Below, in pieces: positions 1 through 51,140 of a stretch of 51,140 nucleotides of DNA. The stretch is taken from assembly GCA_903945435.1 (NCBI GenBank), contig CAJAVM010000024.1, forward strand, positions 1-51,140, written 5' to 3'. The notes under the pieces are model-generated. The model made no database searches. It worked only from the letters and a program-made list of their open reading frames with translations, and had not been told where the DNA came from. A program made the translations under genes and the position numbers. This DNA is from an uncultured bacterium. GTDB lineage: Bacteria > Patescibacteriota > Patescibacteriia > Patescibacteriales > UBA12465. Each line of letters begins with the position of its first letter. Position 1 is the stretch's first letter.

Positions 1-295
1 AGAACTTCATATCCATGATATTTTCAAAAATGGATTCGGTAATCTGTCCACCATGTTTATCCATTTCACTAATTGCTTGTTGGAGGTCAGAAAGACGTTC
101 GGTGAAGTCTTTTTCTTTTTCTACTGTTTCTTGAGTAATTTCAGTACTACTCATATCATCAAGCTCGCCAGAAGAATCTATTTTACCAGAATCTGATTCG
201 AGCACGACTTTTTCCAGAGATTTATCTTTTTCATCATCTAATTTATCCACTTTTATTTTTGGCTTTTTAATAATCATTTCTAATTCTGGATTCAT
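1..295 (-). CDS. Hypothetical acidic protein, C-terminus cut by window edge
   Basis: An open frame of 98 codons runs from an ATG at 295 to the left edge of the window without a stop, so only the N-terminal part is visible. The product is highly charged, rich in Glu, Asp, Lys and Ser, with no membrane segment and no motif I recognise. The visible part looks partly disordered and then helical (around residues 65-98). It lies downstream of ftsZ on the same strand but is separated from it by a good terminator, so it probably has its own promoter. I see no convincing SD sequence. I cannot assign a function. Confidence 0.7.
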   Translation of the reverse strand, partial: MNPELEMIIKKPKIKVDKLDDEKDKSLEKVVLESDSGKIDSSGELDDMSSTEITQETVEKEKDFTERLSDLQQAISEMDKHGGQITESIFENIMDMKF

Positions 296-307
296 ATAGT
301 TAAATTC

Positions 308-338
308 AAAAAAACTGTTCAATAAATTTATTAAACAG
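308..338 (-). terminator. Rho-independent terminator after ftsZ
   Basis: Read on the minus strand, a 24-base near-perfect palindrome (CTGTT paired with AACAG around an AT-rich self-complementary core, one C-A mismatch) is followed directly by seven Ts. It lies 66 bases after the ftsZ stop and before the next minus-strand gene. The stem is AT-rich, so efficiency is uncertain. Confidence 0.65.
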
Positions 339-403
339 CTTTAATTTTTAATATTTTTCTGATTTACTTAATACAATTTTGAACATAGATATAATCTAGC
401 AAA

Positions 404-1594
404 CTATCCCATCTTCTTCCTAATAAACGCTGGGACACTTAAATCATCATCCTCATCAATAACCGGCTTTTCTACTTTTCTTTCAATGTTTGGTTTAATT
501 GGTAAATTTTTGAAAACAGAAAATTTATTTTTATTTCTATCTTCACGAGAAATCGAATCCTCTTCTCTAACTTCTTTTTCCGCGATAAAAGTATTAGGAG
601 TATACGATGGTTTGGAAATTTCCCCCTTATTACTCTTACTATGACCATCGAAACCAGTAGCAACAACCGTAATCTTAATTTGATCTTTCATCTTTTCATC
701 GATAACAGCACCAAAAATAATTTTCGCTTCTTCATCGGCAGCGGAAGTAATAACCTTAGCCGCTTCGCTAACTTCGGTCATACTTAATTCTGGCCCACCA
801 GTAATAGTAAAGACGATACCTCTAGCGCCATCAATAGACATATCAAGTAGAGTAGAGTTGATGGCTTCCTTGGCCGCTTCAACCGCTTTATTTTCTCCAG
901 ACGCCATACCAATACCCATTAATGCAGAGCCAGCATTAGACATAATTGCTTTAACATCAGCAAAGTCAGCATTAATAATTCCAGGAACAGTAATAATTTC
1001 AGCGATTCCCTGAACACCCTGACGTAAAACATCGTCAGCGGTTTTAAAAGCATCAAGCAAAGAGGTCTTTTTATCAATCACTTGTAACAGTTTATCATTA
1101 GAGATAGTAATAATAGTATCTACTTTGTCAGCTAATTCAGCATATCCTCGATCAGCAATATTTTTTCTATGACCACCTTCAAAAATGAAAGGCTTGGTAA
1201 CCACTGCAACCGTTAAAGCTCCTTGCTCTTTAGCGATTTGAGCAACAACCGGGGAAGCTCCGGTCCCAGTTCCTCCGCCTAATCCACACGTAACAAAAAC
1301 CATATCACAACCCTTCAGAGATTCTTTAATCTCATTGGCGGATTCTTCAGCCGCCGCCTTACCAAGCTCAGGATTCATTCCCGCACCTAGACCTCTAGTT
1401 ACAGTTTTTCCAATATGAATTTTCTCGCTCGCTTTATTGTAGTGTAGTGCTTGAATATCAGTATTGATAGCTACGAAACCAACACCCTTAATCCCACTAT
1501 CAACCATACGATTAATAGCCGAGTTTCCTCCGCCGCCAACACCGACTACTTTTATTTTAGCAAATGTTTCTATTTCTGGTTTTACTTCAGCCAT
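404..1594 (-). CDS. ftsZ: Cell division protein FtsZ
   Basis: Tubulin-like GTPase that polymerises into the cytokinetic ring. The 396-aa length is normal. The glycine-rich nucleotide loop lies near residues 18-24, the tubulin signature GGGTGTG at 106-112, and the T7-loop type motif NADFADV that completes the GTPase site of the adjoining subunit lies near residue 209. After a variable linker (about 320-380) the C-terminal peptide [13 protein letters not shown] matches the conserved tail that binds FtsA and other partners. It starts 21 bases after ftsA ends and is presumably cotranscribed from the promoter before ftsA. No SD precedes the ATG. Identification is secure. Confidence 0.98.
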
Positions 1595-1615
1595 AAGATT
1601 ATGATTAAATTTTCT

Positions 1616-2878
1616 TTATTTTGGCATTATTCGATTAAATAATCCTTTAGTTTTTTCAAATAAGCCTCCTAAATTGTTTTTAAATTTATGACCAGCGGAA
1701 GTTCCTTCCCCGTCAGCACGACTACCCCAAATAACCAAACCAAGGGCAGTTAAAAATTCCGGGTTCTTTACTTTATCAATTACGACATTAATATTTTTAG
1801 CTTGACCTAAAGCCGCTGGTAATCTTAACTTCTTTTTAGCAGATTCTACCAAACCGTCAAGCTCAGCGCCACCACCAACAAAGATTACGCCAGCAGGCAG
1901 CATTCCCGACCTATCAATTTTTTTAAATTCGTTATCTATTTTATCAAAAATTTCCTCTACTCGCGCATTAATAATTTCAGAAACATATTTGCGAGAAATA
2001 GAATTAATATCATCATTAACTTCTTCTTCTTTTACTAAACCAGAAATATCAATATCGTCATGATGCTCCTCATCAATTACCACAGCGCTTCCGTATTCGC
2101 GTTTAATTCTTTCAGCTAAATTAATCGGACATCTTAAACCAATAGCAACATCGGCGGTGATATGTTCTGCACCAATAGGAAGAATAGCGGTATGAATTAA
2201 ATTTCTTTCTTCATAAACGGCAAGTGAGGTAGTAGAAGAACCAAGATTAATTAAAGCAACGCCAAGTTCTTTTTGTTTAGAACTTAAAACTGCCTCAGAA
2301 GCGGCTAAAGGAGCAAGCACTAAATCTTCAATTTCTAAACCGGTTCTATATATCGCTTTAGTTAAATTTTTTATTTGTGTACTAAGCCCTTGAACGATTA
2401 AAGTCTCAACCTCTAATCTAATCCCATTCATTCCAATCGGGTCTTTAACATCGGACTGATTATCAACACTGAATTTTATAGGGATAACATGTAAAATTTC
2501 GTAGTTAACTGGAACTGCTAAAGCACGAGCGGCCTCAATAGCACGATTTACATCATTATCATTAATTTCACCATCGCTACGACCAACGGCAACTACGCCC
2601 TTAGAACGTTCACATTTAATATGAGGGTCATTAATACTTACCCAAACACGGCCAATAGGAACGCCCACTAAACGTTCGGCTTTTTCCAAAACAGCAGAAA
2701 TAGATGAAGTTGTTTCTTCAATACTATTTACTATCCCGCGACTAACGCCAGCAGTCGGACCGGAAACGGCTCCGATAATTTGTAATTCATCTCCAGCCAT
2801 GCCGGAAATTCTTTGACCGATGACAAGGCGGATGGAAGTAGAGCCGATGTCTAAACCGGCGACAATATTATCCTTCAT
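1616..2878 (-). CDS. ftsA: Cell division protein FtsA
   Basis: Actin-like ATPase that anchors FtsZ to the membrane. The N-terminal phosphate-1 motif (GLDIGSTSIRLVIG, residues 8-21) is followed by the FtsA-specific 1C (SHS2-type) subdomain, and the late phosphate/adenosine motif GVIFVGGGAELDGL lies near residue 330. The C-terminus (GGLFEKTKGLFNRIMPK) is a short amphipathic helix of the kind FtsA uses for membrane attachment. Length 420 aa is normal. It is the first gene of an ftsA-ftsZ unit with a promoter at 2958-2986. Neither ftsQ nor mur genes adjoin it, so the classical dcw cluster is not conserved here. Confidence 0.96.
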   Translation of the reverse strand: MKDNIVAGLDIGSTSIRLVIGQRISGMAGDELQIIGAVSGPTAGVSRGIVNSIEETTSSISAVLEKAERLVGVPIGRVWVSINDPHIKCERSKGVVAVGRSDGEINDNDVNRAIEAARALAVPVNYEILHVIPIKFSVDNQSDVKDPIGMNGIRLEVETLIVQGLSTQIKNLTKAIYRTGLEIEDLVLAPLAASEAVLSSKQKELGVALINLGSSTTSLAVYEERNLIHTAILPIGAEHITADVAIGLRCPINLAERIKREYGSAVVIDEEHHDDIDISGLVKEEEVNDDINSISRKYVSEIINARVEEIFDKIDNEFKKIDRSGMLPAGVIFVGGGAELDGLVESAKKKLRLPAALGQAKNINVVIDKVKNPEFLTALGLVIWGSRADGEGTSAGHKFKNNLGGLFEKTKGLFNRIMPK

Positions 2879-2957
2879 ATATAATTGACATTAAACTGCT
2901 TCAATAAAAATACAGCAATATTTTAATAATATTTCCTGTTTCTTATTTACTGTTAAT

Positions 2958-2986
2958 ATTATACAAAATTTATCAAATTTTAACAA
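2958..2986 (-). promoter_or_regulatory. Promoter for ftsA-ftsZ
   Basis: On the minus strand, TTGTTA (2981-2986), a 17-base spacer and a perfect TATAAT (2958-2963) form a sigma-70-type promoter placed just after the stop of the prepilin peptidase gene. The start point would be near 2951, giving a leader of about 70 bases before ftsA. This makes ftsA-ftsZ a separate transcription unit. Confidence 0.7.
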
Positions 2987-2988
2987 TT

Positions 2989-3753
2989 CTACAGGAGGCT
3001 TAGATACCAAGTAATAATTTTTTGGCCATAAATTAAGGTAATAATAGCACCATATGCCAAAAAGGGGCCAAGAGCCATCTTCGATTTCCATTCTTTTTTA
3101 TGAGAAGACAATAAAAATATACCAATTAGTGCTCCCGTAAAATAAGCCAAGCAAAGTGAAAGAGCTAGTTCACCTACTGTTGGAAAAACGATTCCCAACA
3201 ATAAACCGAGCCAAATATCTCCCTCACCTAACCCTCTTTTTTTAGTTACAATATATTGAATCAAGAAAAAAGCTGCTCCCAATAGACCAGATAAAACTAT
3301 AGACTGCCAAGAAAATCCCAATAATAAATTTAAAATAAAAACTACGCCAGTAACTGGCCAGACAATTAACATGGGGACTAGTTGCCATCTCAAATCATAA
3401 ACAAAAACAATCATTAGCGAAGCAATAATTAGCCAATCGCGAGCTAATAAAATTCCCAAATCAGGAGAAGAGATATTTTTTAAAAAAGCGAGAGCAAATA
3501 ATAAAGAAGTAGCAAATTCTACTAATGGATACTGCCAAGAAATTTTTTTATGACAATGACGACAACGTCCACGCAAAATTAGAAAACTAAAAAGAGGGAT
3601 ATTATCATACCAAGCAATCATGTTAGAACATTTAGGGCAATACGAACGCCCAGAAATAGTTTCATTTTTATATAAACGCCAAATCAAACAATTTAAAAAA
3701 CTCCCAATTAACAAACCCATTAAAGCTGACAAGACAACAAATGAATAATCCAT
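2989..3753 (-). CDS. pilD: Type IV prepilin peptidase (PilD/A24 family)
   Basis: Membrane aspartic protease that cleaves the leader of type IV prepilins and may N-methylate the new N-terminus. The 254-aa product has about seven to eight membrane segments. The N-terminal methylase-like region has the two CxxC pairs (CPKC and CRHC, about residues 38-65) flanking NIPLFSFLILRG. The catalytic aspartates fall in FVYDLRWQLVP (about 117-127) and the hallmark GEGD (about 176-179). It begins 3 bases after the Wzy-like gene ends, so the two are probably cotranscribed. No typical class III prepilin gene lies in the window, so its substrates are encoded elsewhere. Confidence 0.93.
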   Translation of the reverse strand: MDYSFVVLSALMGLLIGSFLNCLIWRLYKNETISGRSYCPKCSNMIAWYDNIPLFSFLILRGRCRHCHKKISWQYPLVEFATSLLFALAFLKNISSPDLGILLARDWLIIASLMIVFVYDLRWQLVPMLIVWPVTGVVFILNLLLGFSWQSIVLSGLLGAAFFLIQYIVTKKRGLGEGDIWLGLLLGIVFPTVGELALSLCLAYFTGALIGIFLLSSHKKEWKSKMALGPFLAYGAIITLIYGQKIITWYLSLL

Positions 3754-3756
3754 ACA

Positions 3757-6093
3757 TTAATTATTATATTTTTCTCTAATTTTTTTTAGTTCTTCTTTTT
3801 CTGGTGAGAGTTTTATTGCTTCATTAATATGCATTAAAGCAGACTCTTTATTACCTTGTTCAAAATATAAAGCCGATAAAGCAACTTGCCAATTATAATC
3901 TAACGGGCCAAATATGGCACCACGCCCAACATACTTTAAAGCAGAATTAACATCACCCAATAAATAATACGAATCAGCAATCTTTTTCAATAGTGCATAA
4001 TCCGAGGGAAGGCTTTCATAAGCAGTGCTATAAAATCTTAAAGCCTGATTAAAATCCTGCTTAATAAAATAAGCATCGCCCAGACTACTATAAGAAGTGT
4101 ATTTGTAATAATTCGCAGTTTTACGATGAGAATCGTTTATCTTAGGGCTATTAATATCAGGGAGATTCATATCTACTAATTGATATGAGGCTTCAGCTCG
4201 CTCTAAATCACCACGTCGCAAAAAATCACGCGCCCGATTTAAATGAGCTAAAGGCCAATTAGGAGCTACCTCTAACAACATTTGAAAATATTTATCAGAT
4301 GCTTGATAATCTTCTAACTGGCTAGAAATACGTGCTTTTAATAATATATTATTATAACCTCGGTCTGGTAAATCGTTTAGGATTTGTCCCATTCTGACTT
4401 TTACTAGATACCTAGACGACGCATCTCTGGCTTGTTCATATCGATCACTTAAATTTTCACCAACAAAATGATTATAAAATGTCATCTGCACGGGATTAAT
4501 GTTAAGTTCTCTAATATAATCGTGTAGAACTAAGGATTGTACTAATTCCTGTTTTCCAAAAGCTACATAAATATCGTTTAAATAAGCGTCGGCAATCAGG
4601 GCTTCAATATTTTTTGAAATTTGCCAAACAAAAATAATAAAAATTAACAAAACTAAAATTCGTCTCAGTACTTTTATCTTCGTTTTATCAACAAGAACAT
4701 TATCCGTAAACTTCAGCCCTCCGGCTGTTTGAAAATTTAACGTTGCTAAAATTGAAAAAAATAACCAAAAATAAACTTCAGTTACAATTACCGAGAAACT
4801 AAATAAAAGAGATGCCAAATAACTAACCGCCCCAAAAGTTAGAGCAAGCGCTAACGCATTATTATTTTTTTTCGTTATTTCGGTAAAGGATAATTTAAAA
4901 AATAAATAATACCAAAGAGTAAAAAAGAATAAACCAATCAAACCAACATTCAAAATAATATCTAAAACTATATTATGAGCTCTATCAGTATTAGAGCTAA
5001 CGTTAGCATATAGGCCCCAATCTCTTTCATAGTATTTAATAAAAACATCGCCACCATTTTCTAAACCATATCCTAAAACCGGCTTCTTTATAATCGCATC
5101 AGAGGCTGCTTGAAAAAAATTAATACGCGCCGCAAAACTGCCAGCGCCCAAATTAAATGATTCTTGCAAACGTCCAGGGGTAATAGTTTCAATAATCACA
5201 ATACCAAGGAAACCAATAGCAATCGATACTCCCACAATAGTTAATTTCATCTGCTTCTTTAAACCGGACACAAAAAATAAATAAGCTACAAAAAGAATCG
5301 CCGTAATCATTAAAGCCAGCAAGCCGCCTCGACTAGCCGTTGTGAATAAGCATATTAACTGTATAACTGTAATAAAAGCATAAACTGATTTAATCAAAAA
5401 ATGACGACTAACATAAAATAAATAAGCACTTAAAGGAATAGTGAGTAATAAAAAAGAAGCTAAAAAATTTGGCTGGCCCATAGTAGATAGGGTTCGCCCA
5501 GTTAAATAAGGCTCTTCTGGCCAAGTTAAAAAATCTAAATTTAAGATTTGTAGAATTCCATATAAAGAAACCAAGGCGGCTGAAGCAACGGCAACAATAA
5601 TTATTCTATTAATTTTCAATTTGTAATTAGCCGGCAACAACTCTAGCTTACTTTTAGCATTTAAATTTATAAAAACTAGTAGGGCCCACAAAAAATAGAA
5701 GCAATAACTTGAGACCCCTTGCTGTCTTTCATAAGATCCAAAAAAACTCTGGCGATAATTGATAGAAAAAAGTAAGGTAAAAAACAAAAAAACTAAAAGT
5801 AATGCTGGAATCAAAAAGTACTTTTTTAAAATAGCCCATCGATTATGTTTTTCTGATTCTGCGAATAAAGTTCCAGCTGAAAAAAATATCGTCCGAATAC
5901 TAGTTAGCAGAAGAAGCGACCAAACTAAAGAGCGGAAAATTATTAATTTATTAAATTCAAAAATATTATAGCTTGGCAAAAAATAAGCAAACCAAATAGG
6001 AACTAAAAATACTACCGCCAGGTAGTTAAACTCAATTATCTGATCTAAAATATTTACCGTAGATAGTTGTGGAGACTGTAAAGAAAATTTCAT
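3757..6093 (-). CDS. O-antigen ligase/Wzy-like membrane protein with TPR domain
   Basis: A 778-aa polytopic protein. Residues about 20-480 hold roughly a dozen membrane segments with a Wzy_C (O-antigen ligase-like) core; the region near 325-370 (GYGLENGGDVFIKYYERDW) matches the family's large periplasmic loop. The C-terminal 280 residues are soluble and contain TPR-type helical repeats (for example around 600-770), which often mediate glycan or partner binding. The likely role is transfer or polymerisation of a surface glycan, substrate unknown. It is separated from secF by a terminator, has an apparent extended -10 element 7 bases before the ATG (possibly leaderless), and runs straight into the prepilin peptidase gene. 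A role in glycosylating pilins is possible but not shown. Confidence 0.85.
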   Translation of the reverse strand: MKFSLQSPQLSTVNILDQIIEFNYLAVVFLVPIWFAYFLPSYNIFEFNKLIIFRSLVWSLLLLTSIRTIFFSAGTLFAESEKHNRWAILKKYFLIPALLLVFLFFTLLFSINYRQSFFGSYERQQGVSSYCFYFLWALLVFINLNAKSKLELLPANYKLKINRIIIVAVASAALVSLYGILQILNLDFLTWPEEPYLTGRTLSTMGQPNFLASFLLLTIPLSAYLFYVSRHFLIKSVYAFITVIQLICLFTTASRGGLLALMITAILFVAYLFFVSGLKKQMKLTIVGVSIAIGFLGIVIIETITPGRLQESFNLGAGSFAARINFFQAASDAIIKKPVLGYGLENGGDVFIKYYERDWGLYANVSSNTDRAHNIVLDIILNVGLIGLFFFTLWYYLFFKLSFTEITKKNNNALALALTFGAVSYLASLLFSFSVIVTEVYFWLFFSILATLNFQTAGGLKFTDNVLVDKTKIKVLRRILVLLIFIIFVWQISKNIEALIADAYLNDIYVAFGKQELVQSLVLHDYIRELNINPVQMTFYNHFVGENLSDRYEQARDASSRYLVKVRMGQILNDLPDRGYNNILLKARISSQLEDYQASDKYFQMLLEVAPNWPLAHLNRARDFLRRGDLERAEASYQLVDMNLPDINSPKINDSHRKTANYYKYTSYSSLGDAYFIKQDFNQALRFYSTAYESLPSDYALLKKIADSYYLLGDVNSALKYVGRGAIFGPLDYNWQVALSALYFEQGNKESALMHINEAIKLSPEKEELKKIREKYNN

Positions 6094-6099
6094 ATTCTT

Positions 6100-6108
6100 A
6101 TTATAGCA
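6100..6108 (-). promoter_or_regulatory. Extended -10 promoter, possibly leaderless mRNA
   Basis: On the minus strand TGCTATAAT is an extended -10 (TGnTATAAT) with no good -35. Its TATAAT ends only 6 bases before the ATG at 6093, so transcription would start at or beside the start codon. This would give the Wzy-like and pilD genes a leaderless message. Confidence 0.5.
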
Positions 6109-6111
6109 AAT

Positions 6112-6139
6112 AAAAAAGAGGCTTGAAAATAAGCCTCTT
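6112..6139 (-). terminator. Rho-independent terminator after secD-secF
   Basis: On the minus strand a 9-bp stem (AAGAGGCTT / AAGCCTCTT) with a 6-base loop runs into a T-rich stretch. It lies about 30 bases after the secF stop. Confidence 0.85.
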
Positions 6140-6170
6140 CTTATATATCAAATAGAATCATTATCAACCC

Positions 6171-7091
6171 TTAAACTTTTCTACCACTCCTATGCATCCA
6201 ATTGTTCCAAATAACTAGAATTGGACTCGCAATAAAAATAGAGCTATAAGTACCAACAAAAATACCAATTAACAAAGCAAGGGAAAAATCTTTAATAGTG
6301 CTTCCTCCAAAAATCAAAATAGCCAATAAGGCCAACATTGCGGAAGATGAGGTATTAATAGAACGGGCCATGGTTTGATTCACGCAAGTATTAATTGTAT
6401 TCTCGAAATCATCATTACTCTTAGGAAGATTTTCTCTAACTCTATCAAACACAACAATTGTATCACTAACACTATATCCTAAAACTGTTAAAATTGCGGC
6501 AATAAAAGGGGTATTAATTTCAATGCTATAAAAATGTCCCAAAACAGCAAAGGCTCCTAAAGTAATAATAACATCATGAGCTAAGGCAATAATCGCAGCT
6601 ACGCCATACTTCCATGAAGAAATTGGTTTAGAGACACCCCTAAAGGCCATAGAAATATAAAAAATAATCATTATTAACACAATAACAGAAGCATTGAAGG
6701 ACTTACTTTTAAGCTCCTGGCCGATGGATGGGCCAACAGAATCAAGTCTTAATTCCTTAAAAGTAGCACCATCTTTTCCAGCCACCAAAGCACCTAACTT
6801 AGATAAAATTTCTTGATGGGTTGTTTCGCTAGCCTCTTTAAAACGTAGAATAAAAGTTTCATCTGTAGTTGATTGGATGGTCAAATTGTTTAATTTAACA
6901 TCTTTTAAACTATCCTGTAATTCGGTTATTGTTGGTTGGTAGTTTTTAAACTCAGCTTCCAATAAACTTCCGCCAGTAAAATCAACGCCGAAGTTTAATC
7001 CCCAAATAAATAGAGCAACAATTGAAGCAACCACTAAAGTGCCGGAAATGCCGAGGAAGATATTTCTATTTTTAATTATCCGATAAGTCAT
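6171..7091 (-). CDS. secF: Protein translocase subunit SecF
   Basis: Partner of SecD in the proton-driven membrane complex that helps pull proteins out of the SecYEG channel. The 306-aa product has a first TM segment at about 12-32, a family motif GLNFGVDFTGGSLLEA directly after it, a small periplasmic domain to about residue 130, and five further TM helices. Signature segments include LGYSVSDTIVVFDRVREN (about 208-225) and the region near NQTMARSINTS. It lies 38 bases after secD and ends before a terminator. Length and topology are normal for a separate SecF. Confidence 0.96.
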   Translation of the reverse strand: MTYRIIKNRNIFLGISGTLVVASIVALFIWGLNFGVDFTGGSLLEAEFKNYQPTITELQDSLKDVKLNNLTIQSTTDETFILRFKEASETTHQEILSKLGALVAGKDGATFKELRLDSVGPSIGQELKSKSFNASVIVLIMIIFYISMAFRGVSKPISSWKYGVAAIIALAHDVIITLGAFAVLGHFYSIEINTPFIAAILTVLGYSVSDTIVVFDRVRENLPKSNDDFENTINTCVNQTMARSINTSSSAMLALLAILIFGGSTIKDFSLALLIGIFVGTYSSIFIASPILVIWNNWMHRSGRKV

Positions 7092-7129
7092 ATTTTTATT
7101 ATTATCTTAAATGATGGTTAAAGTATTAC

Positions 7130-8683
7130 TTACTCAACTTTGGCTTTAGCTTTTTTTACTCCCAAAAGCCACATCTTGTTATCTAGCCATGAGCCTAAAA
7201 CAAGAATAGACAAAACACGAGTTATAACAATCGCACTAAATAATGAGACCGAGACGCCGATAAATAAAGTGGTACCGAAACCTTGAACTGAAGAGGTCCC
7301 GAAGAACATTAAAATTAAACAAGTAATAAGGGTAGAAATATTTCCGTCTCTAATTGAAGGCCAAGCACGTTTAAAACCATCTACGATGGATTGATTAACA
7401 GACTTACCTTGTTTAAGCTCTTCTTTAGTACGAGCAAAAATTAAGATATTAGCATCAACAGCAATCCCAAAAGATAAAATTAAACCAGCAATACCGGATA
7501 AAGAAAGGGTAACTGGCTTCAAGGCATAGAAAAATAATAAAATACCAATTACCGCAAATAACAAAGCGAGCGAGCTACTAAATATTTTTATTTCATTAAA
7601 AGTATAGAATATTAAAGCAATCATCACAAAAATAATTGGTAAAGCAACAGCAACTGGGATTGCCTTAAAGATAGCTAACATTGTTAAGCCATAAACCATT
7701 AAAGAAATAACGGAAAGTAAACCAGGTAGGCGATACATGACAATCATGAAGATTGAAACCAAAAGTAAACCAATAAATCCGGCCTGTAAACTATTTTCAA
7801 TTGATTTAGAGCCTAAACTAGCCTCAACAGTTTTTTGAGAAACTAAAGTAACTGGAACTGGTAAAGCACCTGAGTTTAAACGTTTAACTAACAGCTTAGC
7901 TTCATCAATATTAAACTGACCAGAAATAACAGCCTTGCCTCCAGTAATTTTTTCATTAACGGTTGGAGCGCTAATTACATAACCATCCAAAAAGATGGCT
8001 ACTGGCCGGCCAACATTACGAGCGGTGATATCTTCAAACATTTTTGAACCTTCAGTATTGAATTCTAAAGAAACCTCAGGAGTTCCATCATTTGGGTTAA
8101 ATTCTAAAATAGCTCTCTTTAAATATTTTCCGGTTAACTCTGTATTCTGCCAAAGGTTGGCAGCGTTAACGTCAATTTGAGTAGTACTGGCGGTAGCGAA
8201 TTGAGCGGCGGCGGCATTTTGTTCTTTAAATTCCAAAATAGGAGTTTCACCAATCATTTGAATAGCTTCTTTTACATCTTTAACTCCGGCGAGTTCTGCA
8301 ATAATACGGTATTCGCCATTACTGCCTTTATTAACTTGAACATTAGGTTCACTAACACCAAAAGCATTAACACGACGCTCGATAACGTCACGAGCAGACT
8401 CCATTGCTCCCGCACGGTCAGCCTCAGGGATATTAGCAACATTAGCCTCATACACCAACTGAGTCCCTCCCTGCAGGTCTAAGCCTAAACTAAAAGGTAA
8501 TTCCTTTACAATTGGGAGAATAATGATGTTATTAGTCTTAGCAGCAATAAAACGAGCGGCATTATTATAATAATTACTGCCAGCTACTACAGCAACTGTA
8601 ATGGTAAATACAATAATTAGGCCCAAAATCAATCGAGTCTTAGCCTTAAAAGACAACTTAGAAATTTTTTGTAAAACTGACAT
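7130..8683 (-). CDS. secD: Protein translocase subunit SecD
   Basis: Larger subunit of the SecDF complex (517 aa). An N-terminal TM helix (about 15-35) is followed by the family motif LGLDLQGGTQLVYEA, the P1 periplasmic domain (about 75-285), and then five TM helices in the C-terminal half with the conserved segment FGIAVDANILIFARTKEE (about 407-424) and the nearby GFKRAW. It is the first gene of a secD-secF unit. A weak TTGATT-17-TAAGAT promoter and a small GC-rich hairpin lie in its upstream region. Given the large exported proteins encoded next door, it is likely a heavily used part of the export route. Confidence 0.96.
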   Translation of the reverse strand: MSVLQKISKLSFKAKTRLILGLIIVFTITVAVVAGSNYYNNAARFIAAKTNNIIILPIVKELPFSLGLDLQGGTQLVYEANVANIPEADRAGAMESARDVIERRVNAFGVSEPNVQVNKGSNGEYRIIAELAGVKDVKEAIQMIGETPILEFKEQNAAAAQFATASTTQIDVNAANLWQNTELTGKYLKRAILEFNPNDGTPEVSLEFNTEGSKMFEDITARNVGRPVAIFLDGYVISAPTVNEKITGGKAVISGQFNIDEAKLLVKRLNSGALPVPVTLVSQKTVEASLGSKSIENSLQAGFIGLLLVSIFMIVMYRLPGLLSVISLMVYGLTMLAIFKAIPVAVALPIIFVMIALIFYTFNEIKIFSSSLALLFAVIGILLFFYALKPVTLSLSGIAGLILSFGIAVDANILIFARTKEELKQGKSVNQSIVDGFKRAWPSIRDGNISTLITCLILMFFGTSSVQGFGTTLFIGVSVSLFSAIVITRVLSILVLGSWLDNKMWLLGVKKAKAKVE

Positions 8684-8701
8684 ATTGGATTAAAGAATAG
8701 A

Positions 8702-8718
8702 GCCAGAGATGACCCTGG
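8702..8718 (-). promoter_or_regulatory. Hairpin in the secD leader
   Basis: GCCAG and CTGGC pair around an 8-base loop about 20 bases upstream of the secD ATG. No T-tract follows at once, so it looks more like a leader structure than a terminator. Its function is unknown. Confidence 0.35.
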
Positions 8719-8751
8719 CAAATGTTAGTAAATTAACTCAAACTTGCCTTT

Positions 8752-8780
8752 ATCTTAAGATAAGTAAAAATAAAAATCAA
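8752..8780 (-). promoter_or_regulatory. Putative secD promoter
   Basis: Minus-strand TTGATT (8775-8780), 17-base spacer, TAAGAT (8752-8757). The -10 is a modest match (4 of 6). It would give a leader of about 60 bases containing the hairpin at 8702-8718. Confidence 0.4.
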
Positions 8781-8800
8781 GCCTTAACCAAATCTAGGTA

Positions 8801-8829
8801 TTTACAAAAAGGCCAATTTTATTTATAAT
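8801..8829 (+). promoter_or_regulatory. clpP promoter
   Basis: TTTACA (8801-8806), 17-base spacer and perfect TATAAT (8824-8829) on the + strand. Transcription would start near 8836, about 60 bases before clpP. Confidence 0.7.
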
Positions 8830-8849
8830 AACTCTATTAAATTAAAAAA

Positions 8850-8881
8850 GTGGCCAAAAAACATAAAAAGAGCCAGGCCAC
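8850..8881 (+). promoter_or_regulatory. Hairpin in the clpP leader
   Basis: GTGGCC (8850-8855) and GGCCAC (8876-8881) are exact inverted repeats around a 20-base A-rich loop, lying inside the predicted 5' leader 14 bases before the clpP ATG. It could be an RNA hairpin or, as DNA, an operator for a dimeric regulator. I recognise no known operator. Confidence 0.4.
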
Positions 8882-8895
8882 ATAATCCAATATAT

Positions 8896-9474
8896 ATGCC
8901 ATTAATACCAACAGTTATTGAAAAAGAGGGGCAAGTAGAAAGAGCTTATGATATATACTCTCGTCTTTTAAAGGATAGAATTATATTTTTAGGCGAACCA
9001 ATAGATGACCATACCGCTAATATCATAATTGCTCAACTATTGTTTTTAGACGCCCAAGATAAAGATAAGGACATTAAGTTCTATATTAATTCCCCCGGAG
9101 GTTCGGTAAGTGCTGGCTTAGCAATCTATGACACGATGCAATTTGTAAAATCTGATGTTTCAACTATTTGTGTCGGACTAGCCGCGTCGATGGCTTCAGT
9201 TTTGCTCGCTGCTGGCGCGCCAGGAAAAAGATTTGCTCTACCAAATAGCGAAGTTATGATTCATCAAGTAATGGGTGGGGCTGAGGGACAGGCTTCAGAC
9301 ATAAAAATTAGAGCAGAACATATTCTAAAAACAAAAGTAAAAATGAATAAAATTCTAGCTTTCCACACTAAACAAAAGGAGTCAGTCATTGAAAAAGATA
9401 GTGACAGAGACTATTTTATGAGCGCTGATGAAGCCCAAAAATATGGGATTATTGATAAAGTAATTCGCAAATAA
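8896..9474 (+). CDS. clpP: ATP-dependent Clp protease proteolytic subunit ClpP
   Basis: Serine peptidase that forms the 14-subunit chamber working with ClpX or ClpA-type unfoldases. At 192 aa it has normal length. The catalytic triad is visible: Ser98 in GLAASMAS, His123 in EVMIHQ and Asp172 in [10 protein letters not shown]. The IGF/hydrophobic-pocket region and the handle helix (about 130-160) are intact. The N-terminus [10 protein letters not shown] is typical of the processed form with little propeptide. No SD precedes the ATG. It is a single-gene unit with its own promoter and a bidirectional terminator; no clpX or tig lies beside it. Confidence 0.98.
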
Positions 9475-9483
9475 TAAAAATAC

Positions 9484-9522
9484 AAAAAAGACTCCTAACG
9501 TAAGTTTAAAGGAGTCTTTTTT
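9484..9522. terminator. Bidirectional terminator between clpP and the surface-gene run
   Basis: A 13-bp stem (AAAAAAGACTCCT / AGGAGTCTTTTTT) around a 13-base loop has Ts at the end in both directions. It serves clpP on the + strand and the last gene of the surface run (9541-10566) on the minus strand. Confidence 0.9.
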
Positions 9523-9540
9523 AATATCAAAAATTTAATT

Positions 9541-10566
9541 TTAATTTAATTTGAAAGAGTTGATAAGAATTTGAAAAACATTAGGATAAACTAAACGCTC
9601 AGAATTAGCAGAAATATAAGAAACAATATAAATGTTCTCCCTATCTTTACCGGTTAAATAAAAATTTAAACCATCAGCTCCCATTACGCCCTCCCAACCG
9701 TCAAGGTTCCTTAAACGATCATTAGTAACAATTTCTCCTGGAAAAGTTTCCTCATACCAAGCTACAATACTCTTAATTTTTGGATTATCGGAAACTGAAA
9801 TTTGAATCAAAGAATCATCAGGAGCAGAGATAGTTGTTGTATATTCATTATTCAAAGTTTTAAGACCCCAAGAAGCGGGATAATAAAGTTCGTATTTACC
9901 AACCTTATTATTATACTTAGTCATCAAGCTATTCGGATATAAAGACTTATTAGTCGCCAACGGACTATAACCATTTTTTAATTCCGCTAAATCGAGATAG
10001 CCATCGTTATCGGTATCACTAGACGACATCATGGTTCCAAAAATTAATTCTTCTTCATCATTTAACCCATCGCTATCAGTATCGACTAATAATGGTAAAT
10101 CCATAACTTCTTCACCATAAGCAGATTCAGTTGATGATGAAGTTAATGGGGTAGTTGTTCCAATTTCTACATCTACAACACTCGGGTTAGTTTCCACGAC
10201 AACAGTCGTAGTAGGAGTTTTATTTATATTGGAATCGTCTTCTTTCTGTATTTTAGAAGATGTACTCTCTACGACCGAAGCAATAGGTGCACCAGGATTA
10301 ACCCTAGGTTTAATAATAAAATAATAACTTAAATAAATAAGAGTCCCAATAAAAATAATACCCAAACCTACAATCAATCCCCCAACCATTTTAAAATTAT
10401 TTTTTTTACCAGTAGATGATAAAAACTGAGAACCAGCAACAGACTTGGCGGCTGGCGCCATCTCCGCTCGCGTACGATTAGGCATATTATGCACAATCAA
10501 ATCTTGATTCACTTGTGCGACAACGGCCTCATCAATATTTATTTTTTTACCAGTTTTTCCTAACAT
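9541..10566 (-). CDS. Single-pass membrane protein with Ca-binding-type (TSP3-like) repeats
   Basis: A 341-aa protein of unknown function. A cytoplasmic N-terminal tail (1-60) is followed by one TM segment (about 62-88), a Thr/Ser/Val-rich linker, then two Asp-rich motifs of the DxDxDGLxDxEE type (DTDSDGLNDEEE and DTDNDGYLDLAE, about 160-200) that match thrombospondin type 3/EF-hand-like calcium sites. The C-terminal 130 residues (from YNNKVGKYELYYPASWG) form a globular domain that resembles PsbP/Mog1-type folds by pattern only. It shares this plan with the gene at 10790-11527. It is the last gene of the surface run, 1 base after its upstream neighbour, and ends at a terminator. Confidence 0.75.
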   Translation of the reverse strand: MLGKTGKKINIDEAVVAQVNQDLIVHNMPNRTRAEMAPAAKSVAGSQFLSSTGKKNNFKMVGGLIVGLGIIFIGTLIYLSYYFIIKPRVNPGAPIASVVESTSSKIQKEDDSNINKTPTTTVVVETNPSVVDVEIGTTTPLTSSSTESAYGEEVMDLPLLVDTDSDGLNDEEELIFGTMMSSSDTDNDGYLDLAELKNGYSPLATNKSLYPNSLMTKYNNKVGKYELYYPASWGLKTLNNEYTTTISAPDDSLIQISVSDNPKIKSIVAWYEETFPGEIVTNDRLRNLDGWEGVMGADGLNFYLTGKDRENIYIVSYISANSERLVYPNVFQILINSFKLN

Positions 10567-10567
10567 A

Positions 10568-10774
10568 TTAATTCAACACGAGAACAGCAGCAATAATAAA
10601 TAAGACTAAAATCACTCCGCCCAGAACGAACCAAAGTTTTAAGCTCTTCTCACTAGTCTTAGGCATAGAATGAACACCAATAGATAAGCGAGATAACCGA
10701 AGCCTCCCTGCTTTTGAAGCCCTAGTTTCATCAACTGACTTTTGACCAGATATTTGTTCACTACTATTTAACAT
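10568..10774 (-). CDS. Small tail-anchored membrane protein
   Basis: 68 aa from the ATG at 10774; a TTG nine bases further upstream is a less likely start. A polar, Ser/Lys/Arg-rich N-terminal tail of about 40 residues precedes one hydrophobic segment (LWFVLGGVILVLFIIAAVL) that ends one or two residues before the stop, so nothing is exposed outside the cell. The tail (SSEQISGQKSVDE) resembles the N-terminal tail of the next gene upstream (SNPASRQSVDD), which suggests that the neighbours share a cytoplasmic interaction motif. Function unknown. It sits between the two Ca-repeat anchor genes in the surface run. Confidence 0.65.
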   Translation of the reverse strand: MLNSSEQISGQKSVDETRASKAGRLRLSRLSIGVHSMPKTSEKSLKLWFVLGGVILVLFIIAAVLVLN

Positions 10775-10789
10775 ATTCAACAATTAGAT

Positions 10790-11527
10790 TTATTTAACAA
10801 TATTGCCTGGTAATTTACCGGCACCATTGGGATTATAGCCATTTCTAACCTCTTCACCATCAGAAAATTTATCACCATCAGAATCTATCATTAAAGGATT
10901 CGTTTGATAAATTTTAATTTCCTCATAATCACTCAAGCCATCATTATCAGTATCAATCAAATTAATGTTAGTTTTAGCAATCAGTTCTTCATCATCAGTA
11001 AGACCGTCGCTATCGGAATCGGTTGCTAAAATAACTGCTTCAGAAGAAGTAGCACCATTATTTTCGGCCGCACTAGTAGTCGTTGAAGTTTCACTTGCCA
11101 CAGGGGTTGTGGTTGTAAAAGCAGGCTCTTCTGTGGTTATAGGAGTAGTTGGAACTTCAACCGTAGTAGCGGCTGGCGTTTTATTTGTATTATCCGTTTT
11201 GAGGTTAGTTGCAACAACTTGCTCATTTGTATCAGCCTTAAAAAATTTACTATATGCTAAAAACCCCAACAAACCAACAATCACTACCACCATCCCAACA
11301 ACAGCTATCTTAAAACCTTTACCACCACCGACACTTTTTTCATCGTGATCAATTTCATAATCAGGAACTGAAACAGGGGAAGTTGAAGCGGCCAAACCAA
11401 CACGTCGCGTCGTTATCTCAGAACTGTTTATGTGTTTTCCTGCATCTCCAGACTGATCGGTCTCTGCAAAAATATCATCTACCGATTGACGACTAGCTGG
11501 ATTAGAATTGTTCAAAGTTTCAAACAT
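10790..11527 (-). CDS. Single-pass membrane protein with tandem Ca-binding-type repeats
   Basis: 245 aa. A cytoplasmic tail (1-72) is followed by one TM segment (about 73-95), a long Thr/Ala/Ser-rich linker (about 100-165) and three Asp-rich repeats (DSDSDGLTDDEE, DTDNDGLSDYEE, DSDGDKFSDGEE) at about 168-230, a spacing typical of thrombospondin type 3 calcium-binding repeats. It ends NGYNPNGAGKLPGN, much like the equivalent part of the 9541-10566 protein (KNGYSPLATNK). The paralogy is probably by module. It could be a calcium-stiffened stalk or a protein-protein adaptor; I cannot say which. A TATAAT lies at 11556-11561, so it may have an internal promoter within the run. Confidence 0.75.
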   Translation of the reverse strand: MFETLNNSNPASRQSVDDIFAETDQSGDAGKHINSSEITTRRVGLAASTSPVSVPDYEIDHDEKSVGGGKGFKIAVVGMVVVIVGLLGFLAYSKFFKADTNEQVVATNLKTDNTNKTPAATTVEVPTTPITTEEPAFTTTTPVASETSTTTSAAENNGATSSEAVILATDSDSDGLTDDEELIAKTNINLIDTDNDGLSDYEEIKIYQTNPLMIDSDGDKFSDGEEVRNGYNPNGAGKLPGNIVK

Positions 11528-11555
11528 ATTTTTTAAAAATAAATTTTATTTGTTT

Positions 11556-11561
11556 ATTATA
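11556..11561 (-). promoter_or_regulatory. Possible internal -10 element
   Basis: A TATAAT on the minus strand sits about 30 bases before the ATG at 11527, in the widest gap (74 bases) within the surface run. No good -35 is seen at the right distance (a TTGATT lies 22 bases up). A secondary promoter is possible. Confidence 0.35.
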
Positions 11562-11601
11562 ACGAATAAGAAAATAATTAGCGAATCAAAAATCGAGGCA
11601 A

Positions 11602-11946
11602 CTATTTAACTACAGGTCTAACAGGCTGAATCATGCTAGGGTCATCAACTCGACTAGGGTCAACTACAATATCAGCATCTCTTTTGATAATTTTATAAAC
11701 TACCTCGTCAGATCCAGTGTTAGGAAAAATTTGAATTTTAGAATCAGCAGGTAATCCAAGCCTGGTCTTTTCTTCAACGTTCATAAATTCTGGCGCTAAA
11801 CTTGATTCCGGATTAGAAACATTTACTATTCCATCATTAACTGGCGATTTTTTTGTAGCTATCAAAATAAAAATTACTATAACTAAAATTGCAATTAAAG
11901 AGCCTGCTAAAATAATTATTTTCTTTTTACTTAACATATACTTCAT
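11602..11946 (-). CDS. Small single-pass membrane protein of the surface run
   Basis: 114 aa. A short positive N-terminus (MLSKKKIIILAG; the fourth codon is also an ATG and could be the true start) leads into a TM or signal-anchor segment (about 9-30), then an extracellular domain of about 80 residues with no cysteines. No lipobox is seen. The conserved-looking centre reads FMNVEEKTRLGLPADSKIQI, and the tail is Pro/Val/Asp-rich (VDPSRVDDPSMIQPV). It follows the giant Cys-rich gene by 10 bases and is probably cotranscribed with it. Function unknown; it may be a small companion of the big surface proteins. Confidence 0.65.
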   Translation of the reverse strand: MKYMLSKKKIIILAGSLIAILVIVIFILIATKKSPVNDGIVNVSNPESSLAPEFMNVEEKTRLGLPADSKIQIFPNTGSDEVVYKIIKRDADIVVDPSRVDDPSMIQPVRPVVK

Positions 11947-11956
11947 CTATTTTAAA

Positions 11957-14900
11957 TTATTGAATTAATGCGGGATTAGTGGCTCTGCAGGCTGCAGCAT
12001 TTTTAGAACCAACTAGTGAATAGGGTAGACTTCCATTCGTAAGAGAAGCACAAGAAACATGATAGCTCCCCCCTGTACAAACATAATTGGCTTCACAAGT
12101 TGAACAACTAGTACTTCCTGGATAAGTGCTATAGGTTCCTGCCGAACAAGTAGTACAGTCTCCAGAATTCGCACCGTATGTCGACGAGCGGGAGGTCCCG
12201 GCCGGACAAGGAGAAATACTACTACCACCAGTACAATAATAACCAGCATCGCAAGCATTACAACCTGTATTCCCAGTTGTAGTATTATAAGTTCCTGCCC
12301 CACACCTTGTACAACTAGAGGCGCTTGTTCCTCCAGTCGTGCTACGGTAATAACCTACCGCACAAGGGGTTAAATTCGTACCGCCAGTACAATAGTATCC
12401 AGCGTCACACTGAGCACACCCAGTATTACCAGGGGTAAGGTTATAGGTTCCAGCTAGACAAGTAGTGCATTTAATATTTCCAGTTGTAGCAGTATAAGTT
12501 CCAGCATCGCACAAAGGACAATTTCCTTGACTTATACCGGCAGTGGTTTCTCTATATGACCCAGCGGAACAACCGATTTTACTAGAACGACCAGAACAAT
12601 AATAACCAGCTTCACAAGTCTTACAAACAGAATTTCCAGTAGTATTTGTATATGTTGAAGGATCACAAACAACCGCATTAATTCCATCTGCACAATAGAA
12701 GCCCACTGGACAAGTGGCGCAGCTAGTAGTATTAATCGGGACGTAAGAACCAGACCCACAAGAAGTAGGAGGAGGAGTCGTATTTACAACACATTGAGTT
12801 CCATTACAAGTAAACCCATTAGCACAACCGCAACTACCCGTACAACCATCACCTCCGCAATAACCAGACGGACAATTTGGAGTACATGTACCTGCTCCCT
12901 CGCCAACACAAGTCCCTTGTTGGTCAACTACCCAATCACAACCGCCTTGTACCGGTGAACCCGGACAATAATATTCATCATATTGTGCACATTGAGCACC
13001 AGTATTTCCCTGCCCACCACTTTGTCTTGAATCACAATGACCAGAGGCGCCAACACAAACTTGTCCACTAGGACAATCATTAAACCAGCTATTACCACTA
13101 CTATTACACGGTGAACCGTCGGGATCAGGCGGAGTATCTATCGCAATGCAAGTCCCTTCAGAATTTATTTTTCCAGCTTTACCAGAAGTGGTCGTGCAAG
13201 AGTCGAGGTAACAGACAGCTTTTGATGACCCAGCTGAAGTGCAAAGAATTGATTCTCTGTCTGGCCAACTGTTACTATTATCTACACCACATGCGCCACC
13301 ATAACCAGGATGTAGACTAGAGGCGGGATAACCACCCGTTGCTAAATTAAAATTTGCTCGATATCCAACTGGACAACTATTTACCTGACCTCTAAATGTA
13401 CACAATGGAGAAGTGCAACTAACAACAGTGCCATTAAGAACACAAGTTCCAAAATAATTTTTGCATGGATTAATAAAACATTCACCATTATCTATTCTAA
13501 TAACCGTACAGCCATAACTAGGATTTAAGGAGCCGTTATTTTGCTCTTGCTTACATGATTTTACCGAACCAGCTGACGTATTAACTATTTGATAACTGTT
13601 ATAGGTATAGTGATCCCAATCATTAACTTCTTCATAATATGTCACACCCGGCAAAACAGCATCTCCCTCTTCAACAACCACTGAAGTGCCATTAACCGGT
13701 TCTTGCCAACATTTTTTTACGCAAGTTCCGGCAGTAGTACATTGATAACCAGGTTCACAGTTAAAGCCATTATTGCAATTGTTAGTATCAATTGGAGTTC
13801 CATCAGGAAGTACCGGAGATGTTCCAAAATAATCTGGGTCGCAATCAAATTTACAATTTTCTTTAGTTTCAAATTTAGTTTGACAATAAGTATCCCCACA
13901 ATAACCGCCACCATCTAATGGAGACTTAAACACGCAATAACTATTACCCGCCATTGGATAAGGGGTAGTAGCAATAGTATCAGTATTACAAGCATATTGC
14001 ATTGTGCGACTACTACCAGCAGCAGTGGTGGCAATATTTCCGCTACCATCACAAGATTCATAACCATCATTAAAAACTCCGCCCTTACCTTCCGTATTAG
14101 GCTCGTTAACACCATCACCACAATAAGTATTTACTTTAAGAACAAAGCTGGTGGCGTTAGGAGTTCCATATTCGTTAACAGCATTAATTTTTATTTCCTG
14201 ACCAAGATTAGCGATAGTCGTTGTTCCAGTTAAATAAATATTAGTTACATCCACTACTCCTGGCAATAAAGATATTCCTGGAACAGCAGCTGTAGTAGAA
14301 TAGGTAATACTATGATTTCCTTGTTTAGTTGAACCCAAAAGGCAGCTATAAGCATAGCCGACTCGAGATTGAGTTGCACAATCTAATTTGATCACTGGCT
14401 TGTCAACTTTAATGCGGATAACAAAATTATTAACCGCTTTACCGACTGTTAAACGATAGACACTTTCTGTATCAGCAATAAATTTAGTAGAAGTAGCAAT
14501 AATCCCCTGATAAGTAACTCTTTGGCTATTTAAACCATCAGCGGCAGAGGTTCTTGTTATTCCGGGCATCGATAGAATATCTGGCCCACTAACTAACGTT
14601 GGAAATACAGCAGAGCTTCCGGAAACATAAAAACTATAGTTAAAAGGAATTGTTGAATCTAAGCGATATGAATATTCATCAGCTTGAGCGAAAGAATTAG
14701 CTGAAGAAATTACTATTTCAGTAGTTGTAGACATGCTCGCGCCTTTACTATCAGTGATAGTAACATTAACATAATATTTACCAGCGTCTCCAGCTAAATC
14801 AGCAAATACTTTTCTCTGGTTTGCATCACTAGTCATTTTCATAACTGGCGGTGCACCCCGCCAATTAGGCCAACTGCCACTAGCTGGGGTCATAGTCCAA

Positions 14901-16057
14901 AAAATAGGATCACCCTCGCTATCACTCGCTCTTAGGAAGCCGTTATATTCACGTCCAGATACGCCCTTCATTTGTGCTTCAATAATTTTTGGAGCCGAAT
15001 TAGAAACCTGACCAGAAGCTAAAATACCAGTAGCACTAACGCACTCCTCGCTAGATGAAGGGTTGTTTGGTTCAAAACTAAATCCTAAGCTAGGATTTAA
15101 ACTATCTCGACTTTCCATTACAGCACAAAGATTATAATCCGAGCCAGAATCATTAGTAGAATAAACTAAAGCATAGCTATTTTTTGGTAGTTGTAAACTA
15201 GTATTAGTTGAATCATAAACAAACTTTTTGGTACTTTTATTCCAGCAAGTTTTTGCATCAAAGTCTGGACACATGCCAAAGCGATTAATTGGGTCAACAA
15301 ACCCTTGCTTAATAGCTAAAGCGGGCATCAAAACATCATTCCAACTAGGCCAAAGAGATGTTGTTTTTCCCGGCAAATAAGTTCCACCAGCAAGTAACGG
15401 ATAACGTCCATTAACAGACTTATATGACGCAAGTGCTTCTCTAACTTCTTCTAATTTTCCAACTCTTTTCAAATCGCGAATCACTTTTGATTTTAAACTA
15501 TCACAGAAAAAATTTGCGGGGCAATTTTCATCAACTGAACAATTTTTTATTTCCTTAAGAGCGCAAGTTGCGGTCGAAGTAGAACAAACTTGGCCAGAAA
15601 AACAATCCGTATCTTTTTCACATTTTAAAGCAGAAATTGAACAAGTTGCTGATTCTGCCGGTAAATTATCATTGAATTTCCAATGAGAAATAATTTGACC
15701 TAAAATATCAACTGTTTTGATGTTTGGGTCTTGATTATAAGAAATCAAGTAAATATTAGTATATATTTTTTTATTAGTGATATTAACATCAGCGGCATTA
15801 ACATAAACCGTGCGACCATCTCTAAGAGCTTCATAGCCATCAACTGTGAGAGCTTGCGGAGACCCCTTGAACCCTTGGCTGGCATACCAACGAGAAACAC
15901 TGTAATGGTTGGGGTTCGAAATAACACGAACACCAATAGCATCATCGTTTGTTTGAGCACTAGGAGTTTGAGCCGATACTGAAGCTAAAAAATAAACGTA
16001 GACGGCACAAGCCGCGAAAAGCGTAGCAATAATTGCTAAGCCCTTTTTCTTATTCAT
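11957..16057 (-). CDS. Giant Cys-rich secreted/surface protein with GCC2/GCC3-like repeats
   Basis: 1366 aa. A signal peptide (about 1-30, ending FLASVSAQ) is followed by a domain at about 35-140 containing SHWKFN, then a Cys cluster. Residues about 190-320 resemble the globular part of a pseudopilin (LKRVGKLEEVREALASYK, NGRYPLLAGG, later DPINRFGMCPD) but lack the hydrophobic pilin helix. The middle (about 345-640) has cadherin/Ig-like beta repeats with phrases such as ASDSEGDPI and VTITDSKG. From about 650 the protein is strongly Cys-rich, and residues about 1100-1340 hold tandem units of the type CDAGYYCTGG and CxAGTYxxTTGN, which match GCC2/GCC3 (ephrin-receptor-like) repeats. There is no C-terminal anchor. 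Probably a disulphide-stabilised adhesin or surface-fibre protein. Confidence 0.8.
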   Translation of the reverse strand: MNKKKGLAIIATLFAACAVYVYFLASVSAQTPSAQTNDDAIGVRVISNPNHYSVSRWYASQGFKGSPQALTVDGYEALRDGRTVYVNAADVNITNKKIYTNIYLISYNQDPNIKTVDILGQIISHWKFNDNLPAESATCSISALKCEKDTDCFSGQVCSTSTATCALKEIKNCSVDENCPANFFCDSLKSKVIRDLKRVGKLEEVREALASYKSVNGRYPLLAGGTYLPGKTTSLWPSWNDVLMPALAIKQGFVDPINRFGMCPDFDAKTCWNKSTKKFVYDSTNTSLQLPKNSYALVYSTNDSGSDYNLCAVMESRDSLNPSLGFSFEPNNPSSSEECVSATGILASGQVSNSAPKIIEAQMKGVSGREYNGFLRASDSEGDPIFWTMTPASGSWPNWRGAPPVMKMTSDANQRKVFADLAGDAGKYYVNVTITDSKGASMSTTTEIVISSANSFAQADEYSYRLDSTIPFNYSFYVSGSSAVFPTLVSGPDILSMPGITRTSAADGLNSQRVTYQGIIATSTKFIADTESVYRLTVGKAVNNFVIRIKVDKPVIKLDCATQSRVGYAYSCLLGSTKQGNHSITYSTTAAVPGISLLPGVVDVTNIYLTGTTTIANLGQEIKINAVNEYGTPNATSFVLKVNTYCGDGVNEPNTEGKGGVFNDGYESCDGSGNIATTAAGSSRTMQYACNTDTIATTPYPMAGNSYCVFKSPLDGGGYCGDTYCQTKFETKENCKFDCDPDYFGTSPVLPDGTPIDTNNCNNGFNCEPGYQCTTAGTCVKKCWQEPVNGTSVVVEEGDAVLPGVTYYEEVNDWDHYTYNSYQIVNTSAGSVKSCKQEQNNGSLNPSYGCTVIRIDNGECFINPCKNYFGTCVLNGTVVSCTSPLCTFRGQVNSCPVGYRANFNLATGGYPASSLHPGYGGACGVDNSNSWPDRESILCTSAGSSKAVCYLDSCTTTSGKAGKINSEGTCIAIDTPPDPDGSPCNSSGNSWFNDCPSGQVCVGASGHCDSRQSGGQGNTGAQCAQYDEYYCPGSPVQGGCDWVVDQQGTCVGEGAGTCTPNCPSGYCGGDGCTGSCGCANGFTCNGTQCVVNTTPPPTSCGSGSYVPINTTSCATCPVGFYCADGINAVVCDPSTYTNTTGNSVCKTCEAGYYCSGRSSKIGCSAGSYRETTAGISQGNCPLCDAGTYTATTGNIKCTTCLAGTYNLTPGNTGCAQCDAGYYCTGGTNLTPCAVGYYRSTTGGTSASSCTRCGAGTYNTTTGNTGCNACDAGYYCTGGSSISPCPAGTSRSSTYGANSGDCTTCSAGTYSTYPGSTSCSTCEANYVCTGGSYHVSCASLTNGSLPYSLVGSKNAAACRATNPALIQ
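12030..12757 (-). repeat. Tandem Cys-rich protein repeats (GCC2/GCC3-like)
   Basis: This part of the 1366-aa gene codes for about five degenerate units of roughly 45-50 residues with the alternation CxxCxAGYYC, PCxxGxYR, CxxCxAGTYxxTTGN. The DNA is visibly repetitive too, with recurring words for AGTY and AGYYC, so slippage or recombination could change unit number. Confidence 0.8.
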
Positions 16058-16096
16058 ATGTATTATTATTAATCAACCACCAAATTTTTTAAAAAA

Positions 16097-19000
16097 TTAT
16101 TTCGAAAAAATTACTTCAAGCGATTTAATACTTTCATTTTTATAAGTATCAAGTGCTGAAATAACGAAATAATTATTACCAAGGGTTAATTTTGATTTTT
16201 CAATAGTTGTCGAAGTCGCTTTATCATTAGTATCAAATGATTCTCCATAAAAGCCGGCTTTAGTTCCGCGATAAACTCGATAAAATAACGTATCGTCAGT
16301 ATTAGCAGTCCATGACAGTTGAATAAAAGTATTCTTATCTTCAATTTTAAATCCAAGAGGCACCATCGGTACAGCTTTATCAGTTGGAGTTACAGTTTTT
16401 TCATAGCTTAAAGAACTTTCAACAGTATTAGCCGCTACAACAGATACCCGAAAAGAATAAGACTGACCATTTTTTAAATTAGTAAAATCAATACTACAAA
16501 TATTATCAACACCAACTGTATGACAATAAGTCGCGTTATTTTGAACCTTTCGAATTAATGATAATGCCTTACCAGTTTCACCATAATATAGATTATATGA
16601 AGCCGCAGTAGGTGCAGACTTCCAAGTTATAGTAACCGCTCCACTAGTTTGTTTATCCATGGCAGTCATAATTTCTCCAGCAGAAGAGGCGGTTTCTCTA
16701 AAGAAGAAAGATTCTTTCAAAACATTCCAAATACAAACGCCATCGGGTTTTGAGTCGCCATTTTTATCTGGGCCACAAGCCTGATTAGCAGTTGGACAAA
16801 CCGAATTATCAGAACTACAAACTAAAGTATTGCTTTGACCACGAATAATTGCGTCATCAATAATCAAAGGTAAATCATCAAAAGTTCCTGGCTGGCCAGC
16901 ATCGCGACAATAATACAAAATGTAATTAAAATTAATGCAAGTACCAATTGCTCCCGCACAATTATCACTCCATGGCGCCCAAGTTCCATCCGGACTTACT
17001 GGCGGCCAAGGATTATTACAAATAAATACATATAGACTACTATCTCCAGAGAAATTATCTCCAATAGAAAAGGCATTACGACACTTGTTAGAACAGCTAG
17101 CATCAGAGCACGTGCAATTAGCATCAGGGGATGAACCAGCATCAAGGAATCTCGTCATATCGATTGTAGCCTTGAGTTTTGTGCGACCATCAGCAATCCC
17201 ATCTTTTGTAGAAATAAAAGATTTATTATTTCCTAAACCAACAATAGGATCCATACTGGCAACCGAAGGATCACTAAGACTAAACTTCCAATCCCAGAAA
17301 TAACCAGTTACTGGTTGTAAGATTTGTCTATCAGCGCTATAAGCGGCCGCTGTAAATACCTTATCTTTATCACTCTTAGTATCAAACTTTTTATTTGCAG
17401 GATCAATATCATTTTCATCTAAATCGTCATCACCAGTTTTAAATAAATAAGAAACTGGGGAAACCTTAACTTCTTTTACGGCGCAAATACCCTTGCTATT
17501 ATCTTTATCTGATAAAGTTTTAAATTGTAAAATATGGGAATTTTTGTATGACTTTGCATTAAATTGTAAAGTTTCACCTTCAACAAAATCAGCCGTAACA
17601 AAATCGCCAACTTTATCTAGCCCTAAACCATTAAACCCAACCCCGGATAAATTAATAACACCGGACTGACTATTTAATTGCTCGTCGCCCTTAATGACTA
17701 AAAAGTATTTTGCTTCAGGCGATAGAATTTTTTTAGGAGCAAACTTTAACAACGTTGTGCTTGTTCCTATATACTCGCCAGAAATATTTCCAGGGAATGA
17801 ACAATATAATTTAGTCGGATCAGGTAAATCGGCTAAAGCCTGGTTATTAAAAGTACCAAATAACTTACTAACAGAAATTTTTAATTTATTAAAAATATTT
17901 ATAAACCAGCTTGTATCTTTAGCGATAAATTTTGGTTCACCATCATAGACAAAAGTTCCGGCCGGACAAGTATTCCCGCCATAATTCATCTCTTGTAATA
18001 GAACAACATTAGAAGTAAACGAGGCTATATCCATAGCCTGATTAAATGTTACCTGTAAAACAGAGTTACGACAGATATTAGTAGCACCATTTTTTGGTAA
18101 AGAATTTGTAATCTGTGGTCTTGATTCACAACAGGCATCAAGTCCACAACCCACGTCTTTAGGATCAAGAGCACAATCACCATCCTTTACACACCCGCAA
18201 CACATTACTTTACCCGCATCAGGACCAGATGTCTCTACTTCTCCGCCCTTGCAAACCTCGGTAGTATTATCATAACAACAAGTTCCAACAGCCAAACAGC
18301 CATCTTTGTCTTTATTAAAAGCGGCACAAGTATCCTGAGGAGTATTTTTTGCGCAACCATCCGCACAAGCGAATGAATCTTTATAAAGACCAATCTTTAC
18401 AGGAGTAGTAGAGGCGCAAAGTAAAGGGTCGCCTATTGGTGGAGTAGAAGTATTAAAGCAACCAAAATATCCACAATAACCAAAATCTGGACTTAAAGGA
18501 TTATTAGAAATAGTTGTTCCAGAACCACTACGACAAACATCGTCACCAGGAGCAACGGTTTTTTTAGCATCAAAACAACAAGCCGTATTATGTTCAGAAC
18601 ACGAAGCTAGTCCTTCAAGACCGCTACAATCTGTACAAATACCATTAGGGGTTTCTGGAGTAATGCTACAGTATTGGCCAGTGTGACCAACACAATTACA
18701 AGCAGCGTCATGCTCAGCAACAGTTGTTCCCACAGTAGCACAACCACCACATCGCCCTAAATTACTATTACCAGTTTTATCTGCACCACAAGCACCATCA
18801 CAAGTTAAAGGCGCACAGCAATCTTGAGCAGCTTGATCTTTACGACAACAACAATCGCAACTCGGTTTATCAACGATAACACAACTGTCTGGCTTAGCTA
18901 TATCAATATTATCTTCACATACAGAACCCATGGGACAGGAGGGGGCGGCAACACAACGACCTTCTAAGCCAACCTTCTCACACTTTAAACTCGACTCACA

Positions 19001-21523
19001 GATATCACAGACCGAAGTCTGATCGATACAAATATTATTTAAACCTTTTTCCCAACCATTAGGACATGAAGTTGGAGTTTTAGCTTCCCAATGCTTATCT
19101 TTATTACAAGTAAGGGTTAGCTCAACCGTTTGAGCTCCTAGCTGAAAAGATTGAACTTTAGTTAAACTACATTTACCTAAATCTCCATTCTTCACACATT
19201 TATTAAGATTAGCATCGTAACTACAAATACTAGAACCAAAGCCACTACAACCAATAACGGAAGCACAAGAAAAATCACAATTTGCGACCACTCGTTTTGT
19301 TCCGCCGCTATAAGGAGAACAAACACCGGGAACGTTGGGGCAGAAAGAGCCAGTCTGACAAGTACCGGCATAAGCGGCTAAAGTTTTACAGCTTTCTTGA
19401 GAATCAGGATTATTAACAACATAGCCAGTACTAAAATCCCATTCAAAAACTGAAGTTGGAATACTAGTTAAACACTCCGCTAATTCATTAACACATCTTC
19501 CCTTTTTATAAGTATTAGCCGGACAACAAACTTGATTAGGACATTGAGTATTAGAAGTACAACTACTAACTTCAAAATTTAATTCGTTTCCCCATTCACT
19601 ATTTTTCACTACTTTTACTGGGCCAGTAATAGTGCTAGTTGGAACTGCAACTGAAATAACATCGGCTCGATTTTCTTTTTTTATTTCACCAGCAACCGAA
19701 CGCTCCGGACTAAACTGGACCAGCCCCTCTCGATTAGCCTGACCAAAATATTCACCATAAACTTTAACCGGGGTAGAAACTGCTCCCTGGTTTGGCTCAA
19801 TTTTACATAAACTAGTTTTCAAAGCCAAGGAGTCGTCTGCTTGAAAAACATTAGGGTTTAGTTTTTGAGTATCAATCGTTTTACCGCCCAAAATTATTCT
19901 AAGTAAGTGATTACCATTTTGAATATCATCAGGAACTTTAATTATAATTTGTTTATCTCCCCAAACTGAACTTGCACATACTGGAGGAAAATCATAAGAC
20001 GCTTCTAAATCTCCAAAATAGACGTGGGCACTCCCTTTAGACCAACCAAAACCATTACCAGTTATAGTTACATATTGACCCGCCTTACCTTTAGCTGGAG
20101 AAAAAGAAACAATATAAGGACCGTCATTAGGATTTGCTTCTTTAACAAACTTTAAAAAATTACTTTTTTCACTATTACCACTAATATTATTTATAACAAA
20201 ACTACCGGAATTACCAGAACGAATATTAGGAGTTGCGGCCGTACCAGACAAACCGCTTGGATGGCTAAAATTAGAATCAAACCCTTGAACATTAGCTTGA
20301 TAATTACCAAAATAAGCCTGACCAGAATATAAATTGATTCCTTGATAAGAAACCGAGGAACTTAAGGCTCCCTTATTAGGACTAATCGAACATAGTCCTG
20401 GTCGAGAAATACTATTAGAAATAAAATCAGGAATTCTTGGCCCATAATCATTGTCCGTTGTATCTTCAGCATTATCTGAGCCGATTACTTTAATAGGACC
20501 AGTAGTCACTCCACTAGGAACAGCAACAATTATTTGATCATTTTGCCAGAAATTAACACAGACTGGATTTATCTCTGAAGGATTGCGACCATTCCTATTT
20601 CCTCCCATAAAAACTACTCGGCTAGTTGAGGTTGAGTAAGCGCCAAAATTATTACCAGAAATTGTAATAAAATTATTTGGAGCACCATTAGGGGTAATTA
20701 AATTACAGGTTGTTCCGCAATCAGAATCTTGAGTACAAGATTTATTATTATTGTCTTCACAGAATCCGCCGGCAGGGCTAACATCAGTAATGACCGGAGT
20801 CCCTATACAAGTACAGGTATTAGAATCACAAGATAAAAAATTTCCACAAAGGTTGTTATCAGCATCGCAAGTTGGAGTTGAAGCATCGCTATCACAAGAA
20901 GTTCCAGCTTCTCCCTTTGGCTTACAAGTGCAATTAGTATCGCAGTAATCCCCAGCCGCACAAATTTGATCAGCCGCCTGACAGCCTCCTTGAGCACTAG
21001 AATCACAACTAGTTGGACAACTATTTCCTTCACAACCACCACAATCACCGCCAACACATCCGCCCCATGCACCACCAGAACACGCCATTGATCCACCGCA
21101 TCTGCAAGAAGCTACTTCACCGTCAGTACATAATACATTTGGGTCCGTCCCACTTATAGCACCACTCAATCTTGTGATTATAAAAGTAGCAATCGCCCAA
21201 GAAGCTAACACAATTCCCAATCCAATAACGGCGCTAGTTAATAATTTTTTAGCCTGAGAGATTTTATCTTCTTCTCCGGCTGAAGTCATCCATAGAAAAC
21301 CAGCATATATAATAAGGCCAACTGCAATTACTCCCAAAAATCCTAAGCCAACATTAATTATTCTCCCGACAATTGTCCTTGGATCATCAGCCGGCAAAGC
21401 TCCTCCCAAACCAGTATTTACTGCATCCGTTCCAAAATCTTGAGCAAATGCAAGTCGAAAAATAAAAATTCCGGCAACAACAATAAAGAAAGATAATAAA
21501 TGTTTAACAAATTTTCTATTCAC
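16097..21523 (-). CDS. Giant surface protein: T4SS-pilin-like N-terminus fused to TIG, Cys-rich, Ig-like and FN3 regions
   Basis: 1808 aa. Signal peptide 1-28 (cleavage near AFAQ). Residues 29-120 are a two-helix membrane module: GLGG motif, TM1 (about 55-78, ending YAGFLWMTSAG), polar loop EEDKISQAKK (84-93) and TM2 (about 96-117). This matches the VirB2-like pilin family common in Patescibacteria. Next come a Cys-rich stretch (about 130-240), four IPT/TIG-like domains (about 240-680, marked by ITISGNNFG and VTITGNGFG), a very Cys-rich zone (about 690-1160), a Big_5-like Ig domain (starting near RPQITNSLPKNGA), beta-rich segments, and two FN3 domains in the last 200 residues. It is paralogous to the next gene upstream at its N-terminus. 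It may be a membrane-held adhesin or pilus-tip-like protein; the activity is unknown. Confidence 0.8.
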   Translation of the reverse strand: MNRKFVKHLLSFFIVVAGIFIFRLAFAQDFGTDAVNTGLGGALPADDPRTIVGRIINVGLGFLGVIAVGLIIYAGFLWMTSAGEEDKISQAKKLLTSAVIGLGIVLASWAIATFIITRLSGAISGTDPNVLCTDGEVASCRCGGSMACSGGAWGGCVGGDCGGCEGNSCPTSCDSSAQGGCQAADQICAAGDYCDTNCTCKPKGEAGTSCDSDASTPTCDADNNLCGNFLSCDSNTCTCIGTPVITDVSPAGGFCEDNNNKSCTQDSDCGTTCNLITPNGAPNNFITISGNNFGAYSTSTSRVVFMGGNRNGRNPSEINPVCVNFWQNDQIIVAVPSGVTTGPIKVIGSDNAEDTTDNDYGPRIPDFISNSISRPGLCSISPNKGALSSSVSYQGINLYSGQAYFGNYQANVQGFDSNFSHPSGLSGTAATPNIRSGNSGSFVINNISGNSEKSNFLKFVKEANPNDGPYIVSFSPAKGKAGQYVTITGNGFGWSKGSAHVYFGDLEASYDFPPVCASSVWGDKQIIIKVPDDIQNGNHLLRIILGGKTIDTQKLNPNVFQADDSLALKTSLCKIEPNQGAVSTPVKVYGEYFGQANREGLVQFSPERSVAGEIKKENRADVISVAVPTSTITGPVKVVKNSEWGNELNFEVSSCTSNTQCPNQVCCPANTYKKGRCVNELAECLTSIPTSVFEWDFSTGYVVNNPDSQESCKTLAAYAGTCQTGSFCPNVPGVCSPYSGGTKRVVANCDFSCASVIGCSGFGSSICSYDANLNKCVKNGDLGKCSLTKVQSFQLGAQTVELTLTCNKDKHWEAKTPTSCPNGWEKGLNNICIDQTSVCDICESSLKCEKVGLEGRCVAAPSCPMGSVCEDNIDIAKPDSCVIVDKPSCDCCCRKDQAAQDCCAPLTCDGACGADKTGNSNLGRCGGCATVGTTVAEHDAACNCVGHTGQYCSITPETPNGICTDCSGLEGLASCSEHNTACCFDAKKTVAPGDDVCRSGSGTTISNNPLSPDFGYCGYFGCFNTSTPPIGDPLLCASTTPVKIGLYKDSFACADGCAKNTPQDTCAAFNKDKDGCLAVGTCCYDNTTEVCKGGEVETSGPDAGKVMCCGCVKDGDCALDPKDVGCGLDACCESRPQITNSLPKNGATNICRNSVLQVTFNQAMDIASFTSNVVLLQEMNYGGNTCPAGTFVYDGEPKFIAKDTSWFINIFNKLKISVSKLFGTFNNQALADLPDPTKLYCSFPGNISGEYIGTSTTLLKFAPKKILSPEAKYFLVIKGDEQLNSQSGVINLSGVGFNGLGLDKVGDFVTADFVEGETLQFNAKSYKNSHILQFKTLSDKDNSKGICAVKEVKVSPVSYLFKTGDDDLDENDIDPANKKFDTKSDKDKVFTAAAYSADRQILQPVTGYFWDWKFSLSDPSVASMDPIVGLGNNKSFISTKDGIADGRTKLKATIDMTRFLDAGSSPDANCTCSDASCSNKCRNAFSIGDNFSGDSSLYVFICNNPWPPVSPDGTWAPWSDNCAGAIGTCINFNYILYYCRDAGQPGTFDDLPLIIDDAIIRGQSNTLVCSSDNSVCPTANQACGPDKNGDSKPDGVCIWNVLKESFFFRETASSAGEIMTAMDKQTSGAVTITWKSAPTAASYNLYYGETGKALSLIRKVQNNATYCHTVGVDNICSIDFTNLKNGQSYSFRVSVVAANTVESSLSYEKTVTPTDKAVPMVPLGFKIEDKNTFIQLSWTANTDDTLFYRVYRGTKAGFYGESFDTNDKATSTTIEKSKLTLGNNYFVISALDTYKNESIKSLEVIFSK
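21148..21439 (-). repeat. Copy 1 of duplicated pilin-like module
   Basis: Codes for residues 29-125 of the 1808-aa protein. Protein and DNA are highly similar to 23858-24149 (both contain YAGFLWMTSAGEE and KISQAKK), while the two genes differ beyond it. This points to duplication of the 5' part followed by ectodomain divergence or exchange. Confidence 0.8.
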
Positions 21524-21554
21524 AAATTTTTATTTAATAAACCAACCAAAAAAT

Positions 21555-24230
21555 TTAATTACAATTACCATTCGACAAAGTACTGGTCGCAACACCAAAA
21601 CAGCATGATGGATTTTCGGCGGTAACATCCGAGCATCCTGGCCCAATACTAGGCTTGAAACAATTTTGATAAATATCTTTTACCCCAGACCCAACTTGAG
21701 TATTGTACGTAAATGATTCTAAAAATGGAGAATGATCAATGGTTGCAACAGTAATATCAGCCACTCCATCTAAAGGATTAGTATCTCGGTTTAGACTATC
21801 TACCCAATAACCTAGCGGGGTCGGCTCAGAACTGCGCAAATTAATAAATTTATGCTCAACAGTATTTACACCATTAGTAATAGTCTTCCCTCCGGAGCGT
21901 AAAGTATCAGACATCATTAAAGTACTAAATACAATTTCTATTGGCTCAATTAATTTAATATCAGACTGCCTATTAACCGGTAAAATAGCAGTAATCTGAG
22001 GAGGAGTAGATTCTATCTTATCGGTTACAAAAAATGAAAAACGATAATTATCTTTCTTGTCTTTATCATTTGGAAAATTATCACTATAAAAACTCAAAGG
22101 ACCATCAGCGGCCGTATCTCGATTACCATCCAAGGAGTTTAAAGCCGTATCTGTAATACCATCTAACTTTTGTAAATCAGCACTTGGATAATTACGGCTA
22201 TTTACATCCTGGCAGGACTTATATCCTAAAGCACCGGCTGTACAAGTTTTAAAAGGAGAGTAGGCAATACAATCCTGATCACTAGCACAAATCTTTAGAT
22301 TAGAAGCATTAATCTCAACCGCCAAATTACTATTTGGTGGTAAACAGTACATTTTTTCTCCGCAACCATTAATGCCACATTCGTTATCAGAGATAAATTC
22401 TACAGTCTTGTAACCACCACTTACCATAAAACGACCGTTAACATAATCTCCAACACAAACAGAAGTATCACATTTATATGAGCGGCAATCTGCATTAGTT
22501 GTACACGCAGCGCCCTTAGCTTTGCTAGTTGCTACAGCATTAACAACTTTTATGTAACTAGCTAGTTCACTTGCCGTTCCTGATAAACGTAGAGGATTAA
22601 CGGCTTCATTAAAATTAATCTTAATAATTGAATTCATTGGGTTATCCTTCTTGCCTTCAATTTTATTACTAATTTGTTTATCCGCTCCACCAGAAAACGG
22701 AGTTAAATTTAAAGCAATTTTATTACTAGCATCAAGGGTTAAGCTATTTCCACTATTTCCTCCAATCTTAGCTGTCATAACAAGTTTATTTACAAGTAAA
22801 CTAACATCTACAGCTGTATTTCCGCTTAGCTTCTCTCGAATATTTAATGCTTGAACACTAGAATTACAAACACCAGGACTAACTAAAATATTATTATTCT
22901 CTTTAGATTCAGCAAAAATATAAACATCAGAACCAACGGTTAAAGTATCAGCTAAGCGTTCTGGGATAATATCTAAAATCCAAGAATCGCCAGCAACATG
23001 GCCACTAGTTTTAATGCTGAAATAACCATCAAATACAACTTTATTAGCGTTATTAAAATCCGCTACCCCCAATAAAGAATTAGTATTACCATTGAAAAGT
23101 TGAGCCTTATTTGGAGAATCTGCCGGAACAACAATTTTAAATTTATTAATCAAGCCATGATAATCAAGAACAACTTCAGCGGCTGGCTCTACTTTTACGA
23201 CAACAGGAGAGGCATAGGTTTTAGGGCAGCCATTAACAAATATTTCGGCGGTTGCTTGTTTAGCGGGGACATTTAATCCTAAAGTATCTTTTGAATTATC
23301 TGGCTGAGGAAACAAAAAACCAGCAATGATTTGAGGAGGAGTTAAATCAATTCTAGTACTAACTTCAAACCCCCATTGTAAATCGGGGGCACTACAAGTT
23401 TTAAACATAGAAACCCCATCTGCCTTCTTTAAATCACCAGTTAATTTCACTTCATAATTAGTATTAGAATCTCCAGAGCCTAGAAAACTTAAAAAAGTTA
23501 AAACTAAAGTTTTTTTATCTAAAGAAGTAGAGACAAACACATCAGTAACGTTAGTATTTTGCGCTGGACAAGAACCAGAAGCACAGGCATCGCCTAGTTC
23601 AGTTTTAAAAATCCTAATTGATTTTGGATTAATTAAAGAACAATTAGCATTATCGCAAGTACAAGAACTACCACTAGCGTTTACGCAAACAGAATCTAAA
23701 CCAAGCGTTTCCTTGAAAGTTACAATTACAGCCGTATTTCTCGCAACGTCTTTTTGATTATTTGCAGGATAAACCGAATCAACAGTACAAGCGCCGATAG
23801 CGCCAAATCCGGAGCTAGGAATATTTTTATAAGCTGGTGGCTGAGAAACTACTCCTGTTCCATTAATTGCACCTGATAAACGAGAGAGAATAAAAGTGGC
23901 AATTGCCCAAGAAGATAAAGTTACCACTAAACCAATAACCGCGTTACGTAATATTTTTTTAGCTTGAGAAATTTTTTCTTCTTCTCCAGCTGAAGTCATC
24001 CAAAGAAAACCAGCATAAATAATTAAGCCCAAAATAATAACACCGAGTAAGCTAAGAATGATTTGAATAATACGACCAATCAACATACGAGGGTCGTCGG
24101 AAGTTAATGTTCCTCCCAAGCCAGTATTCACCGCCGCTGTTCCGAAGTCTTGTGCTAACGCAAAACTAGCTGGCAACAAAGTTGCCAACATTGAAAAAAT
24201 ACCAAGGATTAATTTATTTTTCTTCAACAT
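21555..24230 (-). CDS. Surface protein: T4SS-pilin-like N-terminus fused to Ig-like (Big_5) ectodomain
   Basis: 891 aa and the first gene of the surface run. Signal peptide 1-27 (ending FALAQ), GLGG motif, TM1 (about 53-77), loop GEEEKISQAKK, TM2 (about 95-116): the same module as in the neighbouring 1808-aa protein. The ectodomain opens with a Big_5-like unit (SVYPANNQKDVARNTAVIVTF, about 150-290), has an extended beta-rich middle with a small Cys cluster (about 575-690), and a second Big_5-like unit (ITAILPVNRQSDIKLIEPI, about 750-880). It ends in a Cys-containing tail (CSDVTAENPSCCFG). It lacks the TIG and FN3 parts of its paralogue. The stop is followed after 31 bases by the next gene, so cotranscription is likely. 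Confidence 0.8.
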   Translation of the reverse strand: MLKKNKLILGIFSMLATLLPASFALAQDFGTAAVNTGLGGTLTSDDPRMLIGRIIQIILSLLGVIILGLIIYAGFLWMTSAGEEEKISQAKKILRNAVIGLVVTLSSWAIATFILSRLSGAINGTGVVSQPPAYKNIPSSGFGAIGACTVDSVYPANNQKDVARNTAVIVTFKETLGLDSVCVNASGSSCTCDNANCSLINPKSIRIFKTELGDACASGSCPAQNTNVTDVFVSTSLDKKTLVLTFLSFLGSGDSNTNYEVKLTGDLKKADGVSMFKTCSAPDLQWGFEVSTRIDLTPPQIIAGFLFPQPDNSKDTLGLNVPAKQATAEIFVNGCPKTYASPVVVKVEPAAEVVLDYHGLINKFKIVVPADSPNKAQLFNGNTNSLLGVADFNNANKVVFDGYFSIKTSGHVAGDSWILDIIPERLADTLTVGSDVYIFAESKENNNILVSPGVCNSSVQALNIREKLSGNTAVDVSLLVNKLVMTAKIGGNSGNSLTLDASNKIALNLTPFSGGADKQISNKIEGKKDNPMNSIIKINFNEAVNPLRLSGTASELASYIKVVNAVATSKAKGAACTTNADCRSYKCDTSVCVGDYVNGRFMVSGGYKTVEFISDNECGINGCGEKMYCLPPNSNLAVEINASNLKICASDQDCIAYSPFKTCTAGALGYKSCQDVNSRNYPSADLQKLDGITDTALNSLDGNRDTAADGPLSFYSDNFPNDKDKKDNYRFSFFVTDKIESTPPQITAILPVNRQSDIKLIEPIEIVFSTLMMSDTLRSGGKTITNGVNTVEHKFINLRSSEPTPLGYWVDSLNRDTNPLDGVADITVATIDHSPFLESFTYNTQVGSGVKDIYQNCFKPSIGPGCSDVTAENPSCCFGVATSTLSNGNCN
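23858..24149 (-). repeat. Copy 2 of duplicated pilin-like module
   Basis: Codes for residues 28-124 of the 891-aa protein and is the partner of 21148-21439. The two lie about 2.7 kb apart in direct orientation, so recombination between them could fuse the two genes or delete 2.7 kb. Confidence 0.8.
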
Positions 24231-24266
24231 TTTGAAGTTAAAAAGCTTTTAAATTGTACCCTTTAC

Positions 24267-24297
24267 TGCTATAATTTATATCAGTTTTATTATAACA
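24267..24297. promoter_or_regulatory. Facing extended -10 elements for relA/spoT gene and surface run
   Basis: On the + strand TGCTATAAT (24267-24275) and on the minus strand TGTTATAAT (24289-24297) are both extended -10 elements. Each would start RNA near 24282 and transcribe across the other's promoter, one toward the (p)ppGpp enzyme (+) and the other toward the surface run (minus). Other AT-rich -10-like words are nearby, so the exact start sites are uncertain. Confidence 0.4.
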
Positions 24298-24324
24298 TAA
24301 ATTATATAAAATAAAAACATTTTA

Positions 24325-25794
24325 ATGAACATAGAAAGGATAATAAAAAAATTTTCCGACAACAATCCCGGAGTTGATAATAGTATTATCGAGAAGGCTT
24401 TTCTTTTTGCAGATGCGGCTCATTCCGGGCAGATGAGAAAAAATGGTGAACCATATATTCAACACCCTTTACACACCGCCTATATTCTCGCGGAAATACG
24501 AGCCGATTTACCAACAGTGGTTGCCGGTCTTCTTCATGATGTTCCAGAAGATACTGATAGAACTTTAGAAGAACTCGAATTAGAGTTTGGTTCAGAAATT
24601 GCATCACTAGTTGAGGGAGTAACAAAACTTAGTAAAATTAAATACCGCGGCATAGAAAGATACCGAGAAAACTTAAAGAAAATGTTTCTGGCTATGACCA
24701 GTGATTTAAGAGTTATTTTTATTAAATTTTGTGATCGTCTAAATAATCTACGAACACTAGAAAGTTTACCGCCGGAAAAAAGAAGGCGAATTGCTGAAGA
24801 AACTCTGGAAATCTATGCTCCGATTGCAGGTTTATTGGGAATCGGACGTTTAAAATGGCAAATGGAAGATTTATGTTTTAAATATTTATATCCAGATAAA
24901 TTTCATGAGTTAGAATACGAATACGAAGTTGAAAAAAAAGTTGAACGTCAAAGATTCTTTCAAAAAGTTAAGGGTATTCTTACTCCAAAACTAGAAGAAG
25001 CTAAAGTAAATTACGAAATAGAAGAACGTTTTAAACATTTGTATAGCATCTATAAAAAGATGCAAGAAAAAGATAGGAAGTTTAATGAAATTTATGATGT
25101 TTTTGCGCTAAGAATTATTGTCCCAACAATCGATGATTGCTATAAAGTTTTAGGCATAATTCATACTCTATGGAAACCAAAGTCTAACCGCTTCAAAGAC
25201 TATATCGCTGTTCCTAAACCAAACGGCTACCGCTCACTACATACAACCATCTTTGGCCCAGAAGGAAAGCCAACCGAATTTCAAATTCGTACCAAAGAAA
25301 TGCATGAAGAATCTATCTACGGAATTGCCGCTCACTGGTACTATAAATCAAAAAATACTCATAGCGGATATCAACAACCTAAATGGGTTAATGAAATCAT
25401 TGATATTCAAAAAGAAATCACAAATACTTCGGAATTCGTGAAAAATATTAAAATGGATATTTTCAGGGATCGTATTTTTATTTTTTCTCCGCGAGGGGAT
25501 GTCTTTGAATTACCAGAAAAATCAACTCCAATAGATTTTGCATATGCTGTTCATGGGAACGTCGGTAATAAAACAGCAGGCGTTATTATTAATGATAAAC
25601 TAGGGAAATTAGACCAAGAATTAAAAAATGGTGATTTAGTAGAAATTATAGTTGAAAAAAATCGCCAGCATCCTAATAAAGACTGGCTGAAATTTGTAAA
25701 AACTAAACGGGCGCGCGATCAAATCAAGCAACATGCTAAAAAATCTACCTTTGATAATATTAAACGCTTCATTCCTGGTATTAATAAAAAATAA
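24325..25794 (+). CDS. relA/spoT: (p)ppGpp synthetase/hydrolase, short RelA/SpoT form without ACT domain
   Basis: RSH enzyme of the stringent response, 489 aa against about 700-750 for long RSH proteins. The HD hydrolase domain (about 1-190) keeps HSGQMRKNGEPYIQHP and the metal motif LLHDVPEDT, so hydrolysis looks possible. The synthetase domain (about 215-350) has KHLYSIYKKM, DVFALRIIV, the YRSLHTTIFGP segment and FQIRTKEMH. A TGS domain follows at about 380-445 (IFIFSPRGDVFELP, DFAYAVHGNVG). The protein stops about 40 residues later, so the C-terminal helical, zinc-finger and ACT regions are absent. No frameshift remnant follows, because a terminator comes at once. It is a single-gene unit facing the rpsU operon. 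Confidence 0.93.
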   Translation: MNIERIIKKFSDNNPGVDNSIIEKAFLFADAAHSGQMRKNGEPYIQHPLHTAYILAEIRADLPTVVAGLLHDVPEDTDRTLEELELEFGSEIASLVEGVTKLSKIKYRGIERYRENLKKMFLAMTSDLRVIFIKFCDRLNNLRTLESLPPEKRRRIAEETLEIYAPIAGLLGIGRLKWQMEDLCFKYLYPDKFHELEYEYEVEKKVERQRFFQKVKGILTPKLEEAKVNYEIEERFKHLYSIYKKMQEKDRKFNEIYDVFALRIIVPTIDDCYKVLGIIHTLWKPKSNRFKDYIAVPKPNGYRSLHTTIFGPEGKPTEFQIRTKEMHEESIYGIAAHWYYKSKNTHSGYQQPKWVNEIIDIQKEITNTSEFVKNIKMDIFRDRIFIFSPRGDVFELPEKSTPIDFAYAVHGNVGNKTAGVIINDKLGKLDQELKNGDLVEIIVEKNRQHPNKDWLKFVKTKRARDQIKQHAKKSTFDNIKRFIPGINKK

Positions 25795-25820
25795 AAAAAC
25801 GCCCGTTAACGGGCGTTTTT
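25795..25820. terminator. Bidirectional terminator
   Basis: A perfect 26-base palindrome (11-bp stem AAAAACGCCCG, 4-base loop TTAA) with A- and T-tracts at the two ends. It terminates the RSH gene on the + strand and the lepB-hisS-rpsU operon on the minus strand. Confidence 0.95.
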
Positions 25821-25850
25821 AAATTATCTGGTTTTCTAAATTTACCAAGA

Positions 25851-26081
25851 CTATCTTCTAGTAGTTTCCGCAAGTTTACCGGTCTTTCTCAAAAATTCAT
25901 TTTTCTTGCTTAAAGCTAAGCCAGACAACGCTCTTTTTTTATCAAGACGTTTGGTTTGCTTAGGTTCTAGATGTTTTTTTGATCTAGCTTTTTCTAAGCG
26001 CTTGCTATTTTTCAAGCCTTTTTTGAACTTTCTCAAAAAACTTTCAAAACTTTCTCCTGGTTTTCTTTTAAAGTCAGCCAT
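25851..26081 (-). CDS. rpsU: Small ribosomal subunit protein bS21
   Basis: A 76-aa basic protein with the bS21 pattern: MADFKRKPGESFESFLRKFK, then two Lys/Arg-rich helices. bS21 binds near the anti-SD end of 16S rRNA and assists initiation. The start is the ATG at 26081 rather than the GTG at 26090, because AGGAAGG, the clearest SD sequence in the window, lies 8 bases before this ATG and touches the GTG. The ATG overlaps the hisS stop by 8 bases (ATGGCTGA), which suggests translational coupling. It is the last gene of lepB-hisS-rpsU and ends before a strong terminator. The extended basic C-terminus is slightly longer than in many bS21 proteins. Confidence 0.9.
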   Translation of the reverse strand: MADFKRKPGESFESFLRKFKKGLKNSKRLEKARSKKHLEPKQTKRLDKKRALSGLALSKKNEFLRKTGKLAETTRR

Positions 26082-27453
26082 ATAATGCACCTTCCTTTCT
26101 ATTATTTAAATTAATTCTCTTCTCTTGTTTATCTCGTTTATCTAGACGCTCTCTCACTTTCTTATAAACTAAGGTTTCTTGAGCACCAGACTCCATATCA
26201 CGCATTAGGATTGTTCCATCCATTATCTCTTTTTTACCTAATATTAAACTAGTCTTTGCTTTAATAGCAACTGCTTCTTCGAGTTGAAATTTCAAACTAT
26301 CAGAAGCAAAAGATTGTCTAACATTAAATCCCGCCTTTCTTAATTCCTCAAATAGCTGCAAGGCTTTTAATTTAGCCTGATCGCCAAGTTGAGCAATAAA
26401 TACTATATCCTCTTCTGTTTTATTTGTCAAAGCACTTTTATCGCGGACGCGAGCAATAGTTCTCTCTATCCCAATAGCTAATCCAGCAGCTGGGGTTTGA
26501 GGTCCACCCATACTTTCTATTAAATTATCAAAACGCCCACCACCACCCAGTGCTAACTTTCCAACTGTTTCATCTTCATTAACAGGCCAGAATTCAAAAA
26601 CGATATCATTATAATAATTTAAACCACGAACTAGGTAAGGATTAAAATTATAACTAATATTTAATTCATCTAAAAATTCTAAAGTCTTAGTCAAGTATTC
26701 ACGACTTTCATCCGATAAAAAATCAGCTAATTGAGGAGCTTCTTCTCTTAATTTTAAGCAAGATTCCTCTTTACAATCTAATAAACTCAAACAATTTTTA
26801 CCTAAATTATTTTTACAGGAGTTACAAAGCTTAGAACGACGTCCTCGTTCTTTATAAAAAGTAGATAGCTTAGAACAATAATCTTTACGACAGTCAGCAT
26901 CTCCAAGACTATTAACCTGAACCTGAACTTTAACCTGCATCTCTTCAAAAAAATTATTAGCGACAGTAATCAACAGAGCTTCCGCCATCGGTTTTCTTTC
27001 GCCAATTAATTCTAAATTAAACTGAGTTGATTCTCGATAACGACCACTTTGCAGTTTCTCTCGGCGAAAAATAGGGCCGAAAGAAAAAAAGCGAGCTAAT
27101 TTTGAACCGCCAACTACACTATTTTCTAAATAAGCCCTTAAAGTGCCCTGAGTGATTTCTGGTCTTAAAGTCATCTTCTCGCCTTTTTCACCATCAACAG
27201 CATAGAACTCTTTCTCATTATTTTGACGACTAGATTTTTTATAAAGATCAAGGCTTTCTAAAATAGGTGTTTTTATAGAAGCAAAGCTATACATCTTTGC
27301 TAAACGGCTTGCTTTATCATAAGCAAAATCAAAACAAACTTGATCCTGGCCAATAAAATCTTTCATCCCCAATAAACGGTTGGGGGTTTTATCGCTTTTT
27401 CTCTCCGATTTTACAGTTGCGGACTCAGTTGCCCCCTTTTTTCTTCTTGGCAT
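26074..27453 (-). CDS. hisS: Histidine--tRNA ligase
   Basis: Class II aminoacyl-tRNA synthetase charging tRNA-His, 459 aa. Motif 1 lies near ASIKTPILES, motif 2 at FGPIFRREKLQSGRYRE (about 123-139), the HisRS-specific histidine-binding loop at LVRGLNYYNDIVFEF (about 266-280) and motif 3 at GLAIGIERTIARV (about 325-337), with an anticodon-binding domain in the last 100 residues. The usual Asp of GLDYY is Asn here. The insertion region holds several cysteines (LCNSCKNN, CLSLLDCKEESC) that could bind zinc. Its N-terminus is Lys/Arg/Ser-rich and longer than usual. It follows lepB by 16 bases and overlaps rpsU by 8. Confidence 0.96.
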   Translation of the reverse strand: MPRRKKGATESATVKSERKSDKTPNRLLGMKDFIGQDQVCFDFAYDKASRLAKMYSFASIKTPILESLDLYKKSSRQNNEKEFYAVDGEKGEKMTLRPEITQGTLRAYLENSVVGGSKLARFFSFGPIFRREKLQSGRYRESTQFNLELIGERKPMAEALLITVANNFFEEMQVKVQVQVNSLGDADCRKDYCSKLSTFYKERGRRSKLCNSCKNNLGKNCLSLLDCKEESCLKLREEAPQLADFLSDESREYLTKTLEFLDELNISYNFNPYLVRGLNYYNDIVFEFWPVNEDETVGKLALGGGGRFDNLIESMGGPQTPAAGLAIGIERTIARVRDKSALTNKTEEDIVFIAQLGDQAKLKALQLFEELRKAGFNVRQSFASDSLKFQLEEAVAIKAKTSLILGKKEIMDGTILMRDMESGAQETLVYKKVRERLDKRDKQEKRINLNNRKEGALYG

Positions 27454-27469
27454 AGATGTAAATTTATTT

Positions 27470-28033
27470 TTAATATGTTGGCCAATAATCTTTATTAAAG
27501 ATTGTTATTTTTTCAAGCGGCCAACCCCTGAATAAAACTTTGCCGGTAATAAATGTTTTATCAACCGGACCAAAACTACGGGAATCTTTCGACGCATTTC
27601 TATTATCACCTAAAACAAAGTACTCATTAGCCCCGACTTCAATTTTTGCACCATTATTATCAAGGGTTTCTAAACTAGCCGGTAAATATGATTCATTAAG
27701 AGTAAACCCTTCTGGCTTTTCGCTATTATAGATTATTACTTTACCATCTTTAATCTGAACTTCTTCTCCCGGCAAGGCAATCAATCTCTTGATAAAATAT
27801 TCTTGAGGATTTTTAGGATAACGGAAAACAATTACCTGGCCTCTTATTGGAGTTTTAAAGCGATAACTTATTTCATCAATTATCAAATACTCATGATCAT
27901 GAAAGTTTGGCTCCATGGAGGCGCCTTTTACATAAAAAGGCTGAATCAAATAATAACGTACTGGCAAAATAATTGCCAAAGAAATACTTACAACCTTAAC
28001 TATTTCCCAAACAAATAAAAAAAACTTGCGCAT
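27470..28033 (-). CDS. lepB: Signal peptidase I
   Basis: Membrane Ser/Lys protease that removes Sec signal peptides. At 187 aa it has the Gram-positive/short type layout: one N-terminal TM segment (about 7-31), catalytic Ser39 in GASMEPNF, catalytic Lys82 in FIKRLIALPGEEV, and the conserved box D motif VLGDNRNASKDSRSFGPV (about 143-160). It is first in the lepB-hisS-rpsU unit and has a promoter at 28114-28142. The secreted giants at 11957-24230 carry signal peptides it would be expected to cut. Confidence 0.96.
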   Translation of the reverse strand: MRKFFLFVWEIVKVVSISLAIILPVRYYLIQPFYVKGASMEPNFHDHEYLIIDEISYRFKTPIRGQVIVFRYPKNPQEYFIKRLIALPGEEVQIKDGKVIIYNSEKPEGFTLNESYLPASLETLDNNGAKIEVGANEYFVLGDNRNASKDSRSFGPVDKTFITGKVLFRGWPLEKITIFNKDYWPTY

Positions 28034-28113
28034 AAAAAATATTTAATTTAAATCTGATTTTTATTATCAGTAAATAAAAACTAAATCTAATAAAAATCTA
28101 AGAATCAGCTTCA

Positions 28114-28142
28114 ATTCTAACAAAAAATTAAAAAAAAATCAA
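28114..28142 (-). promoter_or_regulatory. Promoter for lepB-hisS-rpsU
   Basis: Minus-strand TTGATT (28137-28142), 17-base spacer made mostly of Ts, TAGAAT (28114-28119). The leader to lepB would be about 75 bases and holds no obvious structure. Confidence 0.6.
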
Positions 28143-28171
28143 ATCTAGATAAAGCACGGCGAAAGCTATTT

Positions 28172-29245
28172 TTAACCGATAAACATCGCATCTCCATAAC
28201 TAAAAAATCGATATTTCTTTTGAACGGCCATCTGATAAGCAAGGTCTACATGTTTTTTATCCGCTAAAGCACTAATAAGCATTAATAGTGTAGAAGCCGG
28301 CAGATGAAAGTTAGTAACCAGAGCATCAACTATTTTAAAATTATAACCAGGATAAATAAAGATATTGGTCCAAAAAACTTGATTTTGAATTTTAGTTTGT
28401 TGTTTTAAATTGATCCAGTCTAAAGATTCTAAAGTCCGACAGCTTGTAGTCCCGACAGCAATAACTCGCCCCCCTTTTTGTTTAACTTTTAAAATCGCAG
28501 AAATGGTTTCAGCCTCAACCGCCGCAAATTCGCTATGCATTTTATGGTCTGTAATTTCTTCCTCCTTCACGGGAGCAAAAGTTCCTAGTCCTACATGAAG
28601 TGTTACATACTTTATTATTACGCCCTTGGCTTTTATTTTCTTCAATAAACCTTTTGTAAAATGTAGACCAGCCGTTGGAGCGGCCGCTGAACCAATTTCA
28701 TTTTTATCAGCAAAAACAGTTTGATAATTATTTTTATCGCTCGCTAACTGTTTAAAACGTTTAATATAAGGAGGCAAAGGAACTTCGCCAATCTGATATA
28801 TCGCCCGCCAAAATTTAGAACCGCCTAGATTAAATCCAACCTTCCAAGTTCCATCTTCGTTATTTTTTATTACTTTGGCGCTTAATTTATTTTTAGATTT
28901 TAAAAACTCAATTTCTAGCCCCTCTTTTACTCGACCGCCAATTAAACATTCCCAGATATTATGGGACTCATCATTTTGAAGTGGTTGATGTAAAAAAATT
29001 TCTATCTGACCACCAGTATTTTTTTTACGACCAATTAGTCGAGCCGGAAAAACTTTAGAATTATTTAAAACAAGCAAATCACCCTTTTTTAAAGAATCAG
29101 GTAAATCATAAAAATGTTTATGTTGAATATCGCCAGATTTTTTATCTAATAACAAAAGCCGCGAATGATCACGCGGTCGTATTGGTTTTTGAGCAATAAG
29201 CTCAGGTGGCAAGTGATAAAAAAAATCGGAAGTTTTGAGTGACAT
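28172..29245 (-). CDS. queA: S-adenosylmethionine:tRNA ribosyltransferase-isomerase QueA
   Basis: Transfers and isomerises the ribose of SAM onto 7-aminomethyl-7-deazaguanine in tRNA, giving epoxyqueuosine at the wobble position. The 357-aa length is normal. Family motifs include FFYHLPPELIAQKPIRPRD near the N-terminus, LLVLNNSKVFPARLIGRK (about 55-72), the SAAAPTAGLHFT segment (about 185-196), LHVGLGTFAPV, and the C-terminal ALVTNFHLPASTLLML. It is the last gene of the seven-gene minus-strand run from the M16 peptidase, 4 bases after its neighbour. I see no clear terminator behind it; the lepB promoter lies in the 138-base gap. Confidence 0.96.
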   Translation of the reverse strand: MSLKTSDFFYHLPPELIAQKPIRPRDHSRLLLLDKKSGDIQHKHFYDLPDSLKKGDLLVLNNSKVFPARLIGRKKNTGGQIEIFLHQPLQNDESHNIWECLIGGRVKEGLEIEFLKSKNKLSAKVIKNNEDGTWKVGFNLGGSKFWRAIYQIGEVPLPPYIKRFKQLASDKNNYQTVFADKNEIGSAAAPTAGLHFTKGLLKKIKAKGVIIKYVTLHVGLGTFAPVKEEEITDHKMHSEFAAVEAETISAILKVKQKGGRVIAVGTTSCRTLESLDWINLKQQTKIQNQVFWTNIFIYPGYNFKIVDALVTNFHLPASTLLMLISALADKKHVDLAYQMAVQKKYRFFSYGDAMFIG

Positions 29246-29249
29246 AATA

Positions 29250-29843
29250 TTACAACTGTTCTTTTTTCTTATCTAAAATTTTTCTACGTATTAATAACAT
29301 TAAGGCAAATGCTCCATTGGATAAAAGAAGATATAATGGATAGAGTACCGTCGTTAAGCTATAAGATTGCGTCGCAACTAAAGCAAGTAAAAATTTAAAA
29401 GAAGAAAAAAACCAAGATATAAATGTTTCTTCGTATGGTTTATAATAAGCTTTTCTAAAAGTTGGAACAAACGCCAAGCCGTCTGTAATTATAATAAAAA
29501 CGATTGCTAATAATGGATTATCAGTTAATCTCCATAAAATTAAACCAATCAAAGCACCGCTAAAAGCTACCCAATCTGATAAAGTTATCGTTTTTTCACC
29601 TTGACGAAAAGCCAAGATAGTAATAATAGCACTAATAGTAAACCCTAACCCAAGAATCCAAGCGCCCGAACCCGCTCCACTAATTATTTGTGCAAAAAAA
29701 CCAATGCCACCGGCAAGACTCCAAATAAACCAAGAAAAAACATGTGGCTTAGTTTTCTTATTTAATATGTCCCTAAAATAGGGAATATAACCAAGGAAAC
29801 TAATGACTACAGCCGCTACTCCAAATGCTATTTTATAGTCCAT
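29250..29843 (-). CDS. Polytopic membrane protein, PQ-loop-like
   Basis: 197 aa with about seven membrane segments. Two similar parts can be seen: GYIPYFRDILNKKTKPHVFSW (about residue 18) and AFVPTFRKAYYKPYEETFISW (about residue 125). Each has a Pro-aromatic turn followed by a basic loop and a Ser-Trp at the next helix, as in PQ-loop/SWEET-type triple-helix repeats. This suggests a small transporter or receptor with internal duplication, substrate unknown. It sits between ruvB and queA (spacings 5 and 4 bases), so expression is probably linked to them, though no functional link is evident. The assignment rests on pattern only. Confidence 0.6.
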   Translation of the reverse strand: MDYKIAFGVAAVVISFLGYIPYFRDILNKKTKPHVFSWFIWSLAGGIGFFAQIISGAGSGAWILGLGFTISAIITILAFRQGEKTITLSDWVAFSGALIGLILWRLTDNPLLAIVFIIITDGLAFVPTFRKAYYKPYEETFISWFFSSFKFLLALVATQSYSLTTVLYPLYLLLSNGAFALMLLIRRKILDKKKEQL

Positions 29844-29848
29844 GATAT

Positions 29849-30871
29849 TTATATTAATTTATCTGCTCCTGGCATAGCCAATCCTAAATGTTCATATCCT
29901 AAAGCAGTAATAATGCGTCCACGCGGAGACCTATCTAAAAATCCTAATTGCATAAGATATGGCTCATACATATTCTCAATAGTATCCGCTTCCTCTCCGG
30001 TTGCGGCCGCTAAAGTATTGAGTCCAACTGGACCACCCTTAAATTTATGAACAATTGTTTCCAAAATTCGACGATCAATTAGATCTAAACCAAGATGATC
30101 AACCTCCAACATATTCATAGCATCTAAACAATTTTCAATTGTGATACGACCATCGCTTTTTACTTCACAATAATCTCTAACACGCTTGAGTAGACGATTC
30201 GCGATACGCGGAGTACGCCTGCTTCTTCTCGCAATTTCAATTTTTGATTTATCATCCATTTCAATATTCAAAATACGCGCACTACGAGAAATAATTTTTT
30301 CAATATCTGATGACTCGTAAAAATTGAGATGATGAGTAATTCCAAAACGGTCACGTAAAGGAGCAGATAATAAACTGGCTAAAGTAGTCGCACCAATGAT
30401 TGTAAATTTAGGCAAATCTAAACGTAAAGTACGAGCACTAGGGCCTTTACCCATCACAATATCAAGAGCATAATCTTCCATCGCCGGATACAAGATTTCT
30501 TCCACTGTTTTATTGAGTCGATGAATTTCATCGATAAATAAAATATCGCCCGCTTCTAAATTAGTCAGAATGGCGGCTAAATCTCCGCTTTTTTCAATTA
30601 CTGGCCCCGAAGTTACTCTAATATTAGCACCTGTTTCATTAGCAATAACATGAGCTAAAGTTGTTTTACCTAATCCCGGGGCACCATAAAGCAAAATATG
30701 CTCTATCGGTTCACCTCGTTTTTTAGCGGCCGCAACCGTAATCTCTAAATTTTGCTTAATTTTTTCCTGGCCAATATATTCAGTTAAAAATTTTGGACGC
30801 AAAGACAAGTCAAGGGCATCTTCCCCCCTTTTTTCTGTTGGACTAATTAAGCGGTCGTCTGGTGTCAACAT
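29849..30871 (-). CDS. ruvB: Holliday junction branch migration helicase RuvB
   Basis: AAA+ hexameric motor that drives branch migration with RuvA. The 340-aa product shows the leading [19 protein letters not shown], Walker [10 protein letters not shown] (63-71), Walker B with [10 protein letters not shown] (about 110-119), sensor motif FTIIGATT, and the C-terminal winged helix with [17 protein letters not shown] and the ending [18 protein letters not shown]. It follows the UvrD-like gene by 21 bases. Neither ruvA nor ruvC is in the window. Confidence 0.97.
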
Positions 30872-30892
30872 AAATTTATAATTATAGTCTAG

Positions 30893-33868
30893 CTAAACCT
30901 GTCTAAATTCGCAAATTGTATTAAAATCACAAAAACCACACATTGGAGACGGCGTCGGTGTAAAGTCTCTATTTTTAATCGCTGCGATTTCTTCCATTAC
31001 TCCCGACCTTAATTTTTCCGTTTCCTTAGCGGTTGCCTTAAAGGATAATTTTTCACCAGTCTCTAAATAATAATAACTAAGCTGACTTACTTTTTCATTT
31101 AAAAACTCCTCCAAGAAAATTTGATACAAAATAAGCTGGCGTTTATCTTTAAATTCTAACTTCTCCTTACTTTTTCCGGTTTTATAATCAACAACCTCTA
31201 AACTTCCATCCTGTAGACGGTCAACTCTATCAATTGCCCCCTTAATTATATCGCCACCAATTCTAAACGAGAATTTCTTTTCTAAAAATAAAATTTCTTT
31301 TGGCGGTACAGCCTGATAACTTACAAAAAATTTCTTTAAGGCTTCTAGTCCCTTCTTTTGATAAGCATCGCGCTCTTGCTTATTTTTATAACCATCTGTC
31401 TGCCAAAATTCTTGATACAAATCTAACAATCTTTTTTCAGTAATTGATTCTGCGGCTTTCTTTTTTGCAGTATCATCAGGGAATAAGCTTTCTTGGAATC
31501 TTTTTGATTCACTCAAAGAAGGTAACAAGAAATTATACAATGTATTATGAAGCGCTCGACCAAAAATTAAAGAAGCTTTATCGGTCGAAGCGGGAATCTT
31601 TAAAATAAAAGCAAATTTATACTGCAAAGGACAGGTAGAAAAGGCTGCTAACTGGGAAAAAGAAAATTTTTCTGGAAGCGGATAAAAAACTTCCTTACTC
31701 TTACTCTCAGTTAAGGCCGCCTCCTTAGTATTTAAAAGATGAACATCTTTTAAAAATTCATTTTTACGGCTTAGCGGCGATTCATCGATTGTATCATCAA
31801 GGCCCATCTCAGAAATAAAACGAGAAGGCTTCTTAGCGCGTACTCCGCCGTAATCACGAGCACTAGTTAAATATAATTCTTCCTTAGCTCTCGTTGCCGC
31901 GACATAAAACAATCTTCTTTCTTCCTCTAAATGAGCATCAACACTAGCAGTAATTTTTTCTTTAATTAAATTATCAGGAATTGATATTTTTTCAGTTCTA
32001 GAAATAGTCGGAAATTTTTTATCAACTAAATTAACAATAAAAACATATTTAAATTCTAGCCCTTTAGCGCCATGAACGGTCATTATTTTTACAGTTTCAT
32101 TATCAGCAAAATCTAATTTCAAAGCACCAGTCTCACCAGCTTCAAGCTCTAAATTAATCGCCTCTAAAAAGTCTTTGAGTTTCAAGTCCGCGTTATTATC
32201 TTCAAGATTCTTCATTTTTTGATAGAACTGATTTAAATAAGAGAATAATTCTAAATCTCTATCTCTATCCATCTTTTCTAATAAACCGGAATCATAAGCG
32301 AAATGCAAGAAAATTTTAGTAGGCTTATTATCAGCAACTAGCTGGGAATGGGTTTCAATTAATTTTAAAAGCTTATTAATATTTTGAACGCTCTCCGCGC
32401 TCACCTCAGAAATTGAACTAACGTTTTTCAAGGCTTCATACAAAGACCAGACTTTCCTAGACGCCATTTTATTAATCGTAACCAAGTCAATATGAGAAAC
32501 TTTAAAAGCTTCCATATTTAAAACTCTAAATAGCGCTGATGATTCGTGATAATTATCTAACAGTCGTAAATAAGCTAAAATATTAAGAATTAAAGGCTTA
32601 TAATACAAACCGCGCCAAGACATAAACTGATTAGGGATATTTAAACGACCAAGTTCTTTAACATAAACATCGGCCGTATCATTCGCGCGAACTAAAATAG
32701 CAAAATCTAACCAACTTATATCCTCGCCTTTAGCGATTTTATCTTCATAAATTGTTTTAATTTTATTACCAACAAAAGAAATCTCCTCGCCTTGAGTAGA
32801 AAAATTTAAAAACTGAACAGCGGCAATAGTATTTTTTATTTTTGCAACCTCTCCCTTGGCTGATAACCGCTTATCAATCTTTAATTTTACTTCTAAACGA
32901 TTTGGATTATTATGAGAGATAAAATCATGAGCTCTATCGAGTATTTCCTGACGAGAACGATAATTTTCGATTAAAACAATCTCTTTAGTTTTAGGATAAT
33001 CTTCCTTAAACTGCATAATATTAGAAATAGAGGCCCCACGAAATTTATAAATCGCCTGATCATCATCGCCAACGACTAATAAATTATCTTTAGGCGCAGC
33101 CAGCATCTTTACTAGCTCATACTGAGCTAAATTTGTATCTTGAAATTCATCAACCATGATATATTTAAATTTCTGACGATAATATTTTAAAATATTTGGC
33201 CTATCTTTAAAAAGCTTAATCGTATAAACAATTAAATCACCGAAATCAAAATAATTATTTTCTAAAAGCAATTGATTGTAAGTTTTATAAGCTTCAGCCA
33301 ATTCTTTTGCTCGATTCATCTCTAATTCTTCACCATCTTCGTCTTTTTCAGAAATAATCATTCCTGCAGCAGATTTTAAATATTCGGACGCACTAACATT
33401 TTCGTCTTTAAGACGAGAAAAATGTTTCAAAATTTCTGAAATAAATTTAGTCGGGTTCCCTAGCGGTTTATAGTAATCTAAATTAAAATTATCTAAATTC
33501 TTTTTTATCAAAACCCACTGATCAGTAGCTGATAATAATTTAAAACTTGGATTTAATCCTATTTCTAGAGCGTGGTCTCTTAAAATTCGTTCGCAAAAAC
33601 CATGAAACGTATTTATCCATAAATCGACATAACCATAAGGTAAAATTTTATCAGCTCGCTCCTCCATTTCACCGGCCGCCTTTTCCGTAAAAGTTAAAAG
33701 TAAAATTTCCTCAGTTGAAGCTTTTTTTTCAGCAATTAAATAAGCCAGGCGATTAATCAAAACTGTTGTTTTTCCCGTCCCCGCTCCAGCAACAATTAAC
33801 AACGGGCCGTCTTCATGGGAAACTGCACCCTGCTGTGCCTTATTTAATTTTTTTAATAATTCTGACAT
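30893..33868 (-). CDS. UvrD/PcrA-type superfamily 1 helicase fused to a RecB-like nuclease with Fe-S-type cysteines
   Basis: 991 aa, against about 720 for plain PcrA/UvrD. The helicase part (about 1-690) has Walker A GAGTGKTTVLINRL (about 28-41), motif Ia, DEFQDTN for motif II, GDDDQAIYKFRGA for motif III, motif V around MTVHGAKGLEFKYVF and motif VI VAATRAKEELYL. The last 250 residues are a PD-(D/E)XK nuclease of RecB/Cas4 type: FSQLAAFSTCPLQYKF, then GAIDRVD, EVVDYKTGK (catalytic Asp and Lys) and a late C-x2-C-x5-C in MCGFCDFNTIC. With the Cys in STCPLQ these four residues match the iron-sulphur arrangement of AddB-like nucleases. It is likely a DNA end-processing or repair enzyme, next to ruvB. 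Confidence 0.92.
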   Translation of the reverse strand: MSELLKKLNKAQQGAVSHEDGPLLIVAGAGTGKTTVLINRLAYLIAEKKASTEEILLLTFTEKAAGEMEERADKILPYGYVDLWINTFHGFCERILRDHALEIGLNPSFKLLSATDQWVLIKKNLDNFNLDYYKPLGNPTKFISEILKHFSRLKDENVSASEYLKSAAGMIISEKDEDGEELEMNRAKELAEAYKTYNQLLLENNYFDFGDLIVYTIKLFKDRPNILKYYRQKFKYIMVDEFQDTNLAQYELVKMLAAPKDNLLVVGDDDQAIYKFRGASISNIMQFKEDYPKTKEIVLIENYRSRQEILDRAHDFISHNNPNRLEVKLKIDKRLSAKGEVAKIKNTIAAVQFLNFSTQGEEISFVGNKIKTIYEDKIAKGEDISWLDFAILVRANDTADVYVKELGRLNIPNQFMSWRGLYYKPLILNILAYLRLLDNYHESSALFRVLNMEAFKVSHIDLVTINKMASRKVWSLYEALKNVSSISEVSAESVQNINKLLKLIETHSQLVADNKPTKIFLHFAYDSGLLEKMDRDRDLELFSYLNQFYQKMKNLEDNNADLKLKDFLEAINLELEAGETGALKLDFADNETVKIMTVHGAKGLEFKYVFIVNLVDKKFPTISRTEKISIPDNLIKEKITASVDAHLEEERRLFYVAATRAKEELYLTSARDYGGVRAKKPSRFISEMGLDDTIDESPLSRKNEFLKDVHLLNTKEAALTESKSKEVFYPLPEKFSFSQLAAFSTCPLQYKFAFILKIPASTDKASLIFGRALHNTLYNFLLPSLSESKRFQESLFPDDTAKKKAAESITEKRLLDLYQEFWQTDGYKNKQERDAYQKKGLEALKKFFVSYQAVPPKEILFLEKKFSFRIGGDIIKGAIDRVDRLQDGSLEVVDYKTGKSKEKLEFKDKRQLILYQIFLEEFLNEKVSQLSYYYLETGEKLSFKATAKETEKLRSGVMEEIAAIKNRDFTPTPSPMCGFCDFNTICEFRQV

Positions 33869-33878
33869 ATGTATATTA

Positions 33879-35735
33879 CTATTTTGCTATCTGTAAAATG
33901 TTAATTTGTTGATTTGTAATTTGAGCCTTAATATCTTCTTCAACTTCCGACCAAGAAATAAATTTATTCAAAAACACCTCTTTTTCTTTAGTCGTCATGA
34001 GGCGTGGCGCTGACTTTTCCGACTTTAGAGGAAAAATAAACATCGTAGTTGTTGATTTACTAAAATTTAACCCAATCGCTAAACCTTCTTGAGTATCTGC
34101 AGAAAAATACTGATCAAAAATAAAATTTCCTAGGGAATATAGGATTGGCCTTTCTTTATATATCTCCATTCCTTGAACAACATGAGGATGATGTCCAATA
34201 ATTGCGCTTGCACCAGAATCAACTAATACGCGACCGATTTCTTGTTGATGTTTATTAAACTGATGTTGGTATTCTACCCCCCAATGAATATTTACAATCA
34301 CTAAATCATTCTCAGTACTTGCGTCCTTAACCATTTGTTTTGCCTTTTCTAAATCAAAATCTTGATAGACCATTGAAAACCCAACCATCGCTATTTTTCT
34401 ATCGGAAATTATTATATCTTTTCGAGAATATTCATCAATCTGAGCATCAGTAGAGCCACTATAATTAAAGCCTAAGCTACTTAAATTTTTTCTAGTTTCT
34501 ACTACTCCTTTCTGCCCCTGGTCGCTAAAATGATTATTAGCTAAAGTAAAATAATTAAATCCGTATTTTTTTAATTCCTCAATTCTTTCAGGAGAAAAAG
34601 CAAAATCATAAGAATTAACAGGACTATAATGAGCACCCTTATCTGTTACTGCTCCTTCTAAATTAGCGCTGATTATATCAACCCCAGAAAAGAATCTATT
34701 CTCTTCACCAGCAAGCCCCTCCAAAAGATAGTCGACTTTTTTACCCTTCAACTTATCGCCCACATTTCTATCAAGCATCATATCACCAAAGAATAGAAAA
34801 TTTACATTCGTTGCGATAAAAGATTCTCCTTTTTTAAAATAAAGAAAATTATGACTAGTTGTTGGCTCGTTTTCTTTATTTATTAAACGTCCAGAATTCG
34901 TAGAATATATCAAAGAACTATCTTGAGCGCCAATATTTTCCAAATAATTATTTAACGTGATTAACGAAAGCGGCGAATCAACCTCCACCCTTACCAACCC
35001 CTCTTTATCAAAAGATTGAATAGCATTAATACTTTTCAAATCATGAAAATCAGCAACAATTGTTGGCTGATAATGAGAAAAATCAACCGAAGCTAAAACA
35101 AGCGTATTTGAGGTATCAACATTTTTTGTTAAAAAATCAGTCAGCTTTGCAACATCTTCCTCAGTCGCATTATTTTTAATAATAAAAGGAATAAATTTGG
35201 ATTCTGGAAAATATTTTTTTACAAATGGCGTTAACCCAGAAATACCATGTTCCCTAGCAAAGGGTTCTTCCTCGCTAATTAGACCATATTGTTTAGCCTT
35301 CGCAACTAACATGTCATCAGCTACTAATTTTCCAAATGGCGTTTCCCAATCAGCTTCAGAAAATAAAAGATTACTATTCCCCACGGAAAAATGATTAGGA
35401 CTGATAATAATAACTGTTTTATATTGCTGTTCTTTTAATTTACTAAAAAACGAATCAATAAAATCCTTAACTAATAAGTGATGCGGAACAATTCCGCCAT
35501 AAATATGATTTTCATCAGAAACTAAACTCTGATCAACTGAACTTTGGTCCTGATTATTAATTTCGCCACCGTAAAATTCCTGGCTAGAAGAATAGGATTT
35601 ATGAAGGGCGTTACTTTTACTATAATTTTTCAAAATATTCTTACCAGAAAATAATAGGAACAACCAAAATACCTGAGCGATCATTAAGACCGTAAGTATT
35701 CCTAGCGCCAATTTGTATAAGACGCTTTCTTTCAT
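33879..35735 (-). CDS. Membrane-anchored Memo-CapA fusion protein
   Basis: 618 aa. An N-terminal TM anchor (about 8-30) leads to a MEMO1/AmmeMemoRadiSam protein B-like domain (about 75-300: GGIVPHHLLVKDF, VIIISPNHFSVGN, AREHGISGLTPF, LASVDFSHYQP). A CapA-type metallophosphatase-like domain follows (about 310-600: FLFFGDMMLDRNVG, NLEGAVTDKG, FTLANNHFSDQG, NIHWGVEY, IIGHHPHVVQG, YSLGNFIFDQ). CapA proteins act in poly-gamma-glutamate or capsule metabolism, and Memo proteins are related to metal-dependent dioxygenases. Both parts keep their key His and Asp residues and would face the outside of the membrane. A role in envelope polymer handling is inferred. It lies 2 bases downstream of a surface-protein gene. 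Confidence 0.85.
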   Translation of the reverse strand: MKESVLYKLALGILTVLMIAQVFWLFLLFSGKNILKNYSKSNALHKSYSSSQEFYGGEINNQDQSSVDQSLVSDENHIYGGIVPHHLLVKDFIDSFFSKLKEQQYKTVIIISPNHFSVGNSNLLFSEADWETPFGKLVADDMLVAKAKQYGLISEEEPFAREHGISGLTPFVKKYFPESKFIPFIIKNNATEEDVAKLTDFLTKNVDTSNTLVLASVDFSHYQPTIVADFHDLKSINAIQSFDKEGLVRVEVDSPLSLITLNNYLENIGAQDSSLIYSTNSGRLINKENEPTTSHNFLYFKKGESFIATNVNFLFFGDMMLDRNVGDKLKGKKVDYLLEGLAGEENRFFSGVDIISANLEGAVTDKGAHYSPVNSYDFAFSPERIEELKKYGFNYFTLANNHFSDQGQKGVVETRKNLSSLGFNYSGSTDAQIDEYSRKDIIISDRKIAMVGFSMVYQDFDLEKAKQMVKDASTENDLVIVNIHWGVEYQHQFNKHQQEIGRVLVDSGASAIIGHHPHVVQGMEIYKERPILYSLGNFIFDQYFSADTQEGLAIGLNFSKSTTTMFIFPLKSEKSAPRLMTTKEKEVFLNKFISWSEVEEDIKAQITNQQINILQIAK

Positions 35736-35737
35736 AT

Positions 35738-37423
35738 TTATTTATGTAAAGCTCCCCCCCATTCAACAACAGTGAAGCCAACTCTAGCTGGAGTATGCAA
35801 AACTTGCGTCTTTACTTTTACTGGTTTTTCAAGTGGTTGATAGTCCATAAATACTCTAATAACTGTATCCGGTTTTGGAGAAACACTAAGCGGGGCTAGT
35901 TTTTCAAAATCAGCCTGAGGAACAAAAGTAACAAAATAATAAGGAGCATCTGTCATTCTTGGGGCCCAGAATTCTACAAACTCATCTATCTCACGACCGA
36001 CTAATCCTTGCTGAGCTAATTTATCACGCAAGAAACTTTCAACTTTAGAAACTTCGACTACGAAGCCAGTTGTAGGTATATCATATCCCAAGGCATATCC
36101 TTCCCAAAAAAGATAAGGGTAATTTGTTTTATCATCGTAATTATAGATATCACCATTTGGGCTAGCTTTGACATTCCAGCCATTTTTGTAAGCCGGCTCA
36201 GTCTTTGTAAATCCACCAGCCGGAGCGACCTGGACATTTACATCGGTTGTTTTTTCTGGATAAAGATAAATCACAGGCTTACCACATTCAGTCGCCTGCT
36301 GATAACTGGAATTTTTAAATTGCCAAAAGCGACCCAAAGAATCTTTCCAAAAAATAACTGGATAACTAGCAAGAAATTCTTTATATGAAATTTTTTCCTT
36401 AACCTCATCAGTCGCAACATTATAACCTGGAAAATATTGATCATAGATTTCCTGTAGCAGCGAGTCTGTATGCTCAGGTAAAGTAAAATCAATATCTTTT
36501 AATTCATACAATACATTTTCACCCACGATACCAAGACTTTTTACATCATTATCAGTCAAAGAGGCAAATTCTTGAGAGCCACAGCCTCCTCCGCGTAAAG
36601 TATATTCATTATTAACTGTTTTACCAGAAACGGTAATAGGAAAATTAAATTGATAAACATAGCCATTTTGTTCTATCCCGCCATTTGGTAAAAAATCCAA
36701 ATAAATAAGATAATCAAACAAAGTACCATCTACACCTTTAACTAAAAAATTGGAACCGCCGCGATCAAAATAAACAACCTCACCATCCTTACTTATAAAC
36801 GCTTCTTTATAGTCTATTTCCTCATCTTCCATCACAGCATCTAGGGATTGTCTATTTAAAACAATCTTACCTGAAGTTCCGGGAATCTTAATTTCCTTCG
36901 CAGGAGACAGACTTTCCATTAAATACTTATTGCCAATTATGACTTCACTCCCAAAAGCGTTAGCGTTTGCAGACTCGAGCCAAAAAGAATCAGATTGTTG
37001 AGTTAAAATAATAAACTTATTTTCAAACAAAATACCTCGAATAATATAATCTCCCATCTCACTAAAAACAGCAATCACTAAATCACCGCCTTTATAAATT
37101 CCGGAAGAAACTTGCCCGGCTTTATAAAAATTTGATGGTGAGCCATCAGTGCCATTATATTCCGAGTCATTAACATTAATTGGCTCCAGTTTCTCTGACC
37201 ATTCAACAGATAAGGCTCCTCCTTCGGAATCGGTAGAAATATTTACCGGGGTTTTTGTTTTATCATCTTGGATATAATCAATATCAGTATCTGCTGAATC
37301 ATTATTTATTATCGGCTCTCGCTGCTTATCAACAGATTTTTGTTTATTCAAAAAATACGTCGCAGTTGCAATATTAGAAGCAACAAACAACCCAATTAAC
37401 CCCCAAAGAATTCTTTTGTTCAT
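35738..37423 (-). CDS. Anchored surface protein of unknown function
   Basis: 561 aa. An N-terminal signal-anchor (about 5-22) is followed by a polar, acidic linker (about 25-75) and a mostly beta, extracellular body. The C-terminal 180 residues begin ECGKPVIYLYPEKTTDVNVQV and include YPYLFWEGYALGYDIP, FVEFWAPRMTDAPYYFVTF and an ending VGFTVVEWGG. By eye this block looks like a compact conserved domain, but I cannot name its family. There is a single Cys near 279 (GGGCGSQEF) and another before the domain. It lies between the M16 peptidase (9 bases) and the Memo-CapA gene (2 bases), so the three probably act at the cell envelope. Confidence 0.7.
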   Translation of the reverse strand: MNKRILWGLIGLFVASNIATATYFLNKQKSVDKQREPIINNDSADTDIDYIQDDKTKTPVNISTDSEGGALSVEWSEKLEPINVNDSEYNGTDGSPSNFYKAGQVSSGIYKGGDLVIAVFSEMGDYIIRGILFENKFIILTQQSDSFWLESANANAFGSEVIIGNKYLMESLSPAKEIKIPGTSGKIVLNRQSLDAVMEDEEIDYKEAFISKDGEVVYFDRGGSNFLVKGVDGTLFDYLIYLDFLPNGGIEQNGYVYQFNFPITVSGKTVNNEYTLRGGGCGSQEFASLTDNDVKSLGIVGENVLYELKDIDFTLPEHTDSLLQEIYDQYFPGYNVATDEVKEKISYKEFLASYPVIFWKDSLGRFWQFKNSSYQQATECGKPVIYLYPEKTTDVNVQVAPAGGFTKTEPAYKNGWNVKASPNGDIYNYDDKTNYPYLFWEGYALGYDIPTTGFVVEVSKVESFLRDKLAQQGLVGREIDEFVEFWAPRMTDAPYYFVTFVPQADFEKLAPLSVSPKPDTVIRVFMDYQPLEKPVKVKTQVLHTPARVGFTVVEWGGALHK

Positions 37424-37432
37424 ATTAAAAAA

Positions 37433-38698
37433 TTAAAATTTCAAAACTTTTTTAAACTCAGCGTCTTTAAATCTTCCAATTGCAGCAAAATTTAAACCTT
37501 TATCAACAAAAATCTTTTTAGCAGTTTTCTGCAAATCAAGCGGGGTAATAGCTTGAATTTTTTTCATAAACTCAGCCGGAGTCATAATTTTATCTCGTAA
37601 AATTGCCTGGCGAGCATACCAATTAGCAACATTATCAGTCGCTTCCATCTGTAACAACAAACGACCATGAAGCAAATCTTTAGCTCTGGTTAATTCTACT
37701 TTAGAAACTAATTCCGTTCTTAAGCGACCATACTCTGCTAAAATTATTTCCACTGCTTTTGATATTTTTTCAGTCGGAACACCAGCCTGAGTTGTTAAAT
37801 AACCGGAATCAGAATAAAATTCGGTATCAGTTTTAACATAATAGGCTAAACCGTTTCTTTCTCTTAAATTAATAAATAAACGAGAGCTCATCGCTCCGCC
37901 CAAGATTATTGATAATAATTTTACATTAAACTCTTCAGGATGATTAAGCGGGAAGGTCCTAACAGCTAAAGAAAGGTTAGCCTGGTCTATATCTTTAAAC
38001 AAAGTTTTAATTGCTGGCGTTTTCTGATTTGTAATGGATTTTACATGCTTCTGCCATTTATTTGTTTTCAAAGCTTTAAATATTCCAGCAGCTTTTTTAA
38101 CATCTTTATCTTTTAGTCCTCCTGCTAAAATTAAGCAAGCACTATTTGCTCCATATTGAGCTTCTAGATATGAAATAAAGTCTTCACGTTTAAAATGCTG
38201 AATATTTTCTTTAGTTCCAACAGTTTCCCATCCCGAAGGAGTATCCCCGTATAAACAAGTTTCTAAAACATCATCAATGTGCATCATGGGGTTTTCTTGA
38301 TACATATTTAGCTCTTCAATAATAACCCCTTTCTCGCGCTCAATTTCTTCGGCGGCCATTTTCGAATTCAAAATCATATCTCCTAATATTTCCAGGGCCT
38401 GGCCCAACTTACTCTCTGCGGCCTTAATCCAATAACCAGTATATTCTTTAGAGGTAAAAGCATTAAATTCACAACCCAAAGAATCTAGCTCACTAGCTAA
38501 AGCAAGGGTATTGGGGCGCTTTATCGTCCCCTTAAAAAATAAATGCTCTAAAAAATGTGAAATTCCATTATTCTTACGATTTTCATATCTTGAGCCGGTT
38601 TTAAAAATCAATAACGCCGTCGCAGTTTTCGCTCCTGGCAAAGAAACGGTAATGATCGGGGTCTTATTTGACAGGATTACTTTTTTATATTTATTCAT
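37433..38698 (-). CDS. M16-family zinc peptidase
   Basis: Insulinase/processing-peptidase-like metalloprotease of 421 aa from the ATG at 38698; a start at 38746 would add 16 residues that lack family similarity. The inverted zinc motif HFLEH is at residues 48-52, with the distal Glu in IEREKGVIIEELNMYQENP (about 125). The second half has the usual inactive M16 repeat with NLSLAVRTFPLNHP and GRLLLQMEATDNVANW. In bacteria such proteins are often single-chain, PqqL/YmxG-like, and cut peptides. It is the first gene of the seven-gene minus-strand run. No signal peptide is seen, so it is probably cytoplasmic. Confidence 0.92.
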   Translation of the reverse strand: MNKYKKVILSNKTPIITVSLPGAKTATALLIFKTGSRYENRKNNGISHFLEHLFFKGTIKRPNTLALASELDSLGCEFNAFTSKEYTGYWIKAAESKLGQALEILGDMILNSKMAAEEIEREKGVIIEELNMYQENPMMHIDDVLETCLYGDTPSGWETVGTKENIQHFKREDFISYLEAQYGANSACLILAGGLKDKDVKKAAGIFKALKTNKWQKHVKSITNQKTPAIKTLFKDIDQANLSLAVRTFPLNHPEEFNVKLLSIILGGAMSSRLFINLRERNGLAYYVKTDTEFYSDSGYLTTQAGVPTEKISKAVEIILAEYGRLRTELVSKVELTRAKDLLHGRLLLQMEATDNVANWYARQAILRDKIMTPAEFMKKIQAITPLDLQKTAKKIFVDKGLNFAAIGRFKDAEFKKVLKF

Positions 38699-38747
38699 AT
38701 TATTCAAGCTATTATTTATAAATCGTATTTTAAATTTAGCATACATC

Positions 38748-38756
38748 TGATATAAT
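38748..38756 (+). promoter_or_regulatory. Extended -10 promoter for the RadC-family gene
   Basis: TGATATAAT on the + strand fits TGnTATAAT, with only a poor -35 (TTTTAA at 17 bases). Transcription would begin near 38763, about 38 bases before the ATG at 38801. Confidence 0.55.
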
Positions 38757-38800
38757 TTAAAGGTAACAGGTAAGTTTAATCTTAACTAAAAACTAGCAAT

Positions 38801-39517
38801 ATGAGCTACAAAATCAACGATAGAAATACAATTTTGAACCATGGCCGCTTATACAAAATATCCAAAGTAAAAGATTTACCAGATGAAGAAAAGCCTCGCG
38901 AAAAAATGCTAGAAAATGGCCCAGGGGCATTGAGCGCTGCCGAATTATTAGCTGTTGTTCTTGGAGTAGGAACAAAAAAAGAGGAAGTATTCTCCATGTC
39001 TTCAAGATTGTTACGAGAATATGGCGAAAAAGGCATCGCTTATCAAAAAAGTCCGCAAGTAATTGAAAAAGATTTAGGGATTCCCTTAGTGAAAGCTTGT
39101 CAAATAGTTGCTTGTTTTGAACTAGGAAGAAGATTTTATCAAAAAAAGCCAGGCGGCTCAATTACTATTAGAACCGCTAAACAAGCTTTTGAATATCTAA
39201 AAGATATGGGGAATTTAAACAAAGAACAATTTCGTGGGCTTTACTTAAATACTCACTATCAGTTAATCCATGACGAAGTAATCTCGATTGGAACTCTTGA
39301 TGCCGCGATTGTCCAACCACGCGAAGTATTTCGTCCAGCGCTAGAATATTCGGCAGCCGCTCTAGTTATTGCGCATAACCACCCGTCTGGCGTGTTAAAA
39401 GCAACAAAAGCAGACGCCGAGATAACGGATAAATTAATAGAGGCCGGAAAAATTCTTGATATCGAAGTATTAGATCATCTAATAATCGGTAAAAATAAAT
39501 TTGTCAGTATTATTTGA
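38801..39517 (+). CDS. radC: RadC/YicR-family JAB1/MPN domain protein
   Basis: 238 aa. An N-terminal UPF0758 helical region with KVKDLPDEEKPREKM and GPGALSAAELLAVVLG (about 24-60) leads to an MPN/JAB metalloprotease-like domain (about 115-238). The metal site looks intact: HNHPSG followed ten residues later by Asp (KATKADAEIT). VQPREVFRPALEYSAAALVIAHNHP-type sequence (shown here in part) is the family signature. The name RadC is historical and a repair role has been questioned; the true substrate is unknown. It is followed 10 bases later by a small + gene and has its own promoter. Confidence 0.92.
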   Translation: MSYKINDRNTILNHGRLYKISKVKDLPDEEKPREKMLENGPGALSAAELLAVVLGVGTKKEEVFSMSSRLLREYGEKGIAYQKSPQVIEKDLGIPLVKACQIVACFELGRRFYQKKPGGSITIRTAKQAFEYLKDMGNLNKEQFRGLYLNTHYQLIHDEVISIGTLDAAIVQPREVFRPALEYSAAALVIAHNHPSGVLKATKADAEITDKLIEAGKILDIEVLDHLIIGKNKFVSII

Positions 39518-39527
39518 TAAGTGTGTC

Positions 39528-39809
39528 ATGTCTAAAAAATACCAAATAAAAAATTTAGTCTGGTTTGTAAAAGATGAGCAGAGTACTAAATTTCATGTCG
39601 CTGCTGATGATTATTTTGGAACTATAGCGACTATAATTAGTCTAATGAAACAGAAACTAGAAAAAAATCCGATGGAATGCCCACCGGATTTTAAAGATAC
39701 TTTTGAAAGATTAGAAAAAGATTTAACTTGGCTCCAAAATAATTATCAAATTAAACCAAGAATCAAAAAGAAAAAAAGTATTCCGAAAGGAAGTGAAAAT
39801 AACCAATGA
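39528..39809 (+). CDS. Small hypothetical protein after radC
   Basis: 93 aa from the ATG at 39528; a GTG at 39501 would overlap radC and is unlikely. The protein is soluble, with a predicted beta strand (YQIKNLVWFVKDE) and two helices, and a basic tail (PRIKKKKSIPKG). I recognise no domain. It follows radC by 10 bases and is likely cotranscribed. Its last 64 bases overlap the 3' end of the convergent Wzy-like gene, so either the overlap is real or the true C-terminus matters little. No terminator separates the two. Function unknown. Confidence 0.65.
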   Translation: MSKKYQIKNLVWFVKDEQSTKFHVAADDYFGTIATIISLMKQKLEKNPMECPPDFKDTFERLEKDLTWLQNNYQIKPRIKKKKSIPKGSENNQ

Positions 39810-41020
39810 TCAAGCATTAATATTACAAACATTGAAACAATAATCGCCAGCGAAAAATTTTCGCTTCGCTTACTCTTCGCTAAGAAAAAAATAAATAAAA
39901 TTATAGAAACAAAAGCAAACACACCGCTTTCCGCAAAAATAAATAAGAAGGAATTATGGACTGGCTGAACATTATCACCCGACTTGATTAATGCTAGAGA
40001 CTTCACATAATTTCCAGTACCAACCCCAAATAAAGGGTTTTTTTGTATTATAGCGCCAGCTTCCATTATCGACTCTTGTCTCTCAGAAATAGAAATTTTT
40101 TCTAGCCTACCTTCTGCTTGAAAACGAGTAAATACTAACTCTTTGTAAGGAAATGCAGCTAACAATAAAAGCAGGATTGAAAAAAAAGATAAAGCACAAA
40201 ATCGACCGATAACCCAACGGTCCTCTTTCTTAATTAGTGCAACCGCTAAAACAATCATTCCAATGAGATATGCACTCCAGGCAGTTCTCGAAAAAGTAAA
40301 AAACAAGGCAACTAAAGCAAAAAAATAACTGAAAAATAAAAGAATAACTCCCCACATTTGAACCTGGGAATTAATTATTTTTTTTCTAGCTAATAAAAAG
40401 GCTGATAATAATAGAGCAGCAACCAAGACGCCCCCAAGAATGTTAGGGTGATCAAGGCCACCATAAGCCCTTAACCAGCGGCCAGATAATACTTCAACAA
40501 CTGAAGATCCGGCAATATAAGGGTCATGACTTGCTAATCCTAAATATTTAAACGAAAAAGAACTCTGACTTAAAAATTGATAAATCCCTAAAACCGAGTG
40601 TAAAAACACACTAAATAAAAAAACATACACAATTCTCGTTCTATTTAAACAACTCTCTTCATACGCCTCACGATTAATACCTTCTCTAACCAAATAAAAT
40701 AAACCAATCCCGCCTAAAAATAATAAGTAATGATACAGCGCTAATAACTTATCGGGTGCGAAGAAAAAAGAAATAAGCACAAATAATTCTAGCCCGCCCA
40801 AAAAATACCAAATAGCTGGTGTCGGGCGGTTAGATTCTTTAACTCCTAACTTATAAATAAAAAAGCTAATCAATGCTAACAATAAAACTAGCTGGCTAAC
40901 ATATATACTAATTTCATTAAAATTACTTCCTGAGGAACGTAAAATTAGCTTTGTTTGCCAGGGTAATAAAAAAACAAAAATTAATAAAAATGTCTCAGTT
41001 AATCTTTGAAATAACCTCAT
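39746..41020 (-). CDS. O-antigen ligase/Wzy-like membrane protein
   Basis: 424 aa with about ten to twelve membrane segments and a periplasmic loop between TM helices that carries the family pattern (MEAGAIIQKNPLFGVGTGNYVKSL, shown only to locate it near 310-335, then HNSFLFIFAESGVF). This is the second Wzy_C-like protein in the window, here without a TPR tail. It probably polymerises or ligates a surface glycan. Its start overlaps the stop region of the upstream nucleotidyltransferase-like gene by 26 bases, so translation is probably coupled. Its 3' end overlaps the convergent small gene by 64 bases. Confidence 0.85.
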   Translation of the reverse strand: MRLFQRLTETFLLIFVFLLPWQTKLILRSSGSNFNEISIYVSQLVLLLALISFFIYKLGVKESNRPTPAIWYFLGGLELFVLISFFFAPDKLLALYHYLLFLGGIGLFYLVREGINREAYEESCLNRTRIVYVFLFSVFLHSVLGIYQFLSQSSFSFKYLGLASHDPYIAGSSVVEVLSGRWLRAYGGLDHPNILGGVLVAALLLSAFLLARKKIINSQVQMWGVILLFFSYFFALVALFFTFSRTAWSAYLIGMIVLAVALIKKEDRWVIGRFCALSFFSILLLLLAAFPYKELVFTRFQAEGRLEKISISERQESIMEAGAIIQKNPLFGVGTGNYVKSLALIKSGDNVQPVHNSFLFIFAESGVFAFVSIILFIFFLAKSKRSENFSLAIIVSMFVILMLDHWLFSLPFGILFFFLILGLI

Positions 41021-41885
41021 TTAGTTTATAATTAAATTTTTCAGAAAAATAACGACGCTTATCATTTAAATGAAACTTCAAAACACTGTCAGATATACGC
41101 ACCCCCTCAGAATTGTTGATAGCATTTTTTAATGCAGGTGGCATGATTTTTAATTGGAATTTTTTAGCGATAAGTTCCAGCCAATTTAGAAGCGGATGAG
41201 ACTTAATAATATGTTTCTCATAATTATCATGAATAATATTATTTGCAGCTAAAAATTTCTCAAAAGTATTATTTTTATCATAAATTGGCATTAAACCTCG
41301 TAAATAATAGTACCAATAGTCTATTTGCTGGCTATTAGCTAAATCTGAAACATCCAAATGATCTTCCGAAATATAGAAGCTTAAACAAATTCTATCCTTT
41401 TTCCTGTTAGAAGTTGGGCGACGATTCAAAATTTTTGCAAAACCAGTACAGAACAAACGACTAGTCCAAATACGATGGCTAGCAGTAATAATTAATAAAT
41501 CAATATCCCCCTCTTCTCTAACATTATGATCACCGATGAAGTTAGCAACTGCCACTGTTTTAACAAATGGCACAAGTGCAAACAAGCGACTAAATCTAGA
41601 TGCAATTTTTAACTTAGCACATGAATAATTATATCTTTTCTGACGCATTTCTAAAATATATTCACGCCCCTTCAAAAAATAAAACCCGTTATTTTCACTA
41701 ACAATATCACCGCGCACAACCAACTGTTGTAATAAAATAAAAACAGCTTCTAGGGCTAGTTGTTTTTTGGTATATTTCCATATTTCATAAGCAGTAAGAG
41801 GGTACTCAAATAAATCACAAAAAACTATTGGCTCTAATATACTTCTGAGCTGTTCAAAATTAGTTTGTAATTTATCGTTAAGCAT
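40995..41885 (-). CDS. Nucleotidyltransferase-fold protein with N-terminal winged-helix-like region
   Basis: 296 aa from the ATG at 41885, which overlaps the rmuC stop by 8 bases (ATGCTTAA); a TTG at 41900 is a less likely start. Residues about 15-95 look like a winged-helix region (DLFEYPLTAYEIWKYT). Residues about 110-190 carry a Pol-beta-type nucleotidyltransferase pattern (NFIGDHNVREEGDIDLLIIT): a glycine turn followed by the acidic DID pair, with Asp in SFYISEDHLD as a possible third acid. The substrate is unknown. Its place between rmuC and a Wzy-like gene hints at nucleotide-sugar or surface-polymer work, but a regulatory or toxin-antitoxin type role is also possible. Confidence 0.65.
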   Translation of the reverse strand: MLNDKLQTNFEQLRSILEPIVFCDLFEYPLTAYEIWKYTKKQLALEAVFILLQQLVVRGDIVSENNGFYFLKGREYILEMRQKRYNYSCAKLKIASRFSRLFALVPFVKTVAVANFIGDHNVREEGDIDLLIITASHRIWTSRLFCTGFAKILNRRPTSNRKKDRICLSFYISEDHLDVSDLANSQQIDYWYYYLRGLMPIYDKNNTFEKFLAANNIIHDNYEKHIIKSHPLLNWLELIAKKFQLKIMPPALKNAINNSEGVRISDSVLKFHLNDKRRYFSEKFNYKLNEVISKIN

Positions 41886-43002
41886 TTTTAGGGCGCTCAA
41901 TTGTTAAAACTTCTATCTTTTCTTCCTGACCAGTGATTTTCATCACATCTTTATCAATCTTTTTAAATTCAGCCGAAGCATGGTTATAATGATTAACTGT
42001 TGTCGATAAGCTCATTCCTAATTTCTTCAAAAACTCATCATAAGCACCCATATGTTTACCTAATTTTTCAATATTAATTTTTATTTCTTTCGCTTTTTCT
42101 TCAATTTGCATGGCTTTTAAGCCCTGTAAAACCGTCTGTAAATAAGCAAGAAATGAAGTTGGCGAAACAATGATTACTTTTTTATCTCTAAAAGCATACT
42201 CAATTAAATCACGAGTATTTACTTTAACGGCGCCAACTTTATTAACTAATAAATCATAATAAATGGCTTCCGAAGGAATAAACATAAACGCGAATTCCAT
42301 TGTTCCTCTTTCTGGTAAAACATATTTAGCAGTTTCATCAATACGATTTTTTAAATCCTGTTTAAAGTTCTGCTCCATTTTTTCGCGCGTTTCTTTATCG
42401 GTCGCATTTAAAATTCTTTCGTAATTCTCTAAAGAAAATTTCGCATCAATTGGAATCACTTTATCCTTAACAAAAACAACAGCGTCAACAATTAAATCCT
42501 TACCAGTTTTTTCATCCTTACCCATCTTATATTGCATTTCGTAAGAACCAGGGGGTAAAACATTTTTTAAAGTTTCTTCTAAAAAATATTCTCCCAAAAC
42601 GCCACGTTGTTTAGGATTTTTTAAAATATCTTGTAAATTTTGCAGTTGAGCCGAAAAGTTCACCACTTGTTTATTAGTTTCATCTAACTTAGCGAGTTTT
42701 TCGGTTACATCCGCAATTAATTTTGCTGATTGATTAGTAATATTTTGAACAATTTTTGTTGTCTGGCCGTATTGTTCCTGATTAGAACGATGGGTTTCAG
42801 ATAACTTTCTATCTAACTCCTGGCGCAATTCGCTATTCTGTGAAGAAAGTTGAGTTAATTTCTCTGATTGCTGAATTAAGCGTTCAGCTAAAGAATCAAG
42901 TTTTCCGTTATCACCACCACTACTTTTTTTTAATAACAAAAATATGACTAAACCAAGCCCAACGAGAACTATAATAAGTAAAAAAATTGGCCAATTATCC
43001 AT
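41878..43002 (-). CDS. rmuC: DNA recombination protein RmuC
   Basis: 374 aa. An N-terminal TM segment (about 4-26) is followed by a coiled coil (about 35-125) and the RmuC domain (about 130-340), a PD-(D/E)XK-like nuclease fold. Typical segments are NPKQRGVLGEYFLEETLKNV, KDLIVDAVVFVKDKVIPIDAKFS, FAFMFIPSEAIYYDLL and VIIVSPTSFLAYLQTVLQG. RmuC limits inversion at short repeats in E. coli; its mechanism is not well known. A promoter with TATAAT at 43033-43038 lies back to back with that of the next + gene. It starts an overlapping three-gene unit. Confidence 0.95.
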   Translation of the reverse strand: MDNWPIFLLIIVLVGLGLVIFLLLKKSSGGDNGKLDSLAERLIQQSEKLTQLSSQNSELRQELDRKLSETHRSNQEQYGQTTKIVQNITNQSAKLIADVTEKLAKLDETNKQVVNFSAQLQNLQDILKNPKQRGVLGEYFLEETLKNVLPPGSYEMQYKMGKDEKTGKDLIVDAVVFVKDKVIPIDAKFSLENYERILNATDKETREKMEQNFKQDLKNRIDETAKYVLPERGTMEFAFMFIPSEAIYYDLLVNKVGAVKVNTRDLIEYAFRDKKVIIVSPTSFLAYLQTVLQGLKAMQIEEKAKEIKINIEKLGKHMGAYDEFLKKLGMSLSTTVNHYNHASAEFKKIDKDVMKITGQEEKIEVLTIERPKNA

Positions 43003-43032
43003 AAAAATAAAGAATTAATGATTACTAATTAT

Positions 43033-43038
43033 ATTATA
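43033..43038 (-). promoter_or_regulatory. -10 element for rmuC
   Basis: A perfect TATAAT on the minus strand (43033-43038), about 30 bases before the rmuC ATG. The -35 is poor (TGCCAA). It sits immediately beside the strong + promoter at 43064-43092. Confidence 0.5.
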
Positions 43039-43063
43039 TAACGTTTGAGATTATTTTGGCATA

Positions 43064-43092
43064 TTGACAAATACCCGTAAAAGTAGTATAAT
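43064..43092 (+). promoter_or_regulatory. Perfect consensus sigma-70 promoter
   Basis: TTGACA (43064-43069), exactly 17 bases, TATAAT (43087-43092): an exact consensus promoter. Transcription would start near 43099. A reading frame beginning at the TTG of the -35 box is therefore not translated from there, and the real start is downstream at 43160. Confidence 0.9.
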
Positions 43093-43130
43093 TATTTTAT
43101 TGTACATTAAATTTTATTATTTTTTTAAAC

Positions 43131-43146
43131 TGCCTTTAAAAAGGCA
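43131..43146 (+). promoter_or_regulatory. Hairpin in the leader of the small membrane-protein gene
   Basis: TGCCTT and AAGGCA pair around a TAAA loop, 13 bases before the ATG at 43160 and inside the predicted transcript. No T-tract follows, so it is not a terminator. It may stabilise the message or affect translation. Confidence 0.4.
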
Positions 43147-43159
43147 AAAATACCCTATC

Positions 43160-43402
43160 ATGATGAAAAAAATAAAAACACTATTATTTTTGAGTGCCGC
43201 GATTATTACTGGCATTTTAACCCTGGCTTGTTTTGCCGGAACCATCAGTTGTGCAATAGATGCGCTAAATGGCAGCCTTGCCGCTGTAGAAAACGGTTGT
43301 ATACTGGAATTAGCAGTGGCGATATTTGCTCTACTGACAGCGGTATCGGCCCTAAAAGCCGAAAAATTATCCGCTCAACAAATGATTACGTTGAAGTACT
43401 AA
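43160..43402 (+). CDS. Small orphan membrane protein
   Basis: 80 aa (MMKKIKTLLFLSAAI...) with two hydrophobic segments (about 8-30 and 48-66), three cysteines (LACFAG, SCAID, NGCILE) and a short polar C-terminus. The first segment could be either a signal peptide or a TM helix. I recognise no family. The start at 43160 is chosen because the consensus promoter and its start site lie inside the longer upstream frame. It is a single-gene unit bounded by an exact-consensus promoter and a strong terminator. It looks richer in G+C than its neighbours, which suggests a different origin or selection for high expression. Confidence 0.65.
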   Translation: MMKKIKTLLFLSAAIITGILTLACFAGTISCAIDALNGSLAAVENGCILELAVAIFALLTAVSALKAEKLSAQQMITLKY

Positions 43403-43425
43403 AACTAAAGCGTTTAAACTTCAAC

Positions 43426-43455
43426 AAAAAACTGGATTCAAACCCCAGTTTTTTT
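43426..43455 (+). terminator. Rho-independent terminator
   Basis: A 10-bp stem (AAAAAACTGG / CCAGTTTTTT) with a 9-base loop and a run of seven Ts, 24 bases after the stop of the small membrane-protein gene. Confidence 0.9.
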
Positions 43456-43463
43456 ATTACAAA

Positions 43464-43491
43464 TTGACAATTACCGAGAAAATATCATAAT
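43464..43491 (+). promoter_or_regulatory. Near-consensus promoter for the second small membrane-protein gene
   Basis: Perfect TTGACA (43464-43469), 16-base spacer, CATAAT (43486-43491, 5 of 6). The start point would be near 43498, giving a leader of about 50 bases. Confidence 0.75.
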
Positions 43492-43547
43492 TGAAATATT
43501 AATACTGAGTTATTAGTTCATTTATATCAACCACTAAAAAATACCAC

Positions 43548-43811
43548 ATGAAGCAGAGCATCAAAATTTTCTGGCTACGGCTGCAAAACAAATTTTGGTC
43601 CGCTATTTTCTGGTTAGGAATAGCTGGGGCCATGGCGTGCATTTTCTTAACTCCTTATTACCTAGTTATTCACTGGGATGGCCTAAAAGCGGGCATCTAT
43701 TTTTTTGGCGATTATGTCGCCTTAGCAATATTAGTAATAGGTGATATTAAAGGTGAAGTAAGCGCTCGAAAACTGCGAGCAATCGAACAAGAGCATCTTA
43801 TGGTAATATAA
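43548..43811 (+). CDS. Second small orphan membrane protein
   Basis: 87 aa. A basic N-terminus (MKQSIKIFWLRLQNK) precedes two TM segments (about 17-40 and 50-68), followed by a charged cytoplasmic tail (GEVSARKLRAIEQEH). The Lys/Arg distribution suggests both ends in the cytoplasm. It is not obviously homologous to the preceding small gene, though size, topology, GC bias and layout are alike. It has its own near-consensus promoter and terminator. No SD precedes the ATG. Function unknown. Confidence 0.65.
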   Translation: MKQSIKIFWLRLQNKFWSAIFWLGIAGAMACIFLTPYYLVIHWDGLKAGIYFFGDYVALAILVIGDIKGEVSARKLRAIEQEHLMVI

Positions 43812-43830
43812 TAAGTATGCGACCTCTTAC

Positions 43831-43860
43831 AAAAAACCGGGTTTTAAATCCGGTTTTTTT
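43831..43860. terminator. Bidirectional terminator
   Basis: A 10-bp stem (AAAAAACCGG / CCGGTTTTTT) with a 9-base loop and T-runs both ways. It ends the small + gene and, on the minus strand, the operon that finishes with mscL. Confidence 0.9.
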
Positions 43861-43867
43861 ATAACTA

Positions 43868-44323
43868 TTATTGTTTACGTTCTTTGAGTAAGTCTCTAAT
43901 CTCAGTAAGTAATTCTTGATCTTTACTTAATGGTTTTGGCGGTTCTTCCTTTTTTGCCTCCTCCTCCTCCTTAAGCAAGCGTTTTTTTATTCTTCCAATA
44001 AGCTTGACCATAAAAAATATGGCCAAGGCGATAATCAGAAAATCAAAAATATTCTGTACAAAATTTCCAATATTAAGAGTAATCGCCTGTGCAGTTGCTA
44101 AACCATCAGCTCCGATAACCGCCTTCTTTAAAACTATCTTCCAACCAGTAAAATTTAATCCTCCGGCCAACACACCGATAATAGGCATAACGACATCGGC
44201 TACTAAAGAAGAAACTATTTTTCCGAAAGCGCCACCAATAATAACGGCGACTGCTAAATCAATCACATTCCCCTTAACTGCAAACTCTTTAAATTCATGT
44301 AAATATTTTTTCATATTTTTCAT
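43868..44323 (-). CDS. mscL: Large-conductance mechanosensitive channel MscL
   Basis: Homo-oligomeric channel that opens on membrane tension and protects against osmotic downshock. The 151-aa product has the N-terminal helix LHEFKEFAVKGNVIDLAVAV (the family start), TM1 with the constriction region VIIGGAFGKIVSSLV, a periplasmic loop, TM2 (about 90-112) and a charged C-terminal helix (KRLLKEEEEAKKEE). The ATG at codon 4 is an alternative start. It is the last gene of the unit from 48650 and ends before a bidirectional terminator. Confidence 0.96.
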   Translation of the reverse strand: MKNMKKYLHEFKEFAVKGNVIDLAVAVIIGGAFGKIVSSLVADVVMPIIGVLAGGLNFTGWKIVLKKAVIGADGLATAQAITLNIGNFVQNIFDFLIIALAIFFMVKLIGRIKKRLLKEEEEAKKEEPPKPLSKDQELLTEIRDLLKERKQ

Positions 44324-44350
44324 GCTCAGAATTTAATTTATAGTGATTAA

Positions 44351-46882
44351 CTAAACCCACGTTACGCCAGCAACCCGATCACTATCTTCTTTAAAGCGCA
44401 TAATACGAACCCCTTGAGTATCGCGACCTAAAACGCTAACTGATTTAAATGGAGTTCTGATAACTTGTCCATTTTCAGAAATAATTACTAAATCCTTGTC
44501 TACCATACTATCAGCATTAACTAAGAAGGCATTAGTAATCTTTCCAGTCTTATCTGTAACCTTAGCCGTCTTAATACCACTTCCGCCACGGCCCTGAATC
44601 TTATAAGCATTAAGTTCAGTTCTCTTTCCAAAACCATGAGCCATGATAGTTAATATCTGATAATTTCTTTTTCTTTCTTTATCAGTCTTCGCAATTCCCA
44701 TTCCGATAACAGTATCGGATTTGTGAAGTCTAATACCAATAACTCCGGCGGCACCACGGCCCATATCTCTAACATCAGTTTCTTTAAAGCGAATCGCCTG
44801 ACCTTGAGAAGTAACTAATTGAATATGGTCAGCGCCAGAGGTTGGTTTAACCCAAATCAATTTATCATCATCTTTAATTTTAATGGCAATCAAACCACTG
44901 CGTCTTACATTTTTAAAAGCTTCGAGTTCAACCTTTTTAACTAAACCTTTTTCAGTGGCAAAGAATAAATATTTACTAAAGACTGCTTTATCCAAAGGCA
45001 AAATGGAAGAAACTTGTTCGCCGCCAGTTAATTGTAAGAAATTTACTACCGGAGTTCCTTTGGCAATACGCGAAGATTGAGGAATTTCATAAACTTTTAA
45101 CTGAAAAGCACGACCCTTGGTTGTAAAGAATAAAACATCGTTATGCGTCTGACTAGTAAACATAAACTCAACCGTATCTTCTTCTTTAGTAGTAAGCCCC
45201 ATCACCCCTTTTCCGCCACGAGCCTGAACCTTAAAAGTATCTGGTTCCAATCTCTTTATATAACCATCTCGAGTCATCATCACAACAGTCTCCTCGTTAG
45301 GAACTAAGTCTTCCATGCTAAATTCACCAACTGCATGAGGAATGACCGCTGTTTTACGTTCGTCACCATACTTCTCAGTTAATTCTTTCAGCTCGTCATT
45401 AACGATACTACGAATCTTAGCAACCGATTTTAAAATAGCCTCTAATTCTTTAATCAATTTTGTTTTTTCTTTTAGTTCATTTTCTATCTTTAATTGTTCA
45501 AGGTTCGCTAGGTTCTGTAAACGCATTTCTAAAATCGCAATCGCCTGACGTTCTGAAAGTTTAAACTTTTTAATTAAACTTGCTTTAGCAATCTCCTTAT
45601 CCTTAGAAGCTTTAATGGTTTTAATAACCTCATCAATATTCTTTAAAGCAATCATTAAGCCTTCTAAAATATGAGCGCGCTCCAAAGCTTTATTCAAATC
45701 AAATTGAGTACGACGTCTAACAACTTCTTCGCGATGCTTAATATATTCTTCCAAAATCATTTTCAAAGTTAAAACTTTAGGCTGAATACCATCAACTAAA
45801 GCCAACATGTTAAAGTGAAAAGTTGTCTGTAAACTAGTATGTTTATATAAAGAATTTAAAATCTTTTTTGGATAAGAATCTTTCTTTAACTCAATCACAA
45901 TACGAACACCATCTTTATCGGATTCATCACGTAAAGCCCTAATACCTTCAACTTTTTTATCTCTTACTAAATCAGCAATTTTTTCTACTAAATCCGCCTT
46001 GTTTACTTGATAAGGAATTTCGGAAACGATAATTTGAAAACCGCCGCCTTTCATTTCTTCAATATCCGCCTTACCACGTAAAACAACGCCACCTTTACCG
46101 GTCGCGTAAGCAGTTAAAATATCTTGTTTATTATAAATAATACCTCCGGTTGGAAAATCTGGGCCCTTAACAAACTGGGCTAAATCTTCAATACTAGCAT
46201 CTGGATTAGCAATTAAATGTTCAATTGCTGCTGATAGTTCAGTTAAATTATGAGGCGGAATATTAGTCGCCATACCAACGGCAATCCCCATTGTTCCATT
46301 TAAAAGCAAATTTGGTAATTTAGCTGGGACAACACGCGGCTCTTTATGACTACCATCGAAGTTCGGTTCAAAAGCAACAGTATCTTTTTCAATATCAAAC
46401 ATCATTTCTTCAGAAATAGCAGACAATTTTGCTTCGGTATATCTCATCGCCGCCGCATTATCACCATCCATAGAACCAAAGTTTCCTTGACCACGAACAA
46501 GCGGATAACGCATCGAAAAATCTTGCGCCATTCTTACCATTGATTCATACACGGCTGAATCGCCATGAGGATGATATTTACCTAAAACTTCACCGACGAC
46601 AGTCGCTGATTTTCTAAATTTTACATTTGCTCTTAAACCAACACTCCACATCGCGTAAAGAATACGACGATGAACTGGCTTCAAACCATCGCGAACATCC
46701 GGCAAGGCACGAGAAACAATAACGCTCATCGCATAATCTAAATAAGATTTACTCATTTCATCAACAATCGGCTGTTCTTCAACTATTCCATATTCGGTTT
46801 TCCTTCGAACATTAGTAGTCTCAGGTAAATCATCAACTATTTCCTCGTTATTTTCGATTGATTCAAGATCTTTTTGGGGCAT
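44351..46882 (-). CDS. gyrA: DNA gyrase subunit A
   Basis: Breakage-reunion subunit of the type II topoisomerase that introduces negative supercoils, 843 aa. The catalytic Tyr148 is in [11 protein letters not shown]. The quinolone-determining region reads [17 protein letters not shown] with Ser109 and Glu113 at the usual Ser/Asp positions. A coiled-coil tower occupies about 370-500, and the C-terminal beta-propeller begins near 515. The segment [11 protein letters not shown] is a good GyrA-box, so this is GyrA rather than ParC. The N-terminus has an extra acidic stretch of about 25 residues. gyrB is not adjacent. Confidence 0.96.
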
Positions 46883-46891
46883 ATAATAAAA

Positions 46892-47380
46892 CTAATAAGC
46901 AATTTGTGTAATTTCTTCGCATCCCGGCGGTATTTGGCAAGGTTTAGCCTCACCAATAGACGGCATACAATTTATATAAAGGGGACAATTATTTTTAGGC
47001 TCTGAATTTAATGGAGGTAAAGGCAAAGTTAAAGAAGAAATCACTTCAGCAGAAGACGTAGCTAATAAGTCGGTCGATGAAGCAGTAGAGGAAGCAATTT
47101 CCTCAGCTCTTTTAACTACTCCTTCTAACAAGCCATCAGCCTCGGCGGCTAATTTAGTTTTTTCTTCAATAGTATTAAGTCTTTTTTCCATATCACCAAG
47201 AGAAGAACCGATTTCTTTTTTTAATTCATCCCATTGAGCAGTATCTACTTTAGAAACTTTTAATTTATTTGCCTGCCAAACATTCTGAAAATTAAAAATC
47301 CAAAAAATAAAAACTAGAGTGGCAATAGTTGCAACCAGAATTTTCATCACAATGATTTTCTTCCGGCGTTCTTCCTCCAT
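46892..47380 (-). CDS. Anchored coiled-coil protein with Cys-rich C-terminus
   Basis: 162 aa. A basic N-terminus (MEEERRKKIIVMK) and one TM segment (about 13-30) precede a coiled coil (about 45-100) and a Ser/Thr/Pro linker. The C-terminal 30 residues carry four cysteines (NCPLYINCMPSIGEAKPC, then PPGCEEITQIAY), which could form two disulphides outside the membrane. I recognise no family name; the Cys motif looks like a conserved end piece. It lies between ndk (13 bases) and gyrA (9 bases) and is probably cotranscribed with them. A structural or envelope role is inferred from topology only. Confidence 0.7.
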   Translation of the reverse strand: MEEERRKKIIVMKILVATIATLVFIFWIFNFQNVWQANKLKVSKVDTAQWDELKKEIGSSLGDMEKRLNTIEEKTKLAAEADGLLEGVVKRAEEIASSTASSTDLLATSSAEVISSLTLPLPPLNSEPKNNCPLYINCMPSIGEAKPCQIPPGCEEITQIAY

Positions 47381-47393
47381 ATTTTTATATTTA

Positions 47394-47996
47394 TTATTCT
47401 TTAATTCCGTCTAAATTTACATCGTACAAAATTTGTTCAGCAACTAAACGATATTTAAGAAGTTCGTCTTCTTTAAACCACAGTTGAATTTCTCTTTCTG
47501 CTTCTTCTGGTTTATCTGAGCAATGAATTAAATTTCTCACTGCACGTTCATCAAAATTAGCTAATTCAAAAGAATCGATAGTAAAATCACCACGAATAGT
47601 TCCGCCATCAGAAGACAAGGGCTCAGTTGCGCCCACTAATTTTTTTACAATTCCAACTGCTTGATTTCCTTCCCACACCATAGGAACAACCGGTCCGCAA
47701 GTCATAAACTTAACCAAAGCGCCAATAATATCACGGCCATACTCAATTGCTTCTTTAGTTACAGGCATTCCAGCAGTCTTTCTATTTTCAACAGTCATGG
47801 TTCCTTTTTTTAAAAACCATTCTTCATCTTTATTATAATGAGCCCAACATTGATCAGCTTCAGCCATGATTGCTTTTAAGCCAACTAGTTTTAAACCAGT
47901 TCTTTCAATTCTTTTAATTATTTCTCCGGTTAAGCCACGTTGTACTGCATCGGGCTTAAGAATTACTAATGTTCTTTCTTTCTTCGGGTTAATCAT
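47394..47996 (-). CDS. ndk: Nucleoside diphosphate kinase, long form
   Basis: Transfers phosphate between NTPs and NDPs through a phospho-His. 200 aa against about 140 for most bacterial Ndk. The core motifs are intact: TLVILKPDAVQRGLTGEII (9-27), KFMTCGPVVPMVWEG (96-110), GTIRGDF (132-138) and the active-site NLIHCSD with His158. Extra residues lie between His53-Tyr54 and Ala93 (about 28 more than usual, including WFLKKGTMTVENRKTAG), and the C-terminus is extended. Insertion-bearing Ndk proteins are, as I recall, known from some archaea and Patescibacteria. It lies 9 bases after the metallo-beta-lactamase-fold gene. Confidence 0.94.
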   Translation of the reverse strand: MINPKKERTLVILKPDAVQRGLTGEIIKRIERTGLKLVGLKAIMAEADQCWAHYNKDEEWFLKKGTMTVENRKTAGMPVTKEAIEYGRDIIGALVKFMTCGPVVPMVWEGNQAVGIVKKLVGATEPLSSDGGTIRGDFTIDSFELANFDERAVRNLIHCSDKPEEAEREIQLWFKEDELLKYRLVAEQILYDVNLDGIKE

Positions 47997-48005
47997 ATTG
48001 TTTCT

Positions 48006-48650
48006 TTAAATACTTAATATTACTAATTCCATATCTTCACTAGGAAGATCTTTTTTGGAAATTTTTAATTTTTCTTCGTAAGTAGGTTTTAAGCCTAACT
48101 CTTTAACAAATTTATCAATCGTATCAATATCCATGTTTAAATCTGCAGTTTTATAATGCATAGGAATAACTATGCGTGGTTCAATCTGAGAAATAACTTC
48201 AACCGCTCCTTTAGCATCAAGCGTATATTTTCCACCGACCGGAACTAATAAAATATCCGTTCCGACTAGTCTTTCGAGCTGGACATTATCTAGTGGCCCG
48301 CCTAAATCACCAAGATGAACAATCGAAACATCGTCAACCTCAAAACGATAAATTATATTACCACCCCTTTCTTTTCCCTTATCATTATCATGATAGGAAT
48401 CAATTCCTTCAATTAAGATATCTTTGAAATCATATTCACCAGCACAATTAATCAAAAAAGGCTCACCGCGCAAAGCAGCGGCATTATTATGATCGTCGTG
48501 ATCATGTGAAATAGTAATAATATCTGCCTCGAAATTAGGAACTTTTAAACCGATATTTTTTCCAAACGGATCGGTCACAACTGTTACGCCATCAGGACCA
48601 ATTTTGTCCTGAATTTTAAAACAAGAATGCCCCTGCCAAGTAATAATCAT
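48006..48650 (-). CDS. Metallo-beta-lactamase-fold hydrolase (UPF0173/YtkL-like)
   Basis: 214 aa from the ATG at 48650; a TTG five codons upstream is unlikely because MIITWQGHSCFKI is the usual family start. Metal ligands are visible: HDHDDH near residue 50, His in IVHLGDLG, and His in VIPMHYKT. The family folds like beta-lactamases but its substrate is not known. It is the first gene of a five-gene unit (this gene, ndk, unknown, gyrA, mscL) with a good promoter at 48693-48721. Confidence 0.88.
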   Translation of the reverse strand: MIITWQGHSCFKIQDKIGPDGVTVVTDPFGKNIGLKVPNFEADIITISHDHDDHNNAAALRGEPFLINCAGEYDFKDILIEGIDSYHDNDKGKERGGNIIYRFEVDDVSIVHLGDLGGPLDNVQLERLVGTDILLVPVGGKYTLDAKGAVEVISQIEPRIVIPMHYKTADLNMDIDTIDKFVKELGLKPTYEEKLKISKKDLPSEDMELVILSI

Positions 48651-48692
48651 ATAGGTATTAAACAATAAAAACGGGCTATTTACCCTAAAATC

Positions 48693-48721
48693 ATTATAAC
48701 AAAAGATGGCTCCAAGGTCAA
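48693..48721 (-). promoter_or_regulatory. Promoter for the MBL-fold/ndk/gyrA/mscL unit
   Basis: Minus-strand TTGACC (48716-48721), 17-base spacer, perfect TATAAT (48693-48698). The leader would be about 35 bases. Confidence 0.8.
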
Positions 48722-48774
48722 CCTATAAAAAAACACATATTTAAAAAATGCAAGCTAATTATTGCCTAATTTTG

Positions 48775-48813
48775 AAAAAGAAAAAGAGACTTGCTATAAA
48801 ACAAGTCCCCTCT
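48775..48813 (-). terminator. Rho-independent terminator after the secreted orphan
   Basis: On the minus strand GGACTTG pairs with CAAGTCT (extended by G-T pairs) around an 8-base loop, then a T-rich tail with two runs of five Ts. It lies about 35 bases after the stop of the 48847-49803 gene. Confidence 0.75.
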
Positions 48814-48846
48814 CTAACATGTAAGAATACAAAGTATTTTTTAGCA

Positions 48847-49803
48847 TTACCTGCCAAAATTTGTAATAACAATGTTATTTGGTTGGATGCTGATTTCGTC
48901 AGTATTCGTTTTTCCGCGAGCCATTAATGGCTTGCGTAAATCATTAACCAATAAAATCAGAATCGCTTGCGTCGGCAAGCCCTGAGAGTCTTTGTACTGA
49001 ATAGGGATGATATTCCACCCCACATAGAGTTCAATTTTTTCAGGATAGCCAGCCGGAATAACTGTTCCGCGCGTTTTGCCTTCGGCAATAATGAAGTCAA
49101 ATGTTAGCTTGGACACTAAAGTTTTTTTAATAATGTCGCCTGAATTGACTTTCATTATATCCTCAGCAGTGAAATCGAGAACCTTTTGACCCTCAGTTAA
49201 AATTTTATTAACGAGTGCCCAAGAAAAACGAATTCCTAAATTACCGACAGAATCATTTTCCGAAGCAAGAAATACAGGAAACATAATGTTCCCAGTTTGC
49301 AATCTAGCCGACTTCTCAGAAGTCTGACCTGATTTTAGAGCCAGCCCACGAAATGGAGCCGAAGGGACAAAGATAGAATAACCCTTTAGCTTATTCTGCG
49401 GTGTGACATCTACGTAGCTCCACCAATCGGTAGAATTAGAGTAATTTGGGTCCGGTGCTGATGCTGTTTGTTGTGCTGGAGCGCCTTCACCCGATTTAAC
49501 TGTACGTCGTGAAGCAGAAGCTGTTTCGGCTGGAGAAAAATCTCTCATAATAATGCGACCCTTGGAAACGGGCCGAGTAATAGAAACTGGCCCAATCTTT
49601 TCCAGGCCCTCATAATAGGTCACAGAGAAAGTGGCCTCTTCGTTTTCAACCGGAAGACTAACTTCCTTCGAGGCACGAGCGGCGATGTTAACTCCATTAA
49701 CGACCATCAAATTTTTGGTAGCGTTCGCTACCTGGACTTTTGTTTGAGCGCATAAGCTCATAACTAAAACCATTCCGAAGAAAAACACTGCGATTTTTTT
49801 CAT
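48847..49803 (-). CDS. Secreted orphan protein
   Basis: 318 aa. A clear signal peptide (MKKIAVFFFGMVLVMSLCAQ, cleavage near residue 20; not a good lipobox) leads to a region with beta character (about 25-90), a low-complexity Ala/Ser/Thr linker (about 92-120) and a globular domain (about 125-318) with WWSYVDVTPQNKLKGYSIF near its start and LYVGWNIIPIQYK towards its end. No cysteines occur in the mature part. I recognise no family. The DNA looks richer in G+C than neighbours, and the gene stands alone with its own promoter and terminator, so it may have been acquired by transfer. Confidence 0.7.
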   Translation of the reverse strand: MKKIAVFFFGMVLVMSLCAQTKVQVANATKNLMVVNGVNIAARASKEVSLPVENEEATFSVTYYEGLEKIGPVSITRPVSKGRIIMRDFSPAETASASRRTVKSGEGAPAQQTASAPDPNYSNSTDWWSYVDVTPQNKLKGYSIFVPSAPFRGLALKSGQTSEKSARLQTGNIMFPVFLASENDSVGNLGIRFSWALVNKILTEGQKVLDFTAEDIMKVNSGDIIKKTLVSKLTFDFIIAEGKTRGTVIPAGYPEKIELYVGWNIIPIQYKDSQGLPTQAILILLVNDLRKPLMARGKTNTDEISIQPNNIVITNFGR

Positions 49804-49899
49804 GATACTGAATTTTACTGATTTTTAACTTTTATTTATTGATTAATAATTTTTTTAATGAACATTGTGTTGAGCCAAAATAAAACATTTCGACCCCTA

Positions 49900-49928
49900 A
49901 CTGTATCATACTTGTATAATTTTGTCAA
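49900..49928 (-). promoter_or_regulatory. Promoter for the secreted orphan
   Basis: Minus-strand perfect TTGACA (49923-49928), 17-base spacer, TACAGT (49900-49905) preceded by TGA, so the -10 is of the extended type. The leader would be about 90 bases, among the longest in the window; I see no strong structure in it. Confidence 0.65.
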
Positions 49929-49931
49929 TAC

Positions 49932-50798
49932 CTATTGAATATTAGAGAAAATATCAATAGTTCCCAATATATCAGTACGTAAAATCTTAATTCCTAGCTG
50001 ATTCATAGTTTTTAGTGTTTCTGTGGCCGGATGCTTAAAACGATTATCTAAACCAACAGAAATAATGATGCTATCGGGGTTAACGGCTCGCAGAAACTCA
50101 CCAGTATTAGAAGTTTTCGAACCATGATGTGATGCCTTAAAAATATCCGCTTTAATATCGATATTCTTCAAAAGCAAAACCTTCTCTACCGCGACTCCAT
50201 TATCACCACTAAATAAAAAAATTTTAAAATTGCAATCCAACTTAGTAATTAAAGAATTATTATCATCTTGTTTAACCTTTAGGCTCAGCGGATTAATAGA
50301 TAAAACCGTACAATCATGACCCAGAGATACCTTAGCTTGAGAAAAAATTGCCGCCAACTCAGTTTTATTTTCTAAAGCAACGGCAGATAAAATATCGAAT
50401 AAAGATGAATCAACAATTTCTGGACCATAAATTATCTTACTCACCCGATAGCGCCGCAATATTTCTATCAAACCGGTAATGTGGTCATCGTGAAAATGGC
50501 TAATAATAATTAAATCTATTTTTCTTTTATAAAAAGGTAGTATTTCTCCCAGCCTCCTTAAAGTTAAATTATCTGGGCCGCCATCAATTAAAATAATTTT
50601 CCCTTCAGGAGTACGAATCAAAGATGAATCACCTTGACCAACATCTAAAAAAGAAACCTGCAAAATTTTTTCCCCTTCATTAATTTTTAAAAAAACAAAA
50701 AGCAACAAAACTATCACTGATAAAAACGCAAACAAGCACCAAAATATTTTTTTGCGTCGTTTATTTTTAAATTTTATATTTTTTTCATTGTTTATCAT
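49932..50798 (-). CDS. ComEC/Rec2-like metallo-beta-lactamase-fold hydrolase, anchored
   Basis: 288 aa from the ATG at 50798; a TTG at 50843 would add 15 residues and lies almost on the upstream terminator. A basic N-terminus (KNKRRKKIFW) and one TM segment (about 18-38) precede an MBL-fold domain like the C-terminal domain of ComEC: SFLDVGQGDSSLIRTPEGK, ILIDGG, the metal motif HFHDDHITGL, FLFSGDN and FKASHHGSKTSN. It lacks the ComEC membrane channel, so it is a stand-alone version. Such proteins may be extracytoplasmic nucleases aiding DNA uptake or nutrient gain; this is inferred. Confidence 0.85.
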   Translation of the reverse strand: MINNEKNIKFKNKRRKKIFWCLFAFLSVIVLLLFVFLKINEGEKILQVSFLDVGQGDSSLIRTPEGKIILIDGGPDNLTLRRLGEILPFYKRKIDLIIISHFHDDHITGLIEILRRYRVSKIIYGPEIVDSSLFDILSAVALENKTELAAIFSQAKVSLGHDCTVLSINPLSLKVKQDDNNSLITKLDCNFKIFLFSGDNGVAVEKVLLLKNIDIKADIFKASHHGSKTSNTGEFLRAVNPDSIIISVGLDNRFKHPATETLKTMNQLGIKILRTDILGTIDIFSNIQ

Positions 50799-50841
50799 AA
50801 AAACAAGTTTACAATACAGATGATAAACAGAAAATAAAAAC

Positions 50842-50868
50842 AAAAACCATCCTGATTCCGCAGGACGG
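50842..50868 (-). terminator. Rho-independent terminator after the histone H1-like gene
   Basis: On the minus strand CCGTCCTG pairs with CAGGATGG (8 bp, one G-T) around a 6-base loop, followed by TTTTTG and another T run. It lies about 57 bases after the stop at 50925. Confidence 0.75.
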
Positions 50869-50924
50869 CCTTTGTATAATTTTCAAATTAGTAAAATCTA
50901 TTAAAAATTAATAAATTTTAAAAA

Positions 50925-51080
50925 CTATTTTTTCTTTGCAACTTTCTTTTTTGCAACTTTTTTAACGACTTTCTTAGGAGCAGCCTTTTTAACAACTTTT
51001 TTAACGGCTTTCTTAGGAGCAGCCTTTTTAACAGCTTTTTTAACTGTCTTTTTTCCAGTTGCTTTAACTTTCTTTATCAT
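50925..51080 (-). CDS. Lys/Ala-rich histone H1-like basic protein
   Basis: 51 aa (MIKKVKATGKKTVKKAVKKA...), with almost half of its residues Lys and the rest mainly Val, Ala and Pro. The unit KKAAPKK occurs twice, each followed by a VVKK/VKK stretch. This is the composition of histone H1 C-terminal tails and of bacterial H1-like proteins (HctB, AlgP types), which bind DNA without sequence specificity. There is no acidic residue at all. The ATG at 51080 is preceded only by a weak AGG. A terminator follows. A nucleoid or RNA-binding role is inferred from composition. Confidence 0.8.
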   Translation of the reverse strand: MIKKVKATGKKTVKKAVKKAAPKKAVKKVVKKAAPKKVVKKVAKKKVAKKK

Positions 51081-51140
51081 CCTAAAAATTTAAAAAAATA
51101 AAATGATTAACCCTACAAGGTAAAATATTGTGTACTTTTA

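Follow-up and report, generated by a model that had tools for sequence, protein, structure and literature searches.

What is the module of a T4SS pilin doing at the head of two very large proteins? This question is raised by two adjacent genes, here termed P1 and P2, in a stretch of 51,140 nucleotides on a single contig (the window) from an ultra-small bacterium of the Falkowbacteria type. P1 (891 aa, 21555-24230) is followed, after 31 nt and in the same direction, by P2 (1808 aa, GTG start, 16097-21523); all window features given here lie on the minus strand, and searches of the window for RNA families and tRNAs found none. A sequence-only reading of this DNA had described the two open reading frames and, in each, a signal peptide followed by a pair of hydrophobic helices that flank a GEE(D/E)KISQAKK loop; the positions, the lengths and all of these elements were recovered.

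The pilin module and the ectodomains

P1 starts with a signal peptide (residues 1-26, read by eye as ending in ...SFALA ahead of Q, 24153-24230), followed by the T4SS_pilin module, a linker and an all-beta ectodomain. The hairpin of the module comprises residues 47-78 and 84-122 with the loop GEEEKISQAKK (23865-24092), as indicated by the PF18895 match, the helices of the model and a mean identity of 61% to orthologues. The Cys-containing ectodomain takes up residues 141-891 (21558-23810) and is supported by the model, by Foldseek and by a Big_5 domain at residues 147-274 (Pfam, 39.7 bits). In P2, a signal peptide (ending, again by eye, in ...AFA ahead of Q) and the T4SS_pilin module are followed by a Cys-rich part, a string of IPT/TIG domains, a further Cys-rich part, Big_5 and a pair of FN3 domains. 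Its hairpin (residues 48-80 and 85-123, loop GEEDKISQAKK, 21155-21382) is indicated by both of the pilin profiles discussed below and by the model helices. The TIG/IPT domain at residues 469-560 (19844-20119; PF01833, 32.3 bits) belongs to a string of Ig-like folds spanning about residues 240-650, Big_5 was placed by its Pfam profile at residues 1134-1190 (17954-18124), and the FN3 match at residues 1621-1700 (16424-16663) runs on into a second FN3 near the C-terminus. By Pfam, Big_5 is common to both proteins, and TIG and FN3 are confined to P2.

The N-terminal module is homologous to T4SS pilins. PF18895 (T4SS_pilin, Pfam gathering cut-off 26.6 bits) matches P1 at 42.2 bits (residues 50-114) and P2 at 31.6 bits (residues 61-115). 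NF045849 of NCBIfam, which is independent of PF18895 and represents Mbov_0395, a pilin-like conjugal transfer protein of mycoplasma ICEs, matches at 39.9 bits (P2) and 39.3 bits (E 2.4e-10 and 4e-10), just under its equivalog cut-off of 40. The sequence-only reading had assigned the module to the VirB2-like/T4SS pilin family and had described it as fused to the remainder; PF18895 bears this out in both proteins, whereas the TrbC/VirB2 model PF04956 reaches about 14 bits for P1 and P2, under its cut-off of 27.9 bits. With 891 and 1808 aa, the two proteins lie beyond the range of short stand-alone subunits (about 100-200 aa), and it is therefore the module that is the family member, the whole proteins being fusions. 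The PF18895 signal exceeds what hydrophobic composition alone would give: of nine shuffles, done segment by segment so that every helix and loop retained its composition, none matched even at E<=10, setting the helices far apart from generic membrane segments of like composition and leading to the rejection of a chance hydrophobic match. The pilin-specific G/W/M/G positions are kept in both modules, in common with stand-alone pilins. The GLGG motif singled out earlier is present in P1 and P2, but it is absent from many orthologues and is no general motif. A PDB sequence search with the pilin module alone returned no pilin relative, only repeat artefacts.

In the AlphaFold model of P1 (44 orthologues; pLDDT 84.2, pTM 0.64), the two module helices pair as a hairpin, residues 119-139 form a disordered linker and the ectodomain is all-beta, mostly with pLDDT above 85-90. 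A model of P2 residues 1-720 (pLDDT 74.8) shows the same arrangement of a hairpin, then small Cys-rich parts and an Ig-like string. Conjugative pilus subunits are characterized by a three-helix fold in a lipid-bound five-start filament; these monomer models show a two-helix hairpin. The solved structures nearest to P1 in Foldseek are the S-layer proteins SbsC (E 8.7e-9), Sap and EA1 (E up to 1.8e-4); those of P2 are the IPT domains of Plexin A1 (E 1.4e-14), with a pentameric S-layer protein also among the matches. The TM-scores are low, about 0.1, despite the E-value obtained for P1, and the matches therefore mean a rod of Ig-like domains and nothing further. The sequence-only reading had suggested that the proteins could serve, as a tip or membrane-held scaffold, in host attachment; the predicted Ig-like and IPT folds would fit adhesion and a surface layer equally well.

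Distribution and concerted evolution of the fusions

The tandem P1-P2 pair is a fixed feature of the class. The P1 ectodomain is near-universal and single-copy in the order (97/111 genomes), and in a phylum-wide sample of 380 genomes it is found in 30/33 members of the class and in 0/347 others; the P2 ectodomain is strong in 30/33 class genomes and weaker outside the class, where most matches are at the level of TIG. Both occur together in 62 loci. Those of the 266 relatives of P1 that carry names belong to Falkowbacteria, Buchananbacteria, Uhrbacteria and Parcubacteria. When all PF18895 genes were collected in ten relatives, nine had two fusions each, one of the size of P1 (858-924 aa) and the other of the size of P2 (1711-2226 aa), and the tenth, G057, had a P2-size fusion only. 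In sister orders, P2 reaches about 3,600 aa on the same plan, as in L177 (3577 aa, free of N, PF18895 46.7 bits, with TIG and Big_5). A 14,266-aa relative in G195 (L174-L176, G195:C1:501271-544029) was rejected as a gene, its frame stemming from a 40 kb N run. The class-wide conservation found on seeking the fusion in related genomes, in agreement with the sequence-only reading, also bears on the notion that a permissive model matched generic hydrophobic helices, or that one MAG was mis-assembled. In unrelated genomes used as controls, PF18895 does yield some weak hits at E<=1, but the shuffles gave none, and independent genomes, among them some assembled as a single contig, carry the fusion too; a single-genome artefact was thus rejected, and any explanation by chance or artefact is exceedingly improbable.

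Within both proteins, the pilin module is the best conserved part. Identity of orthologues to the window proteins is 0.61 (P1) and 0.63 (P2) in the module, 0.36 and 0.30 in the signal peptides, which are likewise hydrophobic, 0.16-0.24 in the linkers and 0.41-0.50 in the ectodomains. In trees, the P1 and P2 modules cluster by genome or genus and not by gene, with exact P1/P2 cherries in 18/39 genomes, and constraining the P1 modules to one clade was rejected (dlnL -520, p-AU 0.0009). Modules of one genome share a mean identity of 0.65, versus 0.51 for modules of different genomes. Since the modules cluster by genome while the ectodomains form separate orthologue groups, the two modules evolve in concert. 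Identical module residues use the same codon at a frequency of 0.52, versus 0.43 expected from codon usage, an excess seen in 55/62 loci (Wilcoxon p 2e-10). As judged from these sequence comparisons, the pilin parts are homogenised, at least partly by gene conversion, and the ectodomains stay two families. The earlier description of the genes as duplicated paralogues thus holds for the module, which is clearly common to both; plain duplication is not borne out, and a recent whole-gene tandem duplication was rejected, as the ectodomains differ and only the modules are homogenised. Homogenisation fits a need for compatibility within one assembly, although adjacency by itself can also produce it. 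As a rule, the stand-alone array pilin takes no part in this exchange, G057 being an exception.

The operon and the T4SS genes

Most of 20 loci share the gene order relA/spoT <-> P1-P2-P3-(114 aa)-TSP3-TSP3/EF. P3 (1366 aa, 11957-16057) is a secreted Cys-rich protein with a conserved N-terminal region, DAIAVRVxPNPNHYS...VDGYEAIRDGRTVYVNAANV, and has no family above cut-off in Pfam or NCBIfam. To the eye, one of its stretches, RDLKRVGKLEEVREALASYKSVNGRYP..., looks like the C-terminal portion of a type II/IV pseudopilin, with no Pfam match. The next open reading frame, syntenic in relatives, encodes 114 aa with a single N-terminal hydrophobic segment (11602-11946). It is followed by two further syntenic partners, each with one hydrophobic segment: a 245-aa protein with TSP3 repeats (Ca-binding type) outside (10790-11527; PF18884, 59.1 bits) and a 341-aa protein with a TSP3/EF-hand-like stretch (9541-10566; PF18884 and EF-hand weak, under cut-off). 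Between these two genes lies a 68-aa open reading frame (10568-10774) that contains the stretch ...HSMPK... and a single hydrophobic segment and looks like a truncated copy of the N-terminal end of the 341-aa protein.

PF18895 matches 11 genes of the source genome (979 kb in 27 contigs, 97% complete), namely P1, P2 and nine stand-alone pilins of 131-191 aa. Six of the latter, diverse in sequence, stand in a tandem array (L012:9101-11758, minus strand), of which the first transcribed has a GLGG module of the P1/P2 type. Across 11 genomes, the P1/P2 module profile finds its best or nearly best match in the first array gene, at 105-127 bits versus about 35-104 for most other stand-alone pilins. 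Stand-alone arrays are also present in the ten relatives, along with mid-size pilin-like frames in most of them. In several relatives, proteins of 282-529 aa carry a weaker pilin-like segment (PF18895 32.6 bits in one), as at L162:8109-8957 and 9853-11442, L163:6754-7923 and 8808-9785, L164:5437-6765 and 7650-8732, and L165:7043-7969 and 7983-8855; by eye, these genes lie among apparent 2-oxoacid:ferredoxin oxidoreductase genes.

A VirB4 gene elsewhere in the genome had been proposed as a check on the T4SS connection. VirB4 is found in 104/111 genomes of the order; a search of the draft assembly of the source bacterium itself did not find it. RadA, the neighbour of VirB4 in relatives, is also absent there and all 15 other members of the genus have VirB4, so the two missing genes probably reflect one assembly gap, and the argument that there is no VirB4 and hence no T4SS is weakened. 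In one relative, PrgI lies beside VirB4 in a T4SS locus adjoining a large membrane protein. Membrane proteins of 890-954 aa lie upstream of PrgI and VirB4 at L159:1106-3970 and L161:2226-4898 and are candidates for an extended VirB6; the one in L159 has no Pfam family, and the source genome has no match to the TrbL/VirB6 Pfam. In the VirB4 loci that were covered in full, no pilin gene was detected, except for one of 133 aa about 7 kb from VirB4 in L161, and VirB4 and P1 are not lost together at a significant rate (Fisher p 0.21).

Possible roles and known systems

VirB2-type pilins are membrane hairpins with a cytoplasmic loop. The reading that we prefer, at a confidence falling just short of even, is that P1 and P2 are minority pilin subunits whose adhesin stalks stand on a Patescibacteria T4SS pilus or at its base, and the topology, surface exposure, co-assembly and adhesion that we infer for them would be as follows. 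The first ~125 residues, a true member of the Patescibacteria T4SS pilin family, would form a two-helix hairpin with its polar loop in the cytoplasm; the proteins would be exported via Sec and inserted in the membrane as pilin-adhesins, with the long C-terminal stalk extracellular. They would assemble together with the short array pilins, in few copies at the base or tip of the pilus, offering their Ig-like rods for contact with partner cells, and would take the place of VirB5, the separate tip adhesin, or PrgB, the wall adhesin, found in other T4SSs. The F pilus has the pilin loop lining its lumen and both termini on the outside (PMC5018250), which leaves steric room for a C-terminal stalk as long as occupancy is low; a stalk on every subunit is implausible through crowding, and few fused subunits at most would be expected. 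A saccharibacterium cannot grow epibiotically without the array pilins of its T4SS cluster (PMC10633639), and the genes highly expressed in Patescibacteria growing with methanogens include those of T4SS pilins (PMC10936435). The conserved pair, with modules evolving in step, suggests adhesins built into a secretion pilus. The fuller proposal, a T4SS pilus with covalent adhesins, in which the class makes minority pilins fused to stalks of 0.5-4 kilo-residues, kept compatible by homogenising the pilin part only, as the host-recognition device of its epibiotic machinery, is more tentative and, taken as a whole, rather doubtful.

The pilus-subunit reading is favoured by the matches to two independent T4SS pilin models that shuffles fail to reproduce, by the module being the best conserved part and pairing by genome, by the first array pilin being nearest to it, and by the prevalence of VirB4 in the order, with PrgI beside it. 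Against it stand the distance of the P1-P2 locus from virB4 and the lack of significant co-loss, neutral gene conversion between neighbours as a source of module similarity, with the array pilin mostly outside, the absence of a solved pilin among the sequence matches, and a source assembly without virB4. The main rival reading is a surface-layer or envelope stalk, in which the hairpin is co-opted purely as an anchor and P1, P2, P3 and the TSP3 proteins form a class-specific coat or cell-contact complex that acts independently of the T4SS. This is a serious possibility, if a less probable one: P1 is nearest to SbsC, Sap and EA1, an S-layer protein is among the P2 matches, the genes form one fixed operon with other surface proteins away from virB4, and near-universal single copy suits a structural protein. 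However, the S-layer likeness may reflect Ig-domain strings only, given TM-scores of about 0.1, and a mere anchor should drift like the signal peptide, whereas the module is more conserved than any other part and retains the pilin G/W/M/G positions; this speaks against such a role, if not decisively. P1 and P2 might also be linked to the T4SS and not borne on a pilus, as a membrane gate, plug or docking collar of the channel that binds the partner cell there. The same module evidence would apply, a short hairpin could dock onto VirB6 or onto pilins at the foot of the pilus, and the TSP3 membrane partners suggest a membrane complex, but the analysis found nothing that ties the two proteins physically or genomically to the virB4 locus, and we regard this arrangement as unlikely.

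The class-wide single-locus pair, in which a pilin is joined to large surface rods, is a concrete candidate for the device by which Patescibacteria recognise and hold hosts, and it bears on the role of pilins in relaxase-poor Patescibacteria T4SSs. That a T4SS pilin module tolerates very large C-terminal fusions and evolves in concert also sets limits on how pilus assembly can be modelled. Earlier work describes the pilin family, the arrays and their link to the T4SS (available portion of PMC12102498); a literature search that included this portion found no description of fusions of a pilin to giant ectodomains, although Pfam architecture pages may list such combinations.

Among known systems, SbsC, Sap and EA1 share with P1 a string of Ig-like domains on the cell surface, but have no pilin hairpin, no sequence homology and a low global TM-score. 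In extended VirB6 (PMC12857230), too, a membrane component of the T4SS has gained a large hydrophilic domain, but VirB6 is a polytopic channel protein, whereas here it is the pilin that is enlarged. The PrgB-type adhesins of Gram-positive conjugation are likewise large surface adhesins working with a monoderm T4SS; they are anchored by LPxTG and sortase and carry a polymer adhesin domain, whereas P1 and P2 would be held by the pilin hairpin, and none were detected in Patescibacteria according to PMC12102498. VirB5, at the pilus tip of Gram-negative T4SSs, resembles the proposed role of P1 and P2 as a minority tip part contacting the target cell, but is a separate protein without a pilin module, and no homology is claimed. 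Closest are the VirB2-like pilins and arrays of Patescibacteria such as Southlakia epibionticum and Nanosynbacter (PF18895; PMC12102498, PMC10633639, PMC12857230), which share the module, the family model and the kind of genome; those known pilins are short array subunits, whereas here the module heads proteins of 900-3600 residues at a separate locus.
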